Positions 1 through 64,000 of a stretch of DNA of 64,000 nucleotides are shown in pieces. The stretch comes from a bacterium (lineage in GTDB: Bacteria > Armatimonadota > Zipacnadia > Zipacnadales > UBA11051), in assembly GCA_030604405.1 (NCBI GenBank), contig JAUVVY010000003.1:1-64000 (forward strand). The letters run 5' to 3'. Every line of letters starts with the position of its first letter. The stretch's first letter is position 1. The notes under the pieces were generated by a model. That model saw only the letters and a program-made list of their open reading frames with translations. It was not told the DNA's origin and ran no database searches. The translations under genes and the position numbers were made by a program.

Positions 1-162
1 CATGCCTCCTATGCGATTTCTGTTCGTCGGGGCAGCGCTTTGCCTGCGGCTTCCTTCAGACCAACCCTCGCGGAAGTGGCCCTTGCCGTCCGGCTAACAG
101 TTCCCCCTGTCGGGCCTGTAGAGGACTTGCACCTCCAAGTCGGCGCGCCCTGCCGGGCGCAC
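1..162 (-). mobile_element. Group II intron, 5' part (domain I), truncated by window edge
   Basis: On the minus strand the sequence begins GTGCGCCCGGCA at 162 and then shows the block order of bacterial group II intron domain I: GGAGGTGCAAGTCCTCTAC, GTTAGCCGGACGGCAAGGG, CTGAAGGAAGCC, and GACGAACAG near the window edge. This is recognised from memory of intron consensus sequences. The rest of the intron, including any reverse transcriptase/maturase, lies beyond position 1. The 5' junction falls about ten bases after the hairpin of an intrinsic terminator, which is the insertion habit of bacterial class C introns; the subclass is not certain. The open frame across this stretch is not a gene. 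Confidence 0.82.
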
Positions 163-171
163 CCAAATAAA

Positions 172-198
172 AAGGGCGTCCCGCAAGGGGACACCCTT
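172..198 (-). terminator. Intrinsic terminator of the pseudopilin gene, hit by the intron
   Basis: On the minus strand an 11-base stem (AAGGGTGTCCC pairing with GGGACGCCCTT, one G-U pair) closes a small loop and is followed by TTTTTATTT at 173-165. It lies about 30 bases behind the stop codon at 231. The group II intron begins immediately after the T-tract. Confidence 0.85.
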
Positions 199-230
199 CG
201 AAGCCGCGGCTAGTTGACACTCACAGGCTG

Positions 231-1004
231 CTATTCGCGCTGCGGCCAGTCGCCACCGTCGGCCTGCCGTCCGGCCACCCAGACATCACCGGTGAGCGCG
301 CCCGCGCGGCCGGAGTTGTAGTTAAACGGGTACTGACTGCCAACGGAGCCCCTGACGTGGCCATCGAGATAAAGGAAATTCTTGCCGTTAAAATGGAAGG
401 ACTCTTCGCTCCAACTGTCGCCGTCGCCCGGCGGCGCCTCGGTGGTCTTGTGGTTCGTGGTCTCAAACACGTTCTGCCCCAGCGCATCGCCCCATGCCGT
501 AGGCTTCCAAGCGCCCTTTTCAAAAAGCAATACTGTTCTGGTCGGCGCGGGGATCTCGTCCCGGTAAGCGCCTCGCAACGCGGCCCAGTCGGCGTTGATC
601 TGGCCGTCAACGCGTTTCTGCGTGTACTGAGCCATGGTGTAGGCACGGGCATCGCGTCCGTCGCTGTTCGGGTTGCCCTTGCACTTGAGGATTGAACTGT
701 TGCGAATGTAGGGCATCAGCACGGCATCCCAGGTCAGAAAGCCGGGATCCATATTATCGTCCGGAGCGCTGCCGGGGTTGTTATGGACGATACACCATGT
801 GGGGATGAACCCGCCGCTATCCTGTATATACAACGTGAATGCCTTGCCGAGTTGGCTAAGGTTGCTCAGACAAGTCGTCTGGCGACCTTTCATCCGGGCC
901 CGGCTGAAAACCGGGAACAGGATAGCCGCCAGTAGTGCAATGATTGCAATGACAGTTAACAGTTCAATGAGTGTGAAACCTCTGCGACATCGCACGTTCT
1001 TCAT
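231..1004 (-). CDS. Type II secretion/type IV pilin-like pseudopilin, H-X9-DG family
   Basis: This 257-residue protein starts with a prepilin leader: a short basic stretch, then GFTLIELLTVIAII, the prepilin peptidase cleavage and methylation site followed by the hydrophobic spine helix. Near residues 204-215 it carries H-X9-DG (HFNGKNFLYLDG), the motif of the DUF1559/H-X9-DG pseudopilins common in Planctomycetota, Lentisphaerota and Armatimonadota. It should be inserted in the inner membrane and assembled into a pseudopilus; the exact role is unknown. The ATG at 1004 follows AAAAGGAG with good spacing. It lies downstream of a second, related pseudopilin and ends at an intrinsic terminator. 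Confidence 0.9.
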   Translation of the reverse strand: MKNVRCRRGFTLIELLTVIAIIALLAAILFPVFSRARMKGRQTTCLSNLSQLGKAFTLYIQDSGGFIPTWCIVHNNPGSAPDDNMDPGFLTWDAVLMPYIRNSSILKCKGNPNSDGRDARAYTMAQYTQKRVDGQINADWAALRGAYRDEIPAPTRTVLLFEKGAWKPTAWGDALGQNVFETTNHKTTEAPPGDGDSWSEESFHFNGKNFLYLDGHVRGSVGSQYPFNYNSGRAGALTGDVWVAGRQADGGDWPQRE

Positions 1005-1049
1005 CCACTATACACTCCTTTTAGAAACGCCACTGGTGCGACTCTAGCA

Positions 1050-1721
1050 TTAGCCCGGCGGCCAATCACCTACTGGCGGTAGCGCTGGATACTCGCAATC
1101 TCCCGGCTCTCCGCCAGTTCGATAACTCGCCGCGAACGGCCCACTGCTCTTATTATACCACTTAACGTGCCCATCCAAAAACAGAAAATTCTTCCCGTCA
1201 AAATGAAAGTAGCGCTGATCGGGCACCTGGCTGGTGGACTGGTGGAAATTCTCGGCCGCTGCATCCTCCCAGGTACCGGGCACATAGGCGCCTTTTTCCA
1301 TCAGCATGACCGCTTCGACCACGTTCGCAATCCTGCCAATCTCGATGCCACTGATGTAGCGCGGCATTGAATAGGAGCGGTACTGGGTCCCGTAGGGATT
1401 GTCCGAGCATATCAGTATCTGGCGGTTCTTTACGTACGGCTGGATGGTGTCGTCCCAGGTTCCCGCATACCCGGGAAGCCGCCCGGCGCCGTCAGGAGCG
1501 CCGCCGGCCTGGCTCCACAGCGGCATGAACTCATCATAATCCTCGACGTACATCTTAATCGCAATACCGAGTTGATGCAGGTTCGACTGGCACGACGCCT
1601 GCCGCGCCTTCGCACGCGCTCGCCCGAATACCGGCATCAGCATTGCAGCCAGTATCGAGATTATCGCAATCACAACCAATAACTCAATCAGCGTAAAGCC
1701 CGATCGCCTCGCGCGTGCCAT
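1050..1721 (-). CDS. Second H-X9-DG pseudopilin
   Basis: About 223 residues. The N terminus has a basic run then GFTLIELLVVIAIISILAA, a class III (prepilin) signal. The C-terminal third has HFDGKNFLFLDG, an H-X9-DG motif, and a tail ending GDWPPG that resembles the neighbour's GDWPQ tail, so the two genes are paralogues. I place the start at the ATG at 1721 (MARARRSG); a TTG eight codons upstream is in frame but would add an unusual extension before the leader. It is encoded 45 bases upstream of the other pseudopilin, probably co-transcribed. Confidence 0.88.
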   Translation of the reverse strand: MARARRSGFTLIELLVVIAIISILAAMLMPVFGRARAKARQASCQSNLHQLGIAIKMYVEDYDEFMPLWSQAGGAPDGAGRLPGYAGTWDDTIQPYVKNRQILICSDNPYGTQYRSYSMPRYISGIEIGRIANVVEAVMLMEKGAYVPGTWEDAAAENFHQSTSQVPDQRYFHFDGKNFLFLDGHVKWYNKSSGPFAASYRTGGEPGDCEYPALPPVGDWPPG

Positions 1722-1783
1722 CTGGTCATCACCAACGTACTGCAAAGCCCCACCCGGCCAGAGCGAATATTGCTGTTGCCTTA

Positions 1784-1810
1784 TTTATACCCAATAAGCG
1801 GCCACCTCAA
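1784..1810 (-). promoter_or_regulatory. Candidate sigma-70 promoter for the pseudopilin pair
   Basis: On the minus strand TTGAGG (1810-1805) and TATAAA (1789-1784) are separated by 15 bases, a short but usable spacer, about 60 bases upstream of the ATG at 1721. The remaining gap to 2002 shows no gene. Confidence 0.4.
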
Positions 1811-2002
1811 CGCATTATGGGAATATTTCATGAATTCGATGTGCGGCCGCCACTTCAGATAGCTCGCCAATTACGATGCCTCGAACCGTTACGGACGTAT
1901 TCCCGCCGGATTCGCGTCCGCCTGCCGCAAGCGCGCTTGACGAAAGACGCGCAACCCTCGGCCGCGCGTCCTTGCCTTGCCGGTTGTATCAACCGGAATA
2001 TC

Positions 2003-2902
2003 TTATTCTTCTTCGCCGTCTATAGTGCCGATCTCGATATCTAGGTCCTCACGCTCGTCTATGCGCTCGATCATGCCGTCGCGGATATGCACGATGCGGT
2101 CGGAGACGTCAATCATCTTTAGGTCGTGCGTCGCCGAGATGATGGTCGTCTCACTTTCCGCATTCAGGCGCTTGAGCAGGTCGATGATCTCCTTGCCGGT
2201 CTGCAGGTCGAGGTTGCCGGTCGGCTCGTCGGCCAGAACGATGGCCGGAGCGTTAGCCAGCGACCGGGCAACTGCCACGCGCTGCTGCTGGCCACCGGAA
2301 AGCTCGTATGGCTTGTGGTGGAGCCTGTCGCCAAGCCCGACAATGTCCAGCAGCAGCGCACCGCGTTCCAGCATCTCATCCGAGCTCATCCCCGCAAATA
2401 TCATCGGCAGAGTGACGTTCTCCATAGCAGTCATAACCGGGATAAGGTTAAATGTTTGGAAGATGTAGCCGATCTTGCGGCAACGCAGCCAGGCCAGCTC
2501 GAAGGCGTCCAACTGAGCCATGTCCACCTCTTCAATGAAGCAGGTGCCCGATGTTGGCTTGTCCAGCCCGCCGATCATGTTGAACAGGGTTGACTTGCCG
2601 GAACCGGACGGCCCCATGATCGAGAGGTACTCGCCGCGCCTGATATCCAGCTCAACGTCCCGCAGCGCCGGCACTTCAACCTCGCCCATCGTGTAAATCT
2701 TTGTGAGGCCTTTGGTGCGCACGATGAACTCGTGCGTGGTCATGGACTCGTCTCTCGCGAAGGCGCCAGAAGATTCCTCAGCGACAGTGTGCGCGAGCTC
2801 CTCCATCACGCCGCGCAAGTCAGCACCGCAGTCGGGACATACGGTCACCAGGCCCGTGGTCTCGATCACTGTCTTACATTTAGGGCACTCAATCTTCGCC
2901 AT
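2003..2902 (-). CDS. ABC transporter ATP-binding protein (MacB/LolD type) with N-terminal zinc ribbon
   Basis: This 299-residue ATPase has Walker A GPSGSGKST (97-105), signature LSGGQQQR, Walker B IVLADEPTGNLD and the H-loop ATHD. The GNLD and SGGQQQR signatures are typical of the MacB/LolD/FtsE group that energises lipoprotein release or peptide/lipid export. An unusual extra is a CPKC...CPDC zinc-ribbon motif at residues 6-25, joined by a linker of about 35 residues to the ATPase. The C terminus is acidic. A strong SD (AGGAGGT) precedes the ATG at 2902. It lies 36 bases behind its permease partner, forming a two-gene operon. The substrate cannot be told from sequence. Confidence 0.9.
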   Translation of the reverse strand: MAKIECPKCKTVIETTGLVTVCPDCGADLRGVMEELAHTVAEESSGAFARDESMTTHEFIVRTKGLTKIYTMGEVEVPALRDVELDIRRGEYLSIMGPSGSGKSTLFNMIGGLDKPTSGTCFIEEVDMAQLDAFELAWLRCRKIGYIFQTFNLIPVMTAMENVTLPMIFAGMSSDEMLERGALLLDIVGLGDRLHHKPYELSGGQQQRVAVARSLANAPAIVLADEPTGNLDLQTGKEIIDLLKRLNAESETTIISATHDLKMIDVSDRIVHIRDGMIERIDEREDLDIEIGTIDGEEE

Positions 2903-2938
2903 GGCACTACCTCCTGCAATAATCGCCCGACAAGCCGT

Positions 2939-3673
2939 CTAGACTTCGGTGGACAGGGCTACCGCCGGGGCCATGCGTGCAGCCCTCACGGCTGGCGGCA
3001 CTGCGGCAACTAGCGATATGACGCAGCCAATGACGACGGCGATGCCAATATAGGTCAGCATTTGGCCCCAGTCCATCTTCGCAGTTATCGAACTACCGGC
3101 TTTGATCATGTAGATAACAAGCATTATAAGGTGGCCGATGATCGCTCCGACTAGTGCGCCGAGGAAGCCTAGAACTGCCGTCTCTATGAGAAAAAGACGC
3201 ACTATGAACTCGTCGAGCGCGCCAAGGCACTTCATCGTCCCTATCTCGCGGAACCGCTCTGTCACCGACATCAGCATCGAGTTGGTAATGCCGACCCCGC
3301 AAACCAGAAGCGACATCACGACCAGCCACACCTGGCGCGCCTTACCTTCCGCTCGCTCGCCGGGCTCCTCCACGCCCTCCGTCATCATCGCAACTCCGCC
3401 CTCCACCTCCGTCTTACCGGCCTCCTGCTGCAGCCCTGCAAGCGGCTTTTCCTCCTCCAGCGCATCCTGGATCACATTGGTCGTCCAGACCGAGACCAAG
3501 AATGCAATCCCCAGGATAACCCCGGTCGCCGTAATCGCCGCACGGCCCAGACGCAGCGTCACGTTACGCATTGCAATGCGAAAAGCCTCCGGCCACGGCA
3601 GCATGATCTGCCGTCTTATCTCGTCATCCTCACTCGGCTTTGCTGCGGCCAGCATCCTATCAATATCAATCAT
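2939..3673 (-). CDS. ABC transporter permease, FtsX/MacB-like, short form
   Basis: This 244-residue membrane protein has the MacB/FtsX layout: an N-terminal amphipathic part, TM1 around 47-66 (ITATGVILGIAFLVSV), an extracytoplasmic insert, then three TM helices forming the FtsX domain (VWLVVMSLLVCGVGITNSML, with the conserved ERFREIGTMKCLGA coupling segment). The insert is only about 45-50 residues, rich in Glu, against roughly 200 in MacB. It is therefore a minimal permease, probably dimeric, working with the ATPase downstream. The ATG at 3673 has GGAGAG eight bases upstream. Export of a lipid or lipoprotein is possible but not shown. Confidence 0.85.
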   Translation of the reverse strand: MIDIDRMLAAAKPSEDDEIRRQIMLPWPEAFRIAMRNVTLRLGRAAITATGVILGIAFLVSVWTTNVIQDALEEEKPLAGLQQEAGKTEVEGGVAMMTEGVEEPGERAEGKARQVWLVVMSLLVCGVGITNSMLMSVTERFREIGTMKCLGALDEFIVRLFLIETAVLGFLGALVGAIIGHLIMLVIYMIKAGSSITAKMDWGQMLTYIGIAVVIGCVISLVAAVPPAVRAARMAPAVALSTEV

Positions 3674-3939
3674 CGCACATGCTCTCCACTAGCTCTCTTG
3701 AGCTCTCGATAATGCTTGAGCAGTACCTCACCGTGCAGACGCAAACCTATTTCCACGCGCCTGGCGCAGCCTCCTCCGTATTATAAGACACGCAGCAGCA
3801 TCACGCAACTGTAGGTTTCGACCTATTCAGCGCTTTCTCCTGCTTCGTGCAAAGATTCTTTCCATTTGCTCTGCCTCGATCGCAGCAAACGGCGATCTTG
3901 GGCGCTGCAACCACCGCAGACGTCGGCTTCCTCAGCGTC

Positions 3940-3968
3940 TTGTGCCATGTCTGCGGCTCTGCTATAGT
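3940..3968 (+). promoter_or_regulatory. Sigma-70 promoter for the radical SAM operon
   Basis: TTGTGC (3940-3945), a 17-base spacer and TATAGT (3963-3968) lie just before the start codon at 3986. The predicted transcript would have a leader of only about ten bases. The divergent gap 3674-3985 shows no gene of its own. Confidence 0.55.
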
Positions 3969-3985
3969 GTGGCCGGTGATTGGCG

Positions 3986-5569
3986 ATGAGAGCACAGCAA
4001 GCCGATTTGTCGCGCCAACAACTACTTGCCGCAGAAACACGACTGCTCGGGGCCTGGAGCACTCCGGCCCGCATTCAGGTCTGCCTGCTCTATCCCAATA
4101 CCTACCACACGGCCATGTCGTCGCTGGCCGTGCACTCTCTGTACACGCTGCTCAACGGTTTGGCGGACCTCTCCTGCGAAAGGGCGTTTCTGCCGTCTCA
4201 GACCGAGATTGCCGATCTGCGCCGCCGCAATCAGCCGTTGTGCTCCCTCGAATCGGACACTCCGCTCGGTGGCTTCGATGTGCTGGCGCTCACTACCTCC
4301 TTCGAACTGGACTGGCTCAACCTGCCGCTGTGTCTGGACTTGGCCGGCGTCCCGGCGCTGCGTGCCGATCGCACGCCGCAGCACCCATTCCTACTTGGCG
4401 GCGGGCCTTGTTTCACGGCCAACCCCGCGCCGGTTCTGGACATCTTCGATGCCATCTATGTCGGCGAGATCGAGCCAGCCCTGCCGCACTTGCAGCAGAT
4501 GGCCGAAGTTGCCCGCTCGCAGTGGTGCGAACATCTCGGCGACTGCCCCGGCTTCATAATTCCCGACCTCACCAGTTCACCCGCACCGCGCCGCTGTGCC
4601 GCCGATCTGGACGACTGCCCCACTGCCACGACTGTCCTCACGCCACACACCGAATTTGCCGACAGCTATCTGATCGAAATGAGTCGTGGCTGCGAGAGGG
4701 GCTGTAGCTTCTGCCTCGCCGGGCAGATCTACCGCCCGGTACGGCACCGCCGGCCCGAAGCGCTGCTGGAGCCGATTGCACGCGCGCTGGCCCACACCGG
4801 CCGCATCGGCCTGGTGGCTGCGTCCGTATCCGACTACCCGTGGCTGAACCAGCTCTGCGACGGCCTGCAGGCTATCGCGCCGCCACCTAAAGTCTCAGTC
4901 TCTTCAATGCGCGCTGACGGCGGCAATCAGCGGCTTTTCGAACTCCTGGCCGCCTCGGGCCAGCGGTCTGTTACTTTCGCACCCGAGACCGGAACCGAGG
5001 CCCTGCGCGACAGCGTCTGCAAGCATCTGTCTGACAAGCAGCTCTACGAGGCCATCGCCGCCGCTGTGGGTGCCGGTCTCACATCTGTAAAGCTCTACTT
5101 CATCATCGGTCTGCCCGAAGAGACCGAACACGACCGCAACGCGATTCCAGCCCTGGTACAAGAACTCTCCGCCGAGTTCGCCCAGTGCTCCTGGAGCATT
5201 AGTGTCAACCCGTTTGTCCCCAAGCCGCACACTGCACTGCAAGCCGTCGGCGTCCCTGAGATTCAGACAATGCGCGGGTATCTGGCGCGATTGACGGATG
5301 CCCTCGAGCAACTGCCCCGCGTGCAGGTGCGCACCGGCTCGGCGCGCTGGGCGGCCGTGCAAGCGGCTATCTCCCGGGGCGATTCGCGTCTCGCTCCCGC
5401 GCTCGTCACAGCAGGTGTCAAGCAGGCTGATTTCTCGGAACTGCGCCGCATCTTCGCCGACGCCGGTCACGATCTAGCCGCCTGCGCCGAGCCGCTGAAA
5501 CCCGGTGCAGGCTGCCCCTGGGACATTGTCAACCCGGTTTGCTACGACGTTACCGGAGGTGGCAACTGA
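3986..5569 (+). CDS. Radical SAM protein with B12-binding-like N-terminal domain (TIGR03960-like)
   Basis: About 527 residues. The N-terminal 200 residues (VCLLYPNTYHTAMSSLAVHS, ALTTSFELDWLNLPLCLDLA, GGGPCFTANPAPVLDIFDAIYVGE) match the B12-binding-like fold of the TIGR03960 family. The radical SAM cluster motif is C236-ERG-C240-SF-C243. The enzyme should bind a 4Fe-4S cluster and SAM; the reaction in this family is unknown. In other bacteria this family is usually followed by a DUF2344 partner. Here the next gene is instead a Trm11-like methyltransferase, which points towards RNA modification (inference). The ATG at 3986 is chosen; an in-frame TTG at 3980 is possible. Confidence 0.85.
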   Translation: MRAQQADLSRQQLLAAETRLLGAWSTPARIQVCLLYPNTYHTAMSSLAVHSLYTLLNGLADLSCERAFLPSQTEIADLRRRNQPLCSLESDTPLGGFDVLALTTSFELDWLNLPLCLDLAGVPALRADRTPQHPFLLGGGPCFTANPAPVLDIFDAIYVGEIEPALPHLQQMAEVARSQWCEHLGDCPGFIIPDLTSSPAPRRCAADLDDCPTATTVLTPHTEFADSYLIEMSRGCERGCSFCLAGQIYRPVRHRRPEALLEPIARALAHTGRIGLVAASVSDYPWLNQLCDGLQAIAPPPKVSVSSMRADGGNQRLFELLAASGQRSVTFAPETGTEALRDSVCKHLSDKQLYEAIAAAVGAGLTSVKLYFIIGLPEETEHDRNAIPALVQELSAEFAQCSWSISVNPFVPKPHTALQAVGVPEIQTMRGYLARLTDALEQLPRVQVRTGSARWAAVQAAISRGDSRLAPALVTAGVKQADFSELRRIFADAGHDLAACAEPLKPGAGCPWDIVNPVCYDVTGGGN

Positions 5570-5571
5570 CC

Positions 5572-6492
5572 GTGTACGCCTATATCCTGGTTGTGCCGCA
5601 ATCTCACGACGAACTGGCAAGGGCCGAATTTCACGCCTTTACCGGCTGCGAGACCGCCAGCCGCGTCGGCCTGGCGTCAGCCGCAATTGACATCTCACGC
5701 GCGGCCTTCATATCCACCTGTATTCACACCCTCGCCCAGGGCGCATCGTTAGAGCAGCTCTGCGCCGACATCAGCGCCAAAGGCCTGGCGTGGGAGGGCT
5801 TTCGCATCGAGAATTTCTGCCCGTCTGAGAAGTTGAAGTTCACTTCTCTGGAGCCGGTCATTGCCGCCGCCGATGCCATTACCGGCCGTCCCGACCTGTC
5901 TCACCCGTCCGTGCGTCTCGGCCTGATCGCCACTCCCGATTTGTGGGCGCTCGGCCCGATCGTCAGCGAGTATGCCTCCGACTGGCCCGCCCACGAGAAG
6001 CGCCCGCACTTCTTCTCCGGCTCCCTGCCCACCCGCTTCGCCCGCGCGATGGTCAATCTGGTGGCATCTCCGGGCGACACGCTGATTGATCCCTGCTGCG
6101 GCGTCGGCGTCGCCCTCATTGAGGCGCTAGCCATTGGTGTCAACGCCGTCGGCTGTGATGTCAATCTGAAACTGGTGGGCCGGGCGGCGGATAACCTGCG
6201 CGCGCTCGGCTTGCCCCAGCGTGCCTTTGCAGCCGATGCCAGGCGCCTCACCGGCAGCTACGACGCGGCCGTGCTGGACCTGCCCTATGGACGCAACGTC
6301 AGCCACGGCGACGAGCTTTATGCCGACCTGCTGCGCACTCTTGGCACCATCGCCCGCCGCATTGCAGTCGTGGCGGCACGTGATCTGTCCGCTGAGCTTG
6401 CCGACAACCTCGGCCTGCGCGTCTTGCGCCATATTCAAGTGGCCAAGAGCAGTAATCTGGTCCGCCATCTGCACCTTGCTGTCGCGCGGTAA
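5572..6492 (+). CDS. Trm11/UPF0020-like RNA methyltransferase
   Basis: About 306 residues. The C-terminal half is a class I SAM methyltransferase: FARAMVNLVASPGDTLIDPCCGVG forms motif I and its approach, and DLPYG (236-240) is the N-(D/S)-PPY-type catalytic motif of enzymes that methylate exocyclic amino groups of guanine in tRNA or rRNA (Trm11, RlmL family). The N-terminal half resembles the Trm11 N-terminal region but has no clear THUMP signature. The GTG at 5572 is the likely start because GGAGGT lies about 12 bases upstream, inside the end of the radical SAM gene, two bases after its stop. The arrangement implies translational coupling. Confidence 0.75.
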   Translation: MYAYILVVPQSHDELARAEFHAFTGCETASRVGLASAAIDISRAAFISTCIHTLAQGASLEQLCADISAKGLAWEGFRIENFCPSEKLKFTSLEPVIAAADAITGRPDLSHPSVRLGLIATPDLWALGPIVSEYASDWPAHEKRPHFFSGSLPTRFARAMVNLVASPGDTLIDPCCGVGVALIEALAIGVNAVGCDVNLKLVGRAADNLRALGLPQRAFAADARRLTGSYDAAVLDLPYGRNVSHGDELYADLLRTLGTIARRIAVVAARDLSAELADNLGLRVLRHIQVAKSSNLVRHLHLAVAR

Positions 6493-6519
6493 ATGCGCCG
6501 GAACTTGTGGGAGGTAAGA

Positions 6520-7290
6520 ATGGAACTCGCCGCTGCCGATTTCGCCAAACTGATGGCGGCGCTGGGCGAAAACACCCGCACCGTCATACCCTTTCACTTC
6601 CTGAGAAGAGAACGCGCCCGAGCATGGGCCGACGAAGACTTCGCCAACGCCGTCATCCAGACCGGTGCCGCGGACCCGATGGCATTTATCTTCGGCGAAG
6701 AGGCCAACTGGCAGGCCGAGGTAGTCGCCACTCTCAGACCGCAGCGTCTCTACTGGTGCCCTGATTCCACGGTCGCAGCGCTTTTGCCCGTTGTTGACAA
6801 TAAGCACGAAAATGACCTCATCCTGGAACCCGACATCCAGCGCACGGTCGCCGAATACGTCCACATACCGCCCCCGGAAGGCGCCGAAATCCGCCGCATG
6901 ACGGCTGCCGATCTGCCTGTCATAACCACCTGCTCGCCCGAGGTCGCCTGGCTGCGCAATGCCTGGGATTCATGGGAGGAACTGCTCGAAAAGGGCCTCC
7001 TGATCGCGGCCCTCGCCGACGGCAGGATGGTATCCGGGGCGCTCACCTACGCCCGTGCCGAGGTTCTTGACGACATCGGCGTGGCCACCGAATCGGCCTA
7101 CCAGCGGCGCGGCTTGAGCAGTGCCTGCACCTCGGCGCTGGTCAGGGAAATCTTCGACGAAGGCCGCCGCCCGCTATGGACTGTATTTGTCAGCAACACG
7201 CCGTCTGTGCGTATATCGGATAAGCTCGGGTTTATGACCCAGACACAATGCACAGTCATCCGCGCGCAATACGAGCACGAAAACTCCTAG
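6520..7290 (+). CDS. GNAT-family N-acetyltransferase
   Basis: About 256 residues. The C-terminal domain (residues about 125-245) has the GNAT core, with IGVATESAYQRRGLSSACTSAL as the acetyl-CoA pyrophosphate-binding (Q/R-x-x-G-x-A) region and a VFVSNTPSVRISDKLGF segment typical of motif B. The N-terminal 120 residues resemble the extra domain of the GNAT_acetyltr_2/FR47-like subgroup. The acetyl acceptor is unknown. The ATG at 6520 is preceded by GGGAGGTAAGA, a near-ideal SD. It follows the methyltransferase by 27 bases and is likely in the same operon. Confidence 0.82.
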   Translation: MELAAADFAKLMAALGENTRTVIPFHFLRRERARAWADEDFANAVIQTGAADPMAFIFGEEANWQAEVVATLRPQRLYWCPDSTVAALLPVVDNKHENDLILEPDIQRTVAEYVHIPPPEGAEIRRMTAADLPVITTCSPEVAWLRNAWDSWEELLEKGLLIAALADGRMVSGALTYARAEVLDDIGVATESAYQRRGLSSACTSALVREIFDEGRRPLWTVFVSNTPSVRISDKLGFMTQTQCTVIRAQYEHENS

Positions 7291-7307
7291 CGCAGAGGTG
7301 TAGTGAC

Positions 7308-7961
7308 ATGCGAATAATAGACATCACCGGGCCGATATACTCGGGCATGTGGCACTATCCGCCGCCATATCCCGAAACGCTCATCGAGGAGATCCCCGCG
7401 CCTGAGTGGATTGAGTACCCCACATATTCCTGGACCTTCCAGATGTGCTGCCAGAGCGGAACCTATCTGGAGACATCCTTACACGTGGACCGCGACGGCC
7501 CGCCGCTTATTGACGTGCCGATCGAGGAGTTGTTCCTGCGCCCTGCCGCCGTCATCAGGGTCAGTGTCGAGCCCCTCGGCCGCATCGAGGTTGAGGACTT
7601 AACCTCCGCTGCGCCCGAAATCAACCCCGGCGAGGTCATAGTCGTGGATACCGGCTGGGGCAGCAAATGGCGGGACGCGGATTTCATAGAGAACTGCCCA
7701 TACTTCAGCCGCGACGCCATGTACTGGATACTGGACCGCGAACCATTCATCTTCTCCGCAGATATGCCCAAATTCGACTCCTGGGACGACCCGCAGGAGT
7801 TCTTCGGGCGCTTCTTCGATGATGGCGTCCTGCTCCTGGCCCCGGTAGTGAATCTGGCGCAAATACAGGCCGACCGCGGACATATCGTAGCCCTGCCGAT
7901 GAAGGTCGAGCAAGCCTGCGCCGCTCCGTGTCGGACTCTCTTCATCGAAGACTGGCAGTGA
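7308..7961 (+). CDS. Cyclase-family (kynurenine formamidase-like) metal hydrolase
   Basis: This 217-residue protein begins MRIIDITGPIYSGMWHYP, the family's N-terminal strand, and contains SGTYLETSLHVDRDGPPLIDVP. That corresponds to the HxGTHxDxPxH metal-binding signature of the cyclase family (COG1878), but several positions are altered: SGTYLETSLHVD has Tyr-Leu-Glu where the family has His-x-Asp. VVDTGWGSKW matches the conserved DTGW segment. With two changed metal ligands the activity and substrate are uncertain. GAGGTG sits eight bases before the ATG, and the gene follows the acetyltransferase by 17 bases. Confidence 0.75.
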   Translation: MRIIDITGPIYSGMWHYPPPYPETLIEEIPAPEWIEYPTYSWTFQMCCQSGTYLETSLHVDRDGPPLIDVPIEELFLRPAAVIRVSVEPLGRIEVEDLTSAAPEINPGEVIVVDTGWGSKWRDADFIENCPYFSRDAMYWILDREPFIFSADMPKFDSWDDPQEFFGRFFDDGVLLLAPVVNLAQIQADRGHIVALPMKVEQACAAPCRTLFIEDWQ

Positions 7962-8050
7962 ACCGGGGCAAACGTCGGCAAACGAGGAGTCGTGGCTCTT
8001 GATACTGCTGCTGCTTGACTACCTGGGCACGATAGTCCTGCAAAACACAG

Positions 8051-8081
8051 CGGGGAGCCCGATTTCAACAGGGGCTCCCCG
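8051..8081. terminator. Hairpin between convergent genes, probable bidirectional terminator
   Basis: CGGGGAGCCC (8051-8060) pairs perfectly with GGGCTCCCCG (8072-8081). It lies between the cyclase-family gene and the oppositely oriented ferredoxin gene. The T-rich sequence next to it is weak (GTGTTTTG on the minus strand). Confidence 0.6.
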
Positions 8082-8107
8082 CGATGGTTCTCAGGTGACC
8101 AAGCGTC

Positions 8108-8515
8108 TCAGAACGAGATTTCCATAGCCCGCGGCGGACACACCGGCACACATAGCTCGCAGGCGATGCACTTGTCCGCATCAAAGGTGACGTGCCGCGT
8201 CTCCAGGTCTATGGCAAGCGCTTGGGTCGGACATATTGTCACACACGCCCCGCACTCGGTGCACTTGTCCTCATTGCACACCACTTCCTTCTCCAGCGGC
8301 TCGACGCGAACACCCTTTTCCTGGGCATTCCGGAGAGCCGCGACCAAGTCGGCTTCGGTGCCTTCCAGCACTATCACCATTACGCCCTCCTGCTGCGGGG
8401 TGATCGAGGCACGCAGGATGTTGAATTCGAGGTCGAAGGTTCTCACAAGCCCCGAGATTATCGGCTCGTCTATCAGTTGTGGTGGGAAGTGCATTACGAT
8501 TCTACGAGTAGCCAT
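8108..8515 (-). CDS. NIL-domain 4Fe-4S ferredoxin of the homocysteine-forming system
   Basis: This 135-residue protein has an N-terminal NIL domain (residues about 1-75, of the type found after MetN ATPases) and two 4Fe-4S motifs, CNEDKCTECGACVTICP and CIACELCVPVCPP. In methanogens and other anaerobes the homologue (MA1822 type) works with a DUF39 protein to convert aspartate semialdehyde to homocysteine, delivering electrons or sulfur. Its ATG at 8515 directly abuts the DUF39 stop, with GGAGGGGTGA inside the end of that gene, so the two are translationally coupled. Confidence 0.9.
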   Translation of the reverse strand: MATRRIVMHFPPQLIDEPIISGLVRTFDLEFNILRASITPQQEGVMVIVLEGTEADLVAALRNAQEKGVRVEPLEKEVVCNEDKCTECGACVTICPTQALAIDLETRHVTFDADKCIACELCVPVCPPRAMEISF

Positions 8516-9733
8516 CTATATCACCCCTCCGTTGTTGAAGGGCCGTTCTTTCAAGGGTTTGAAGCCGAGGCCTGAATCCGCCGATGGCAGCAACTCCGCC
8601 GGCTCGCTGACCAGGAATTCGCCGGCCTGGATCCATTGCTTCAATTCCTCGGCTATTGCCCGTGCCTTCACGTAGCTCGAAAGCGGCGTGGTGGGCACCT
8701 TGCGCCCGTTGACTTCGATCTGGCCGCTTTTGAGTTCCGCATAGCTGACATGGCCGAGCGGGCCACCCTCGTTGTACGGGTAGGCGCGGCTGTAGTCGAG
8801 AATTGGCGCCACGATGTCCTCGTCTTTGACCGCCGTGTAGCGGGCAATCTCTTCATTGAGAATCGGGATCGGTATTCCAAGCCCAACAGCCAGCGACACG
8901 CCGTAGCCGTAGAAGCTTACGCCCACGACATATTCCGGCCGCATCTGCTTCATGTCGCCGACGACAGCAATGGTGCCTGCGCCGCCCATCGGCACGCCGT
9001 TTTCCGACCGCGCTTGCGTCGGGTTGTGCTGCGTGCCCTGGAAATAGACGTATCCGGTGCCGCCGCCCAGGAAGATCCTGGTCCCGATACCTATGGTGCG
9101 ATAGTAGGGGTCATTGAGCAGCGGGCTGAGCTGTCCGGCGGAGCAGAAACTCGCCGAACCCAGATCGGCCTGCACAACACCCATATAGGTATAGATGTCG
9201 CGGTCCCTACTAAGATTGACCGCCACACCATAGTTCTGATAGGCGTTGCGCGGATTGAGCAGGTACGCCTGATTCAGGTCCGCGATATTGATCAGGGTCT
9301 CGAGTTCCCTGCGCGGGTAGCAGTCGGTGCCGTAGGCCTCCGCTGCCATCCGCACATCCTTGCCCGCGACCAGCTCCTGGATTACGTGTCCTCCGCCGTA
9401 GGAGAACAGTCCAGGGTGATTGCGGTTGCGGGGGTCGTTTTCCGGAAGTTCGGTGACGCCGATGAATATGTCAACGGCCGCAAGGCCACAGTAGGCCGGC
9501 ACCTCGTTGAGCCACACCCGCGAATACTTCATCCGGGGGGTCGGGTGGCCGGTGTTCAGCATCGCGCCGGAGGAGCACATCGGGCCGAAAGTGCCCGTGG
9601 TCACCACATCCACCCGCTCAGCGGCCTTCGTGGTGCCCTCCTCCTCCACGATATCAATCATCTCTTCGGCGGTGACCACTACCGCCTTTCCTGCTTTGAT
9701 CTTCTCATTTATCTCGGCGTATGTCTTAGGCAA
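8516..9733 (-). CDS. DUF39/COG1900 homocysteine biosynthesis protein (aspartate semialdehyde sulfurtransferase-like)
   Basis: 405 residues, matching the MA1821-type family throughout, for example TTGTFGPMCSSGAM, LFSYGGGHVIQELVAGK and GIGTRIFLGGGTGYV. Conserved cysteines stand at 53 (PMCSSG), 82 and 138 (GTDCYPRRE), two of them in the positions expected for the sulfur-carrying cysteines. It makes homocysteine from L-aspartate semialdehyde and sulfide without the O-acylhomoserine route. The full C-terminal CBS domains of some homologues are absent. The TTG start at 9733 has AGGAGG nine bases upstream. Its neighbours, the NIL-ferredoxin and UPF0280, are the known functional partners. Confidence 0.9.
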   Translation of the reverse strand: MPKTYAEINEKIKAGKAVVVTAEEMIDIVEEEGTTKAAERVDVVTTGTFGPMCSSGAMLNTGHPTPRMKYSRVWLNEVPAYCGLAAVDIFIGVTELPENDPRNRNHPGLFSYGGGHVIQELVAGKDVRMAAEAYGTDCYPRRELETLINIADLNQAYLLNPRNAYQNYGVAVNLSRDRDIYTYMGVVQADLGSASFCSAGQLSPLLNDPYYRTIGIGTRIFLGGGTGYVYFQGTQHNPTQARSENGVPMGGAGTIAVVGDMKQMRPEYVVGVSFYGYGVSLAVGLGIPIPILNEEIARYTAVKDEDIVAPILDYSRAYPYNEGGPLGHVSYAELKSGQIEVNGRKVPTTPLSSYVKARAIAEELKQWIQAGEFLVSEPAELLPSADSGLGFKPLKERPFNNGGVI

Positions 9734-9908
9734 TTTGCTCGACCTCCTGCCGGCTACCGTCCATCCGCTCCACTGAGAAGCGACTGCGCAGCCGGCGCGT
9801 TATTTGACGCGTCCAGGGCACAGCTAGCTGCCTCGCGCCGGTATCCCGGCGCTGCGACATCGCCATAGGCATCACCTGAACCACAGTGTCCGTCGCTGCG
9901 CGTGTCAT
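9726..9908 (-). CDS. Possible small basic protein (60 aa) upstream of the DUF39 gene
   Basis: A 60-codon frame, rich in Arg and Gln with no hydrophobic segment, starts at an ATG preceded by an excellent SD (AAGGAGGG). Its stop (TAA at 9728-9726) overlaps the start of the DUF39 gene, as in coupled genes. I do not recognise the protein. It could be a leader peptide or a remnant; the strong SD and overlap are the only support. Confidence 0.35.
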   Translation of the reverse strand: MTRAATDTVVQVMPMAMSQRRDTGARQLAVPWTRQITRRLRSRFSVERMDGSRQEVEQIA

Positions 9909-9930
9909 CTTCTCATCCCTCCTTTTTCTC

Positions 9931-9983
9931 TCGGGCTGCCCTTCGACAGGCTCAGGGCCTGCGGGAAGCCCGAGCTACGCGGG
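9931..9983. repeat. Nested palindromic repeat, copy 1
   Basis: TCGGGCTG...GAAGCCCGAGCTACGCG flanks an inserted palindromic unit (CCCTTCGACAGGCTCAGGGC...). The outer arms CGGGCT/AGCCCG and the inner arms CAGGC/GCCTG can form a double hairpin. A near-identical copy is at 24758-24810, and a bare core copy is at 22717. It lies in the gap between the UPF0280 gene and the small ORF. Confidence 0.8.
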
Positions 9984-10015
9984 ATTAGAGCGAAATTCCG
10001 GCTTGGAGCCGACAG

Positions 10016-10768
10016 TCAAGTCGTCTCATTCGCGATCGGGACTATCTCAAATTGCCCCCATGTGCCGAACCGATCCCCTACAATTATCGCCGCATGCAGG
10101 ATGCCCTCGATCCCCCGCACCCACTCCAGCCCGGCTGCGATATCCTCAGCGCACTCAATCCGGTTCCCCAGCGCCGTCGCTACCGCATCGGCAAGTGCCG
10201 TATCGGCGCTGATTGCAACTGCCGCATCGGCCTTGCCCGTGCTGAACGAGTGCCCCACGGTCCCCGATGAGGTGCATACCCCGAAGCGGCCGGCGGGAAG
10301 CCTTACCCCCACCTTGGCGCTCAGCGGCGATTCTCCGGCGCAAATGCTCACGGTTCGCGGCACGTCCGACTTGATGAATATATCACCGCCGTTTTCGACG
10401 ATGACCTGCCGCGACCTGCTCAGCAGCCCCTGTCCGACGGCTTCGGCGACTGCCCCGGCCACCGCAGCCATCGGGCCGGTGCCGGCAATCTGGCTGGCGC
10501 GGTACATCGCGCCAATCATCTCCGGCACTTTCTTGCCGCCGGCAGGCGCCGGATCGAGAATCTCTAGCGGCCCCAAGCTACTGAGGAACTCCGGCCACTG
10601 GGCGATATGAGCCTGCAACTGAGCGCGAGCCGCTTCGATCAGTTCGCGCGCCTCCTGCTGCAGGTCGCTATCGGCCAGCACCAGCAAGTCGGTTTCGTCA
10701 ACCGTGACGGCAAAGCTGGCCAACCGGCCCGCGTGCACCGATTTCCTATAATGCCGGGGCTGATACAT
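10016..10768 (-). CDS. UPF0280/COG2122 ApbE-like protein, homocysteine pathway partner
   Basis: About 250 residues from MYQPRHYRK. The segments TGPMAAVAGAVAEAVGQGLL, VENGGDIFIKS and GVCTSSGTVGHSFSTGKADA are hallmarks of the UPF0280 family, which is related to the flavin transferase ApbE. In anaerobes it accompanies DUF39 and NIL-ferredoxin and is linked to homocysteine formation, perhaps in sulfur or electron handling. The ATG at 10768 follows GGGGGCTGTGGTG; an upstream in-frame start would add 18 unconserved-looking residues. It is the first gene of the minus-strand homocysteine operon. Confidence 0.85.
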   Translation of the reverse strand: MYQPRHYRKSVHAGRLASFAVTVDETDLLVLADSDLQQEARELIEAARAQLQAHIAQWPEFLSSLGPLEILDPAPAGGKKVPEMIGAMYRASQIAGTGPMAAVAGAVAEAVGQGLLSRSRQVIVENGGDIFIKSDVPRTVSICAGESPLSAKVGVRLPAGRFGVCTSSGTVGHSFSTGKADAAVAISADTALADAVATALGNRIECAEDIAAGLEWVRGIEGILHAAIIVGDRFGTWGQFEIVPIANETT

Positions 10769-10945
10769 CACCACAGCCCCCGTATGTGCACAAAGCGCCC
10801 GACGCTGCCGATGGCATTGCACCGCGACAGGACGCCCGAGCGCTGCACTGGGTAGTTTACTGCCGAATAAATGATACCCCGCTTATGCCAATATTGCAAG
10901 AAAATGCGATGCAAGGGGGTACAATTTGTCGCACGAGAGGACTGC

Positions 10946-11629
10946 CTAGTACGCGCCGCGCCCGCCTAGGACTGCGGGGATCGTCTGCAAGAGCAGCTTG
11001 ATATCCAGTAGCAGACTGCGCGTTTCGATATACTCGATATCCATGCGCATCCACTCGTCAAAGCTCGTGTCGCTGCGCCCGCGGACCTGCCAGATACAAG
11101 TCAGCCCCGGCTTGATCTCCAACCGTCGGCGATGCCAGTCTTCGTAATGCTCGACTTCCGAAGGCAGCGGCGGCCGTGGTCCGACCAGGCTCATCTCACC
11201 GGTCAGCACATGCCAAAGTTGCGGCAGTTCGTCAATGCTGTATTTCCGCATGAGACGGCCCAACGGCGTCACCCGTGGGTCATTTCGCATCTTGAACACC
11301 GGGCCGCTCGTCTCGTTGTATGGCATCAGTTCCGCCTTTGACGCATCGGCGCCCTTGTACATGGAGCGGAACTTCAGCATACAAAACGTCTTGCCGTCCT
11401 TACCCACACGCAACTGGCAGAAGAACACCGGCCCCGGCGACGTCAGTTTGATAGCCAGGGCACTGGCAAGCAGAATCGGGCTGACGATCAGCAGTGCGCT
11501 GACCGCCCCCAGTATGTCCATACAACGCTTCAGAAAGAGATACGTGTGTCTATTCACGTGAGTCCCAACACGCCAGACATCAGTGTGTTCATCACTATCC
11601 ACAAGTTTTAAGTATAGCCTATTCCTCAT
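10946..11629 (-). CDS. Undecaprenyl-phosphate sugar phosphotransferase (WcaJ/WbaP-type bacterial sugar transferase)
   Basis: This 227-residue protein has a basic start, one hydrophobic segment (about 40-62, ILGAVSALLIVSPILLASAL) and the Bac_transf catalytic domain, with LKFRSMYKGAD, PRVTPLGRLMRKYSIDELPQL and MSLVGPRPPLPSEV (the conserved PRP), then KPGLTCIWQVRGRS. It transfers a sugar-1-phosphate to undecaprenyl phosphate at the cytoplasmic face to begin exopolysaccharide or O-antigen repeat synthesis. It is the short monotopic form lacking the N-terminal four-TM domain. No other glycan-assembly genes adjoin it, so it appears to be an orphan. Confidence 0.92.
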   Translation of the reverse strand: MRNRLYLKLVDSDEHTDVWRVGTHVNRHTYLFLKRCMDILGAVSALLIVSPILLASALAIKLTSPGPVFFCQLRVGKDGKTFCMLKFRSMYKGADASKAELMPYNETSGPVFKMRNDPRVTPLGRLMRKYSIDELPQLWHVLTGEMSLVGPRPPLPSEVEHYEDWHRRRLEIKPGLTCIWQVRGRSDTSFDEWMRMDIEYIETRSLLLDIKLLLQTIPAVLGGRGAY

Positions 11630-11934
11630 ATAGCTACCAGCGTGAATGCGAGTACGAACAACTGCCGTTTGGCTGCGATCCGCACTTCGCCATTGACCTC
11701 AGCACACCTGGCCCCAGTGTCCATCGCTTCTCATTCTCAGATAATGCCCGATGCGTTGCTCTGCTTCAGACATTGGACACTGCCAGGTAAGTGCGCCGGC
11801 CCGGAATGTTGCTAGCGCAACTCAAACAGCCAGCAGCAATTATAGTGCCGCTTCTCCTACGTTCCCAATGCCAGTATATCCGCCTGTGTTCAATTGCGAA
11901 TCAAGTGTCGTTCGAGGTTGTCTCAAAGCTGGGG
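11630..11934. other. Intergenic stretch without recognised gene
   Basis: About 305 bases between the sugar transferase and the MITE-like repeat. I see no convincing coding frame, structured RNA or promoter here. Short plus-strand frames lack support. Confidence 0.5.
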
Positions 11935-12018
11935 AAATTGGGGACTGTCACCTATTTTCCAGATGTTACACCATACCGCAATGGTATGGACAAGCAAACA
12001 GGTGACTGTCCCCAATTT
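11935..12018. repeat. MITE-like inverted repeat with inner hairpin
   Basis: Arms AAATTGGGGACTGTCACCT (11935-11953) and AGGTGACTGTCCCCAATTT (12000-12018) pair over 19 bases with one mismatch. Inside, CCATACC/GGTATGG (11971-11989) forms a second hairpin. The TTGGGGACTGTCACC-type arm resembles ends of REP-associated or IS200/IS605-like elements, so this is probably a non-autonomous remnant. Its right end coincides with the stop codon of the kinase gene (TGA at 12020-12018). Confidence 0.72.
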
Positions 12019-14324
12019 CATGAACGCGATCGGAAACAATAAAGGTTCCCGTCGTTGCTGGCCACATAGACGCTGCGGTCCGAGATCGCCGGCGAGCTCT
12101 GAATCTCGCCATCAGTCTCGTATTGCCACAGGCACACCCCGGTGTGGGCCTCGAGCGCGTAAATATTCTTGTCATGCGAGCCACAATACACCGTCCGCCC
12201 GCTGATTGCCGGCGAGGAATTCACCCAGTCGCCGGCCTCAAAATGCCACAGGTGCGTTCCTGTTTCCGCGTCCACAGCATAGAGACGCCGGTCGCGTGAG
12301 CCGACATAGACAAACGACTGCCACGCCGCCGGCGAGGATTCAATCGGGCCATCGGTCTGAAACTCCCATACTTGTCGGCCTGTTGCCGCATCCACGCAGT
12401 ACAGCCGCTGGTCCGCAGACGAAACATATATGCGCCCCTGGTGAAAGGCCGGCGCAGCATAGACCTCACCGCCTGTCATGAACTGCCAGGCCACCCGTCC
12501 CGAGGCGCTGTCCAGGGCGTACAGATGGTGATCCAGGCTGCCGACATACACTCGGCCCTGCCAGACCAATGGCGATGAATAGATTCCCATCTCAGCCTGG
12601 AATTCCCAGATCTTCTGACCGCTCTGCGAACTCACTGCTAACAGGCGACCGTCGTCGGTTCCGAAATAGACTGTGTTTTGCCAGGCCACGGGACTGGCGC
12701 TGACTTGTGCGGCAACGACTACTTGCCACAGCAAATGGCCGGTCCTGGCCTCCAGGGCCGTGAGCCGGTTGTGAACGCCAAAGAATACTATCTTGCCGTC
12801 GAGGACACACGCGCTCAATACCACCTCGTGCGCCAGGTCCTCCTCCCACATGACCTCACCGGATTGGCCTGCAATCGCCACTATTCTGCCTGACTGCCTG
12901 CCCTCCCCGACGCCCCCGCCGATGAACACAATACCATTGGACACCACTGGTGAGGCGATAATCCACTCCCCGACCTTCGTCTGCCAGCGCCGCTGAAGTG
13001 GCGGCAGAACCACCTCCGGCGTATAGCCGGTACGAGTGACATTGCCTCGAAACATTGACCAATTGTACGCGCGCGTGACCTTCTGCGGACGTTGCCTCAC
13101 CAGGGCCAGCGCCGCCTCATCCAGGCTCTGACGCGCCGCAGTGTGGTCCGGATTGATCGTCAGGACCTGCCGCAGCAGCGCTATGGCCCGCCGCAGCTCA
13201 CCTTCTGCTTGCCACTTCCGGGCCCGCTCGTAGAGACCGTCGGCGGCAGCGGCCGTGGTCTCATCAGTTGCCGGCGCTTCGCTCACTTGCGCCGGTGTCT
13301 GTGTTGGCTCAGTCTGCGGCGCGGCGGCCTCGCTCTCTGCTTCGCCATCTGGCCGGTAGGTTATCCGGTGCATCGTTCCCACGCACACCGGACATGCCCG
13401 GTACGAGTGCTGTGTCAAGTACCCAGACTGCTGACACTCCCACGTCTCCTCGCCCGCTACTGCTTCCAGAATTGACGATTCTACATCGCCCAGCGCCCGC
13501 GCCAGTTCCGAGAAGCTCTGGTAGCGGTCGGCACGCTCCTTGGCCAGGCACCGCATTATCACTTCCTCCAGCGGCTCCGGCACGTTCTTCACGAGCTGGC
13601 TGGGGCGTACGGGCTCCCGGCTCAGGATGTTGCGGATTACCACGCCGATGTTCTCGCCTTGCACTGGCGGCTGGCCTGTTGTGGCTACATACAGCACTAC
13701 GCCCATGCTGTAGATGTCGGAGCTGCGGTCTGCCGAAGCCGCGTCCATGAACTGCTCCGGCGGCATGTACAGATACGTACCCAAGCCCAGCCCTGCGTCG
13801 GTAATCCGCGTGCCTCCCCCGTGCACCTTGGCCAGGCCGAAATCGCTTACCTTCACATCCGCCTGCCGCGTGATCATCAGGTTCGAGGGCTTCAAATCGC
13901 GGTGTACTACGCCCCGCCCCTCCGGCCCGATCGGCAGGTTATGAACGTACTCCATTCCCGCACATACCTGGAAGGCGAATCTTAGCAACTGCGGCGGGAA
14001 AAGCCGGCCCTCAGCGTCGAAGAGCGTCTGCAGATCGCTGCCCTCTACGTATTCCAAAAACAAGAATGGCTGCCCCTCTATCTCCCGATAAATGATCGCC
14101 TCAACTATGTTGGGATGGCGACCGAGGTTCAGCCACGTCTTGCCTTCACGAGAAAATCTAGTTACGGCAGCGCGGTCGGACAGCAGTTCTTCCTTGAGAG
14201 TTTTTACAGCAAAGCGCCGCTGTGAGAACTCATCCAGTACAATATAGACGACGCTCATGCCGCCCCGGTGCTTCTCAATCACCTTGTACTGGTCGTCTAT
14301 CTCGTCCCGCAGCTCGAACTCCAA
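12018..14324 (-). CDS. Ser/Thr protein kinase with TPR and PQQ-type beta-propeller
   Basis: About 768 residues. Residues about 12-280 form a Hanks-type kinase: glycine-rich loop GGMSVVY, AVKTLK lysine, HRDLKPSN catalytic loop, DFGLAK, and YMPPEQF in the activation segment. A small Cys motif (WECQQ...RACPVC) and an acidic Pro/Thr/Ala linker follow, then one or two TPR units (GELRRAIALLRQVLTINPDHTA). The C-terminal 350 residues hold about eight PQQ/quinoprotein-like repeats of the pattern VYVGS-D-LYALDA-TG-W-F, each near 40 residues. No TM helix is visible, so it is probably cytoplasmic. The TTG at 14324 has GAGGAGG six bases upstream. It lies 130 bases downstream of the cyclase gene. Confidence 0.9.
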   Translation of the reverse strand: MEFELRDEIDDQYKVIEKHRGGMSVVYIVLDEFSQRRFAVKTLKEELLSDRAAVTRFSREGKTWLNLGRHPNIVEAIIYREIEGQPFLFLEYVEGSDLQTLFDAEGRLFPPQLLRFAFQVCAGMEYVHNLPIGPEGRGVVHRDLKPSNLMITRQADVKVSDFGLAKVHGGGTRITDAGLGLGTYLYMPPEQFMDAASADRSSDIYSMGVVLYVATTGQPPVQGENIGVVIRNILSREPVRPSQLVKNVPEPLEEVIMRCLAKERADRYQSFSELARALGDVESSILEAVAGEETWECQQSGYLTQHSYRACPVCVGTMHRITYRPDGEAESEAAAPQTEPTQTPAQVSEAPATDETTAAAADGLYERARKWQAEGELRRAIALLRQVLTINPDHTAARQSLDEAALALVRQRPQKVTRAYNWSMFRGNVTRTGYTPEVVLPPLQRRWQTKVGEWIIASPVVSNGIVFIGGGVGEGRQSGRIVAIAGQSGEVMWEEDLAHEVVLSACVLDGKIVFFGVHNRLTALEARTGHLLWQVVVAAQVSASPVAWQNTVYFGTDDGRLLAVSSQSGQKIWEFQAEMGIYSSPLVWQGRVYVGSLDHHLYALDSASGRVAWQFMTGGEVYAAPAFHQGRIYVSSADQRLYCVDAATGRQVWEFQTDGPIESSPAAWQSFVYVGSRDRRLYAVDAETGTHLWHFEAGDWVNSSPAISGRTVYCGSHDKNIYALEAHTGVCLWQYETDGEIQSSPAISDRSVYVASNDGNLYCFRSRS

Positions 14325-14454
14325 CGTCGGCCTCCTCAGCAATCCCGCTTCCTACACGCAGCGCCCGCGTCCTGTTGTTGCCTATATTATTCGCCGGCCT
14401 CCTGAGCTTGTCCTGCTTCTGTCTGGGTCAGTTTTCCTGCCTGCTGCCGGGCAG

Positions 14455-16413
14455 TTACTCCAGGTAATCCGGCTGCCCCTTGGGCCCAAGTACACTATAG
14501 ATTGCGACCTTTATGGCAGTACCTCTAATATCAACTACCCCGTGCGGCCGGGTCTCAAACTCGTCGCCGATTTCCGCATGGGTGTCCTCCGATATCAGGA
14601 TCCGCTGCTCTAGCTCCCTTGTAAGCTCCTGCAGGCGCGAGGCGATGTTGACATGATGGCCGATCGCGGTGTATTGCATCCGCGCTCCCGATCCCACATA
14701 CCCGATAATCGCTACGCCAGTGTTGATGCCAATGCCCGCCGCCAACTCGGGCATGCCCAGGAAGGCCCATTCATCGCGCCGCCGTTGGATCACACGCTGC
14801 ATCTCCAGCGCCGTTCGAACCGCGCGCCTGGCGTGGTCAGGCTGCACCACCGGAGCATTGAAAAACGCCATTATTTCATCCCCCATGTACTTGTCAAGCG
14901 TACCCTCATTTTGCCATATCACGTCATGCATGAAGCTGAAGTAGCGATTCAGCAGTTCGACGATCGCCTCCGGCTCCGCTCTGTCCGAGGCCGCAGTAAA
15001 GCCACGTAGGTCCGAGAAAAGCACGGTTACTACGCGCCGTTCGCCCCGCATCGTGCTCAGCACATCATCGGCGATCAGCCGGTCTGCCAGTTCCGGGGGT
15101 ATGAAGACTGAAAGTGTCTGTTGCGCCTGCCGTCTGCGTCGCTCTTCACCCAACAGACGCAATACCAAGATTATCACAAAGAAGCCTGCCACCGCTAGCA
15201 TCGGTACGAGCAGATCAATGACCAGACCGTTGCACCTGAACAGATACAATCCGCACCACACGTATCCTGATTCGATAGCCAGCGCCGAAATGCACAACCA
15301 TATTGTGTCTGCCTGCAGCAGCCAAACGCCGAAGACCAGGGCCATCAGCACAATTACAAGCGCCGTGTAGTGTGGCGCGAGACGTGGCAGACCCTTGTTG
15401 TTGAGTATGGTGTCGAGTGCGTTGGCTTGTGTCTCGGCACCGGTGTAAACCGTGTCAAAGGGCGATGGTCGCAGATCGAAAAAGCCCGGCGCCGTCACCG
15501 CGACGAAGGCGATTTTCCCGGCAAGCTCCTCCCCCAGCGACGAACCCGGCTCTGCGGCCAGCACGCTTGCCACCGAAAGCCGCGGGTAGCTGTTGCGGCC
15601 CCCGACAAAATCCACCATCATCCGACCGTGCGCGTCCAGTGGTATGGTAGCCTCATTGCCCAACCTTATCTCGCGCCCCGGCGTTACCTGTACCTCGGCA
15701 GGCTCAACTCCCATTATGTCGCAGGCCGCCGCCAGCACCAGCGCCGGGTAAACATGTTCCTCATAGCGCAACAGCGGTAGGACGTGGCGGAAAACCCCGT
15801 CACCGCTGTCCAGTACGTTCATGAAGCCCACTGCCTTGGCCGCGCCGGCAAGCTCCGGCAGCGGCATGACCAGGCCGTGCGGCTGATACAGCGCACCGGC
15901 CGCCGCCAACCCGGTCGCTGTTTGAGTCTTCACCATGTCCCAGGCCTTGGCCCTCACCTCGTCGGAAAGCGGCGGAGGTGCTTCCCCGGCCTCCGGGTCA
16001 TAGGCAAACCCGGCGTGATAGACCTCTCCGAACTGCCGCGTTGCCTCCGCCAGTTCCGCATCATGCTGTGCACCCAGCTCCGTCTCATCGTGCTCAGTGA
16101 AGAATATGTCGAAGATAATCCTCTCGGCACCCATTTGCTGCAGTTTCTGGATTAGCTGGGCCATCCTGTTGCGCGGCCAGGGCCAACGCCCCTGGCTGCG
16201 GATGCTCTCTTCATCCACGGTAACCATCACCAGCCGGGGATCAGGCTGCTGTGGTCCCCGTACCCGAAATCGCCAATCAATTGTGTAAAGCTCCATGCGG
16301 TCCAATACCGTCTGGGCCGGCCAAAAATACGCCACAAGTATCACTGCCGCCCACACCGATACCATAATCCGGGCAAGCCGCGTGAACCGAGCCGACGGCC
16401 TATATCTCAGCAT
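14455..16413 (-). CDS. CHASE2-domain adenylate/guanylate cyclase
   Basis: About 652 residues. An N-terminal TM helix (about 16-33) leads to an extracytoplasmic CHASE2 sensor (VMVTVDEESIRSQGRWPWPR ... FDLRPSPFDTVYTGAETQANALDTIL), then three TM helices, then a class III cyclase domain. The cyclase shows FSDLRGFT (metal Asp), LDKYMGDEIMAFF (substrate Lys and second metal Asp) and YTAIGHHVNIASRL. In the last motif the usual substrate-specifying Asp or Thr after IG is His, so nucleotide preference is uncertain. The ATG at 16413 has GAGGTGA nine bases upstream. It is divergent from a FecR gene, a pairing often seen with CHASE2 cyclases. Confidence 0.9.
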   Translation of the reverse strand: MLRYRPSARFTRLARIMVSVWAAVILVAYFWPAQTVLDRMELYTIDWRFRVRGPQQPDPRLVMVTVDEESIRSQGRWPWPRNRMAQLIQKLQQMGAERIIFDIFFTEHDETELGAQHDAELAEATRQFGEVYHAGFAYDPEAGEAPPPLSDEVRAKAWDMVKTQTATGLAAAGALYQPHGLVMPLPELAGAAKAVGFMNVLDSGDGVFRHVLPLLRYEEHVYPALVLAAACDIMGVEPAEVQVTPGREIRLGNEATIPLDAHGRMMVDFVGGRNSYPRLSVASVLAAEPGSSLGEELAGKIAFVAVTAPGFFDLRPSPFDTVYTGAETQANALDTILNNKGLPRLAPHYTALVIVLMALVFGVWLLQADTIWLCISALAIESGYVWCGLYLFRCNGLVIDLLVPMLAVAGFFVIILVLRLLGEERRRRQAQQTLSVFIPPELADRLIADDVLSTMRGERRVVTVLFSDLRGFTAASDRAEPEAIVELLNRYFSFMHDVIWQNEGTLDKYMGDEIMAFFNAPVVQPDHARRAVRTALEMQRVIQRRRDEWAFLGMPELAAGIGINTGVAIIGYVGSGARMQYTAIGHHVNIASRLQELTRELEQRILISEDTHAEIGDEFETRPHGVVDIRGTAIKVAIYSVLGPKGQPDYLE

Positions 16414-16583
16414 AATCTGCACTCACCTCGTTGCTTATGCAGTTTAGTATCTGTCGTGCAGGGGTAGATTCATCTATGTAGAAACAAGTCAAGTTGCTTG
16501 CCTGGGCTTGCGGTAGTCTCTGTGTGGCTCAGAACAGGCCATCAGTAGGCTGCAAATGCTGATCGCCAAAGGTGCTATTGTCT

Positions 16584-17486
16584 ATGCGCAAAGCAGCGGT
16601 GCTCATTATATTGTCCTTCGCTGTGCTCATCTTCGTCGGCGCGGTGATACTGCAATCGGTGCTGATTCTGCAGCGCGTGGCTGCGGTCCGCGATGTTGAG
16701 GGACAGGTGGTCGTCAGGGCACGCGGCCAGGACAACTTCGAACCTATCGCAGGAAAAGACCGCGTCTTCGCCGGAGATATCGTGAAAACCAGCGCCGACG
16801 GGCAACTGACCCTTGAATGGCTCGACGGCACCCGCATGGTCATCGGCCCCGATACGCTGCTAACGGTGCTCAAATGCCAGATCAATAAGTCAAACGATAC
16901 TGAGATATCGCTCTTCAAGCTCGATGCGGGCAGCATCTGGATCAGGATTATGAAGGTCTTGAGCCAGAAATCCAAGTTCGAGATAACGACGCCCACCGCA
17001 ACAGCCGGTGTGCGTGGCACCATATTCGCCGTGCACGTCGCGCTTGACGGCGAGACCAAGGTTTCGGTCCTCGAGGGCCAAGTCGCAGTCACTGGCGGCG
17101 GCCAGTCCCAGCAGGTCAACCCCAGTACCGTCGCTACTGTTGCCGGCAAGAGCAAGATTACTGCCATACAGGATTTCGACGAACAGGAGAAGCTCACCTG
17201 GCTTGAACACCAAAATGTTGCTGAGCCGATTCTGCGCATCGAGGCTCCCGCTGATGGTTACCAGGCTAAAGCCGGCGAGATGGTCACGATCGCAGGCCAG
17301 AGCGAAAAAGGGGCCAAGGTCACCGTTGACGGCAAGCCGCTAGAGCTGAAAATCAAGCAGAAGTTCGCAACAGACATTGCGGTGCCCGAGAAGATGGCGG
17401 GTCGGGAAATGACGGTGACGGTAGAGGCCGTGGATGTGCGCGGCTACAAGGTGACACGCGAACTGAAAATACAGGTCGCCAGATAG
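16584..17486 (+). CDS. FecR-domain protein with C-terminal Ig-like domain
   Basis: About 300 residues. One TM or signal-anchor helix (about 6-26) is followed by a FecR domain (about 35-150) with the characteristic EWLDGTRMVIGPDT, DAGSIWI, and TATAGVRGTIFAV segments. From about 205 a glucodextranase-B/Ig-like domain begins (ILRIEAPADGYQAKAGEMVTIAG). It is probably anchored in the inner membrane with the FecR domain outside. The ATG at 16584 follows AAAGGTG with ten-base spacing. It is divergent from the CHASE2 cyclase, separated by 170 bases, so joint signalling is likely but inferred. Confidence 0.87.
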   Translation: MRKAAVLIILSFAVLIFVGAVILQSVLILQRVAAVRDVEGQVVVRARGQDNFEPIAGKDRVFAGDIVKTSADGQLTLEWLDGTRMVIGPDTLLTVLKCQINKSNDTEISLFKLDAGSIWIRIMKVLSQKSKFEITTPTATAGVRGTIFAVHVALDGETKVSVLEGQVAVTGGGQSQQVNPSTVATVAGKSKITAIQDFDEQEKLTWLEHQNVAEPILRIEAPADGYQAKAGEMVTIAGQSEKGAKVTVDGKPLELKIKQKFATDIAVPEKMAGREMTVTVEAVDVRGYKVTRELKIQVAR

Positions 17487-17821
17487 CCTGCCGGGGCGTT
17501 GATTTCGCCAGAATCTAGCAGCAACAATGCTTTTTACCCCCCTGAGCAGCCCGTTACTGAGGGGGAGCAAAATGGCCTTTTTCGAGATTTTACTCCCCTG
17601 GAGCAAAAGCCGCACAAAGCCACGAGAGCCTGATGCTACGGGCTTCGCTGCTGGGGGGGAGGAAATCTACTTTGCCTGCCAGCAAGCCAGCCTGCAAAAT
17701 AAAACGCGATTTTTTTCTATTGGGTAATCCAATAGATTCCCCCTCCGCTGGCCGGCGTGAGGTCAAGACGATGGCAACAGAGTCGAGCTGGCTTTGATAG
17801 GTGAGTAGGCGCCATTCGCTA
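17487..17821. other. Convergent intergenic region with overlapping hairpins
   Basis: No gene is seen. CCCCCT.../...AGGGGG (about 17536-17565) can pair, and the same G-run begins a second stem, GGGGAGCAAAAT (17562-17573) with ATTTTACTCCCC (17587-17598), 12 bases with one mismatch. The two structures exclude each other. A perfect 7-base hairpin CTATTGG/CCAATAG stands at 17717-17735, directly after a T-run. The region may serve as terminator for the FecR gene and the converging gene, or be a decayed element. Confidence 0.45.
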
Positions 17822-19609
17822 CTACCTCTGCCAACTCCGCAGCGTTAGCAGGATCGGATAGTGGGAGCCGGACTCCGGCACCGTCGCCACTTGCACGCTG
17901 TATGTGCTCTTAGCACCCACCATCGCCCGGTAGATGACCTGCTCAGATGCGTTGGTGAGCATGGGCGTCTCTACCAGCTTGCCATCAATCCAAAAGGTTC
18001 CGCGAGCTATGCCTCCGCGCGGACGCATCACCACCTCCACAACGGCCGGCTGGTTAGTCGGGTTTTCAACCACAGCATTAATCCGGTGCAGCACCCCGTA
18101 GCTGCCGGCCAGTTCGCGTCCGCGGCTATTGACATCTATGCCCTTGCCCAGGCTATAGAAGCCCCAACCTCCCCCGACCGTGTGTCGGAGATCCACTATG
18201 CGGTCACCTTCAAACTCGAAGCCGCTGGTGTTGGGATTGTCGTGCAGATTCTGGGCCACCGAGGAGAAAAAGCCGGATTGCGCGCGGCGTTGCTTGAAAA
18301 CCACTTCTATTATCAGTTGAGCCTGCTGCAGCGGCACCAGCCGCGCCAGCCCGCTGGCCAGTTCGAACGGCCGCAGCTTCACCGCAGAGAGCTCGATGCT
18401 CGTCCGCGGCGGTATTGTCAGCACATAACCGGTGCCAGAGAAAAGGTCGGAAAGGAAACGGGTGGCGGCGGTGTGGCCGGCGAAGATCTCATCTGTACTT
18501 GGGCCGGCCTTTGCGCCGGTAAAATGTACTCGCGCATCTGAGTCCGCGAGATTGTGAAGCAGCACCGCCATCCACAAGGCGCGATCGGCCAGGTTTACAT
18601 GATGCCACAATAATCGCGTCGAGCCCCCCTCTGCTACCGCCTCCCGCAAAAGCACCGCCGGCTCGGTGACTTTTTCGGGCAGGTTACTCACCAATAGCAC
18701 GTCCGCCGTAAGTTGCGGCGCCGGTATGCGCTGAACCTCCACCCTGTGCACACGGGCAAGTGGAAGGTAGCCGTCACCCCATGCCTCCACGCGTACCTGG
18801 TAGCCGCCGCTGACAGCAATCGGCTCGGCGCAGTTGAGCTGGGCATTCGGCTCGGGTCTCGCAGCGCTGCGCACGAGGCTTTCCACCGCCTGCAGCAGAC
18901 TGTCGCGCCTCAGAGTGCCGCCAGAGACCTGCAACTGCGAGCTTGCCGGTATCTGCGCGGCCCACTTCTTGCATACCAGTGTTATGGTGTGCCGGCCGTC
19001 CTGGGCTGTGACAACAAGCGCTGTTGTACCGGGCTGCAGCGCCCACACCGCGAAAACCTTTTGCTCTACCTCCATCTGCGAAGTAGCGATCGCCCCGTCA
19101 GCGATCTCGCCGCCGTCCGGCTTACCGCAGGTGCCGCCCCACCTTAGCAGGCGCGTCTCCCCGACGGGAACCAGCAGTTCGCGATATGGAGAAAGCGTCA
19201 GATACGGCTCTTTGAATACTGCCTTCAGGTTCTCCGCCCAGGTCTGCGCCAGTCCGGCCGGTGAGCTCTTGCAGCGTTTGGCCAGCGCCGCATCAATCGC
19301 GAGGATGTCATCGCCGGCCACGATAATCCGAGCCCGGTTGCGCGAGGTCTTGACAACCACGTCGCCCGGACCGGCTCCTGCCATAGCCACTTGATTAAGC
19401 CTGTCGGCCACCGTCTGCGCGCGTTCGCCGAGTCTGTCGCCAGCGCTGCCTCGTAGCCGCAGGATCACCTTGCCACGACCAGTGACCTGAGCACTCAAGC
19501 CATCAGCAGGCCGGGAAGCCTCAAATTGCAGGACACAGTTGACCGTCTGCGCGCTGCCAGTTGCCACAGCAAAGGCCACTAGTGCTAAAGCGCCAAGAAC
19601 GCGTTTCAT
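17822..19609 (-). CDS. Exported protein of unknown function (595 aa)
   Basis: A clear signal peptide (MKRVLGALALVAFAVATGSAQ) is followed by about 575 residues without TM segments. Residues about 20-110 look like a SIMPL/averaging-type or small alpha/beta region. An Ig-like stretch (LLVPVGETRLLRWGGTC ... ALVVTAQDGRHTITLVCKKW) lies near 145-215, and the C-terminal 250 residues are rich in beta-strand patterns with RPRGGIARGTFWIDGK near the end. I do not recognise a family with certainty. It is last in the minus-strand envelope block behind lpxD, so a periplasmic or outer-membrane-linked role is likely by context. CGGAGCA lies before the ATG. Confidence 0.75.
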   Translation of the reverse strand: MKRVLGALALVAFAVATGSAQTVNCVLQFEASRPADGLSAQVTGRGKVILRLRGSAGDRLGERAQTVADRLNQVAMAGAGPGDVVVKTSRNRARIIVAGDDILAIDAALAKRCKSSPAGLAQTWAENLKAVFKEPYLTLSPYRELLVPVGETRLLRWGGTCGKPDGGEIADGAIATSQMEVEQKVFAVWALQPGTTALVVTAQDGRHTITLVCKKWAAQIPASSQLQVSGGTLRRDSLLQAVESLVRSAARPEPNAQLNCAEPIAVSGGYQVRVEAWGDGYLPLARVHRVEVQRIPAPQLTADVLLVSNLPEKVTEPAVLLREAVAEGGSTRLLWHHVNLADRALWMAVLLHNLADSDARVHFTGAKAGPSTDEIFAGHTAATRFLSDLFSGTGYVLTIPPRTSIELSAVKLRPFELASGLARLVPLQQAQLIIEVVFKQRRAQSGFFSSVAQNLHDNPNTSGFEFEGDRIVDLRHTVGGGWGFYSLGKGIDVNSRGRELAGSYGVLHRINAVVENPTNQPAVVEVVMRPRGGIARGTFWIDGKLVETPMLTNASEQVIYRAMVGAKSTYSVQVATVPESGSHYPILLTLRSWQR

Positions 19610-19715
19610 TACATGCTCCGATTCAACAAGCTGCGCGGCTGCGCAAGCAAAAGGCCTGGCGCCATTGCGCAGAAGCGGCCCCAGACCTTCACGTACGCAT
19701 CCGTTCGTCAGAGAA

Positions 19716-20762
19716 CTACTCGCTGTGCTCTCCGAGGCGTTGTTCGAGTTCGCTCATTCTTGCCTGCAGCGCGTTGAACTGCTTGAGCAGGGCAGGAAGC
19801 TTGCGCACGCTTACTTCAATGCGCATCGCGCTGCTGTGCTTGAGAGCGGGGAATCCGGAGTACACGCCCGGCTCATCAATATCTGAGATGACGCCACACT
19901 TGCCGCCGATCACCACATTGTCGCAGATCTTTACGTGGTCGTTGACGGCGGCCTGCCCGCCCATCGTAACATTGTCGCCGATTGTTGTACTGCCTGCTAT
20001 ACCAACCTCGCCGCACAGCAGGCAGTTCTTTCCGATGGTGACATTGTGGGCCACATGGACACTGTCGTCTATCTTGGTGCCTGTACCGATACGCGTGGCA
20101 TTCACTGTCGCCCGGTCAACAGTCGTATTGGCCCCGATCTCGACGTCATCTTCAATGATGACGGTGCCGATCTGGGGGATCTTGTAGTGGCCCTGCGGTG
20201 TTGGTGCGAATCCGAAACCGTCGGCGCCAATGGCAGCGCCCGCGTGAATTATGCAGTTACTGCCTATGATCACGCGCTCCCCGATATAGGCCTGTGGATG
20301 GACGGTCGTGCTATTGCCGATTGTGACCTCGTGGCCGATGTAGGCCAACGGGAGAATCATGGCGCCAGCGCCAATGACAGTATTCTGTCCGATGAAAGCG
20401 TGAGCGCCGACACTGACGTTTGCGCCCATAACAACGCCATCTTCGATCACGGCGGTGGGATGCACCCCGGTATAGCATTTGGGCTCCGGAGCAAAGATCT
20501 GTAGCACACGATTGAACGCCAGCCGGGGGTCCTCGGTTATGATTATCGGCTTGCGCCCTGTGGTCGCGCTGGGCGGCACGATCAGCGCGGATGCGCCCGA
20601 GCTCTCACCGGCCGGCAGCATCGCCGGTTTCTCTATGAAAATGATCTGCCCGGTCTCTGCGTCGTCGAGTGTTCCGACGCCGGTAATTGTGACATCCTCG
20701 CCCCGTGCGCTACCTTGGAGTAGTTCGGCAAGCTCTGTTAGAGGATAGGCGTGTGTTGGCAC
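19716..20762 (-). CDS. lpxD: UDP-3-O-acylglucosamine N-acyltransferase
   Basis: This 348-residue enzyme has an N-terminal uridine-binding domain (residues about 1-100) and then left-handed beta-helix hexapeptide repeats ([22 protein letters not shown] onwards) and a C-terminal helical coiled segment. The catalytic His is residue 239, in [10 protein letters not shown], the same number as in E. coli. It adds the N-linked acyl chain in lipid A synthesis, in the cytoplasm at the inner membrane, implying the cell makes lipopolysaccharide. lpxA, lpxC and fabZ are not adjacent. The GTG at 20762 has AGGAGG eight bases upstream. Confidence 0.95.
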
Positions 20763-20786
20763 TGTTTGTCCTCCTGCCGGTAGTGT

Positions 20787-21956
20787 CTAACGCTGCCACA
20801 TTTGGCGCAACAGCGGCCTCATGCTATGGGTCAGATCGTCGCCTGTCGCCGGTTCCAGTGGTGGAATACACACAGCGGCGCCCAACTCCATTGCGCTTTT
20901 GCGAACCGCCAGGACCGTCTCACTGTAGATGTCCCGGCTCAGCTTCGCTCGCCTTTGCCTCAATGCGGAGGCCGCACGCCGTCCGGCAGCTTCATAGAGA
21001 GCGCCGGCATCGGCGCTGCGCTGGTCGGCGCCGTGGATAAAGATACCCCCAGCGCCCGGTTTCCACTCCAGCACGTCGGCCGTATAATCTGCGCTCTCAA
21101 AGCTTGTTAGCCGTTTAGACAAACGAGTGCCGATTTTGCTTCCGGAACTTACGGAAGTCTGCAATCTTTTTTTCATTTTATCCCACAGTTCCTGTTGCGC
21201 CTGTGCGAAAGCGACTTGCGCCTCCTGGCGTATCTTCGCCTCGTACTGGGCAAAGAGACGCTGGGAGGCCTGGCGCTGTTGTGCCATCTGGGCTTCGATC
21301 TTAGCCAGGATCTGCTCGCGCTGTGAGGGTGGGGCGTCACTGCCTTCACTGCCCCGTGGGCCCAGCAGGTCGGCATTCATCAGCGCTTCCTGGTACTTGC
21401 GGATTATCTCTGCCTCCTTTCGGGCAAGCTCCAGGTCTTGTGCGTAATGCGCCGCCTGCAGCTTCTTTTGCAGGTCCGTGCGCAGATTTCGCTCGATCCA
21501 GCGCAGTCGCGCGTCGAGGTCCGAGGCCAGCTCACCTGTCGGCTGTGGCACCGCTTGTACACGCCGCCGCTGCCAGCTTTGAGAGTAGCGCTGGTAGGCG
21601 TCGGCGCCAAACTGGGGCAACTCAGGCCCGATCAGCACCAGGCGGGGGTACGGCGCCAACGGCCTCTGCCAATCGCGTTCCCAGGCGGCGGCCGAGATGG
21701 CGCTAAGCCGCTGAATCTCGGCGTCGAGGCGAAGCAGTTGAGGATAAAGGGGATGTTCGGCCATTAACTGGGCCGGATAGACATGCCCGCGGCAGGACGC
21801 CTGCGGGGAAGTGGCTGCATCCGCAACGGTCGGGTCCTCCGCGCCCCCGGCGGGGCGCATTGAGGTGGCTTTGGACAATACTATCATGCCGGCCAGCAGG
21901 ACTGCGAGAAGGGCTGCGATTTTCCAGCCGGCCATCTCGCCAGGCTTGGCCTTCAT
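20787..21956 (-). CDS. Membrane-anchored coiled-coil protein of unknown function in the bamA-lpxD block
   Basis: 389 residues. One hydrophobic helix near 12-29 (IAALLAVLLAGMIVLSKA) acts as signal anchor or signal peptide, followed by a low-complexity linker. Residues about 150-265 are helical and strongly heptad-like (many Gln, Glu, Lys, Ala: AQMAQQRQASQRLFAQYEAK), like Skp/OmpH or tropomyosin-type coils. The C terminus has an OmpH-like mixed segment (SADYTADVLEWKPGAGGIFI). Lying between ompH and lpxD with gaps of 10 and 24 bases, it is probably a second periplasmic chaperone-like factor of outer-membrane assembly; this is inference. No family recognised. Confidence 0.75.
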   Translation of the reverse strand: MKAKPGEMAGWKIAALLAVLLAGMIVLSKATSMRPAGGAEDPTVADAATSPQASCRGHVYPAQLMAEHPLYPQLLRLDAEIQRLSAISAAAWERDWQRPLAPYPRLVLIGPELPQFGADAYQRYSQSWQRRRVQAVPQPTGELASDLDARLRWIERNLRTDLQKKLQAAHYAQDLELARKEAEIIRKYQEALMNADLLGPRGSEGSDAPPSQREQILAKIEAQMAQQRQASQRLFAQYEAKIRQEAQVAFAQAQQELWDKMKKRLQTSVSSGSKIGTRLSKRLTSFESADYTADVLEWKPGAGGIFIHGADQRSADAGALYEAAGRRAASALRQRRAKLSRDIYSETVLAVRKSAMELGAAVCIPPLEPATGDDLTHSMRPLLRQMWQR

Positions 21957-21966
21957 ACGCGCGGCC

Positions 21967-22668
21967 TCAGTCCCCTGCCGGCTTGTTGAGCTCTTGAATG
22001 ATGACCGGCGTCAGATCGGTTATCCGGTTGCTCGAGTAGAATACCATCGCGCTGTCCACCACCAGGTCATACTGCTGCTGCTCGGCCAGTCGAATTATGA
22101 TGTCACGCACGCTGGACAGCAGTGCCAACTGCGCCTCAGAGCGCTTGTTCAGATACTCCTGTTCGATGGCTGCAGCGCGCTTGGTGATATCTTCACGGCG
22201 GCTGCTGAAGTTCTCCACAAGCGTGTTGAACTCGTCATCTTCCTCGGGAGTGCGGTCGGGCTTGGCCTGGAGGTCCAGGAAACGCTTCTCTTTCTGCTCC
22301 GACACCTTTCGCAACTCCTCCTCGCGCGTTTTCTGTGCTTCAGTCCATGTTTCTTTCGGTGCCTCGAGGATTTGGGCGATTTCGGCGAAGTTCTGCTCGC
22401 TGAGGAATACGTAGCTTTTCAGCTCGTCAAGATAGTTGGCCCACTTCTGCACCCAGTCGCGCAATTCATTTTGCTTTTCGACGAGCTCCTGGTACTGTTC
22501 GCTGACGAGGTCTAGATCAACCATGCCGATCTTTAGCGGCCCGGGCGAAGGCTGCTCGGCAGGCTGCGCGTCCGCATCTTGAGCGAGCAGCGCTGTGGCA
22601 GATACCAACAGCAACCCCATCACCACCACGAGCGCAATTATCCTTGCGTACCGAGCATTCCCTGACAT
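21967..22668 (-). CDS. OmpH/Skp-family periplasmic chaperone
   Basis: 233 residues with a signal peptide (about 1-29), then KIGMVDLDLVSEQYQELVEKQNEL, the conserved N-terminal strand and helix of Skp. A long Glu/Lys-rich antiparallel coiled coil follows (about 60-185), with the closing strand YDLVVDSAMVFYSSNRITDLT near the end. Skp trimers hold unfolded outer-membrane proteins on the way to BamA. It directly follows bamA, as in most diderms. AAAGGAG precedes the ATG at 22668. Confidence 0.9.
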   Translation of the reverse strand: MSGNARYARIIALVVVMGLLLVSATALLAQDADAQPAEQPSPGPLKIGMVDLDLVSEQYQELVEKQNELRDWVQKWANYLDELKSYVFLSEQNFAEIAQILEAPKETWTEAQKTREEELRKVSEQKEKRFLDLQAKPDRTPEEDDEFNTLVENFSSRREDITKRAAAIEQEYLNKRSEAQLALLSSVRDIIIRLAEQQQYDLVVDSAMVFYSSNRITDLTPVIIQELNKPAGD

Positions 22669-22716
22669 TAGGTTGCTCCTTTCGAAGTGCCTCTCATCGC
22701 AATCAAGAGAAGGATC

Positions 22717-22741
22717 TCGGGCTGGAAGCCCGAGCTACGCG
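22717..22741. repeat. Palindromic repeat core, copy 2
   Basis: TCGGGCTGGAAGCCCGAG forms a six-base-stem hairpin and is followed by CTACGCG and then TTCATGAA. This is the bare core of the nested repeats at 9931, 24758 and 30827. It sits in the 88-base gap between bamA and ompH. Confidence 0.75.
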
Positions 22742-22756
22742 TTCATGAAATGCGGG

Positions 22757-24667
22757 CTAGAACATGTGGCCGAAGCTGAAGTGGGCCTGGCTGCCGTCCT
22801 CACCAAAGCCGAAGTCCAGACGAATCGGACCGATCGGGGTAATCACCCGCAGGCCGACGCCGACGCCGATATGGGCGTCGAAATCGAGGTCTTCGGCGGG
22901 AATTGAGAAGCCCGGCACCACAGTCGGAAACTCGCCGCCATAGGCGCCGCCGACATCAACAAAACCGACAGCCGCAAGCTTGTCACTGAGCCAGCGTCGG
23001 TACTCGACGTTGAGTAATAGCATGTTCTCGCCCCTGAACCGGTCATCCTTGTATCCACGGAGGGTATTGGTTCCTCCGACTGAGAAGGATTCAAATAGCG
23101 GCGGGGTCCCGAATGAGGTGCCCAATATCAGTCGCGCCGCCAGTACATCTCTGCCGCCGATCTGCTTGTACATCCGTCGCTCGGCCGTCAATTTCTGAAA
23201 ATCCACATCGCCCCCCACGAGCTCATCGGCATATTCAAACGACGCCTCGGTGTAGCTACCTGCAGTGGGATTCATGATAATGTTGCGGGTATCGCTGCTG
23301 CGGCCGACCGTGATACTCGCCAGTCTGCCGCCGGGATGCAGCGGCGTAGCTACCACTATCGGGCTGAGAATGTCGCCAGGGCCGGGATTGTCCACCAACG
23401 CTCCGGGGTCATAACCGCCCACACCATTTGAGGTGTCCTCACCCAGGTTGGTTCCGGACCACGCCCCACCGGAGCTGTCTTGTCCGGCGCCGGGAGCGAA
23501 GCTGCCCTCGCCAATAGTACGCACTCCCTGTAGGAAGCTGCTGGAGACCTCCTCGCTGCGAAAGCCGAATTGCATCCGTGAGGTTTTGGTGGTGGGGACT
23601 GACACTGACATGTTGACGCCGGTGCGCCGCTCCTCGAAAGTGTCCTCCGCGGTCGTCACGGCGGCTCCACCTATGAAGCGCCTTCTTCTTTCGGTGTCAA
23701 AAACCCGTAGTGAGAATGAGGTGCCTTTGGCGTCGAGGTAGGGTTCAAAGAATTTCGCTTCGTAGCTTGTTCGGCCGAACAACTCGAGGTCAATCGAGGC
23801 GCGCTCCGCCCTGCCCCGGAAGTTGTTCTCGGCAAGCGACAAAGCCAGCACGAAATCATCCAGACTGCTGTAACCAAAGGCCACCGACGCCTCTCCGGTA
23901 CGCTTCTCCTCAGGCTGTATGGCCACTATTACGCCGCGCTCGGGATCTTCCACACCAGGCCGAATGTCAGAGCCTACGTTCTCGAATATGCCGAGGTTGA
24001 AGATCCTGCGCACCTGCTGGACAACCTTCTGCTCCTGGAAAAGCTCCCCGGGCTGAAGCTCGATCTCTCGTGTGACCACTTCCTGCCTGGTGCGCACCAG
24101 GCCCTCGACGATCACGTCTTCAATGCGTGCCTCTTCGATGACGAAGGTGACCACCCCGAACTTGGTAACCTGGACGTCGGAGACATGAGCCATGTAGCCC
24201 AACTGGCTGTAATACTCCGCAATTCGGCCCACGTCGCGCCTGATGGCACTGTCATCTACTACATGGCCCTCGCGGATAAACAACACCTCGCGCAGTTTCT
24301 CGTCGGTTATCACCGTATTGCCAACCAGCTCGACCCGGGTTATCCGTTTCTTTTCAACAACTGTGATGACTACCGCCACGCCCTTAGCAAGCTGCTCACG
24401 CTGTACCGAGACCTCATCGAAGTAGCCGAGCTTCATGATGGTGCGCTGGGCCGCTTCCCTGGCTGTCGCAGTGCAGGGCGCACCGATCTTGAGGACATCC
24501 GCGACTTCCTCGATGATTGCTTCGGCCGAGATATAGTCGTTGCCCTCGACCCGGATCTCCGCAATCAAAGGCTCGTCCTGGGCCCAGCATGCACCAGCCC
24601 CTATCCCGCCTAGCAATAGTCCAAGTATTCCGACCCATATCAGACAGCGCGCCTCGGTGTAAATCAT
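22757..24667 (-). CDS. bamA: Outer-membrane protein assembly factor BamA (Omp85), short POTRA version
   Basis: About 636 residues. A signal peptide ends near residue 30 (GAGACWAQ). Three POTRA domains follow: PLIAEIRVEGNDYIS, KRITRVELVGNTVITDEKL and ARIEDVIVEGLVRTRQEV start each. E. coli BamA has five. The rest is the 16-strand barrel (Bac_surface_Ag), with TLRGYKDDRFRGENMLLLNVEYR containing the conserved (V/L)RG(F/Y) motif of loop 6 and a C-terminal beta-signal ending in Phe (HFSFGHMF). It catalyses insertion of outer-membrane proteins. The ATG at 24667 fits AGGAGAGG better than the GTG two codons upstream. Confidence 0.95.
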   Translation of the reverse strand: MIYTEARCLIWVGILGLLLGGIGAGACWAQDEPLIAEIRVEGNDYISAEAIIEEVADVLKIGAPCTATAREAAQRTIMKLGYFDEVSVQREQLAKGVAVVITVVEKKRITRVELVGNTVITDEKLREVLFIREGHVVDDSAIRRDVGRIAEYYSQLGYMAHVSDVQVTKFGVVTFVIEEARIEDVIVEGLVRTRQEVVTREIELQPGELFQEQKVVQQVRRIFNLGIFENVGSDIRPGVEDPERGVIVAIQPEEKRTGEASVAFGYSSLDDFVLALSLAENNFRGRAERASIDLELFGRTSYEAKFFEPYLDAKGTSFSLRVFDTERRRRFIGGAAVTTAEDTFEERRTGVNMSVSVPTTKTSRMQFGFRSEEVSSSFLQGVRTIGEGSFAPGAGQDSSGGAWSGTNLGEDTSNGVGGYDPGALVDNPGPGDILSPIVVATPLHPGGRLASITVGRSSDTRNIIMNPTAGSYTEASFEYADELVGGDVDFQKLTAERRMYKQIGGRDVLAARLILGTSFGTPPLFESFSVGGTNTLRGYKDDRFRGENMLLLNVEYRRWLSDKLAAVGFVDVGGAYGGEFPTVVPGFSIPAEDLDFDAHIGVGVGLRVITPIGPIRLDFGFGEDGSQAHFSFGHMF

Positions 24668-24757
24668 GCTCACACCTCTCCTGGCAAATACGGCAGTGCC
24701 GACATATATGTGGTTTGCCTACGTTGTTATTTCAGTTTGGTTATCTCATATTTGGTG

Positions 24758-24810
24758 TCGGGCTGCCCCTCGACAGGCTCAGGGCCTGCGGGAAGCCCGA
24801 CCTGCGCGGG
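24758..24810. repeat. Nested palindromic repeat, copy 3
   Basis: Nearly identical to 9931-9983: TCGGGCTG, the inserted palindrome with CGACAGGCTCAGGGCCTGCGG, then GAAGCCCGACC. It lies between the sigma-factor gene and bamA. Confidence 0.8.
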
Positions 24811-24825
24811 AGAGGAGCAGGTTCG

Positions 24826-25389
24826 CTACGGCTCCTCCCGCAGATACGCCTCGAGACGCTCTCGCAATACCGAGCGCGCTCGAAATAGGCGTGACTTGAC
24901 GGCTTCAAGGCTGCAGTCAAGTATATCAGCCATTTCGTTGTAGGAAAAGCCCTGATAGTCTCGCAATACGATCACTTCACGGTAATCATAGCGAAGACGA
25001 TCTACCAGACGTGCCAGGAAGTCTCGCAACTCTCGGTTCTCCGCGAGCCGTTGGGGAGCGAAACTCTCGTCGTTTATCTGGAAGAACAGTTGGTCTTCGT
25101 CGTGCGACTCCAGCGGGGCGTCGAGGGACGCCACCTCGGTGCGTGAGATTCGTCCCTGCCGCTCCAGCCGGTTCTTTGTCAGGTTGACCGCGATTCGATA
25201 GAGCCACGTGTAGATCTGGGATTCTCCGCGAAACGTCTCCCATGCGCGGTAGGCATTGACAAAGGTGTCCTGCGTCAGGTCCGCTGCTTCTTCAGCATCG
25301 CTAATCAGGCGGTAAATAACACTATAGACGCGGTCATAGTTGTCCGCGATTATTTTCCGGAATTCTCCGCGCTTGTGTTGATCTGTCAC
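24826..25389 (-). CDS. ECF-type sigma-70 family RNA polymerase sigma factor
   Basis: 187 residues. Region 2 (about 10-80) has the core-binding DLTQDTFVNAYRAWETFRG and the -10-recognising YTWLYRIAVNLTKNRLERQ. Region 4 (about 125-178) has LPxDYREVIVLRDYQGFSYNEMADIL-like helices and SLEAVKSRLFRARSVLRERL, the -35 helix-turn-helix. It belongs to the RpoE/SigW-like group. There is no anti-sigma gene next to it. Its place between tamB and bamA suggests it answers envelope stress or controls this block (inference). The GTG at 25389 is the first start. Confidence 0.92.
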   Translation of the reverse strand: MTDQHKRGEFRKIIADNYDRVYSVIYRLISDAEEAADLTQDTFVNAYRAWETFRGESQIYTWLYRIAVNLTKNRLERQGRISRTEVASLDAPLESHDEDQLFFQINDESFAPQRLAENRELRDFLARLVDRLRYDYREVIVLRDYQGFSYNEMADILDCSLEAVKSRLFRARSVLRERLEAYLREEP

Positions 25390-25510
25390 TTAAGCTTCAC
25401 GCCCGCTGACTGTGTCCGATGACCGGAGGCAAGCCGGGACGCGAAACAGAGTCTTAGACAGGTCGCAGCCTTGCCGGTTGCAGGCTTGCCCCAGGCTCGA
25501 ACTCACCTGC

Positions 25511-28500
25511 TCAGAATTGCCATAGCTTCTCCAACTGCACCCGGTTCCGGCTTCTTTCATCGGTCGTGTACGACACCCGCAGGCTGTCGCTCACCTCGTA
25601 TGAGACGGTCATATCATATTCCTTTTGGTCTCCCCCAAAGGCGGTGCGATAGGACACCAGCAGGTCATCCATGACGTATTTGCCAACCTTGATCTCAACA
25701 GGTTGGTTGAAGGTGAAGTTGACGCTCAACTCAGAAAGCCCCAGCGCTCGCCGCAATTGCTGTTCGATTGGCTCAAACACGGCTAGCTTGAAGCCCGCGG
25801 CCAGAGCTGCCAGGAACTGCTCAGAGACCACCCGCTGAATATCCGTGGGGCCGCCATCTGATACCAACCCTCCCAACGGCGTCGCTCCCAAGAGGGCATA
25901 TATCTGCGACTCCTCCAGCGGCGGTGTTGACGAGACCTGGAGATCCCACTGCTCCGGGAGCGTGCCGATCAGATAGATGTTGATTGTCACCGACCCTATG
26001 TCCTGACCGTGAAGGCTGGCCGATTGCAGCACCGTTTGCGCACTGCCCCGGACATTGCCAGTAAGCCCCAGCTTCACCGGATCGGACCGTAACGGCGGCT
26101 TCGGCGCCAGCTTGTAGTCCACCGACAGTTGCTCTATGGTCGCCACGCCGCCCGGTACCTGCGTTCGCCCCTCCTGCGCCTCGACCAGGCCCTCGATTAC
26201 GGGCCTCTGCGGCGTCCCATGCAAACGCAGCGCGTCCGGCGTCGGCTGCAAGGGCGCAGCAATTCCGGGGCCGCTCACCTTCATGTCAAGCCCCAACATC
26301 ACCTTCACATCGAACTGCGGTTTCGGATACTTGGTGCTGAGCGCGTACATGTCCTTCTTTTCGCCGCCGCCGCCGCCGGTCGAAAAACCGATTTGGCCGT
26401 GGCTGATGGTGTAGTTGCCGCTTACCAGCGCCGGCTGGCCTCCGCCCGGGCCGAAAACAGTGATCGTCCCGTCGACAAGAGCCTCCAGCAGTCCTGTTAC
26501 CGCCACTTCACTGCGATCGGCCACCAGCGCCATGTCTATCTGATTGCCGGCCAACTCGGCGAGGCGGAAATCCGCCAGTTGTGCGTTGCCATTCAGCGCT
26601 ATTCGGCCCTTGCCAAACAGGCCGCCGAGTTCGTCCACAGTCAGTTCCGGGGGCTGATCGCCGCCACCTTTGAGCGCTATCTTGCCCCCAAGGTCGCGGA
26701 TGATCAGGCCCTTGAGGAGTTGCTGTTGGTCGGCCGCGATGCTCAGCGCCAGATCGTAAGTGTTCTTGTGCAAGCTCTCAACAGCAAAATCCCTGAAGTC
26801 GGCCTTGCCAGCGAGGGTCACCAGGGCGTTACCCCAAGTGCCTTGCGCCTTCCTGATGACTATTGCGTTGACAAGCCCCCGGCCGCCGATTTCCAGGTCA
26901 ATAGCGATGTCGCTCAGGGGCTTTTTCGTCTGATCAAGCGCAATGGAACCGTCCTGTATGTGCAACAGGCCGAGCAAAGATGGGTCCTCGGGTGTACCCG
27001 TCAATTCCAAAGCGCTGTTGAGCGAGCCGCTAACAACCATCTTTTCCCATGTATCGGGCGCTTGCGTACCGTCGCGGCGCGCTTTGTGCTGTACGGATTC
27101 ATTTATTAGTACAGGAATCAAGGCCAACTCGGTTTCCTCAACTGTCGCCTTAACCTCCATCTTGCGATCGGCAACAATGCCCAGCGGCTTCCACGAGAAC
27201 GGAAGCGTGCCGTGGACGACTACCTGCTGCTCTTCACGCTTGACTATGAGAGTATCAATGTCGAGCTTGCCTTCTGCAAGTGTGATGATGGGGGCCTGGA
27301 GCATGTCAAAGCGGATTCCGGAGATACCGGGTTCCATAACGTCTATGCTTGCCCTGATCTGCGGCTCGCGAGTTTTTCCGCTCGCAGCGATGGTAAAGCC
27401 CAGCTCGCCGGTCATGTCCGTCTCCAGCGGCATCCACTTCTCGTAGCTCACCAGGCTTATGCCCGAGCCCTCGATCAGCATACTCACCTCGCCGTCGAAT
27501 TCCAGGTCGCCTGCGGCGGTAATCAGCGCATCACCTTGTATTGCCTCCCCTGCAACATCATGCAGCCCGCTACGGTCCGCCCTGGCGCGGACCTCAACTT
27601 GCGGCAAAGTGACTCCGTCAAATGCCGCTGCTTGCAGTCTGACGGCACCTTCAGCCCAGGGCGCCTCCAGGGTGCCGAGAATGTCCACATCTGCGTAAAC
27701 CTTCCCATCAAGACGCAATGACATACTGTCAATGCTTCGCAACAGCGCCCGCTGGTCCTCGGGGCTTGTATTCTTTGCAGTCGCCGATGCCGCCACAGGC
27801 CGCGCTATGCCAAGCAGCTCTGATGCGTTGGTGTCACTAAGGGTAATGTAGCCGTCTATCTCGCTGCTGTCCTGGTAGTAGTGGCCGGTGACCGACAACT
27901 GCCCTCCAGCCACCTCGCAGCGCAAGTGCTCAAGCTTGACGATACCTTTCTTCAGCGTCACCTCGCCCAGTAAGTCGTCCAGCACCTCGTCGCCGAGTTG
28001 GATCTGCTCACTGACTACCAGCGCCCGCCCCGTCAATGCGTCGAACGGCCCTTCGATCTGGGCTACCGGTATCTGCAGCAGTCCCGCCACTTCCAGATGG
28101 ATGTCCTGTAACTGGTGTATGGCCTCCAGGTAGATGTCGGCCGCCGAAAGGCTTGCCGACAACACCGGCTGCTCGTCGCCGAGGTCAATGGACGCTTGCG
28201 CATGCAAGTGCGAGCCTTGCGCCTCAAAGACCCCATCTTCTACCGTCAGAATGTCGCCGGCGAACTCAAAGGGTATGCGCCCCTCGGTTATGTCCAGCGT
28301 GGAAGTCAGCGCGTGGGCAACTTGCACTGTACCGGCCACGACCGGGCTTGCCAGCGTCCCGCTGAACACACCGTCAGCCTCAGCAAGTCCATCAATGTCT
28401 TCCCAGTCCTTGTCCAACATCTCCACAACATCGGCAAGCTGGACGCCGGCGAGCTCAAAATGCCCGGCGATTTCCGACTCGATACCGGCGCTGTCGCCTG

Positions 28501-30721
28501 CCTGCTCTGCGCTCAACTCCGCCAGATTCGATACCGAGCCGCTGGCCGAAAGTGCGGCACTGCCCCGAGTTGCCAGCAAGTGTGCCACGTCGAGATTGCT
28601 GCGGTCGGCGGCCAGCTCAGCCGACAGCGCGTCTACGTCATAGTCCTGGTAACGCGGCTCAAATACAACAGCACTCGCCACCACCGCCGGATCGGCAAAG
28701 GTGCCGTCAATCTGGCCGTGGGCGTATAGTGTTCCGTGCACCCCGTCAACATCAAACCGCCCCATGATCTCATCAAGCTGCACCTCCGCCACCTGAAAGT
28801 CCAGGGCCAGCTCAGTGTCCGCGCCTTGCCGGTAGCCTTTCAGTTCGCCCTTGGCCCACAGTGTCGCCAGCGGGTCGGCGGCAAAGGCGGTCATTATCCG
28901 GATGTCTTCGCCTTCCTGCCTTGCCAGCGCCGCCGCGCGTGCCACGCTATATTGCTCATAGGCCAGCCCGGTGGCACTGATGCTGGCCATCGAACTGAGC
29001 TGCTCGTCCCGGTACTTCAGGCCAAACGCGGCTGTCACCTGGCCCTGTGGCACCGACTGCAGGCCGGTCAGTTCGGCCGGCAGTTTGTCGAGCTCCGCAA
29101 GGTCTATCTGGCTCAGCGTGCCGTTTGCATGAACCGCCAGCGACTCTTCGCTGAAATCAATCACCGCATCGCCGGCCAGAGTGCCCCCCATAAGCTCCGC
29201 CTTCACGTCACGCAGTTGCAGCGCCTTGCCTGCCAGCGTCACCTCTGCGGCCATTTCGCTGATCTCAACATCGCCCACGCTCACACTGTCGAGTGCAAGC
29301 TGCGTGTGCACCAGCGGGTCGCCGGCGATCCACTGCACCTCTGCGGACACGTTGCTGAGCGGAGAGACCGTTATTGCCTCGGGCCACTGCGTCGCGTCGT
29401 CGGGGTTAAGTTGGATTGCCCCCGGATCAAGGCTGGCGACATCAAGCTTCCCTAGCACCGCTGGTTGTGCCGCGTCGAGCAGCGACAGAGCCACCGCCAC
29501 CTGCTGACCTGTCAAGTTGATGCCCTCGGCGGGGCTGACGCTGACCTCGCCCGGGGCCTGCACTGAGGCGTCTATGCAGGCGTGATCGAGGGGGCCGGTA
29601 ATGTTGATGTCAACATCGAGCGGCCCACTGATCGAAAACTCCGGGAGCGAGGCCACAGTCTGTGCGGGCAGCAGTCGCAGCATGCGAGCTGCGTCAAGCT
29701 CGGTCGCGCGCACCTGCAGGTCAAGCGTCGGCTCCTGAAAGTCCAGTAAACCGCCTTCCAGCCACACGTCGCTGTCCTGCCACTTGAGCCGCAGGCCGTC
29801 GGTCACCACCCCCTGTGGCGTCACGGTGACCGGCCCGGCAATGCCCACTGACGCCATCTCGAGCGCCGCTATGGCTACGGCGGTGGAGCCAAGATCCGCG
29901 TGCACACAGTAGCCGACAGCCGGCTCCGCGCTTGCCCGTACCTTATAGACCGAAGCATCTATCTGCGCCCGGCCGCTGTCAACGACGAAATCGCGACTCG
30001 GCCAGAAGCACCGCTGCACCCATGCCAGGTCCAGGTCGCCAACTTCCCCGTCCAGGCTGAAGTCGCCACTAGCGGTGTCCAGGACCATGTCCACTGCGAT
30101 ACCGCTGAACTGTCCTTCCACGGCGTTGCCTGAGAGGTGCGCTTTTGTCAATCCGGGCCGTCTCAGGTCCACCAGAGCGGAGACATCTGCCAGTTCGACT
30201 TGCAGTGGGGCGCCAGAGAAGGTGTCGCTGTGATCGGTATAGCGGATGTGTGCGTCTTCGAGGTGAACCTGGCCCTGAAACTGCTCCTCGGGAGGTGCTG
30301 GTTCTTCCGGCGGGGGCAGCAGGTCCTCGAGATTCAGCCGACCATCGGCGTAGCGCGTGACGTCCACTTCAAGCCCTTCGACGCGGACCTCCCGCACCGC
30401 CGCCGCCGGCGCCTTGGTGCGCAGTAGAATCGCCGGCAGGTCGTAACTGAGCCGCAGCCGACTGGCCGAAAGCACCGCCCCGTCGCTGACAGTGTCGCTG
30501 CGAGCCACCGCAATGCCGGCCACCTCAACATCTGTCAGGAGATTCCCGGTGACCGCGCCAACTCGCACCTCCCGGCCGGTCATGTCGGCAAGCTGGCAGG
30601 CAACCAACTCTTGCGCCCGCTGATGCAGCCACGCGCTTTGGCTGACTACCAGATAGCCGGTAGCCAGCAGTCCCACCAGGGGAATCGTTATAATTGCCAC
30701 TACTGATAGTAACCGTCGCAT
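25511..30721 (-). CDS. tamB: TamB/DUF490-family envelope protein (translocation/lipid-transport AsmA-like)
   Basis: 1736 residues. An N-terminal TM helix (about 5-26) anchors a very long chain of AsmA/TamB-type beta repeats (short strands alternating with GxLx segments, such as VHANGTLSQIDLAELDKLP and YLYAHGQIDGT-like units). The C-terminal 350 residues form the conserved TamB (DUF490) domain, ending LLVSYRTAFGGDQKEYDMTVSYEVSDSLRVSY. It should span the periplasm as a hydrophobic groove and help outer-membrane biogenesis or phospholipid transport, often with BamA-family partners. It is encoded just upstream of bamA. No clear SD was seen before the ATG. Confidence 0.9.
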   Translation of the reverse strand: MRRLLSVVAIITIPLVGLLATGYLVVSQSAWLHQRAQELVACQLADMTGREVRVGAVTGNLLTDVEVAGIAVARSDTVSDGAVLSASRLRLSYDLPAILLRTKAPAAAVREVRVEGLEVDVTRYADGRLNLEDLLPPPEEPAPPEEQFQGQVHLEDAHIRYTDHSDTFSGAPLQVELADVSALVDLRRPGLTKAHLSGNAVEGQFSGIAVDMVLDTASGDFSLDGEVGDLDLAWVQRCFWPSRDFVVDSGRAQIDASVYKVRASAEPAVGYCVHADLGSTAVAIAALEMASVGIAGPVTVTPQGVVTDGLRLKWQDSDVWLEGGLLDFQEPTLDLQVRATELDAARMLRLLPAQTVASLPEFSISGPLDVDINITGPLDHACIDASVQAPGEVSVSPAEGINLTGQQVAVALSLLDAAQPAVLGKLDVASLDPGAIQLNPDDATQWPEAITVSPLSNVSAEVQWIAGDPLVHTQLALDSVSVGDVEISEMAAEVTLAGKALQLRDVKAELMGGTLAGDAVIDFSEESLAVHANGTLSQIDLAELDKLPAELTGLQSVPQGQVTAAFGLKYRDEQLSSMASISATGLAYEQYSVARAAALARQEGEDIRIMTAFAADPLATLWAKGELKGYRQGADTELALDFQVAEVQLDEIMGRFDVDGVHGTLYAHGQIDGTFADPAVVASAVVFEPRYQDYDVDALSAELAADRSNLDVAHLLATRGSAALSASGSVSNLAELSAEQAGDSAGIESEIAGHFELAGVQLADVVEMLDKDWEDIDGLAEADGVFSGTLASPVVAGTVQVAHALTSTLDITEGRIPFEFAGDILTVEDGVFEAQGSHLHAQASIDLGDEQPVLSASLSAADIYLEAIHQLQDIHLEVAGLLQIPVAQIEGPFDALTGRALVVSEQIQLGDEVLDDLLGEVTLKKGIVKLEHLRCEVAGGQLSVTGHYYQDSSEIDGYITLSDTNASELLGIARPVAASATAKNTSPEDQRALLRSIDSMSLRLDGKVYADVDILGTLEAPWAEGAVRLQAAAFDGVTLPQVEVRARADRSGLHDVAGEAIQGDALITAAGDLEFDGEVSMLIEGSGISLVSYEKWMPLETDMTGELGFTIAASGKTREPQIRASIDVMEPGISGIRFDMLQAPIITLAEGKLDIDTLIVKREEQQVVVHGTLPFSWKPLGIVADRKMEVKATVEETELALIPVLINESVQHKARRDGTQAPDTWEKMVVSGSLNSALELTGTPEDPSLLGLLHIQDGSIALDQTKKPLSDIAIDLEIGGRGLVNAIVIRKAQGTWGNALVTLAGKADFRDFAVESLHKNTYDLALSIAADQQQLLKGLIIRDLGGKIALKGGGDQPPELTVDELGGLFGKGRIALNGNAQLADFRLAELAGNQIDMALVADRSEVAVTGLLEALVDGTITVFGPGGGQPALVSGNYTISHGQIGFSTGGGGGEKKDMYALSTKYPKPQFDVKVMLGLDMKVSGPGIAAPLQPTPDALRLHGTPQRPVIEGLVEAQEGRTQVPGGVATIEQLSVDYKLAPKPPLRSDPVKLGLTGNVRGSAQTVLQSASLHGQDIGSVTINIYLIGTLPEQWDLQVSSTPPLEESQIYALLGATPLGGLVSDGGPTDIQRVVSEQFLAALAAGFKLAVFEPIEQQLRRALGLSELSVNFTFNQPVEIKVGKYVMDDLLVSYRTAFGGDQKEYDMTVSYEVSDSLRVSYTTDERSRNRVQLEKLWQF

Positions 30722-30826
30722 AGTGCCGGAGGAGTGCAGGATTTGACAGGCAAACCGTTTATGGGGTACATAGAGCGGTTCTTAATAAGCGGCGAAGAAT
30801 ACCCCAGTGCAATCACGCCAATGACC

Positions 30827-30912
30827 TCGGGCTGGAAGCTGAGAACGCTATCGCGTTCTCACCTGAGCCTTGCAAGAGACGCAAGGCTCAGGCCGAGCCA
30901 CGGATTCATGAA
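30827..30912. repeat. Nested palindromic repeat, copy 4, with two extra hairpins
   Basis: TCGGGCTGGAAGC opens the element and GGCCGAGCCACGGATTCATGAA closes it, as in copy 2. Between them stand two perfect hairpins: TGAGAACGC/GCGTTCTCA (30840-30861) and TGAGCCTTGC/GCAAGGCTCA (30864-30890). It lies between lipA and tamB. Confidence 0.8.
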
Positions 30913-30917
30913 TAGCG

Positions 30918-31805
30918 CTACCTGGCGTCGCGTGCCGCCGCGGCAAGGGTGCCTGCACAGTAGCTGCTGCGCACGAACGGCCCTGCGCTGACGTGCTTGA
31001 TTCCTGCTGCCCTTGCCCAGTCCGCGTAGTGCTCGAATTGCTCCGGAGGCACGTATCTGTCAACCGGCAGATGTTGTCTTGTCGGCTGCAGATACTGACC
31101 GATGGTGACGATGTCACAACCTACTCGCGCCAGGTCGGTCAGTAGTTTCTCGATTTGGGCATCCGTTTCGCCAACGCCAACCATGAAGCCTGATTTGACC
31201 ACTATATACGGACTGTTCGTCCTTACGGTGGCCAATACCTGCAAGGAGCGCTCATGATCAGCCTGGGGGCGGAGTGTCGGGCTAACCTCCCGCACCGTCT
31301 CTACATTGTGATTGAACACCGTGGGCTGCGCTGTAAGTACGACCTTGAGCGCCTCTTCATCTCCCCGGAAGTCAGGAGTAAGGACCTCCACGCCGGTCTC
31401 GGGCAAGCGCTCCTGGATCGCCTTTATCGTGGCTGCAAAATGTGCCGCGCCACCGTCCGGCAGATCGTCGCGGGTGACAGAGGTCACCACAACAAACTTC
31501 AGACCCAGGTCTGCAGCCGCCTCCGCCACACGCCGGGGCTCATCGGAGTCGAGAGGCGCTAGCTGCCGGCCGGGTGCGGCGTGGTTGACTGCGCAAAACC
31601 GGCAGTGGCGCGTGCAGGTGTCGCCCATCAGCATAAATGTCGCGGTTGCGCGCGAGAAACATTCACCGATATTAGGGCAGCGCGCGGTTTCGCAGACCGT
31701 GCACAGCCCGTGGGCGCGCAGAAGCCGGCGCGTTGCTGCGCTCTGACTCTGCTTGCCGATCTTCACACGCAGCCAACTTGGCACTCTATGATGTTGTTTC
31801 GCCAA
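30918..31805 (-). CDS. lipA: Lipoyl synthase
   Basis: 295 residues with both iron-sulfur sites: the auxiliary cluster C38-x4-C43-x5-C49 (with PNIGEC) and the radical SAM cluster C64-TRH-C68-RF-C71. The closing RSSY motif (FVRSSYCAG), whose Ser ligates the auxiliary cluster, is present. It inserts two sulfurs into octanoyl groups on lipoyl-dependent enzymes or GcvH. No lipB or lplA is adjacent. The start appears to be TTG at 31805. The neighbouring genes are unrelated in pathway, so this may be an independent unit within the minus-strand block. Confidence 0.95.
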   Translation of the reverse strand: MAKQHHRVPSWLRVKIGKQSQSAATRRLLRAHGLCTVCETARCPNIGECFSRATATFMLMGDTCTRHCRFCAVNHAAPGRQLAPLDSDEPRRVAEAAADLGLKFVVVTSVTRDDLPDGGAAHFAATIKAIQERLPETGVEVLTPDFRGDEEALKVVLTAQPTVFNHNVETVREVSPTLRPQADHERSLQVLATVRTNSPYIVVKSGFMVGVGETDAQIEKLLTDLARVGCDIVTIGQYLQPTRQHLPVDRYVPPEQFEHYADWARAAGIKHVSAGPFVRSSYCAGTLAAAARDAR

Positions 31806-31946
31806 CCGCTCTCGTGCCTCTCTCGATCAGTCGAGTTGTCATTCGCCAGATACGACACGCGGGAGGCAGTCGTGTCGCCTCCCGGTAAATGTACCCACGT
31901 ACTCGCGTTTTGTGCGGCCGTCAGCGCTAGCTGACTGAGGCCGGCT

Positions 31947-32333
31947 TCACTCGGCACTGAGCAGCCGGTTCAGCAGCTCTCCAACAGTGTTAATGAAGTG
32001 GCCCTTTTTCTCGATATGGACTCCATCGTACTCGGCAACCTTTAGCACATCGCCGGGCTGATTGGCGTAGCCCGTCAGCACGACCACCGTGATCGGGGCC
32101 CAAAGCGGATTGTTCTTGACCGCTACCAGCACCTGCCAGCCGTCTATCTCGGGCATCACGATGTCCAAGAGTATGCAGTCGTACATGTCGCCCTGGCTGG
32201 TCGCCTCACACAGCTTCTGCAGCGCTTCTCGTCCGTTGCCCGCCTCATCGTAACGAAAGCCCAGGTCATCCAGGGCCTTGGCAACTACTTTCCGCAACTG
32301 ATAATCGTCTTCCACGATCAGAATGTTTGGCAT
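31947..32333 (-). CDS. Single-domain response regulator (CheY-like receiver)
   Basis: 128 residues forming one receiver domain: ILIVEDDYQLRK (acidic pair), LLDIVMPEIDGW with the phospho-accepting Asp, VVVLTGYA (conserved Thr) and the Lys in HIEKKG. No output domain is attached, so it probably signals by protein-protein contact. No histidine kinase is adjacent. Two bases of difference in the usual P-x-T-x-x-K pattern around IEKKG are unremarkable. It lies between smpB and lipA. Confidence 0.9.
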   Translation of the reverse strand: MPNILIVEDDYQLRKVVAKALDDLGFRYDEAGNGREALQKLCEATSQGDMYDCILLDIVMPEIDGWQVLVAVKNNPLWAPITVVVLTGYANQPGDVLKVAEYDGVHIEKKGHFINTVGELLNRLLSAE

Positions 32334-32422
32334 TTAGTCCCTAACCACCTTGTCGCCCACATCAGCATATTATCGCGACCTGCGATACGCGCCGGCCTCA
32401 CCGGCAGCAACAGAAGAGTCTG

Positions 32423-32890
32423 TCAGCGCGTCTTCTCAAACTCTCTTCGTTCACGCTCTGCCTCACGCTGCATATCCCGCTCGGCAATGGCCTCGCGCTT
32501 GTCGTACTGCCTTTTTCCTCGGCACAGGCCTAGCTCAACCTTGGCATACCCACGCTCGCTGAAATAGACACGCAACGGGATAAGCGTATAGCCCTTTTGG
32601 CGCACCTGCCGGTCTAGTGTTGCGATCTGCTGCTTCTTCAGCAGTAGCCTGCGCCTGCGAACCGGGTCGGGCGGCTCTGTGCCGGTGGCGTGCTTGTACG
32701 GGCTGATGTGCATCCCGTGCACCCACACCTGGCCGTCGTGAACCTGGGCATAACACTCATTCAGGCTCACATTGCCGGCCCGCAGAGACTTTACCTCCGC
32801 ACCGCGCAGCTCCATGCCCGCCTCGTAGCTCCTGTCCACGAAGTACTCATGGCGCACTTTGCGATTGGTCGCAACATTACGATTGCCCAT
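32423..32890 (-). CDS. smpB: SsrA-binding protein (trans-translation)
   Basis: 155 residues starting MGNRNVATNRKVRHEYFVD, with ELRGAEVKSLRAGNVSL, ISPYKHATG, RRRRLLLKKQQI and the basic C-terminal tail (KRQYDKREAIAERDMQREAE) that enters the ribosomal decoding path. SmpB brings tmRNA to stalled ribosomes. The ATG at 32890 is the right start; a frame extending to 33055 would add 55 unrelated residues. A consensus promoter ends nine bases before this ATG, so the message is likely leaderless or nearly so. The tmRNA gene is not in this window. Confidence 0.95.
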   Translation of the reverse strand: MGNRNVATNRKVRHEYFVDRSYEAGMELRGAEVKSLRAGNVSLNECYAQVHDGQVWVHGMHISPYKHATGTEPPDPVRRRRLLLKKQQIATLDRQVRQKGYTLIPLRVYFSERGYAKVELGLCRGKRQYDKREAIAERDMQREAERERREFEKTR

Positions 32891-32899
32891 AACGCCATC

Positions 32900-32928
32900 A
32901 TAATATCCGATACAATGCGCAGCGTCAA
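32900..32928 (-). promoter_or_regulatory. Sigma-70 promoter of smpB
   Basis: On the minus strand TTGACG (32928-32923), a 17-base spacer and TATTAT (32905-32900) precede the smpB ATG by nine bases. Transcription would begin at or next to the A of the start codon. Confidence 0.65.
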
Positions 32929-33028
32929 GATTGCGTCCGCCAGCATCGCGCAGCCCATAGACGCAGGAATCGCGCTGGTGCGCAGAGAAACTTTCCGTTC
33001 GACCAAACAGCATACGTGCAGGGAGAAG

Positions 33029-34399
33029 ATGTTGCCGAGAAGGGCTCTGCGGCAAATTGAAAAGCTGCGCGGCAGTTTGTTCTCAGCCGGCGGTCCGCTG
33101 CTCGTCGCCCGCGCGCCGGCGCGGCTCGATGTCATGGGCGGAATCGCCGACTATTCCGGCTCTCTGGTCCTGGAATGGCCGCTCGCCCAGGCCACCGTCG
33201 CCGCCGCTGCGCCCCGCTCCGATACGCTTGCCATCGCCTACAGCTTCTCTGCCGCTGACCTCGGCCTCGAGCCCGAAGTGGCGGTGCCACTGGCGAAGCT
33301 CTGCGCGTCAGAACGTACCTATGCGGATGTCGCGGATCTGTTTGCCAAGACAGGCAAGAGCTGGGGCGGATACGTGCTCGGGTGCGTTGCGGTGCTGGTC
33401 GCTGAGGGTATCATGCCAGCGCCAGCTTGTGGCCTCAGTATTGCCGTCTGCAGCGACGTGTCTATCGGCAGCGGTGTGGCCTCATCCGCCTCGCTGGAGG
33501 TCGCTGCCATGTCTGCCATCGCTGCTCATTACCAATTGCAGATCGAGCCGCTGCGGTTGGCGCGTCTTTGCCAGATCGTCGAGAACCATGTCGTCGGCGC
33601 GCCGTGTGGTATCATGGACCAGGTGACCGCCTCCCTGGGCCGCAAGGATCATCTCCTGGCCATCCGCTGCCGGCCCCATGAGATCGTCGGCGATGTCCGC
33701 GTCCCCGACGGCTACGGTGTCTTCGGCCTGGTCTCGGGCGTCCGCCACAGCGTCGGCGGCAGCCGCTACGGCCGCACCCGCGCCGCCACCTTCATGGGCA
33801 AGAAGATCATCGAAGCTGCGACCGGACAGCGCACGGACTACCTGACCCAATACTCACCTGCCGATTACAGGGAGACGCTTCACAAGATCCTGCCGCCACG
33901 CATCAAGGGCGGGGATTTCCTGGACGAGTACGGCCGCACGGATGATGACGCTACCGCCGTCGAAGCGGGTGTCACGTACTCAGTCCGGCCGTGCACCCGC
34001 CATCCTATTTACGAAAACGCCCGCGTAGCCCAATTCGCTGAGTGTATCGAGCAGGGCACCGAGTCGGCCATGATCGGCGCCGGGAAGCTGATGTACGCCT
34101 CCCATCACAGCTACGGGCGCTGCTGCGGTATGGGCTGCCGCGAAACCGACCTGCTTGTGAGACTGGTGCGCGAGCTGGGGCCTGAGCACGGCTTGTACGG
34201 TGCGAAGATCACCGGCGGCGGCTGCGGGGGAACTGTAGCGGTTCTGGCCCGCGCCGACGCTGATGACAAGCTCAGGGACGTTGCCTCGCAATACCAGCAA
34301 CGTACCGGCCTTGAGGCAGAGATCCTGCGCGGCTCCTCCGACGGGGCCGCCCATTCGCCGGTTCAATCAATCAAACAGCCGCCGCACCGCAATCTGTGA
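33029..34399 (+). CDS. GHMP-family sugar kinase (galactokinase/L-arabinokinase-like)
   Basis: About 456 residues. It has the galactokinase N-terminal signature in altered form (ARAPARLDVMGGIADYSGSLVLEWPL), the ATP-binding IGSGVASSASLEVAAMSAIA, the NHVVGAPCGIMDQVT segment and the C-terminal KITGGGCGGTVAVL. These place it among galactokinase-like GHMP kinases, nearest in feel to L-arabinokinase-type proteins, so the sugar phosphorylated at C1 may not be galactose. The ATG at 33029 follows GCAGGGAGAAG. It is divergent from smpB and heads a plus-strand catabolic run; the next gene's SD overlaps its stop region. Confidence 0.85.
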   Translation: MLPRRALRQIEKLRGSLFSAGGPLLVARAPARLDVMGGIADYSGSLVLEWPLAQATVAAAAPRSDTLAIAYSFSAADLGLEPEVAVPLAKLCASERTYADVADLFAKTGKSWGGYVLGCVAVLVAEGIMPAPACGLSIAVCSDVSIGSGVASSASLEVAAMSAIAAHYQLQIEPLRLARLCQIVENHVVGAPCGIMDQVTASLGRKDHLLAIRCRPHEIVGDVRVPDGYGVFGLVSGVRHSVGGSRYGRTRAATFMGKKIIEAATGQRTDYLTQYSPADYRETLHKILPPRIKGGDFLDEYGRTDDDATAVEAGVTYSVRPCTRHPIYENARVAQFAECIEQGTESAMIGAGKLMYASHHSYGRCCGMGCRETDLLVRLVRELGPEHGLYGAKITGGGCGGTVAVLARADADDKLRDVASQYQQRTGLEAEILRGSSDGAAHSPVQSIKQPPHRNL

Positions 34400-34410
34400 G
34401 GAGCATTGCT

Positions 34411-35460
34411 TTGACCTCCCGAGAACGTGTCATCGCCGCATTCGAACATCGCAGGCCCGACCGCGTGCCGGTGGACTACTGGGCCCATAAGCCGGTCACC
34501 GAGCGCGTCCAGCAGGCCGTGGGTGCCGAGGATTACGAGGGGATGCTCACTGCTCTGGGCGTGGACCTGCGCGACGTGCGCAATAGCGCCACATATATCG
34601 GGCCCGAGCACCATTTTCTGCCCGATGGCAGGGAGTGTGACACATGGGGCGTGCCGCTCAACCCGGGGGGCACCTACGCCGCAAGTGTTACCCAGACACC
34701 TCTGGCCTCTGCCACGACCGTGGCCGCGATCGAGACCCATCAGCCTTTTCCCGAGCCCGACTGGTGGGACTATGGCAGCGTGTACGACGCCTGCCTCGCC
34801 GGCGGCGACAACGCCGTGATGGGTGGTGCATGGTCGCCGTTTTTCTGCATGGCCATGTACCTGATGGGGATGCAGGAATTGCTCACGGCCATGGCGCTGT
34901 ACCCGGCAGTGGCCGAGGCGGTGCTGACGCGCGTGACCGACTTCTACCTGGAAAGCTGCCGCCGCCACTTCGAGGCCGCTCGCGGGGAGATGCAGATATT
35001 CTTCATGGGTGACGACTACGGCGGCCAGACCGGCCCGCTCATCAGCATCGAGATGTTCCGCAAGTTCATCAAGCCGCATCTGACCAGGCTGTTCGCCCAG
35101 GCGAAAGACTACAACATCAAGGTGATGCTCCATTCCTGCGGCAGCGTCTATGATTTTTTGCCGGACTTGATTGATATCGGCATGGATGCACTTGACCCGG
35201 TGCAAGTGCGCGCGAAGGACATGGAGGCGGAGCGGCTGGCGCGCGAATTCGGCAAAGATATCTGCTTCCACGGCTCGATTGACACCCAGCAGACACTGCC
35301 CTTCGGGACGGTTGAGGATGTCAAAGCCGAGGTTGCATCTCGCCTTGAGTCGTTCCGGGAGGGCGGCTTCATCTGCGCGCCCAGCCAGGAGTTCATGGAG
35401 GACATCTCCACCGAAAATATCCTCGCCCTGTATCAAACAGCCGGCGCCTATGTGCCGTGA
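34411..35460 (+). CDS. Uroporphyrinogen decarboxylase-family protein, MtaA/CmuA-like methyltransferase
   Basis: About 349 residues of the URO-D fold: TSRERVIAAFEHRRPDRVPVDYW at the start, then FMGDDYGGQTGPLISIEMFRKFIKPHL. Unlike true HemE it has VMLHSCGSV (His-x-Cys) and a later Cys in GGFICAPSQEF, the zinc-ligand pattern of cobalamin-methyl transferases such as MtaA. Such proteins abound near Gfo/Idh genes in Planctomycetota and Armatimonadota and may demethylate or process modified sugars (inference). The TTG at 34411 has GTGAGGAG eight bases upstream; an in-frame GTG at 34396 lacks an SD. Confidence 0.82.
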   Translation: MTSRERVIAAFEHRRPDRVPVDYWAHKPVTERVQQAVGAEDYEGMLTALGVDLRDVRNSATYIGPEHHFLPDGRECDTWGVPLNPGGTYAASVTQTPLASATTVAAIETHQPFPEPDWWDYGSVYDACLAGGDNAVMGGAWSPFFCMAMYLMGMQELLTAMALYPAVAEAVLTRVTDFYLESCRRHFEAARGEMQIFFMGDDYGGQTGPLISIEMFRKFIKPHLTRLFAQAKDYNIKVMLHSCGSVYDFLPDLIDIGMDALDPVQVRAKDMEAERLAREFGKDICFHGSIDTQQTLPFGTVEDVKAEVASRLESFREGGFICAPSQEFMEDISTENILALYQTAGAYVP

Positions 35461-35523
35461 CAGACCGCTGCAGGATTGCAGACAGCGGCGGGGAAGAAAC
35501 CTGCAAAGGGCGAAGGGACGACA

Positions 35524-36552
35524 ATGATGAAAGCCGGACGGCTCAATGCCGCTGTCGTTGGCGCAGGGATATATGGTCACATTCACGCCTGCGCCTACCA
35601 ACGCGACCCACGTACCGAGCTGGTTTGCGTATGGAGCCGCAGCCAAGAGCGCGCACAGGCGGCAGGCGAAAAATGCGGAGTGACATACACCACCGAGCTG
35701 CAGCGAATTGCCGAGGATGACCAGATAGACATCGTCAGCATCGCGACGCCTGATTTCGCCCATACTGAGGCTGCACTGACGATGCTGGCAGCCGGAAAGC
35801 ACGTCCTCGTCGAAAAGCCTCTGGCGATGTCGAGTGCCGAGTGCAGAGACATCCTGGCCGCTCGCGACAAGGCCGGCGTAAAGCTCATGGTCAACTTCCA
35901 CAACCGCTGGTATCCGCCCATCGCCCAAGCTAAAGAAGTGATTGACCAGGGCCAAATCGGCCAGCCGGTCGTGTGCTACGCGCGCCTCAGTGACCAGATA
36001 ATCGTGCCAACCGAGTGGCTTAGCTGGGCGGGCAGCAGCGGGCCGGAGTGGTTCCTGCTCCCGCACCTGGTGGATATTGTGCGGTGGCTCTTGGCGCAAG
36101 AGGTTAGTAGCGTTTTCGCCAGCGGCCACAAGGGCATCCTGCAGGCCAGAGGCATTGACTGCTACGATGCGGTCCAGGCACAGCTTCTGATGGGCGACAC
36201 AATCGTCACCCTCGAGTCGTCCTGGATTCTTCCTCGTGCATGGCGCAGTGTAATTGATTTCAAGATTGACATCCTCGGCGAGACAGGTAAAATCGCCATC
36301 GAGGCTGATAAGGAAGGGCTGGAAATTGTCACAGCCGACCACTATGAGACTCCCTTCATTCTCGATCCGATGACCACCGAACTGCTGCCCTTCCAACACT
36401 TCATTGATTGTGTCCTGAACGATGAAGAGCCATCTTGCAGTGGAGAAGACGGCCTGGCGGTGACACAGGTCATCGAGCAGATTGTTGCATCACTCGAGGA
36501 CGGCATGGCGCACAGCCTCTCACGCAGCGACAGGGCTCACGCAGGCGATTGA
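35524..36552 (+). CDS. Gfo/Idh/MocA-family oxidoreductase
   Basis: About 342 residues. A Rossmann NAD(P) site begins at AAVVGAGIYGHIHACAY. Next come VSIATPDFAHTEAALTMLAAGKHVLVEKPLA, where EKP carries the catalytic Lys of the family, and a C-terminal alpha/beta domain with the substrate pocket (GSSGPEWFLLPHLVDIVRWLL, with the conserved HLVD). It probably oxidises or epimerises a sugar or cyclitol. The ATG at 35524 has GAAGGGA upstream. It lies 63 bases behind the UroD-like gene and is likely co-transcribed with it. Confidence 0.92.
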   Translation: MMKAGRLNAAVVGAGIYGHIHACAYQRDPRTELVCVWSRSQERAQAAGEKCGVTYTTELQRIAEDDQIDIVSIATPDFAHTEAALTMLAAGKHVLVEKPLAMSSAECRDILAARDKAGVKLMVNFHNRWYPPIAQAKEVIDQGQIGQPVVCYARLSDQIIVPTEWLSWAGSSGPEWFLLPHLVDIVRWLLAQEVSSVFASGHKGILQARGIDCYDAVQAQLLMGDTIVTLESSWILPRAWRSVIDFKIDILGETGKIAIEADKEGLEIVTADHYETPFILDPMTTELLPFQHFIDCVLNDEEPSCSGEDGLAVTQVIEQIVASLEDGMAHSLSRSDRAHAGD

Positions 36553-36632
36553 CTATGGGTAGCTGCTCACCTGGCAAAGACACCGGCACGTACGGAGAAT
36601 ACGGGAGCGACAGAAGCCGTCACGCAATCGAG

Positions 36633-39593
36633 ATGAGTGAGATGAGTAACATGAGTACAATGTTCATGGCCTTTACGTTTGTATTGGCTGCCTGCACCAT
36701 GGCCTGGGGCCAGCCGGGCGAGTACTGCGAGTCGTTCGAGGACGGGGTGCCGGCTCACTTCGTCGCGACCCGAGTGGAGAGTTTGAGCCTCAGTCCGTGG
36801 CACTACAAGCATGGCAATGGTTCGTTGCGCTGGGATTGGGCCAAGGGCGAGGAGCTGGTCATCCACCACGGCATCGGCGATGTGGCTCGCGTCGGCGGCT
36901 TCCTCAACCGGGCCAGCTTCTCCGTGTGGCTGTACGTGGAAAAGCCGGTGTCAGATGCGCTGGTGTTTGAATTCCGCGAGAGAGACAAAGTCACCGGCTC
37001 CTTCCGGTTTCCGCTGGAGTTCAGCGGCTGGCGGCAGGGGCGTCCGTTCTACGACGGTTTCCCACAGGGCCGGCCTACGGCGGAGGTGGACAACATCCGC
37101 ATCGCTGCGCCGACCGCGACCGAGAAGGGGACTGTATCTCTCGATTTCATCAAGTATAACACCCTTACCTATTTCAATCGCGGCCCGATCATCCCTGACA
37201 GGGCGGCCCAGCGGCGGCGCCCAGTGCCGGACGAGCAGCGCTTCCCCAGGCCCCAGCGCGTGACCGAGGCCGAACTGGCGGGCATCCGCAAGTTGGGGGG
37301 CGGCCCCGCTGCTGAAGGGCCGGGCATTGCCGAAGCACGGCTAAACGACCTTTGTGATAAGGTCCAAGCGCTTGGCATTGTGCGCGATGAGCACGGCGTG
37401 CGCGGCCCCGGCCTTGACGGCGTGCAATATTACGTGGCCTCACCTGGCCAATATGGAGGCAAGGATGTTCGCTACTGGCAGGACGAGCACGGTCCCGACG
37501 GGCCGGACTTGCAGGGCCCCGGGGACATGGTCAACCTTGCCAACGAGATCGCCGGCGCATATCGGGCCAGCAACGACGAGCAGCAACGTCGCCGCCTGGC
37601 GGAAGCTTTCCTGGTCATTGCAGACCATCTCCAGGACCAAGGCGAGTCGCTCGACATCAAGGCCGTCTTACCGATGGGCGACGTGCTGGCACAGGAGGGG
37701 CGACTGGAGCACCACCTTGACGCCGTTCTCCGCCGCTGGGGCGGCGATGCGTTTTTCGTCGAGGGTGATGCTTATGTTCGCTCCAACATGGATTTTTATT
37801 CCTACTTCGTTGCCCGTCTGCTTCGCCTGTGTTTGGTACAGGTTGATGCGAACGAGCAGGTCCGCTGGCTGAATGCCTGGAAAGCGATGCTCGAGCGATC
37901 GGTGCTGCAGCCAGCAGGCGCCCTGAAAGTTGACGGTTCGGCGTACCATCACCACGGTCACTATCATTCCTATGCCCAGGGCTCCTTCCCAAACTTTCTT
38001 CAAGTGTTCCAAGAGGTAAGCGATACGCCCTGGCGTCTGAGCGCTGAAGCGCATGAGAGGCTGCGCCGCGCAATGCTCGCCCAGCGGATATACTGCAATC
38101 AGCTTGCTAAGCCGCTCTCGCTCAGCGGACGTAGTCCATTCGTACCTGGTTACGGCGGCATCCTTCCGTACGGAGTGGAAGCGCTGGACGCTCTGGCGCG
38201 CTTTGGGACGCCAGATGGAAAGCAGGAAGTTGACCCCGAGGTGGCGGCGGCATATCTGCGCCTGGTGCCCGAAGCAGCCAACAACGAACCATATCGCAGC
38301 CTGGGTATTAAGCCGGAGCCGGACCCCAATGGCACTTTCGTGATGCCATACGCCGGCCTGCTGTGCCATCGCCGCGACAACTGGCTGGCCGCGGTCAAGG
38401 GCCAGAGCAAGTATGTCTGGGGAAGCGAGAGACAGGCCCGGCGCAACTGCTACGGGCTTTTCCAGGGCCTGGGGAACCTGGAAATCCTGGCCGGGGGAAC
38501 CCCTGTCAGCGCAGAAGCAAGTGGTCGCCAGGGGCGCGGCTGGGACTGGCGACGCTTCGAGGGCACCACCGTCCCGCAACTCCCGCTGGAAGAGATAGAG
38601 AAGGGCTGGACTTCTGCCGGCACCGAACGTTCGCCCGAAACTTTCGTGGGCGGACTCTCACATCAAGGTCGCCAGGGCATTTTCGCCATGATTCTGAACC
38701 AGCCCATCATGCCTGACACGACCCTCACGGGAAGAAAGAGCTGGTTCTTCAACGACGACCAGATCCTTTGCCTGGGTTCCGACATCTCCTGCGACGAGGC
38801 GCAGTATCCTACCCAGACAACTTTCTGCCAGAAAGCCCTCCGGGCAAACGAGCAGGGCGCGTTCTCACCCACCCTCCTTGATGGGGCGGACTTCACCTCC
38901 TTCCCGGAGGAGCGAACGCTTGACGAGGCCAAGCCGCACTGGTTCCTCGATGTTCAGCAGACTGGTTATTACTTGCCTGCTGGGCAGAAGGTAACTGTGG
39001 CGCGCCAGCATCAAACGAGCCGGGACGTTAACGACTGGGAGGACACAGAAGGGGATTTCCTGACCGCGTGGACTGATCACGGCAAGGCCCCCGACGCCGC
39101 AAGCTATGAATATGTGTTGGTAGTTCGGGCGACCCCTGAGGCGATGCAGAAGCTTGCCGCCGAACCGTCTTACCGGGTCATTCAGCGCGACCAGGACGCC
39201 CACATCGTCTGGCACACCGCGGCCCGCCGATGGGGCTGCGCGTTGTTCGTCCCGCAGGAGGTCACCCCGCACACAGTCGCGACTGAGACGCTGCCGATCA
39301 AAGCGGTTGACCGGCCGTGCCTCATCATGGCCGAAGCGGTGCGCGACGGGAAGTTGGACGTGAGCGTGGCTGACCCCGATCTGAACCTGGAAAACGGAGT
39401 GAACCAGCCGCGGCCGCTGCGTGTCACCCTGCGCGGGCCCTGGCGTCTGCTGGAGGCGACGGGAACCGTCTGCGCCTGGCAGTTGCCGGACACGGACGAG
39501 CACGTCCGCATCGTGTCAGCAGATGCGGCGGAGACAGTCCTGGAAATCATCTGCCAGCACGGGGCAAGCTACGACATAAGGCTTGCCCGCTGA
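36633..39593 (+). CDS. Polysaccharide lyase family 8, chondroitin ABC lyase-like, exported
   Basis: About 986 residues. A signal sequence (MSTMFMAFTFVLAACTMAWGQ, with a possible lipobox LAAC) leads to a jelly-roll Lyase_N domain (SFEDGVPAHFVATRVESLSL ... FSGWRQGRPFYDGFP). An alpha/alpha toroid follows with DGSAYHHHGHYHSYAQGSFP near residue 434. It aligns with the chondroitinase ABC catalytic segment, giving the catalytic His and Tyr. Later GRSPF supplies the catalytic Arg, and GWDWRRFEGTTVPQLPL starts the beta-sandwich domains. It should cleave glycosaminoglycan-like, uronate-containing chains by beta-elimination outside the cytoplasm. The start is uncertain: ATGs at 36555, 36633, 36642 and 36651 are all possible, none with a good SD. 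Confidence 0.85.
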   Translation: MSEMSNMSTMFMAFTFVLAACTMAWGQPGEYCESFEDGVPAHFVATRVESLSLSPWHYKHGNGSLRWDWAKGEELVIHHGIGDVARVGGFLNRASFSVWLYVEKPVSDALVFEFRERDKVTGSFRFPLEFSGWRQGRPFYDGFPQGRPTAEVDNIRIAAPTATEKGTVSLDFIKYNTLTYFNRGPIIPDRAAQRRRPVPDEQRFPRPQRVTEAELAGIRKLGGGPAAEGPGIAEARLNDLCDKVQALGIVRDEHGVRGPGLDGVQYYVASPGQYGGKDVRYWQDEHGPDGPDLQGPGDMVNLANEIAGAYRASNDEQQRRRLAEAFLVIADHLQDQGESLDIKAVLPMGDVLAQEGRLEHHLDAVLRRWGGDAFFVEGDAYVRSNMDFYSYFVARLLRLCLVQVDANEQVRWLNAWKAMLERSVLQPAGALKVDGSAYHHHGHYHSYAQGSFPNFLQVFQEVSDTPWRLSAEAHERLRRAMLAQRIYCNQLAKPLSLSGRSPFVPGYGGILPYGVEALDALARFGTPDGKQEVDPEVAAAYLRLVPEAANNEPYRSLGIKPEPDPNGTFVMPYAGLLCHRRDNWLAAVKGQSKYVWGSERQARRNCYGLFQGLGNLEILAGGTPVSAEASGRQGRGWDWRRFEGTTVPQLPLEEIEKGWTSAGTERSPETFVGGLSHQGRQGIFAMILNQPIMPDTTLTGRKSWFFNDDQILCLGSDISCDEAQYPTQTTFCQKALRANEQGAFSPTLLDGADFTSFPEERTLDEAKPHWFLDVQQTGYYLPAGQKVTVARQHQTSRDVNDWEDTEGDFLTAWTDHGKAPDAASYEYVLVVRATPEAMQKLAAEPSYRVIQRDQDAHIVWHTAARRWGCALFVPQEVTPHTVATETLPIKAVDRPCLIMAEAVRDGKLDVSVADPDLNLENGVNQPRPLRVTLRGPWRLLEATGTVCAWQLPDTDEHVRIVSADAAETVLEIICQHGASYDIRLAR

Positions 39594-39650
39594 TGACAAG
39601 AGGTACAGTAGCCCAATCCAACAGGGCGGGAAAGGCGAGTAGTTACGATT

Positions 39651-40625
39651 ATGCAATATCGCAAATTGGGAGATTCCAATCTCGAAGTCTCAGCGGTCGG
39701 CTTCGGCTGCTGGCAGATAGGTGGGTACTACTGGGGCCGCGTGGACGAGGCGGAGTGGATTGCCGCGGTGCAGCGCGCGCTCGATTCGGGGATAACTCTG
39801 TTTGACACGGCGGATTGGTACGGCTTCGGGCGCTCGGAGGAGCTTCTGGCGAAGGCTTTGGGGCCGCGCAGAGATGAGGCCGTAATCGCCACCAAGGTGG
39901 GACTGACCATGCGCGGTGGCAAGCACGACTTTGCGTCTGACGAGCTGCTCGAACTGGAGGACCACATCGAAAAGGACCTCAGCCGCGCCCACATCATGCA
40001 GGCAGCCGAAGACAGTCTGCGCCGGCTCCAGACCGACGTAATAGACCTCTACCTTCTGCACTGGCCGGACGTCACAACGCCGCTGGCGGAGACTATGGAG
40101 GCGATGGGCGAGCTGGTGCAGGCCGGCAAGGTCCGGGAGATCGGCTGCTGCAACTTCTCGGTCGCCGAGATGCGCGAGGCACATTCTTACCGTGCCCTAG
40201 CAGTCCACCAGTTGCCCTACAACATGCTCAACCGCGAGCCCGAGCAGGAGCTGCTCGCCGCCTGCCGGGATGCCAACATCGGCACCATGGCCTACTGGAC
40301 GCTGTTCAAGGGCACGCTTGCGGGTAAGTACACGGAGGATTCCGTATTCGAGACCGACGACTGGCGGCATCACGATCCTGCATTCCAGGGCGAGACCTTC
40401 AAGCGTAATCTGCAGATCGTCGAAAAGCTCAAGCAAGTCGCCGGCGATGAAGGGATCACGCCCGCTCAGTTGGCGATTGCCTGGGCCATCCGCCAGGCAG
40501 GCGCCACAACCGCAATAGTCGGCGCGAAGCGGCCCCAACAAGCTGAGCAGAATGCGAAGGCGGCAGAGGTGCAGCTTTCCGATGCGGCGCTGGCGGGAAT
40601 CGAAGACATTCTGTCGGGAGAATAG
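39651..40625 (+). CDS. Aldo/keto reductase
   Basis: 324 residues. The TIM-barrel signature and catalytic tetrad are visible: FDTADWYGFGRSEELL (Asp and Tyr), IATKVGL (Lys) and LYLLHWPD (His). QLAIAWAIRQAGATTAIVGAKRPQQAEQN is the NADPH-binding end. Family members reduce sugar or keto-acid carbonyls with NADPH. It follows the PL8 lyase by 57 bases and precedes the amidohydrolase by two bases, so it belongs to the sugar-catabolic run. The ATG at 39651 is the natural start. Confidence 0.93.
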   Translation: MQYRKLGDSNLEVSAVGFGCWQIGGYYWGRVDEAEWIAAVQRALDSGITLFDTADWYGFGRSEELLAKALGPRRDEAVIATKVGLTMRGGKHDFASDELLELEDHIEKDLSRAHIMQAAEDSLRRLQTDVIDLYLLHWPDVTTPLAETMEAMGELVQAGKVREIGCCNFSVAEMREAHSYRALAVHQLPYNMLNREPEQELLAACRDANIGTMAYWTLFKGTLAGKYTEDSVFETDDWRHHDPAFQGETFKRNLQIVEKLKQVAGDEGITPAQLAIAWAIRQAGATTAIVGAKRPQQAEQNAKAAEVQLSDAALAGIEDILSGE

Positions 40626-40627
40626 CC

Positions 40628-41365
40628 ATGATCATTGACGCGCACGCCCATATCGGCAAGTTCAACTCCTGGCCACTGGCGAAGGCCAAGCCGGCGCAGC
40701 TCGTGCAGATACTCAGGCAGGAGGGCATTGACTACGCGCTGACGAGCTCGGCGCTGGCCATCTGCTATGACTGCCCTGCCGGTAACGCCGAGCTGCTGGC
40801 AGCCGCCGCGGAATATGAGGAGATTGTGCCTCTTCTGTGCGTGAACCCGCGCCGCCGTGACGAGGCCTTGGCCGAACTGGCTACCTGGCAGCAGCGGGGC
40901 TTTGTGGGCCTGAAGCTGCACCCGACCGCGCACGAGTACTCGCTGACTTTGCCCGCTGCTGAGGCCGTGCTGGATTTTGCTGAAGAGGCTGGCATGCCCG
41001 TTCTGACACACTCATCGGAGGATGACGCTCGCTGTGGGCCGGCGGCGATACGTGCTGTGGCCGAGCGGCATCCGGAATTAGTGCTCATCGTCGGGCACGC
41101 GTGTCTGTTTTCTTCCCGCGAGGCTGTCGAGGTGGCAGAGGAGCACCCGAACGTCTATCTGGAGCTATCAGTGAATTATGAGGCGGCAAAGCTGGAGGAC
41201 ACCATCGAGCGGCTTGGCTGCGACCGGCTGCTATTCGGCTCTGACGTTCCGCTGCACAATCCCAGCGTGATGCTACAGCGGATAAGAGTTGTCGGCCTGC
41301 CAAAGCCGGATGAAGACAAGATCCTTTATGAGAATGTGCAACGCTTGTACAGCCTGGCGCTGTGA
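40628..41365 (+). CDS. Amidohydrolase-2 family (TIM-barrel metal hydrolase/decarboxylase-like)
   Basis: 245 residues starting MIIDAHAHIG (His6-x-His8). FVGLKLHP provides the Lys and His after strand 4, MPVLTHSS another metal His, LVLIVGHACLF the next, and LLFGSDVPLHNP the closing Asp. The set is typical of ACMSD/2-pyrone-dicarboxylate lactonase-like amidohydrolases, which act on lactones, amides or carboxylates. With AKR and aminotransferase genes on either side it may open a sugar lactone; this is inference. GGAGAA lies upstream and the gap to the AKR gene is two bases. Confidence 0.9.
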   Translation: MIIDAHAHIGKFNSWPLAKAKPAQLVQILRQEGIDYALTSSALAICYDCPAGNAELLAAAAEYEEIVPLLCVNPRRRDEALAELATWQQRGFVGLKLHPTAHEYSLTLPAAEAVLDFAEEAGMPVLTHSSEDDARCGPAAIRAVAERHPELVLIVGHACLFSSREAVEVAEEHPNVYLELSVNYEAAKLEDTIERLGCDRLLFGSDVPLHNPSVMLQRIRVVGLPKPDEDKILYENVQRLYSLAL

Positions 41366-41410
41366 GAGTATGATTGCGTCAAACCATGCTGTTGTAGGAG
41401 GATGACTACC

Positions 41411-42724
41411 ATGATGTTCGAGCGGTCACAAGAGCTGTTTGAGAGGGCGCAAAACTCTTTAGCCGGCGGCGTCGGAGCGCAGGTGCGCTCATTCTCGCTG
41501 CCCACGCCAATCTACTTCGAGCGCGGTGAGGGCTCGAAAATGTACGATGTAGATGGCAATGAGTACATAGACTACCTGCTGGCCTACGGACCGCTTATTC
41601 TCGGCCACTGCCCCGGGCCGGTCGTAGAGGCGGTAAGGGCACAACTCGATGCCGCCACGCTATTCGGCGCGCCGCATGAGACTGCGGTGCAACTGGCCGA
41701 AAAGCTGGTCGAAATCGTGCCATGCTATGACCTGGTGCGCTTCAACAACAGCGGCTCGGAGGCGGTGCAAGCCATCCAGCGACTGGCACGCGGCTTCAGC
41801 GGTAAGCCGAAGATTGTTAAATTCGAGGGCCACTACCACGGCTGGTATGACAATATCTACATCAGCCATCTGCCCGAAGCGCTTTCGATGATCGGGCTGG
41901 AAAACGCCCCGTGGCCGGTGCTCGGCACCGCCGGCCAGCCGGAGAGCGTGCTCCAGGATATTATCGTTCTCGGCTGGAACGATCTGGAGATAGTCGAGAA
42001 GACGCTCAAAGCCCATGGCCACGAGATCGCCGCCATCATCACCGAGCCGATTATGAGCAACTGCGGCGTTATCCCGCCAAATGACGGCTATCTGGAGGGC
42101 CTGCGAAGGCTTACCCAGGAATACGATGTCCTGCTCATCTTCGATGAGGTGATCACCGGCTTCCGGCCGGCTCTGGGTGGAGCGCAGGAGTACTACGGCG
42201 TGACACCTGACCTTGCCATATTCGCCAAGGCCCTGGGTGGCGGCTTTCCCATAATAAGTTGGGGCGGGCGACGCGACATCATGGACTTCATCGCCCAGCG
42301 CAAAGTCGTCCACGCCGGCACCTTCAACGCCAACCCGCTGTGCGCAGCAGCGGCTCTGGCGACAGTGACCGAATTGGCTAAGGACAACGGAGCTGTCTAT
42401 GAGCGTATGACATCACTGACGACAACGCTGATGGCGGGCATCGCGCAAAGCGCAGCCAGCCACGGCATCCCCGTCCGCCTGCAGGGCATCGGTCCCTTCT
42501 TTGGCCTCTCATTCCGCGACCCGGAGGTGGCGATTACCAACTTCCGGGAGGCGCACGGGGAGAGTCCAGACTACCCGCAGTTCCGCCTGGCGCTGCTTGA
42601 GCGCGGCGTACACATCTTCCCGACGGAGAAGGGCCTGTGGTATCTGTCGGCCGCGCACACCGAGCAGGACATTGCACAAACTCTGGAAAGCGTAGATGAC
42701 GCGCTCAAGATACTCAGGCGATAA
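41411..42724 (+). CDS. Class III PLP-dependent aminotransferase (glutamate-1-semialdehyde mutase-like)
   Basis: About 437 residues. Family landmarks: SLAGGVGAQVRSF at the start, VRFNNSGSEAVQAIQRLAR (phosphate-binding), FEGHYHGWYDN, IFDEVITGFRPALGG (Asp for the pyridine nitrogen) and FAKALGGGFPI with the Schiff-base Lys. It resembles HemL, but homologues in sugar clusters act on amino or keto sugars; the genome context favours this over tetrapyrrole synthesis. The ATG at 41411 is nine bases after GGAGG; a 41402 ATG overlaps that SD. It lies 45 bases after the amidohydrolase gene. Confidence 0.88.
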   Translation: MMFERSQELFERAQNSLAGGVGAQVRSFSLPTPIYFERGEGSKMYDVDGNEYIDYLLAYGPLILGHCPGPVVEAVRAQLDAATLFGAPHETAVQLAEKLVEIVPCYDLVRFNNSGSEAVQAIQRLARGFSGKPKIVKFEGHYHGWYDNIYISHLPEALSMIGLENAPWPVLGTAGQPESVLQDIIVLGWNDLEIVEKTLKAHGHEIAAIITEPIMSNCGVIPPNDGYLEGLRRLTQEYDVLLIFDEVITGFRPALGGAQEYYGVTPDLAIFAKALGGGFPIISWGGRRDIMDFIAQRKVVHAGTFNANPLCAAAALATVTELAKDNGAVYERMTSLTTTLMAGIAQSAASHGIPVRLQGIGPFFGLSFRDPEVAITNFREAHGESPDYPQFRLALLERGVHIFPTEKGLWYLSAAHTEQDIAQTLESVDDALKILRR

Positions 42725-42730
42725 TGCCCG

Positions 42731-43936
42731 ATGAGAAACATCAAGATGAAGGTTAACCGGTTAGGCTTGGTGGGTGCGGGGGCGCGTGGCTGGGGCCTCG
42801 CGGCGCTGGCAACACACGATCCCGACCGCGCCAGGATTACGGCAGTCGCTGACATCGTAGAAACACGCCGCACGGCCTTCGCAGATCACTTCTCCATTCC
42901 GCAAAGCCGCTGCTTCGAGACCCATCAGGAGCTTCTGAGCGAGTGCTGTGACCTCGATGGCATATTTGTGGTGACGCTGCCGTCGAGCCTCGCCGACATC
43001 GCGTGCGACTGCCTGGAGGCCGGCGTGCCCGTTTACATAGAGAAGCCGATGGCACTCAACATCGCGGACGCCGGTCGCATCGTGCAGGCCGCCGAACGGA
43101 CCGGCGTGCGGCTTCAGGTCGGCCTAAACTGCCGCTACAGCCCATTTTTCGTCAGGCTCAAAGAGATCGCGGCCTCGGGACAGCTTGGCAGGATACTCTC
43201 TATCGAGTGGAAGGAGGCGCTCGCGCCCAGTCACTGGGCCGAGTACTGCCGGCACCCGTCATACAATCGGCGCGCCGCCCTGGGCAGTTGGCTCCAGGAA
43301 AAATGCAGCCACGATATGGACCTGCTCAACTGGATAGCCGAGGCCCGGTGCGTGCGGGTGGCCGCCTTCGGCAGTCGCTCGCACTTCAACCCGCGACCGG
43401 ATGTGCCGGAGCATTGCTCTGAGCAGTGCCCCATTGAGGCCGAGTGCCTCTTCTCGGCGCGCAAGCTCTACGCCGACCGTGCGCCTGATGAAACAGGCCG
43501 CACGCGGCAGATGCCAGACCTGTGCGTGTATCACTCCGGCTCCGACCTGGTTGACCATCAAACCGCGATGCTGGAGTATGCCAACGGGATCACGGCGGGC
43601 TTCAGCCTGCTGCCGCTAACGCACTTGCAGAGCAGATATGTGCACATCTGCGGCTCGGAGGCGACTCTGCGCGGCTGTTCGGTCCTCAACCAACTGCGCG
43701 TGTTCCCGTACCTGAGCGGGGAGGAAATCGTCTGTGACCCGGGCCCGGCGACCGGCGGACATGGCGGGGCGGACCCAAACATCGTTGAGGCCTTCCTCGA
43801 CTGGCTGGACGATCCGGCCTGTCGGCCGAAGACAACGGGCGCAGAGGGCCTGGAGGCGATGGTAGTAGCCTGCGGTGTTGACCTGGCCATGCACGAGCAC
43901 CGCGTTGTGGAACTCGACGAGTTGCGCGCGCCGTAG
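42731..43936 (+). CDS. Gfo/Idh/MocA-family oxidoreductase with cysteine cluster
   Basis: 401 residues. Rossmann motif LGLVGAGARGWGLAAL, then VPVYIEKPMALN (catalytic Lys) and VGLNCRYSPFFVRLKEI. Unlike the oxidoreductase at 35524 it has a Cys group, HCSEQCPIEAEC, plus a later LCVY, which could bind zinc or an Fe-S cluster. A conserved SWLQEKCSHDMDLLNWI segment lies in the substrate-binding part. It begins six bases after the aminotransferase stop; no clear SD precedes the ATG at 42731 or the in-frame ATG at 42746. The sugar substrate is unknown. Confidence 0.9.
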   Translation: MRNIKMKVNRLGLVGAGARGWGLAALATHDPDRARITAVADIVETRRTAFADHFSIPQSRCFETHQELLSECCDLDGIFVVTLPSSLADIACDCLEAGVPVYIEKPMALNIADAGRIVQAAERTGVRLQVGLNCRYSPFFVRLKEIAASGQLGRILSIEWKEALAPSHWAEYCRHPSYNRRAALGSWLQEKCSHDMDLLNWIAEARCVRVAAFGSRSHFNPRPDVPEHCSEQCPIEAECLFSARKLYADRAPDETGRTRQMPDLCVYHSGSDLVDHQTAMLEYANGITAGFSLLPLTHLQSRYVHICGSEATLRGCSVLNQLRVFPYLSGEEIVCDPGPATGGHGGADPNIVEAFLDWLDDPACRPKTTGAEGLEAMVVACGVDLAMHEHRVVELDELRAP

Positions 43937-44008
43937 TCGGACTACCTGTGTGAATCTGTCGCATCATCTGCCCGGCCAATACGTAGCAACCACTGAGGAG
44001 CCAATATC

Positions 44009-47000
44009 ATCAACGCGTATGTCCTCGTTGCAGCCGTATTGATGTGCATAGCCCTCCCGACCATCGCGCAGGATGCTGACTATCCGCCGGTGGACAAGGA
44101 GCTTCCCGACGAGGAAGTTCTTCGCCTGGTCAGACCTGACTACCCGGGGCTGCAGGACTTCGCGGCCGCCATTGCGGCCAATGACCTTCCCAAAGCTCAC
44201 CGACTCCTCGTGGAGCATTTTGCCACACGCGAGAAGCCGTTTGTGCCGGAAGCCAAGTTCCCCGGCATCAGCGAAGGCAACTCGATGATAAAACTCAGAC
44301 ATGTCAGCAAACAGATTGCCGACGAGAAATGGCTCAAACACATCTTCACCCAGAGCAACAACGACAAGGGCGTTGTGGAAACCTACCAACTCGACCCGGT
44401 AATAAAGTGGATGGAAAATCCCAGCGAGTGCCGGACATGGATTCTGTATCTGAACCAACTTAACGTTGTCAACGCACTGGCAGGCCTCTACAACGATAGT
44501 GGTGACGAAAAGTATCTCGTCGAGGCCGGCAATATGGTGACAAGCTGGGTCGAGCAGTGCTACCGTGGCTACGGGTACATGCAGAACGGCAAGCTAGTGA
44601 CCTCGCACATGGAGATCCGCAACCGGATGTGTAACTGCATTGCGGCGTACGAGGTGTTGCGCAAATCCCCTGCGCTGACGCCCGAAATGCACATGGCGTT
44701 CTGGAAGCTGTTCATCGCTTCCGCGCGCGAGCTTATGACCTATACGGGCGTCTCCTATCCGGGCTTGATCCCTGTGGCAGTCATGTTCCCTGAATTCAGC
44801 GAGGCTCAAGCATGGCTGGCGCGTGGCGAAGAGAATATACACAACAGCCTGGTCGAGCGTACCACGCCTGAAGGCGCATGGGATACGCACTCGGTATCTT
44901 ACCAGATGGTCTCTGTCCCCTGGTCGGCCCGCAGCCTCGAGTTCCTGCAGGCCAATCCTGAGAGCGGCGATTTCGGCGAGCTTGCCGAAATGATCACGAC
45001 CCAGAGCGGCAAGCTGATGAGGATCATGCTGTGGCTGACCATGCCTAACGGCGGCTTGCCGAACATCGGCGACACCTACGGCCGCCGTGACTGGAGCAAT
45101 GCCACGCTGAGCATACTGCGATCCTACATTCACAGCCAGCTCACATCGGACCAGCAGGAGCGAGTCAACGCGATAGGGCATCCCTTCAAGCGCGCGAAAG
45201 CAGCACTGGCGCTGTATGAGGGCCATGATGGAGCGGAGCCGAATGCCACTTCGCTCGGCTTCCCGGGCACCGGCTACTATGCCATGCGCAGCAGTTGGGA
45301 GCCGGAGAAGGCCAGATACCTTTACTTCGACCTCTCGCCCCAGGCCCTGGGCCATGCTCACTACGATGCATGTCACTTTGACCTGTATGCCTACGGCAAG
45401 CCGCTGCTGTGTGACACCGCTGACTATTTCCTTGGGTGGGGGTACCGGACCGCGCTGCACAACAATATCGAGGTTGACGAGAAGATGTCACAGTGGGGCA
45501 CGCAAGTGATGCCCTGCGAGTGGCTGTCAACCGACCATTTTGACTTCGTGGACGGCGCCCATGCCGGGTTCCCGGACATCAATGTCACCCAGCGGAGAAA
45601 GATATTCTTCGTCAAGGGCAGCCAGCAGGGGTTCGGAGACTACTGGATTCTCTGCGACCTCCTCACCGGCGAAGGCTCTCACAAATATGAGCAGTTCTTC
45701 CACTTCGCCGGCCCGACGCAGCAACAGGGGGCGACCGCTGAAATAGAGCCGCAGACACTGGCAGCATTCAGCACGCACGAAGCCACTGCCAACGTCCAGG
45801 TCATTCCCGCCTACACCGACGGGATGCAGGCCGGCCTCGTCGAAGCCCAGGAAACCGAAATGCTCAAAAAGGACTGCATGACCCGCGAGGCGATGCTGGG
45901 CTGGATCGTGACCGCAGGCACCCACCAGCGCGTCAAATCCGCCGTCGCCGTCTATACCAGGGAAGGTGAGGTGCCGGTCAGCTTCTACGACGTGCTCTTT
46001 CCGACCCCCACCGGTGGCCAGGCGCAGATACGAGTGACGGCCTTGCCAGTCACTGAGGACGGTGCAGAGCTGCAGCCCACCGTCGCCGCCGGCCTGCAGA
46101 TTGAATGTACCCTCACCCGTCCCACGCATGACCTCGATTCCATAGTGATGGACCGTGGCGACAACCTCGCCGCAGACATGCCCGCCTTCGCAGAGATCAA
46201 CGAGACCAGCTTCACCGCCGGCACCGAAGAGCGGCTGACCGACGGCAAGCTGGGCGTCACCGTAATCGGTGAGGCAATGACTTCCGCGCCCTACACGCCT
46301 GGGACGGCACTCTCGGGTCATTTCGGGGTGGACTTCGGCAGGCCCGTAGAGATCAACACCATCATCCTGCACCACGGTACCTTCAATGGCAGCAGCATTA
46401 TCTACCCGCCGACCGAACTGGCCGTCCAGTACTGGGATGGCGCAGAATGGCAGGATGTTGCCAACGCCGAGACAACCTGGGAGCGCGACACGGCCACCAA
46501 CACGTTCTTCGACACGGTCACCACTGCGCGCATCCGTGCGCTCATAGACCGCCCCGCTGGTGGCCGACTCGCGATGCGTGAGATCCAGGCCTACCAGGTA
46601 AGCGCCGATGAGATCGCGAGGGTCGAGGCCTTGCGAGTCGAGACTACTACGAGCAACTGGACCGACTATTTCCTCATCTCCCATGAAGGGCCGGGATTGC
46701 GGAAATATGGCCGATTCTCATTCGACGGCGAAGTTGCTTTCATCCGGCAAGACACAACGGGAAAGGTCACGCAGGCATCTATAAAGAGTGGCGGAGTATT
46801 GCGCGAGGGGAGTCAGTTCGTGATAGGCAGTAACACGCAGCCCGATTATGTGACTGCCATCTGGCAGGGAGAGAGCATCTACATTGACTGCCCGGCCGCT
46901 GACTCCCTGGCCTTCCGCGCACAAGGCGCCCGGGAGGTCAGGCACGGCGACAAGCCCGTGTGGTCGGCTGCCCGACAGGACTTGCTCATTCTTGCCGGCA

Positions 47001-47314
47001 ACGTCGCGAGATTAGGACTGGGGATCAATAACCCTGTCGTTGATCTACATCCGCCGCAGGAGGGCTTGCACGGTGCTCAACCGTGGGCGGTAGTGACCTG
47101 GCAGACGCACAGGCCCGCCACTACGCAGGTCGAGTTCACCACTGACGACGGTCTGGTGCGCCGCACGATACTGGACACAGAGCTTGTTACCGACCACAGC
47201 GCTCGTGTCGAATTCCTGCGGCCGGACAGAGACTACACTTTCACAGCCATATCCGCAGACCAGGTGGGCACCAGGTCCCAGCAGACGGCGAAGATACAGG
47301 ATGTATCTGATTGA
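44009..47314 (+). CDS. Exported heparinase II/III-family lyase with discoidin and FN3-like domains
   Basis: About 1100 residues. An alpha/alpha toroid N-terminal half (about 20-400) is followed by the heparinase II/III catalytic/beta domain with LGHAHYDACHFDLYAYGKPLLCDTADYF (about 445-475). Near 740-860 an F5/8-type C (discoidin) sugar-binding domain appears (SGHFGVDFGRPVEINTIILH ... ARIRALIDRP). The C terminus (about 1010-1095) is an FN3/phosphatase-N-like sandwich. The best start seems to be ATC at 44009, eight bases after GAGGAG. It yields a perfect signal peptide (NAYVLVAAVLMCIALPTIAQ). The first regular starts, TTG 44039 and ATG 44042, cut that signal in half. It probably degrades acidic polysaccharide. 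Confidence 0.85.
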   Translation: MNAYVLVAAVLMCIALPTIAQDADYPPVDKELPDEEVLRLVRPDYPGLQDFAAAIAANDLPKAHRLLVEHFATREKPFVPEAKFPGISEGNSMIKLRHVSKQIADEKWLKHIFTQSNNDKGVVETYQLDPVIKWMENPSECRTWILYLNQLNVVNALAGLYNDSGDEKYLVEAGNMVTSWVEQCYRGYGYMQNGKLVTSHMEIRNRMCNCIAAYEVLRKSPALTPEMHMAFWKLFIASARELMTYTGVSYPGLIPVAVMFPEFSEAQAWLARGEENIHNSLVERTTPEGAWDTHSVSYQMVSVPWSARSLEFLQANPESGDFGELAEMITTQSGKLMRIMLWLTMPNGGLPNIGDTYGRRDWSNATLSILRSYIHSQLTSDQQERVNAIGHPFKRAKAALALYEGHDGAEPNATSLGFPGTGYYAMRSSWEPEKARYLYFDLSPQALGHAHYDACHFDLYAYGKPLLCDTADYFLGWGYRTALHNNIEVDEKMSQWGTQVMPCEWLSTDHFDFVDGAHAGFPDINVTQRRKIFFVKGSQQGFGDYWILCDLLTGEGSHKYEQFFHFAGPTQQQGATAEIEPQTLAAFSTHEATANVQVIPAYTDGMQAGLVEAQETEMLKKDCMTREAMLGWIVTAGTHQRVKSAVAVYTREGEVPVSFYDVLFPTPTGGQAQIRVTALPVTEDGAELQPTVAAGLQIECTLTRPTHDLDSIVMDRGDNLAADMPAFAEINETSFTAGTEERLTDGKLGVTVIGEAMTSAPYTPGTALSGHFGVDFGRPVEINTIILHHGTFNGSSIIYPPTELAVQYWDGAEWQDVANAETTWERDTATNTFFDTVTTARIRALIDRPAGGRLAMREIQAYQVSADEIARVEALRVETTTSNWTDYFLISHEGPGLRKYGRFSFDGEVAFIRQDTTGKVTQASIKSGGVLREGSQFVIGSNTQPDYVTAIWQGESIYIDCPAADSLAFRAQGAREVRHGDKPVWSAARQDLLILAGNVARLGLGINNPVVDLHPPQEGLHGAQPWAVVTWQTHRPATTQVEFTTDDGLVRRTILDTELVTDHSARVEFLRPDRDYTFTAISADQVGTRSQQTAKIQDVSD

Positions 47315-47512
47315 CACTGGCGGCAAGCTGTCATAACAGCTTGCCTGCGTATCACATATAACGTATAGAAGCGGCCCCGGATAGCGGGGCCGCTTCTTTG
47401 CTTGACTGTGAAAACAACTAGCCGGCGCGCTGTGGCGCCGGCGGAATCAGCCCGATTCTGAGCGGCTTGCAGCGGATGATATAACAGTGCCACGAACTGA
47501 GGAAAAAAGTCC
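47315..47512. other. Intergenic region before the dcw cluster
   Basis: Besides the terminator at 47369-47395, a perfect 8-base hairpin GCCGGCGC/GCGCCGGC stands at 47421-47442. On the minus strand it is followed by a T-rich run (TAGTTGTTTTC). No coding frame is convincing. Confidence 0.5.
47369..47395 (+). terminator. Intrinsic terminator of the heparinase-like gene
   Basis: AAGCGGCCCC (47369-47378) pairs perfectly with GGGGCCGCTT (47386-47395) and is followed by CTTTGCTTG. It separates the catabolic island from the dcw cluster. Confidence 0.85.
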
Positions 47513-47542
47513 TTGACATGGATCGCCGAAATCTCCTATCAT
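47513..47542 (+). promoter_or_regulatory. Promoter of mraZ1
   Basis: TTGACA (47513-47518), an 18-base spacer and TATCAT (47537-47542) lie about 110 bases upstream of the mraZ1 ATG. The long leader in between has no clear TGGG-type MraZ boxes. Confidence 0.65.
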
Positions 47543-47654
47543 AGCAAAGCTCCGGTATTACCTGGCAGCAACATATAATTTGCAGGCATCTGCCGGCAAT
47601 TCCTGGGTAGGTTAGTTAGCCTATCTGGACAACTATCAGCCAAAGACAACTCTC

Positions 47655-48161
47655 ATGCCAGCCGAAAAAGAGCAACCTGAAGCGCTCACCATCAACCGCC
47701 ACAGTGTTACCGAAACGCGCGTGACGCTGAAGCCAGAACATATTGACGTGGTCGGCACGGAAGTCATGCTTGCCTTCGGGCCACAAAAGTCAATTCTTGT
47801 CTTTGATCCGCCGAACTGGCAGAAATACTGCACGGCCACCAGGGAGGCGGCTGCCGTCTTGATCGAACTTGAAAGCCGCGAAGTGTATCGGCAGATGATC
47901 GCGACCGGCGCTCGCTCCACCATTGACGGCCAGAACCGGTTGCGGATCCCTCAGTCTCACATGGCCAGAGGCGAATTGTTCGATGAGAATGCCGCCGTTG
48001 ACATTCTACACATAATCTCCGACGACTGTCAATGGCTTGAGCTGTGGCCCGCCAAGGCATTGAGCGGCCCTTACGATGACGCCGATCTGTACAACAGGGC
48101 CTACGCCAAGTTGGTTGAAGGCACCAAGCAACGGGCCGAGGTGGGAGCGAATGCCCCCTGA
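47655..48161 (+). CDS. mraZ: MraZ-family transcription regulator, divergent copy 1
   Basis: 168 residues with two SpoVT/AbrB-like MraZ halves. The second half keeps IDGQNRLRIPQ, close to the family D-x-x-G-R-x-x-(I/L)-P pattern, but the first half (SVTETRVTLKPE) has lost the Asp-x-Lys-Gly-Arg motif. MraZ binds its own promoter and adjusts the dcw operon. The C-terminal tail is 30 residues longer than usual. It overlaps rsmH by 11 bases. A second mraZ lies at 50258 and is closer to consensus, so this copy may have changed target or become non-DNA-binding. Confidence 0.82.
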   Translation: MPAEKEQPEALTINRHSVTETRVTLKPEHIDVVGTEVMLAFGPQKSILVFDPPNWQKYCTATREAAAVLIELESREVYRQMIATGARSTIDGQNRLRIPQSHMARGELFDENAAVDILHIISDDCQWLELWPAKALSGPYDDADLYNRAYAKLVEGTKQRAEVGANAP

Positions 48162-49083
48162 CGGCCACCTTCACGCCCCTTGCATGCTGGCCGAAACCTT
48201 GAAAATTCTTGACCCTCAGCCCGGTGACGTACTTGTTGACATGACACTCGGGCTTGCCGGACATGCAACTGCGATCCTTGAAAAGACGGCAAAAGATGGC
48301 CCAGGCATACTGATTGATTGGGACGCCGCGATGCTGGCGGCGGCTGAAAAGCGACTTGCGGCCTACGGCGACAGGATCAAGCTTTTCAACCGCAACTTCA
48401 CGGAGCTACCGCAGATCATGGCAGAGGCGGGCATCGAGCACGCTGATTTAGCTATTCTCGATGCTGGCGTCGCCCTCCCTCAACTTCTCGATACTCAGCG
48501 CGGCTTTGGTTTTCAGGGCACGTCTTTGGCGATGAGCATGGCAGATCCTAATGACCCGCGCGCGGCCGACATTATCAACAGCGCGCCAGAGCCACAACTT
48601 CGCAGCATTTTGCGCAGCACTCAATCCGAGCATCGCAGTAAGCTCATCGCCAAAGCAATCTGTAGAGTTCGTCAGCGCAAGCCAATCGAATCGAGCAGTG
48701 AGCTTGCGGAGATCATCGCGGCGGCGGTGCCAAAGGGCCGCCGGAAGAGCAGCCGCCACCCGGCCACCGCAGCGATGTTAGCTTTCCGCATTTTCGCAAA
48801 CCAAGAGCTGGATAACCTGCAGGCCGGCGTGGAGGCGATGGCAGAGGCATTGAGGCCCGGGGCGGGAAGAATGGTCGTCCTGACTTACCATTCTCTGGAG
48901 TTCCGCATCACCCGTGACACCATACAACGGCTCGCGAGCGGACATGATATTCCGCCGTGGTTACCCGCGCCCGCTGACGCCAAACCACTAGTCAGAAGCC
49001 TGACTAAGAGGCCATTGAAGCCGTCCGACGCTGAAGCCACAACTTGTCGCAGTTGCCGGCTATTTGCCGCACAAGCCGTATAA
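48151..49083 (+). CDS. rsmH: 16S rRNA (cytosine1402-N4)-methyltransferase RsmH, divergent
   Basis: 310 residues with the RsmH frame: HAPCMLAETLKILDPQPGDVLVDMTLGLAGH (SAM site), DLAILDAGVALPQL, RHPATAAMLAFRIFANQELDNL and VLTYHSLEFR. Several near-invariant positions are altered. The usual LDMRMD reads SLAMSMA, DLGVSS reads DAGVAL and HSLEDR reads HSLEFR. It normally methylates C1402 of 16S rRNA. It could be a functional but relaxed enzyme, or one with another substrate. The ATG at 48151 is preceded by GGGAGCGA. Confidence 0.82.
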   Translation: MPPDGHLHAPCMLAETLKILDPQPGDVLVDMTLGLAGHATAILEKTAKDGPGILIDWDAAMLAAAEKRLAAYGDRIKLFNRNFTELPQIMAEAGIEHADLAILDAGVALPQLLDTQRGFGFQGTSLAMSMADPNDPRAADIINSAPEPQLRSILRSTQSEHRSKLIAKAICRVRQRKPIESSSELAEIIAAAVPKGRRKSSRHPATAAMLAFRIFANQELDNLQAGVEAMAEALRPGAGRMVVLTYHSLEFRITRDTIQRLASGHDIPPWLPAPADAKPLVRSLTKRPLKPSDAEATTCRSCRLFAAQAV

Positions 49084-49091
49084 GACAAGAA

Positions 49092-49110
49092 CCGGGCTGA
49101 TTTAGCCCGG
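49092..49110 (-). terminator. Terminator hairpin of minus-strand element A
   Basis: CCGGGCT/AGCCCGG with a five-base loop; on the minus strand TTCTTGTCTT follows. The matching hairpin in element B is at 50801-50819. It also lies just behind the rsmH stop and could act in both directions. Confidence 0.65.
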
Positions 49111-49345
49111 CTCTCATAGAACAGAGTACCTTGACAGAGATAGAGTTGCTCCAGTGCTTGGGTTTCCGGTCCCGTTCAGGCTGCGGTGTTCCGGAATTCC
49201 CGGCAGGTGGTGGGGTACGACAAAATCGTACCACCAGTTGCCATCAATGACGAAACTACATTCACAGCATAAATCACAGCAATGGCCAAACCAACGATCG
49301 CAGCAGTAGCAGATGTATAATAGCAAAACTCGCAGCATCGGTCAA
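49111..49345 (-). ncRNA. Element A: putative short minus-strand transcription unit
   Basis: A minus-strand promoter, TTGACC (49345-49340), 17-base spacer and TATTAT (49322-49317), would give a transcript of about 225 bases ending at the hairpin 49092-49110. The unit is repeated at 50820-51063 with the same predicted length. Conserved blocks include AGAGTACCTTGACA (49123-49136) and about 40 bases at 49161-49199. A short frame ending four bases before the hairpin shares IP-x-x-RSLNGTG-x-x-S with copy B, including a Ser coded TCT in one and AGC in the other. Copy A lacks a regular start codon inside the transcript, so small RNA and small protein are both open. Confidence 0.45.
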
Positions 49346-49446
49346 TGCAAGATTCTCTAGCCCCCAATAGTGCAAGTGCCTTCGCAAATGCTCCAGCGTC
49401 GTACCCCCCACCGCACTCTATCTCCGCAGTGCTTCGCGCTTGGTTG

Positions 49447-49543
49447 CGCTTTGTGACACCCGCATGCCTGCGGCGGCTCAGTCGCAAAGCGAATTATATC
49501 AAGTGAATCGATTGGCAAGGATTGATTCACAGGGGGCGAAATG
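49447..49543 (+). promoter_or_regulatory. Structured ftsL1 leader (conserved element, copy A)
   Basis: CGCTTTG (49447-49453) pairs with CAAAGCG (49485-49491); inside, CCGCA/TGCGG (49460-49473) closes a four-base loop. A second stem GTGAATC/GATTCAC precedes the SD AGGGGG (49531-49536) and the GTG start of ftsL1. Over 109 ungapped positions it differs from the copy at 51253 at about ten places by my count, far fewer than the neighbouring coding sequences. Confidence 0.6.
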
Positions 49544-49545
49544 CC

Positions 49546-50115
49546 GTGGGAGATGAAACGCTTGGTGTCGGTATCCAGTGGAAAACGATTCTTCGCATGT
49601 CAGTCGTTGGCATCTTGCTCATTGGTCATGTGACAGTTTGGACGATGGTCTCGCACTTCAGCCAGGAAAGCCGCCGGCTGGATCGTCTGATTGCTGCCGC
49701 GACAGAAATTCGCAGCGATCTGGCCCAGGAACGGGCCAAAATCTGCAACGCCACAGACCTCGAAGCCTTTGCTGTCACCCAACACATGGTGAAGGCGCCA
49801 GTCAACGGCTATGCTATTGCGGTCGGTTCCCTACCTGCCCCGGACAGTCCTGACACTACCGTAGCGAGTATCCAGCCGAGCACTCCTCCTGCTCGCGCCG
49901 TCGGAACAGCGGCCCAAGCCCCCACTCAGGCGGGCATGTTCGCCTACCAGGCCCAGCACCCACCAAGCCGCAAGCCCTTGACGCGCGCTGCCATGCCCGT
50001 AGCCCTGGCCACTGGCCTTTACTTCGTAGCGCTGCATCTGTTCCGGCGGAGATCTCGGCGCCCCACTTACCGCGTCCCACATCGCGACACGTTTCCTCTC
50101 AGCCATACCCAGTAG
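49546..50115 (+). CDS. ftsL: FtsL-like division protein, paralogue 1 (with C-terminal TM)
   Basis: About 189 residues. A cytoplasmic start, one TM helix (ILRMSVVGILLIGHVTVWTMV), then the FtsL-type periplasmic coil SRRLDRLIAAATEIRSDLAQE and DLEAFAVTQHMVKAP, which matches the family's closing (I/L)E-x-x-A-x-x-x-GMV-x-P. FtsL forms a complex with FtsB and FtsQ and activates FtsWI. Unlike its paralogue it has a long Pro/Ala linker and a second hydrophobic segment near the C terminus (AMPVALATGLYFVALHLF). The GTG start at 49546 is set by SD AGGGGG and is conserved in ftsL2. Confidence 0.75.
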   Translation: MGDETLGVGIQWKTILRMSVVGILLIGHVTVWTMVSHFSQESRRLDRLIAAATEIRSDLAQERAKICNATDLEAFAVTQHMVKAPVNGYAIAVGSLPAPDSPDTTVASIQPSTPPARAVGTAAQAPTQAGMFAYQAQHPPSRKPLTRAAMPVALATGLYFVALHLFRRRSRRPTYRVPHRDTFPLSHTQ

Positions 50116-50146
50116 GCAACTTCCAGGAAAGAATCTCCGAGCCCTA

Positions 50147-50175
50147 TTGACACCACAAGACAATACTCGTATAAT
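50147..50175 (+). promoter_or_regulatory. Consensus promoter of mraZ2
   Basis: TTGACA (50147-50152), exactly 17 bases, and TATAAT (50170-50175): a perfect sigma-70 consensus, the strongest promoter seen in the window. It should drive mraZ2 and the genes downstream. Confidence 0.85.
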
Positions 50176-50180
50176 GTGTG

Positions 50181-50250
50181 AAGCGTGGAAAAAGAGCGCA
50201 GAATTTGGATGAACATGGATATCAATTCCACCAGGTGCCTAAGCGTGGAA
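50181..50250. promoter_or_regulatory. Possible MraZ operator: repeated TGGA boxes
   Basis: AAGCGTGGAA occurs perfectly at 50181-50190 and 50241-50250, exactly 60 bases apart. Between them TGGATGAACATGGAT gives two TGGAT units ten bases apart, recalling the TGGGN5 repeats bound by MraZ. It lies between the promoter and the mraZ2 start codon, the usual place for MraZ autoregulation. Confidence 0.45.
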
Positions 50251-50257
50251 GGCTAAG

Positions 50258-50788
50258 ATGCCTCAGTCCTCGCAGCAGGACAACTTCATAAGCATAGACA
50301 TGACCACCCAGGTTGTGGACGGTAGTGGCCGAATCACGCTCAAACAGCCCCAGCGTGAACTGCTCGGGGACAAGGTTATATTGACGTACGGTGATAGCAC
50401 CTCCATGCGTATGTTCACACCTGAAGCTTTCGCGGAGAACACGGCGGAGATACTGGCGCTTCTGGACGACAATCGGCTCGACCCCGACTCCGACCAGATC
50501 CGACGCCAGATGATTGACTCCAGGGTGTCCTGCAATATAGACAGCCAGGGGAGGCTGCGGATTCCAGCCGGCTTCCTGACCCGCTCCGGTCTCGCCGATG
50601 CCAAGCAGCCCGAAGTCCAGATACTCTACCGGTCACAGATGGGGTACTGGGAAATCTGGCCAACGAAAGATGCCAACAAGCCTCTGGACCCAGGCGACCC
50701 GTTCTACCGGGCGCGCCGTCTGCTTAGCAACCGCGCACGCACACAGCAGGCAGCCTTATCGCACGATGCCGCCGAGGATACCTCTTGA
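50258..50788 (+). CDS. mraZ: MraZ-family transcription regulator, copy 2
   Basis: 176 residues with two MraZ repeats, VVDGSGRITLK and NIDSQGRLRIPAGF, both close to the D-x-x-G-R-x-x-(I/L)-P consensus, so DNA binding is likely preserved. It has a consensus promoter with repeated TGGA boxes in front. rsmH is not next to it, unlike in most bacteria: the gene is followed by element B and ftsL2. Together with mraZ1 it marks a tandem duplication of the mraZ...ftsL unit. Confidence 0.85.
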   Translation: MPQSSQQDNFISIDMTTQVVDGSGRITLKQPQRELLGDKVILTYGDSTSMRMFTPEAFAENTAEILALLDDNRLDPDSDQIRRQMIDSRVSCNIDSQGRLRIPAGFLTRSGLADAKQPEVQILYRSQMGYWEIWPTKDANKPLDPGDPFYRARRLLSNRARTQQAALSHDAAEDTS

Positions 50789-50800
50789 CAAAGCGGAAAA

Positions 50801-50819
50801 CCGGGCTTGGTTAGCCCGG
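50801..50819 (-). terminator. Terminator hairpin of minus-strand element B
   Basis: CCGGGCT/AGCCCGG with loop TGGTT; on the minus strand TTTTCCGCTTT follows. It corresponds to the hairpin at 49092-49110 and stands just after the mraZ2 stop. Confidence 0.65.
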
Positions 50820-51063
50820 CTTTCATTCACTAGAACCAGAGTACCTTGACACGCTAAGGGCTGCTTCATCGCTTAAGGTTCCGGTACCGTTCAGGCTGCG
50901 GTTCCCCGGAATTCTAAAGCAGGCGGGTGGGCGCGGCAACATCACACCCCCACTTGAAGGCAACGTGAATGCTTCGGTCACAGCATGCGTCAGACCAATA
51001 CCGAAGCCACCAGAGCCAGCAGCAGAGGTTGTATGATAGCACAAACCCCCCTGTGCCAGTCAA
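50820..51063 (-). ncRNA. Element B: putative short minus-strand transcription unit
   Basis: The counterpart of element A. TTGACT (51063-51058) and TATCAT (51038-51033) are 19 bases apart, a weaker spacing, and the predicted transcript again ends about 225 bases on at the hairpin. AGAGTACCTTGACA is at 50838-50851 and the second conserved block at 50877-50914. The short frame here could start at an ATG behind GGGGG and encode about 39 residues ending RSLNGTGTLSDEAALSVSRY plus a short tail. Coding is possible but not shown. Confidence 0.45.
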
Positions 51064-51252
51064 TGCAAACTTTGCAGCCACTGACGAAGCAACTGCCGCA
51101 GCAAGGCTCGCAGCACGCCGCGCCCACCCGTCGCAGCCTATCTTTGAGACCTGACCAATCCCCCCAGCGGAGGTTATCCTTTCTCTGGCACGTTGCTGGA
51201 GTCGAGGCCGTTGTGGGGCGCGGGACGGCTGCTTGAAACACATCCGATCGAC
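51064..51252. other. Spacer between element B and the ftsL2 leader
   Basis: About 190 bases with no recognised gene, twice as long as the matching stretch in copy A (about 100 bases). A 343-codon minus-strand frame crosses it but is mostly antisense to ftsL2 and not credible. Confidence 0.5.
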
Positions 51253-51349
51253 CGCTTTGTGACACCCGCAAGCCTGCGGCGGCCCAGTTGCAAAGCGAAT
51301 TACATCGAGTGAAGCAATTGGCAAGGCTTGATTCACAGGGGGCAAAATA
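51253..51349 (+). promoter_or_regulatory. Structured ftsL2 leader (conserved element, copy B)
   Basis: Same structure as 49447-49543: CGCTTTG (51253-51259) with CAAAGCG (51291-51297), and inner CCGCA/TGCGG (51266-51279). The loop changes from TGCC to AGCC while both stems are kept. SD AGGGGG and the GTG start of ftsL2 follow at identical spacing. No promoter is visible inside, so it acts as leader or operator within the operon. Confidence 0.6.
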
Positions 51350-51351
51350 CC

Positions 51352-51840
51352 GTGGGAGATGCAGCTCTTTTTGCCGGTATCCAGTGGAAAAGGATCCTTC
51401 GCACCTCCGTTGTTGGCCTCTTCCTGATAGGCTATGTTGCAGTTTGGACGAAAGTCGCGCACTTCAGCCAGGAAAACCGCCGGCTCGACCGGCTTGTTGC
51501 GGCTGAGACCGAGTGCCGGGCCGAACTCACGCGGCAGCGCACAGACATCTGCGATGTCGCAGAACTCGAACGCTTCGCAGCCACACACGGCATGGTCAAG
51601 GCGCCGGTCAACGGCCGCGCTATGTCGGTGCGTGCCTTCTCGCCGGCGGCTACAGATGACACTCGCGTGGCGGCTGTCATACCAGCCGCTGCAGAGGGTT
51701 ATGCTGTCAAAGCTGTTGCGCAAACGCCTGCTCAGAGCGGCGTTATCGCCTACGACTTCGGGCCGCGACCAAGCCAAAAGCCCCTGCTGCAAGCATGGCC
51801 TGAAGAGGCTGCGGCCAACGTCAACGCCATCCGACAATGA
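51352..51840 (+). CDS. ftsL: FtsL-like division protein, paralogue 2
   Basis: About 162 residues. TM helix LRTSVVGLFLIGYVAVWTKV, coil NRRLDRLVAAETECRAELTRQ and ELERFAATHGMVKAPVNG follow the FtsL plan. The C-terminal part is a Pro/Ala-rich tail without a second TM helix. It overlaps ftsI by four bases (ATGA), the normal ftsL-ftsI arrangement, so this is the better candidate for the classical FtsL. The paralogue at 49546 may have taken another role, such as that of FtsB. Confidence 0.78.
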   Translation: MGDAALFAGIQWKRILRTSVVGLFLIGYVAVWTKVAHFSQENRRLDRLVAAETECRAELTRQRTDICDVAELERFAATHGMVKAPVNGRAMSVRAFSPAATDDTRVAAVIPAAAEGYAVKAVAQTPAQSGVIAYDFGPRPSQKPLLQAWPEEAAANVNAIRQ

Positions 51841-53654
51841 TGCAGGGAGGGGACGCCACTTTGCACACCCGGGCGTATCCGCATCACTCATATCCGCCCC
51901 AGGTCGAGTCCGAAGAGACCTACAAACCACAGCGGCGCCGAGCACTCTTGCTACGTCGCCTGGCGCTTGTGGCGCTGACCCTTATTGCACTGCGCCTGGG
52001 TGAGATTCAGCTAGCCAGGAGCAAGTATTACCTCCACTACATAGCTCCCCAAGTCACCGCTCAGCCCCGCACGGCCAAGGCAGTGCCCGGCAGCATTCTA
52101 GCCCGTGACGGCACTGTGCTGGCGCAGAGCATATACTCGTACACCCTCGTCGCCAACCCCGTCCGCATGGCCGAAAAGAAGGAGCCTGTTGCCGGCGTCG
52201 CTCACCAGCTTGCCCAGATCATCAACAAAGACGAAACCGTCATCAGGGCTGCACTCGAGGCTCGCCGTAGTAAAGAGTACGTCGTGCTGCAACAGTGGCT
52301 TGAAGCCGACCAGGTGCCCGCTATCCGTGAGGCCGACGTCTGCGGTATCAGCCTTGATTCGTCTTACAAGCGTCATTACCCGAACGGTACTCTGGCCTGC
52401 CATCTGCTCGGGGCCCGCAATCAGTTTCACATACCCCTCTGCGGCCTTGAACATCGCTATCGCCTGCTGCTTGACGGCAAGCCTTCTGCGGTGGCATCAA
52501 TCACTGACAGTGCCGGCAGCCCCACTCTCGGCCGGGACGACACGGTGCTGCCCGCCGTCGCCGGTTTCGACCTCATGCTGACTCTGGACCTCGGGCTGCA
52601 GCGCTACGTCGAGGCGAGGATAGACGCGCTGTGCGAACGCGAAGCCCCGAGAAGCGCTTCTGCCCTGGTTATGAAAGCCTCGACCGGAGAAATCCTTGCC
52701 ATCTGCTCCCGTCCTGAATTTGATTCCAACATGCTGGCCTCTGGTGCCGACGCCGACAAAGCCGCCCGCAAGGCATTCAAGCAGGAGCACACCTGCAACG
52801 CCGTCGTGGAGAAGAATTTCGCGCCCGGTAGCACGTTCAAGATACTGCTTGCAGCCGCCGCACTGGAAGCTGGCATAGACCCGGCGCGGCAGTTCTTCTG
52901 CCCGGGCCACTACGACGCCGGCGGCCAACCCATAAGCTGCTGGGGCAGGTACCGCACCCAGGGCCACGGCTACGTCAACATGGAACGTATGGTTGCGATG
53001 TCTTGCAATATTGCAGCCGCCAATATAGCGTTGGACCTAGGACCGCATCGCTATACTGCTTTCTTGCGCGAAGCCGGCATTGGCACGCCATCCCGTGCCG
53101 GATTTCCCGGCGAAACAGCGGGCTTCCTCGCCGATCCGGAGACACTAAGCAAGCGCGATCTGGCAGTCATGGGCTTTGGCCAGAGGGTGAGCACCAGTGC
53201 TCTGCAGCTCACCGCTGCAGTCGCCGCCATTGCCAACGGCGGGGTCAAGATGCATCCCCACATCATTGCGGCGGTTCTGAACAAGGACGGGACGATATTC
53301 CGGCGTCCGAATCTGCCAGAGCCGGTGCCTGTGTGCAGCGAAGAGACCGCGAAGGCCGTCCTCAGAATGATGGAGGCCGCGGTTGATTACGGCACCGCTC
53401 GCACCGCCGCAATCGAGGGCGTGCCAGTAGCCGCTAAGACGGGAACAGGGCAAATCTGGAACCCGCGGACGCGCACATTCTATGCCGGCAGGTACCTTAC
53501 CTCGTTTCTGCTCATCTGTCCGGCTGATAATCCTGAATTCGTGGTTTACGTCGCTGCTGTTGAGCCGCAGGTGGGCGAGCATGGAGCCGATGTCGCCGGC
53601 CCTACTGCCCGTGACATTGCCAGCTTCGCCCTGCGACAGGTTGTCAATCCCTGA
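51837..53654 (+). CDS. ftsI: Division-specific peptidoglycan transpeptidase FtsI (PBP3/class B PBP)
   Basis: 605 residues. One TM helix near 37-55, a dimerisation domain from about 75 (PGSILARDGTVLAQ), and a transpeptidase domain with S332-TFK (catalytic Ser), S389-C-N391 and K534-TGT. There is no PASTA domain. It cross-links septal peptidoglycan in the periplasm together with FtsW, activated by FtsQLB-type proteins. The start ATG overlaps the ftsL2 stop. Confidence 0.95.
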   Translation: MMQGGDATLHTRAYPHHSYPPQVESEETYKPQRRRALLLRRLALVALTLIALRLGEIQLARSKYYLHYIAPQVTAQPRTAKAVPGSILARDGTVLAQSIYSYTLVANPVRMAEKKEPVAGVAHQLAQIINKDETVIRAALEARRSKEYVVLQQWLEADQVPAIREADVCGISLDSSYKRHYPNGTLACHLLGARNQFHIPLCGLEHRYRLLLDGKPSAVASITDSAGSPTLGRDDTVLPAVAGFDLMLTLDLGLQRYVEARIDALCEREAPRSASALVMKASTGEILAICSRPEFDSNMLASGADADKAARKAFKQEHTCNAVVEKNFAPGSTFKILLAAAALEAGIDPARQFFCPGHYDAGGQPISCWGRYRTQGHGYVNMERMVAMSCNIAAANIALDLGPHRYTAFLREAGIGTPSRAGFPGETAGFLADPETLSKRDLAVMGFGQRVSTSALQLTAAVAAIANGGVKMHPHIIAAVLNKDGTIFRRPNLPEPVPVCSEETAKAVLRMMEAAVDYGTARTAAIEGVPVAAKTGTGQIWNPRTRTFYAGRYLTSFLLICPADNPEFVVYVAAVEPQVGEHGADVAGPTARDIASFALRQVVNP

Positions 53655-53699
53655 TCAGGCCGCCCGGCTCCGTCCCAGCCGCCGGCCAGCCACGGAGAG

Positions 53700-55211
53700 G
53701 TGAAGCACATTACCAGGGACAAGACTTTTCGCCAACTGACGGCCGGCCTCTCCGAGTCGGGCCCGCGCGGCCCGGACGTACCAATCCTCGGCATCACCGC
53801 CGACTCTCGAGAGGTACGGCCCGGTTTTCTTTTCGTCGCCATTCATGGATTCGTCCACGACGGCCACAGCTTCATAGCTGACGCAATCCGTAACGGAGCC
53901 GCTGCCATCGTGTATCAGGACCCAAGTTCCGATAGTGCCATTGGCGACGAGGTAGGCGCGCTCAGGGTATCCGACACTCGCCTCGCACTCGCTATCATCG
54001 CAGATCGCTTTTACGGCCATCCTTCCGGCGATCTAATCCTAGTCGCCGTCACCGGCACCAACGGCAAGACCACCACCGTGGCCATAGTTGATGCCATCTT
54101 TCGCGCCGCCGGCTGCAAGACCGCAACGATCGGCACGCTGGGCGCTACCGTGCTCGATGATCACATCCCTGGCGACCGCACCACACCCGATGCTGTCGGG
54201 CTGCAAAGCCTGTTGGCGGAAATGGTGCGCGCCGGTGTCACCCATGCAGCAATGGAGGTGACTTCGCACGGCCTGGACCTCTACCGTGCTTACCAGACCA
54301 CGTTTGCGGCTGCACTTTTCGGCAATCTCAGTCAGGATCACCTCGACTGGCATGAGACGATGGAGGCCTATTTCGCGTCAAAGGCCGTGCTCTTCACGGA
54401 TTACGTGGATTTTTCGCCGGACATGGTTGGCGCCATCAATCTCGACGACCCCTGGGGGCGACGGCTGGCCGAGCTGGCGCGCTGCAGCATTACAGGATAT
54501 GCGATTGATGCCGTTGCAGACGTCCGGGCTTCCGGAGTGCAGCTCTCCCCAACCGGCACCAGCTTCACGCTCGACCTACCGCGCGCAAGCCTCCCGGTTC
54601 GCACCAGTCTTATCGGGCGGTTCAATGTGTACAACTCTCTGGGCGCTGCGGCAGGTTGTTATGCGCTCGGTATCGCCCCTGGCGACATAGTGGCCGGGCT
54701 GCAGAATGTGAGCGCCGCCGACGGTCGCCTCGAAAGAGTTGACCTTGGCCAGCCATTTACTGTCATGGTAGATTATGCCCACACGCCGGGGGCGCTGCAG
54801 AATGTACTTGAGGCTGCGCGGGGCCTCCAACCCAACCGTCTCATTTGCGTGTTCGGCTGTGGCGGCGACCGTGACCGCACAAAACGGCCCAAAATGGGCG
54901 CCGTCGCCACCAGGCTGGCTGACCTGACCATCATTACCTCCGACAACCCGCGCACTGAAGACCCGGACACGATCGTTGCCGAGATCGCCGCTGGGGCAGC
55001 CGAGGGCAGGTTCCGTGTTGATGCCGACCGCCGTGCTGCCATCGCCGATGCAATTGCAGAAGCTGCCGAGGGCGACCTGGTGATCATCGCCGGAAAGGGC
55101 CACGAAATATACCAGGAGGCCGCTGGTGGCCGCACTGACTTTGACGATCGTCTCGTCGCTGCCGAGCTACTGCGCGAGCATGGATATTCCAAACAACTAG
55201 AAAGCACATGA
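53700..55211 (+). CDS. murE: UDP-MurNAc-tripeptide synthetase
   Basis: 503 residues with the P-loop GTNGKTT (119-125), the substrate segment TTPDAVGLQ, and DNPR (415-418), the motif of ligases adding meso-diaminopimelate rather than lysine. The peptide is therefore probably of the DAP type. It acts in the cytoplasm after MurD. The GTG start at 53700 touches its SD (GGAGAGG at 53694-53700), and an ATT three codons on (53709) is better spaced, so the true start is unsure. Forty-five bases separate it from ftsI. Confidence 0.95.
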   Translation: MKHITRDKTFRQLTAGLSESGPRGPDVPILGITADSREVRPGFLFVAIHGFVHDGHSFIADAIRNGAAAIVYQDPSSDSAIGDEVGALRVSDTRLALAIIADRFYGHPSGDLILVAVTGTNGKTTTVAIVDAIFRAAGCKTATIGTLGATVLDDHIPGDRTTPDAVGLQSLLAEMVRAGVTHAAMEVTSHGLDLYRAYQTTFAAALFGNLSQDHLDWHETMEAYFASKAVLFTDYVDFSPDMVGAINLDDPWGRRLAELARCSITGYAIDAVADVRASGVQLSPTGTSFTLDLPRASLPVRTSLIGRFNVYNSLGAAAGCYALGIAPGDIVAGLQNVSAADGRLERVDLGQPFTVMVDYAHTPGALQNVLEAARGLQPNRLICVFGCGGDRDRTKRPKMGAVATRLADLTIITSDNPRTEDPDTIVAEIAAGAAEGRFRVDADRRAAIADAIAEAAEGDLVIIAGKGHEIYQEAAGGRTDFDDRLVAAELLREHGYSKQLEST

Positions 55212-56599
55212 GTTCTGGAACTATGGTAGCAAGGTTGAGTCAACTGTTACGGGCGTGTGAGTTCGAGGCTGGGGCCGATGCCCGGAGCGACCCGCAGATT
55301 CTCGGTGTCAGCACCGATACCCGCCGGCTGCGGCGTGGCGAGTTGTTCGTCGCTCTCACAGGCGATAACTTCGACGGTCACGACTTCATTCCCGAGGCTG
55401 TCGCGAGGGGTGCGGCCGCTGTCATTGCGGAGAAGGGGCGTCTGGCGGCCACCGCCATTGCGGTACCCCTCATCGAAGTCGAATCCACGGTACACGCCCT
55501 GGGTGCAATTGCGCTGTACTGGCGCCGCCAGTGCAAGGCGAAGATCGTCGCTGTAACCGGCAGCGCCGGCAAGACCACGACTAAAGATATGATCGCCGCG
55601 ATACTGAGCAACGCCGGCTCGCTGATGTCCACACACGCCACCGAGAACAATGAGATCGGCGTGGCTCAAACCTTGTTGCGGATGAGCGAAGACGCCGACT
55701 TCTGTGTGCTCGAATTCGGCATGCGCGGTGTCGGTGAAATTGACTACCTGGCCCGCATCAGCCGTCCTGACGTCGCGGTCATAACCAACATCGGCGAAGC
55801 CCATATCGGCCGGTTAGGCTCTCGCGAGGCGGTAGCCCAGGCAAAGGCTGAAGTCCTTCACTACTTGCCAGAAAACGGCGTGGCGGTACTCAATGCCGAC
55901 GACTTTTTCTTCGGCCTGCTCGCCAACATGACTTCCGCCCGTGTCGTATCGTTCGGCTGCCGCGATGCCGATGTAGTGCTGGAGGATGTCTCCCTGCTGA
56001 ACGTAAGCACCACCCGCGCACTGCTGCGTCTGCCAGAGCGTTCTATCGAGGTTATGCTGCAGGTCCCCGGGCGGCACAATGCTATGAATGCTGCCGCGGC
56101 CGCCGCAGCCGCCTCCGCCCTGGGCATTGATGCTGACCTGATTCGGAATGGGCTCAATCAATTCCAGGGCAGCGAGATGCGCAGTCAGGTGCTGACCGCG
56201 CCTCGCGGATACACTGTCATCAATGACGCCTACAACGCCAGCCCTACCTCTGTTCGGCCGGCTCTGGAGGTGCTGACCACGGCATCAGGTCGGAAAATGT
56301 TTGTCTTCGGTGACATGCTGGAGCTGGGCCCGACCGCCGAAGAAGCTCACCGCAACATGGGCGAACTGGCCGCCGAATGTGGCATAGACATACTGATCGG
56401 CGTCGGCCAACTCGCAGCCCTCGCCGCACGGGCTGCCGCCGAAGCCGGTGTCGAGACCTACGAGGCTGAGCATGCCGCCGCCGCCGCAAAGCTGGCGCTC
56501 GATGTTGTCAGGCCCGGTGACACTGTCCTTGTGAAAGGCTCTCGTGGAATGGAGTTGGAGACGGTGGTCGAGGAGTTGATGCGTCTGTGTGGCAGGTGA
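55208..56599 (+). CDS. murF: UDP-MurNAc-tripeptide--D-Ala-D-Ala ligase
   Basis: 463 residues with the P-loop GSAGKTTTKD (from 118), ENNEIGVAQTLL, ITNIGEAHIGRLGS, and VINDAYNASPTSVRPAL, all typical of MurF. It adds D-Ala-D-Ala to the tripeptide to finish the pentapeptide. The ATG overlaps the murE stop by four bases (ATGA), so translation is coupled. No ddl gene is found nearby. Confidence 0.95.
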   Translation: MSSGTMVARLSQLLRACEFEAGADARSDPQILGVSTDTRRLRRGELFVALTGDNFDGHDFIPEAVARGAAAVIAEKGRLAATAIAVPLIEVESTVHALGAIALYWRRQCKAKIVAVTGSAGKTTTKDMIAAILSNAGSLMSTHATENNEIGVAQTLLRMSEDADFCVLEFGMRGVGEIDYLARISRPDVAVITNIGEAHIGRLGSREAVAQAKAEVLHYLPENGVAVLNADDFFFGLLANMTSARVVSFGCRDADVVLEDVSLLNVSTTRALLRLPERSIEVMLQVPGRHNAMNAAAAAAAASALGIDADLIRNGLNQFQGSEMRSQVLTAPRGYTVINDAYNASPTSVRPALEVLTTASGRKMFVFGDMLELGPTAEEAHRNMGELAAECGIDILIGVGQLAALAARAAAEAGVETYEAEHAAAAAKLALDVVRPGDTVLVKGSRGMELETVVEELMRLCGR

Positions 56600-57567
56600 T
56601 GCTTTTCCTGGCACTAGCTCTCTGTTTATTCACTACGGTTATCATCAGCGCCCTCGCCACCGCAGTGGCTCTCAGACGACTCAAAGCCCGCGGCGTAACG
56701 CAGGCTGTCCGTGACGACGGCCCCGAAACGCATTTGGACAAGAGCGCCACACCCACCATGGGCGGCATCGCAATCATACCCACCATTGTCTTTCTCGGGT
56801 TGCTCTTCGCTTATAATGCCGGGCTGCTCGGACCGCGCATGTATCTCGTAATCGCTGCCACAGTAGCTTACGCCGTGGTCGGCCTTATTGACGATACCAC
56901 GAAGGCCCGCGCCGACAAACCTACGGGCTGGCGGGCCAGGTACAAGATAGCCACGGAACTGTTGCTGGCGGTCCTCTTCGTGGCCGCCCTCATCCACATT
57001 TCCAGCGAGACGGACTGGCAGTGGCATACTGGATTGCTGTGGCTTTGGGCTCCGCTGGCTGTTTTCGTCCTTGTCGGTGGCTCCAACTCAGTCAACTTGA
57101 CTGATGGTCTGGATGGCCTTGCCGCCGGCCTGAGTTGCATCTGCGCTCTGGCTATGACCGTGATTCTCTGGCTTTACGGCGACGCGCAGATGGCTCTTGT
57201 CGCCGCCGTTGTCGCCGGTGCGGCCGCCGGCTTTCTGTGGTTCAACATCCACCCGGCCCGGATCTTCATGGGCGATATCGGAAGCCTCGGCCTGGGAGCT
57301 GCACTGTCCGCCATCGCTATTGCTGCGAAGATTGAATTGCTCTTTGCACTGATCGCCGCTGTCTTTGTCTGGGAAACGCTGTCCGTTATCATCCAGGTCG
57401 CCTATTTCAAGCGCACCGGCGGCAAGCGGGTGTTCAAGATGGCGCCTTTTCATCATCATCTCGAACTCTGCGGCTGGGCCGAGCCGACCGTTGTGGTCCG
57501 CCTATGGCTGGTCGGTGGTATCTGTGCTCTAATAGCGATCGTAATTGGAACGGTGGCTAGCCTGTGA
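56587..57567 (+). CDS. mraY: Phospho-MurNAc-pentapeptide transferase
   Basis: About 326 residues with ten hydrophobic segments. Key motifs: TPTMGGIAI, VGLIDDTTK (catalytic Asp pair), NSVNLTDGLDGLAAG, FNIHPARIFMGDIGSLGLG, and KMAPFHHHLELCGW (substrate-binding His run). It forms lipid I at the inner membrane. The start is either GTG 56587, overlapping murF by 13 bases, or ATG 56599, overlapping its stop by one. Confidence 0.95.
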   Translation: MWQVMLFLALALCLFTTVIISALATAVALRRLKARGVTQAVRDDGPETHLDKSATPTMGGIAIIPTIVFLGLLFAYNAGLLGPRMYLVIAATVAYAVVGLIDDTTKARADKPTGWRARYKIATELLLAVLFVAALIHISSETDWQWHTGLLWLWAPLAVFVLVGGSNSVNLTDGLDGLAAGLSCICALAMTVILWLYGDAQMALVAAVVAGAAAGFLWFNIHPARIFMGDIGSLGLGAALSAIAIAAKIELLFALIAAVFVWETLSVIIQVAYFKRTGGKRVFKMAPFHHHLELCGWAEPTVVVRLWLVGGICALIAIVIGTVASL

Positions 57568-58985
57568 GCCGCGACGCCGAAACCTATAGCCTACTGCCCG
57601 AAAAGACCACTCCTGCGCCGCTTCCGCTGGATGGCCGCCGCGTTGCTGTGTTCGGCATGGGACGCACCGGCATCGCTGTCACTGAGTTCGTCGTGGCTCG
57701 CGGCGCTCTTACTGCCGTCCTTGATGAGCGCCCTGCCGTCGAGTTGACCCAGGCCTTGCAGCGCCTGAGCAGGCTCGACGCTCAGTTGGTCCCCGAGGTG
57801 AAAGGGTACGAGCAGTTCGGCAACCCGGAAATTATCGTCGTCAGCCCGGGTGTGCCCTGTGACCATCCACTGTTGCAGGCGGCCCGCGCTGCTGGCGCAA
57901 AGGTCATCGGCGAGATCGAACTGGCGTGGCGTTTCGCCAAAGCCCCGATAATCGCCGCCACCGGCACCAACGGCAAGGGCACAGTGGTCACGCTCATCGG
58001 TGACATGCTCGACCGCGCGGGTATCAAGGCGGCGGTGGCCGGCAATATCGGCGTCCCGCTCATCGCCGCAATCGCCGCCGAAGATCCGCTTGCCGTCATC
58101 GTCGCCGAAATCAGCAGCTTCCAACTCGAAACAGTCGAACTATTCAAGCCCTGGATCGGCATTCTTCTCAACGTCTCACCCGATCACCGCGACCGACACC
58201 CGGACATAGATGAGTACTTGACCCTCAAGGCCCACATCTTTGCCAAGCAGGACGCGGCTGACTTGGCCGTTCTCAATCTTGACGATAGCCGCGTAGCCCG
58301 CTTGCAGTCTCAGCTTGCAGCCACGGTGCTGCCGGTCTCGCTAGCTTCTGAAGATGCCTCGGGGCACCTGGCCGGCGGGGACTTGATTGTGCGTCTGCCC
58401 GGGCGCGAGCCATTGCGAGTCTGCTCTGAAGCCGATCTGCCGGTACGCGGCTTGCACAACGTCACCAATGCCCTTTGTGCGTCTCTGGCCGCGGCGGCAT
58501 GTGGCGCATCCGCCGACGCCATGGCCGCTGCCATCAAACATCACCACCCGGCGCCGCACCTACTCCAGGACGCCGGCACCGTCAACGGAGTCAAATTCAT
58601 AGATGATTCCAAGGCCACCAACCCGGCCGCCGCCATCGCCGATCTCACCACGGTTGAGGGCCCATTGATTCTGATCGCCGGCGGTCGCGCCAAGGATGTG
58701 GACCTTGCGGAGTTTGCCGACGCCGCGGCAGCGCGCGCACAACACGTTGTACTCATCGGCGAGAGTGCCGCAGAGATCGCCACGGCCATCGCCGGTCGCA
58801 TACCGGCCACTATTGCCGAGAGCTTCAAGGACGCCGTCCATCTCGCATTCGAACTCGCCGGGCCGGGCTACACGGTGCTTCTGGCCCCGGCCTGTGCTTC
58901 ATTTGACATGTTCGAAAACATGGCACAGCGCGGCGAGATATTCTGCGCTATTGTCAGTCAGCTAGCCGAGCGGTTTTCGGGGTGA
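57564..58985 (+). CDS. murD: UDP-MurNAc-L-alanine--D-glutamate ligase
   Basis: 473 residues. N-terminal Rossmann-like domain (VAVFGMGRTGIAV), P-loop GTNGKGT from residue 134 (Gly replacing the usual Ser), EISSFQLETVELFKPWI, NVSPDHRDRHPDIDEYLTLKA and FIDDSKATNPAAAI. It adds D-Glu to UDP-MurNAc-L-Ala. GTGA overlap with the mraY stop (start GTG 57564). The order murF-mraY-murD-ftsW-murG-murC is the classical one. Confidence 0.95.
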   Translation: MSRDAETYSLLPEKTTPAPLPLDGRRVAVFGMGRTGIAVTEFVVARGALTAVLDERPAVELTQALQRLSRLDAQLVPEVKGYEQFGNPEIIVVSPGVPCDHPLLQAARAAGAKVIGEIELAWRFAKAPIIAATGTNGKGTVVTLIGDMLDRAGIKAAVAGNIGVPLIAAIAAEDPLAVIVAEISSFQLETVELFKPWIGILLNVSPDHRDRHPDIDEYLTLKAHIFAKQDAADLAVLNLDDSRVARLQSQLAATVLPVSLASEDASGHLAGGDLIVRLPGREPLRVCSEADLPVRGLHNVTNALCASLAAAACGASADAMAAAIKHHHPAPHLLQDAGTVNGVKFIDDSKATNPAAAIADLTTVEGPLILIAGGRAKDVDLAEFADAAAARAQHVVLIGESAAEIATAIAGRIPATIAESFKDAVHLAFELAGPGYTVLLAPACASFDMFENMAQRGEIFCAIVSQLAERFSG

Positions 58986-59026
58986 CGCACATCGAATAAT
59001 GTCTCGTCTGGAGGAAGATTCGCGCC

Positions 59027-60187
59027 ATGGCCACAACAACAGCCAGATCCAATGCCCCTATGAAGGTGTGCCGTCCGCTTGAGAGCCTGCTTTTCTCGCT
59101 CATCTATGGGATTGTTGTTTTCGGTCTGGTAGCGGTCTTCACCGCAAGTTTCCCGGACGCCATCAAGCCCTCACCCGATGGACTGGCGGGCGACAGCTTT
59201 CATTACCTGCGTTTACAGGCGGGGTATGCCCTCCTAGGCTTTGTGGTCATGTTCGGCATCAGCACCATACGCCCAGACGCAATCAGGCGAGCCAGCCCTT
59301 TCATCTTACTTGCTGCCCTGGTGCTTACCGGCTTGACGCTTACGGGTTCGAGCATCGTCCGCTACTCGCACGGCTCACCTCGCTGGTTGCAGTTGGGCCC
59401 TTTCCGCGTCCAGCCATCGGAGTTTGCTAAGCTTGCTCTCATCATCTACATCGCGGCCAAGCTTGCCGAGGGGCGTCTGAACAGCGCCAATTTCGGCCGC
59501 ATCGGCCTCAAGGTGATGGCGGTCACCATCGTCCTTTGCACGATATTGCTCCTGCAAAGAGACCTGGGCATGGTCATGCTCATCCTGCTGATCGTCCTGG
59601 CAATGGCTTATCTGGGCCATCTCCGCGGCCGCTGGCTGGCTGTAGTGGCTACGAGTGCCCTGGGCATGGCAGCCATCGGCATCCTTTCCGAGGAGTACCG
59701 CGTAAAACGCATTCTGGCGTTCTTTGACCCGCTCAAGTACCGCACCGAGTGGGGCTGGCAGATCCTCACCATGAAGACGGCCATCGCCCGTGGCGGCCTG
59801 GGCGGAGTGGGGATTGGCAGGTGCCCTGAGAAGTTCAACTATCTGCCAGAGGCGCATACTGACGCCATATTCTGCGTCGTCGCGAGCGAGATGGGACTGC
59901 TCGGCGCGCTGGCTTTGCTCGTCCTTATCGGCGCGATCGTCGTGCGAATTATGCAGATTGCCGACCAATCGCCCGACAACGCCGGCTACTTTATGGTCAG
60001 CGGTATCGCAATCATGCTGGCCGCTCAGGCCCTCATCAATATTGGCGTCGCCACCCACATGCTGCCAGTAACCGGCCTCACCCTCCCGTTCATAAGCTAT
60101 GGCGGCAGCAGCCTTGTGACCTGCCTGGCCGGCATCGGCGTGGTGATGTCCGTCTATCGCCACAGTCCGCCAACGCGGCGGAGGTGA
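59027..60187 (+). CDS. ftsW: Septal peptidoglycan polymerase FtsW (SEDS family)
   Basis: 386 residues with about ten TM helices. Family signatures: RWLQLGPFRVQPSEFAKLALIIYIAA, LLQRDLGMVMLILLIV, FFDPLKYRTEWGWQI, GGVGIGRCPEKFNYLPEAHTDAIFCVVASEMG, and PVTGLTLPFISYGGSSLV near the end. It polymerises lipid II glycan strands at the septum with FtsI. The gap from murD is 41 bases, with GGAGG before the ATG. Confidence 0.95.
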   Translation: MATTTARSNAPMKVCRPLESLLFSLIYGIVVFGLVAVFTASFPDAIKPSPDGLAGDSFHYLRLQAGYALLGFVVMFGISTIRPDAIRRASPFILLAALVLTGLTLTGSSIVRYSHGSPRWLQLGPFRVQPSEFAKLALIIYIAAKLAEGRLNSANFGRIGLKVMAVTIVLCTILLLQRDLGMVMLILLIVLAMAYLGHLRGRWLAVVATSALGMAAIGILSEEYRVKRILAFFDPLKYRTEWGWQILTMKTAIARGGLGGVGIGRCPEKFNYLPEAHTDAIFCVVASEMGLLGALALLVLIGAIVVRIMQIADQSPDNAGYFMVSGIAIMLAAQALINIGVATHMLPVTGLTLPFISYGGSSLVTCLAGIGVVMSVYRHSPPTRRR

Positions 60188-60193
60188 TCAGCG

Positions 60194-61306
60194 TTGCGAG
60201 TACTTTTTGCTGGTGGTGGCACGTCCGGTCATCTTGTCCCCTGCCTGGCGGTGGCGCAGGCTCTGCGCCGGCGCCATCCTGACGCCGAAGTGGAGTTTGT
60301 CGTTTCTCGCCGCACTGCTGACCGCGACATGCTGGCCGCTCGCAACTTCGTCGCCCGCCCCATCTCTGGCAGTGGCATGCCCTACGGCATCTCCCCCGCA
60401 GCGTTGGCGAGTCTTTTCCGCCTCGGCATGGGCGCGCGCCAGGCGTTAGGTATAATCAAACGCTTCCGGCCGGACGTCGTCTTTGCCACCGGCGGCTTTG
60501 TCTCCGCAGCCGTCGTCACCGCCGCGAAAATCCTCAGGGCTCCCATCATGCTCCATGCCAGCGACGTCATGCCTGACCGCACCAACCGGCTACTGGCCCG
60601 CTGGGCCGATCTCGTTTCAACCGTAAGTGAATCTGCTGCCAACCAGCTCAGCACCCGTCGCTGTGTGGTCACGGGCCAGCCTGTCCGGCCTGAGATTCTC
60701 GACGCAGATCCGGCTGCCGCCAGGGCCGAACTGGGTGTGCCTGAGTCCGCCTTTGTGCTACTGGTCACCGGTGGCAGCCAGGGAGCGCAGACGCTCAACG
60801 ATGCTACCATCGCAGCTCTACCTGAGCTGCTCGCAGACCCGGACCTTCACGTCATCCACCTCACGGGCGTTGACAAACTCCCCAACTCGGGCCATCGAGC
60901 TGCCGTGAACCTGCACCGCGATCGCTACCTTGTTGAGGAAAGCCGCAATGATATGGCCAGCGTCCTGGCTGCGGCCGACCTGGTTATCACCCGTGCCGGC
61001 GCCAGCAGCCTGGCGGAGGCGAGCGCATGGGGCCGACCAATGATCGTGGTCCCATATCCGTATGCCGGCGGCCACCAGTACCACAACGCCGCAATCTACG
61101 AAAAGGCAGGCGCTGCAATCGTGGTGGAGGACGCCACATTCACCTCACCCCGCCTCACCAAGCTCGTCGCCCGCCTCCAAACCGATCCCGATCGCTACCG
61201 CGCAATGTCCCAAGCCGCTGTCGGCATGGGCGCCCAGGACGCAGCAGAGGCCGTGGTGAGGCACCTATTGACACTGCTGCCTCCCCCTCCGCAGGCATCT
61301 TGCTGA
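60194..61306 (+). CDS. murG: UDP-GlcNAc:lipid I N-acetylglucosaminyltransferase
   Basis: 370 residues of GT-B fold: VLFAGGGTSGHLVPCLAVAQAL (first Gly-rich loop), PDVVFATGGFVSAAV, ILRAPIMLHASDVMPDRTNRLLA, LLVTGGSQGAQTLND and ADLVITRAGASSLAEASAWGRPMIVVPYPYAGGHQYHNA. It makes lipid II on the cytoplasmic face. The start is TTG at 60194, directed by an extended SD, GGAGGTGATC, six bases after the ftsW stop. Confidence 0.95.
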   Translation: MRVLFAGGGTSGHLVPCLAVAQALRRRHPDAEVEFVVSRRTADRDMLAARNFVARPISGSGMPYGISPAALASLFRLGMGARQALGIIKRFRPDVVFATGGFVSAAVVTAAKILRAPIMLHASDVMPDRTNRLLARWADLVSTVSESAANQLSTRRCVVTGQPVRPEILDADPAAARAELGVPESAFVLLVTGGSQGAQTLNDATIAALPELLADPDLHVIHLTGVDKLPNSGHRAAVNLHRDRYLVEESRNDMASVLAAADLVITRAGASSLAEASAWGRPMIVVPYPYAGGHQYHNAAIYEKAGAAIVVEDATFTSPRLTKLVARLQTDPDRYRAMSQAAVGMGAQDAAEAVVRHLLTLLPPPPQASC

Positions 61307-61349
61307 CGAAGCCGCGGCATCCAAGATACCCCAGCCGGGCGAATTATGG

Positions 61350-61378
61350 TTGCGAACTTACACGCATCGGTTTACAAT
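61350..61378 (+). promoter_or_regulatory. Candidate internal promoter before murC
   Basis: TTGCGA (61350-61355), 17 bases, TACAAT (61373-61378) in the 93-base gap between murG and murC. It may give separate expression of murC-ftsQ-ftsA. Confidence 0.45.
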
Positions 61379-61399
61379 CTATCCAATTCCTCGAGGATT

Positions 61400-62806
61400 A
61401 TGGTCTATCAGATGCTTGACCTGAACGGTATCACAAGAGTACACATGGTGGGGATCGGCGGTGTCAGCATGAGCGCCTTGGCCCATGCTCTCCACGACCG
61501 GGGGGCACAGGTCGTCGGTTCCGACATCGTCGAGACGGAGCGCGTGCAAAAGCTGCGCGCGCTCGGTATTACCGTACATATCGGCCACGACAAGGCCAAT
61601 CTCGACGCGCCGGAGTTGATAGTTCATACCACCGCTATCAAGCCGGAGAACCCGGAACTGGCCGCCGGCAACGCCCAGAGTATCCCGATAATTCATCGCT
61701 CCGAGCTGTTGGCATGGTTCCTGGAAGGCAAGCGCGGTATGGCCATCGCCGGCACTCATGGCAAGACCACTACCACCGCCATGGTCGGCACCATCCTACT
61801 TGACGCCGGCGTTGATCCGACGGTGTTCCTGGGCGGAACTTCCTTCGATTTCCACGATAATTATCACCTCGGCACCAGCGACATTGTCGTTTTCGAGGCG
61901 GATGAAAGCGACGCCAGCTTCTGTCAGTACCTGGACTGTTCTCAGATAATCACCAACGTCGAGCCCGACCATCTCGACCACCACCATGACTTTGAAACCC
62001 TCAAGCAGGTCTTCGCCGATTTTGCCAAGAAAGGCGACCCCGACGGCTTTCTCATCTACGGTTCCGACTGCCCTGACCTCGTGGCGCTTGCAGCCCACTG
62101 TCCGGGTGCCGCTCGCAGCTTCGCCCTCGACGATCCCGATGCGTTCTACCGCGCCACTGATATTGCCACTCATAATGGCTGGACAACGGCCACTGTCCTG
62201 ATTGACGGACGGCCCGCCGGTATGCTGCGGCTCTCCCTGCCCGGCCGCCACAACGTGGCCAATGCTCTTGCGGCGCTTGGCATGGTGCATACATTCGGTC
62301 TGCCGGTCGAAAAGTCTCTGGCAAGTCTCGCCAAGTTCTCCGGCACCTCGCGCCGCTTTGAGCTGCTATACCACCAGGGCAAGCTGCGGATTTACGACGA
62401 TTACGCCCACCATCCCACAGAGATCCGGGCTGCTCTGGCCGGCGCGCGCGACGCCTTCGGCGACGTGCACATAACCGCAATCTTCCAGCCACATCGGCCC
62501 AGCCGTACCAAATTCCTATTCGACGATTTCGCCAGAGCGTTCTCACAGGCCGATGCCGTGATAATCAACTCGATCTACCTTGCCCGCGAGGAGCCGATTC
62601 CTGACTTTTCTGCGGAGTTGCTTGCCGATCGCATTCGCCAGGTCGAGCCGTACAAGCCCGTGCATTACTTCGAGAGCCAGGACGACTTGCTGGCGTTCGT
62701 TCACGACCGGATTGACGCCGAGGAATTGATAATGGTCATGGGTGCCGGAGATATTACAGAGGTCGGTCGCACGCTGGCAAGTCGGCTGGCGGACGAACGC
62801 GAGTAG
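61400..62806 (+). CDS. murC: UDP-MurNAc--L-alanine ligase
   Basis: About 468 residues. VHMVGIGGVSMSALAHAL at the start, P-loop GTHGKTTTTAM from residue 118, EADESDASF, ITNVEPDHLDHHHD, and RIYDDYAHHPTEIRAAL near the C-terminal domain. It adds L-Ala to UDP-MurNAc. The ATG at 61400 follows GAGG by five bases; an upstream frame to 61346 crosses a probable promoter and is unlikely. murB, usually next, is absent. Confidence 0.95.
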   Translation: MVYQMLDLNGITRVHMVGIGGVSMSALAHALHDRGAQVVGSDIVETERVQKLRALGITVHIGHDKANLDAPELIVHTTAIKPENPELAAGNAQSIPIIHRSELLAWFLEGKRGMAIAGTHGKTTTTAMVGTILLDAGVDPTVFLGGTSFDFHDNYHLGTSDIVVFEADESDASFCQYLDCSQIITNVEPDHLDHHHDFETLKQVFADFAKKGDPDGFLIYGSDCPDLVALAAHCPGAARSFALDDPDAFYRATDIATHNGWTTATVLIDGRPAGMLRLSLPGRHNVANALAALGMVHTFGLPVEKSLASLAKFSGTSRRFELLYHQGKLRIYDDYAHHPTEIRAALAGARDAFGDVHITAIFQPHRPSRTKFLFDDFARAFSQADAVIINSIYLAREEPIPDFSAELLADRIRQVEPYKPVHYFESQDDLLAFVHDRIDAEELIMVMGAGDITEVGRTLASRLADERE

Positions 62807-62853
62807 CGAGGTGCGCTGAGATACAACACCACCTTCCGATCGCAAAGCGGGCA

Positions 62854-63537
62854 ATGCTTCTGAGCATCATCATCGGCGCGGCTGTCGGCATCGCGCTTTC
62901 GCCTGTCTGCCGCATACAACAGGTCACCGTCACCGGTCTGACCGAAAGCGTCGTTGCGGAGGTCGCCGCAATAATCAAACTGCCGGCAGCGGCTAACACG
63001 GTTTTCCTGCCGTTGCGCGCGATGTCTGCGGCCGCCGATAGCTGCTACCGTGTCAAGAAGCTCGTCGTCAGCCGGCGCTCACTTCGGAGTATCACGGTCA
63101 CCGTCCATGAGCGCAAGCCCGTTGCGGCTCTGGCATCCGACCACAGCTATACACTCATAGATGACGATGGCATCTGCCTGATCCGTACCGACACACCGGG
63201 CGAGCTGCCTGCGTTCAAGGGTCTGGTTGCTCGCCGGCCCGAGTTAGGGGAAGCGATCCCGCCCGACCGGCTTGTCGTTCTGCTCGCCTGTCTGAAAGGC
63301 GCGCGCGAAGTGGGAATCGAGCAGGGCCTGCGATTTGATTTCTCAAATATACATCTTTGCGTCCTGAAAACCAGCGACGGTGTTGGCGGCAAGCTCGGCG
63401 CCATGCGCGATCTTTACCGCAAGATAGTCCTCTTCGGCCGTCTCCTCGAGGGGCTGCGCACCGAGGGCAAGCGCATCAAATACATAGATGTGCGGATCGA
63501 AAACAACCCTACAATTCGCGAAGAGGACCGCGACTGA
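62854..63537 (+). CDS. ftsQ: Cell division protein FtsQ/DivIB-like (POTRA domain)
   Basis: At least 227 residues. A TM helix (LLSIIIGAAVGIALS) is followed by a POTRA domain (IQQVTVTGLTESVVAEVAAI), the VKKLVVSRRSLRSITVTVHERKPVA segment with the family's E-R-x-P, and a beta domain ending KRIKYIDVRIENNP. FtsQ links FtsL/B to early division proteins. No regular start lies near the SD GAGGTG (62808-62813); an ATA at 62821 with seven-base spacing would add 11 residues including a basic patch. The ATG at 62854 is the conservative choice. Confidence 0.85.
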   Translation: MLLSIIIGAAVGIALSPVCRIQQVTVTGLTESVVAEVAAIIKLPAAANTVFLPLRAMSAAADSCYRVKKLVVSRRSLRSITVTVHERKPVAALASDHSYTLIDDDGICLIRTDTPGELPAFKGLVARRPELGEAIPPDRLVVLLACLKGAREVGIEQGLRFDFSNIHLCVLKTSDGVGGKLGAMRDLYRKIVLFGRLLEGLRTEGKRIKYIDVRIENNPTIREEDRD

Positions 63538-63649
63538 GCAATCGAGCCATTGCTCTCTGAGGCAGTCGCCCCGACTTTTCCAACCGCACATCCACCAAGC
63601 CACAAGCTGCCAACACGGTCGCCGCAGAAGTGCTCTGGAGAGTACGATA

Positions 63650-64000
63650 TTGGAGACGCCAGCGTGTGTCGCCGGTATTGATATCGGCACAACCAAAATC
63701 TGCACAATTATTGGGCGCTATGCCGGCGCAGAGCCGCTGGAAGTTCTCGGCGTCGGCCTGGTGCCATCCAGAGGCCTGAAGTCGGGCATTGTCGTGGACC
63801 GACAGGATGCCATCAAATGCGTCCGGCAGTCGGTCGAAAAAGCTCAACAGATGGCCAACATGCCCATTCAGGCCGCTTACATCGGCATCAGCGGCGACCA
63901 CACCAGGTCCGCAAACATTGTCGGCCGCGTACATACCGGCCCTGACGCCGAAGTCACCGCCGCCGACGTCGAGCAGGTCAAGCAGAGCGCCATTGATAGC
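63650..64000 (+). CDS. ftsA: Cell division ATPase FtsA, N-terminal part (runs off window)
   Basis: 117 codons are visible. AGIDIGTTKICTIIG is the phosphate-1 motif of actin-like ATPases. LGVGLVPSRGLKSGIVVDRQDAIKCVRQSVEKAQ and YIGISGDHTRS are characteristic of FtsA. It tethers FtsZ to the membrane and recruits the divisome. The start is TTG at 63650 with GGAGAG eight bases upstream. The gap to ftsQ is 112 bases. Confidence 0.93.
   Translation, partial: METPACVAGIDIGTTKICTIIGRYAGAEPLEVLGVGLVPSRGLKSGIVVDRQDAIKCVRQSVEKAQQMANMPIQAAYIGISGDHTRSANIVGRVHTGPDAEVTAADVEQVKQSAIDS

Follow-up and report, generated by a model that had tools for sequence, protein, structure and literature searches.

Gene organization at the head of the dcw cluster

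The window analyzed here, a stretch of 64,000 nucleotides, belongs to a member of Zipacnadia (Armatimonadota), a little-known bacterial class of uncultured bacteria. The head of its dcw cluster has the gene order mraZ1-rsmH-E1-ftsL1-mraZ2-E2-ftsL2-ftsI, where E1 and E2 are two copies of a long spacer element (E):

47655-48161, + strand: mraZ1, divergent MraZ paralog (Pfam MraZ match, alignment and tree)
48151-49083, + strand: rsmH (mraW), single copy (PF01795, 242.6 bits)
49084-49545, + strand: E1, first copy of the spacer element (a homologous spacer separates rsmH and ftsL throughout the class)
49546-50115, + strand: ftsL1, bitopic membrane protein resembling FtsL, with a longer tail (gene position, a hydrophobic stretch close to the N terminus, resemblance to the one FtsL of G002, G003 and G004)
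50258-50788, + strand: mraZ2 (Pfam MraZ match, both DNA-contact motifs)
50789-51351, + strand: E2, second copy of the spacer element (homology to E1)
51352-51840, + strand: ftsL2, overlapping ftsI (N-terminal half probably converted by ftsL1 in G001, not here)
51837-53654, + strand: ftsI, transpeptidase, first gene of the unduplicated remainder of the dcw cluster (PF00905, 209 bits)

The initial annotation had described two mraZ genes (47655 and 50258) alternating with two ftsL genes (49546 and 51352), the same intergenic element in both units, rsmH in the first unit only and an overlap of ftsL2 with ftsI. The gene positions and the overlap were confirmed, and the only rsmH found lies in the first unit, its product scoring 212.4 bits with the equivalog model TIGR00006 (cut-off 154.3). 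The two spacers are indeed homologous, although the nature of the element had not been recognized. The annotation had also regarded the event as old, with both copies retained, and had proposed a search for the double unit in related genomes. Both points hold, and the separately assembled genome of a second species of the genus (G001) has orthologous copies in the same order. Since the copies differ strongly and G001 shows the same arrangement, an assembly artefact was ruled out. The search for tRNA and tmRNA genes in the window found none.

The locus resembles the usual mraZ-rsmH-ftsL-ftsI head of the dcw cluster in gene content, order and strand, but differs from it in several ways: there are two MraZ types and two ftsL genes, rsmH is not coupled to the promoter of MraZ2, and the spacer between rsmH and ftsL is long and structured. 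No paper was found in a literature search for duplicated mraZ.

Two types of MraZ and their promoters

MraZ1 and MraZ2 are 31% identical. Both pass the cut-off of 23 for Pfam PF02381 (28.0 and 33.6 bits, respectively), and neither reaches the NCBIfam equivalog cut-offs. MraZ2 has two DNA-contact motifs of the DxxxR type, DGSGR and DSQGR. In MraZ1 the C-terminal motif is kept (DGQNR) and the N-terminal DxxGR is shortened to TETR. As the alignment showed, the shortened motif is common to every MraZ1-type protein of the genus. The loss of a DNA-contact motif from mraZ1, as previously annotated, is thus real as an altered N-terminal motif, but it is not a fresh loss that followed the duplication of ftsL and the spacer. 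The dN/dS values were 0.33 for mraZ1 and 0.21 for mraZ2. Upstream of the two genes, the following elements were identified:

47513-47542, + strand: mraZ1-rsmH promoter, TTGACA-18-TATCAT, without MraZ-box-like repeats
50147-50175, + strand: mraZ2 promoter, perfect TTGACA-17-TATAAT, between ftsL1 and mraZ2, identical in G001
50186-50219, + strand: MraZ-box-like 10-bp repeats (TGGA at 50186, 50206 and 50216) downstream of the mraZ2 promoter (repeat test)

The mraZ2 promoter resembles those of other bacteria in which MraZ-box repeats have been described (PMC8475190). Tandem boxes about 10 bp apart behind the gene's own promoter, the arrangement expected for MraZ autoregulation, are present at mraZ2 as putative MraZ sites in three species (p about 0.005 here, 0.02 in G001 and 0.02 in G003, with GTGGAAAACCGTGGGGATATGTGGG). 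They are absent from mraZ1, in whose promoter a search for a 10-bp TGGA/TGGG array found none. A near-consensus promoter is located at a similar position upstream of mraZ1 in G001, G002, G003 and G004.

The two FtsL-like proteins

Both ftsL1 and ftsL2 start with GTG preceded by AGGGGG, and their products are 52% identical. Each product has the short bitopic shape of FtsL, with a hydrophobic segment at residues 23-44, and the gene order, with FtsL expected between rsmH and ftsI, also fits. The profile scores stayed below the cut-offs: FtsL1 reached 12.4 bits with TIGR02209 (cut-off 42.45), FtsL2 gave no match and Pfam matched neither. The FtsL proteins of relatives score equally poorly, and the label "FtsL-like" therefore rests on place and shape. 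The added C-terminal transmembrane segment previously assigned to FtsL1 was found in both species as a hydrophobic segment; however, the tail is weakly constrained (dN/dS 0.70 versus 0.43 for the core), and in G001 arginines lie within the segment. The proposed check for a separate ftsB elsewhere in the genome led to a DivIC-like protein encoded directly downstream of eno, with 26-28 bits slightly under the cut-off of 28.9. Because this FtsB/DivIC candidate adjoins eno, the suggested role of FtsL1 as a substitute for FtsB is unlikely.

Evolutionary history of the double unit

Gene orders were compared in five congeners. The third species, G003, has the order mraZ2-mraZ1-rsmH-spacer-ftsL, with both mraZ types adjacent and a single ftsL. 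In the MraZ tree, a MraZ1 clade (support 99/98) includes G000-G004, and G003 holds both types. As both types precede a single ftsL in G003, mraZ1 and mraZ2 must be older than the ftsL/spacer copies. The duplication of ftsL and the spacer thus came later than the mraZ split, and the present order consequently needs complementary loss.

In G001, the second spacer (G001u2) is 85-96% identical to the first (G001u1) and 55-67% identical to G000u2, whereas the tails of ftsL group by copy at 66 of 66 informative sites. It is likely that gene conversion homogenized the spacer together with some 80 codons of ftsL in this species. Simple drift thus does not describe the divergence of the ftsL copies.

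The gene orders and the tree point to a probable sequence of events: a block was duplicated, complementary losses followed, and gene conversion then took place in the sister species. First, mraZ would have been duplicated in the stem of the genus, giving mraZ2-mraZ1-rsmH-E-ftsL-ftsI, the order surviving in G003. A tandem duplication of the whole block would then have occurred in the common ancestor of G001 and the species analyzed here, followed by loss of mraZ2 from the first copy and of mraZ1-rsmH from the second. Two units would remain, both having a separate promoter, a different MraZ type, one E and one ftsL; later, gene conversion in G001 would have covered E plus the 5' half of ftsL. 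In this lineage the perfect promoter, the putative boxes and MraZ2 now precede ftsL2-ftsI, and rsmH has moved to the MraZ1 unit. No convincing scars of the lost mraZ2 or mraZ1-rsmH were found at the junctions, which leaves complementary loss as the simplest route, though not a demonstrated one.

The initial annotation had instead proposed a single ancient tandem duplication of mraZ-rsmH-spacer-ftsL and a subsequent division of labour, with FtsL1 as FtsB or a regulator. The alternation of the two gene pairs and the extra hydrophobic tail of FtsL1 in both species agree with that scheme. Nevertheless, we consider it highly improbable: the gene order of G003 already contradicts a single event, the identity between copies ranges from 31% (MraZ) and 52% (FtsL) to as much as 90% (spacer), the ftsL copies appear to have undergone gene conversion, and an FtsB candidate lies behind eno.

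Architecture and conservation of the spacer element

E1 and E2 are 51-90% identical in windows and 79% identical over a 300-nt stretch that extends into ftsL. The following features were identified:

49164-49196, + strand: H1 hairpin of E1, loop CGUUCAGGC (lowest-energy fold)
49206-49221, + strand: P0 left arm of E1 (covariation, fold)
49262-49336, + strand: UCRCAGC repeats in the E1 loop, at 49262, 49274, 49298 and 49330 (motif positions)
49317-49345, - strand: antisense sigma70-like promoter inside E1, TTGACC-17-TATTAT (sequence motif)
49398-49412, + strand: P0 right arm of E1 (covariation, fold)
50880-50911, + strand: H1 hairpin of E2 (lowest-energy fold)
50922-50937, + strand: P0 left arm of E2, different in sequence from E1 and pairing with its own right arm
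51117-51132, + strand: P0 right arm of E2 (pairing, fold)

The same plan is found class-wide: hairpin H1, whose YCAGGC loop recurs in other families, is followed by a long-range helix, P0 (12-16 bp or longer), closing a mostly unpaired loop of 130-200 nt with UCRCAGC repeats spaced about 12 nt (a 12-nt period with harmonics). In the lowest-energy fold, E1 and E2 each form H1 and P0 on their own. A model built from one family finds E at rsmH-ftsL in seven other families, and E1 itself is matched at 49186-49407 by model R1, which was built solely from a family other than its own. Across Zipacnadia, 94.1% of P0 cells are paired, compared with 74.0+-1.3 in shuffled alignments, and the covariation of 0.638 was reached in 0 of 500 shuffles (0.264+-0.021), slid controls giving at most 0.174. 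Even between E1 and E2 of one genome, the arm sequences have changed and the pairing has been kept. Rfam searches found nothing at E<=1 in positions 47000-53000 of the window and nothing at gathering score in seven related loci. Elsewhere in the genome, the search for further full copies of E found repeat arrays without P0; several weak matches of the model fell on repeats within coding sequence (e.g. G005:C44). These comparisons indicate that E resembles a structured RNA, is strongly conserved and had probably not been described before.

Additional features of E were also considered. A kissing loop that would join the H1 loop (CAGGC) to a GCCTG hairpin further downstream was discarded, as its downstream partner is not consistent, unlike the conserved upstream motif. 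A small minus-strand protein was rejected by eye, as the reading frames do not correspond between copies. The composition of the loop (C over G, spacing near 12) fits a Rho-utilization site loosely; Rho needs no conserved heptamer. The antisense promoter, present in the loop of several families, is unexplained by a pure leader model.

UCRCAGC repeats upstream of other division and wall genes

In the sample of genes analyzed, UCRCAGC repeats were also observed on the sense strand immediately upstream of the ribosome sites of further genes, including many with roles in division or wall synthesis (sepF, murA, ftsB, ftsW, and those of an amidase and a SPOR protein). The leader arrays were enriched for SepF (5.41 sense, 2.67 antisense, 2.71 shuffled), of whose leaders only about 40% have a clear array, and for MurA (3.57, 2.18 and 2.60), and no enrichment was seen for RecA (2.43, 2.45 and 2.43) or AroA (2.57, 2.88 and 2.48). 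The repeats are sense to the next gene at 16 of the 19 intergenic sites and often end at the ribosome site, 12-31 nt upstream of the start codon. Unlike the sepF arrays, the repeats enclosed by P0 are found 100-200 nt upstream of ftsL, away from its ribosome site.

Possible function of the spacer element

The explanation that we favour, which we hold to be somewhat more probable than its negation, combines the two-event history of the dcw head with E as a class-wide cis leader of ftsL within a set of division and wall gene leaders. We infer from sequence that E would act in cis as RNA, that a trans-acting factor would read the UCRCAGC repeats, and that P0 would present or hide them, tuning ftsL-ftsI output together with other division and wall genes.

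A helix alone does not prove an RNA, since a DNA inverted repeat would look alike. Regulators of the WalR/MtrA/PhoB type typically recognize direct repeats with a spacing of 11-13 bp, and such a transcription factor might bind E as DNA, in which case the distant arms would be additional binding sites for protein or an ancient switch flanking the antisense promoter. This promoter is near consensus and has a fixed loop position in families f1, f2, f3 and f6 (it is absent in f5), and several leader arrays are located after a promoter, as this reading would expect. We nevertheless regard it as rather unlikely: the repeats are predominantly sense-oriented and often end at ribosome sites, and the P0 arms covary as pairs while their sequence drifts, unlike a protein site. 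G-T pairs also exceed A-C pairs in P0 (21 versus 7), a small excess drawn from related genomes that favours the plus strand as RNA. Moreover, the loop promoter lies on the minus strand in every genome and family having it, and an invertible promoter switch was therefore rejected.

Alternatively, P0 might be mainly a processing or insulating structure (e.g. an RNase III site) separating the mraZ-rsmH mRNA from the ftsL-ftsI mRNA, with the loop repeats secondary. The constant position of E between rsmH and ftsL and the length of the helix are compatible with this, and uncoupling the mRNA of a regulator from that of the divisome would make sense. It leaves the regular repeats unexplained, however, and the same repeats precede sepF, murA and ftsB without a P0-like helix; we consider it quite improbable.

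Extending the favoured leader explanation, we tentatively suggest that Zipacnadia, and perhaps further Armatimonadota, may have a so far undescribed post-transcriptional regulon of which E is the most elaborate member. In this regulon, UCRCAGC leader arrays would be read by one RNA-binding factor and P0 would make the array at ftsL a switch.

Comparison with known systems and significance

In the WalR/VicR and MtrA regulons, direct repeats about 11 bp apart control wall and division genes on DNA near promoters, whereas here the repeats have sense orientation and extend as far as the ribosome site. The mraW RNA motif is located upstream of mraW. This motif (RF01746) is a conserved RNA candidate of Actinomycetales (PMC2864571); both it and E are RNA candidates of the same gene neighbourhood in different phyla, but the former is tied by name to mraW, while E follows rsmH and precedes ftsL, and E1, E2 and related elements have no Rfam match. 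In Streptococcus pneumoniae, 5' UTR control of division genes by KhpA/KhpB (EloR) has been proposed, for ftsA (PMC6403258). Leader-based control of a division gene at the RNA level would be common to that system and E, although that study describes no repeat array or long-range helix.

The dcw cluster is among the most studied bacterial gene clusters. To our knowledge, little is known about RNA-level control inside it, and a covarying, class-wide rsmH-ftsL element that was duplicated along with ftsL makes such control testable. The two-step history would mean that even a cluster regarded as rigid can be divided into two units under separate promoters. Finally, the repeats shared with sepF, murA, ftsB and other genes suggest a route to a division and wall regulon in unculturable bacteria.

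Gene content and history of the double unit

The window opens contig C61 of a draft genome of 4.37 Mb in 96 contigs. In a protein search against named genomes, its near relatives were Candidatus Zipacnadia / candidate division WS1, in the Armatimonadota; the Zipacnadia are a class named from marine sediment genomes in a paper that does not treat cell division (PMC10290634). All the genes listed in the initial annotation were found at their positions, and its double unit was confirmed in the order mraZ1-rsmH-E1-ftsL1-mraZ2-E2-ftsL2-ftsI, where E1 and E2 are the two copies of a spacer element. Protein identity is 31% between MraZ1 and MraZ2 and 52% between FtsL1 and FtsL2; the spacer and the first half of ftsL are similar between the two copies at the DNA level. 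Upstream of mraZ1 (44039-47314), a large gene unrelated to the dcw cluster looks like one for a heparinase-type or secreted polysaccharide enzyme.

Gene order was compared in five genomes of the genus. The congener G001 has the identical order, G003 has mraZ2-mraZ1-rsmH-spacer-ftsL-ftsI, G004 has a single type-1 mraZ and a single ftsL, and G002 has mraZ1-rsmH-spacer-ftsL with a contig end just upstream. In the MraZ tree, both types fall within one genus-specific clade (support 100/97) and every type-1 protein in one clade (99/98), the MraZ2 clade being weakly supported (84/41). Because of these gene orders and the tree, the doubling of mraZ is placed before that of ftsL and the spacer, so that the single old duplication of the mraZ...ftsL unit proposed initially is mostly incorrect. 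The simplest path would be tandem duplication of a G003-like block with complementary loss, the first copy losing mraZ2 and the second mraZ1-rsmH; since no remnants of these genes were found at the junctions, this is a history that we infer.

Gene conversion, constraint and expression signals

In sliding windows, the copy 2 spacer and first ~80 ftsL codons of G001 are 82-96% identical to its own copy 1 and also match copy 1 of the window genome, as against 55-68% to copy 2 of the latter over most of the stretch. Further downstream in ftsL, all 66 of 66 informative sites follow the copy. The spacer and these ~80 codons form a gene-conversion tract in G001. In the same species (L022:3909-4583), the ftsL1 frame stays open across the mraZ2 promoter until a later stop, and a frame change near the end of ftsL2 shortens that gene.

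The dN/dS values between the two species, obtained by a simple counting method, are 0.33 for MraZ1 and 0.21 for MraZ2. The FtsL1 core has 0.43 and its tail 0.70; the FtsL2 core has 0.29 and its tail about 1.2, conversion disturbing the FtsL2 value. The two mraZ genes and the cores of both ftsL genes are thus maintained; the tails are under little constraint.

The predicted promoter preceding mraZ1 is TTGACA-18-TATCAT, and no MraZ-box-like repeats were found behind it. That of mraZ2 is a perfect TTGACA-17-TATAAT, which G001 shares unchanged, and 10-bp TGGA/GTGGG repeats lie ahead of mraZ2 in three species; MraZ boxes and direct repeats have been described in the mraZ promoters of other bacteria (PMC8475190). 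In the alignment, MraZ2 keeps both DNA-contact motifs and MraZ1 only the second. The suggestion that FtsL1 might act as FtsB was mostly not borne out, because an FtsB candidate is encoded behind eno and FtsL1 is not needed for that role.

A conserved helix in the rsmH-ftsL spacer

The rsmH-ftsL spacer of about 35 genomes of the order, and of two further families of the class (G041, G042), measures 300-600 nt and contains a G-rich and a C-rich arm in inverted orientation, separated by 130-200 nt, which would form a long-range helix (P0). In G043-G045 and the other Armatimonadota inspected, rsmH almost abuts ftsL or the spacer lacks such an element. Among 27 distinct arm pairs, 94.1% of P0 cells are paired (74.0+-1.3 with partners shuffled), 70 cells are changed on both sides (20.3 shuffled), and covariation is 0.638 (0.264+-0.021 shuffled; maximum 0.174 with slid partners); relatedness of the genomes inflates these numbers and is retained in the slid controls. 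When right arms were permuted, own partners formed 11.4 of 12 pairs and swapped partners 8.9 (highest 9.7 of 5000). The arm sequences of E1 and E2 differ, yet in both copies the two arms pair with each other, and each copy is predicted to fold alone as a hairpin (H1) plus P0. These comparisons show that the predicted P0 helix is conserved and that both copies keep it.

A stem search treating G-T and A-C alike gave 21 G-T and 7 A-C pairs, an excess that speaks for the plus strand as the putative acting RNA. Folding z-scores against shuffles were -2.0 (E1) and -5.0 (E2) for the plus strand and -2.2 and -2.6 for the minus strand, so folding energy by itself does not decide between the strands. 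When a covariance model was built from family f5 only, it located the element at this position in f1, f2, f3, f4, f6, f7 and f8 as well; it detects E1, but only part of E2. The element matches no Rfam family.

The P0 loop is A- and C-rich and carries CAGC units with a dominant spacing of 12 nt (harmonics 24 and 36). On its minus strand, a predicted near-consensus sigma70 promoter is conserved in families f1, f2, f3 and f6, about 51-63 nt inside the right arm (extremes 34-83), and is absent in f5. It might give rise to an antisense RNA to the left arm and the end of rsmH. The window has the following feature:

49317-49345, minus strand: antisense sigma70-type promoter inside the P0 loop

Repeat arrays before other genes

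The class genomes were searched blindly for two units of the loop repeat TCRCAGC 11-13 nt apart, with the reversed pattern as control. Matches were about three times as many as for the control, and many fall inside genes. Among intergenic sites with a downstream neighbour, 16/19 are in sense to it, 10 of these 16 ending no more than about 31 nt before the start codon. The downstream genes, named by sequence inspection and not by profile searches, comprise murA (twice), ftsB, sepF, an AMIN-type amidase, smc, several surface or polysaccharide genes, and genes for a SPOR-domain protein and an FtsW/RodA-type protein; in four species, sites also precede a DNA methyltransferase gene behind ftsK.

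Sense TCRCAGC arrays lying just before the ribosome site, with a period of about 12 nt
murA: L157, contig C47 of this genome
methyltransferase behind ftsK: L122, contig C6 of this genome
ftsB: L115
sepF: L169
ftsW-like gene: L172

Class-wide, the best sense array before sepF scored 5.41 in 29 genomes (2.67 antisense, 2.71 shuffled), and murA leaders scored 3.57 (2.18, 2.60). The control recA gave 2.43, 2.45 and 2.43, and aroA, which is a weak control since it often has coding sequence immediately upstream, gave 2.57, 2.88 and 2.48. The leaders of sepF and murA are enriched in the repeats, although the array is not universal, a strict threshold being passed by 12/29 sepF and 5/38 murA leaders. 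The sepF array extends into the ribosome site (e.g. ACGCAGCAATCAGTCGCAGCAAAGGAGGG), which fits an action on the mRNA.

Genome-wide, sense arrays precede many division and wall genes and some surface proteins too. In G049, from another lineage of the phylum outside the class, the same arrays lie ahead of murA and an ftsW-like gene (L126, L172), so the repeats may predate the P0 helix. Within the RsmH reading frame, G049 (L173) has the repeat-like TCGCAGCTAACATCACAGC, which may be chance coding.

The duplicated spacer, a candidate new structured element of the dcw cluster, is a more notable object than the gene duplication. Its repeats tie the element, whose mode of action we infer, to a broader group of leaders of division and wall genes.
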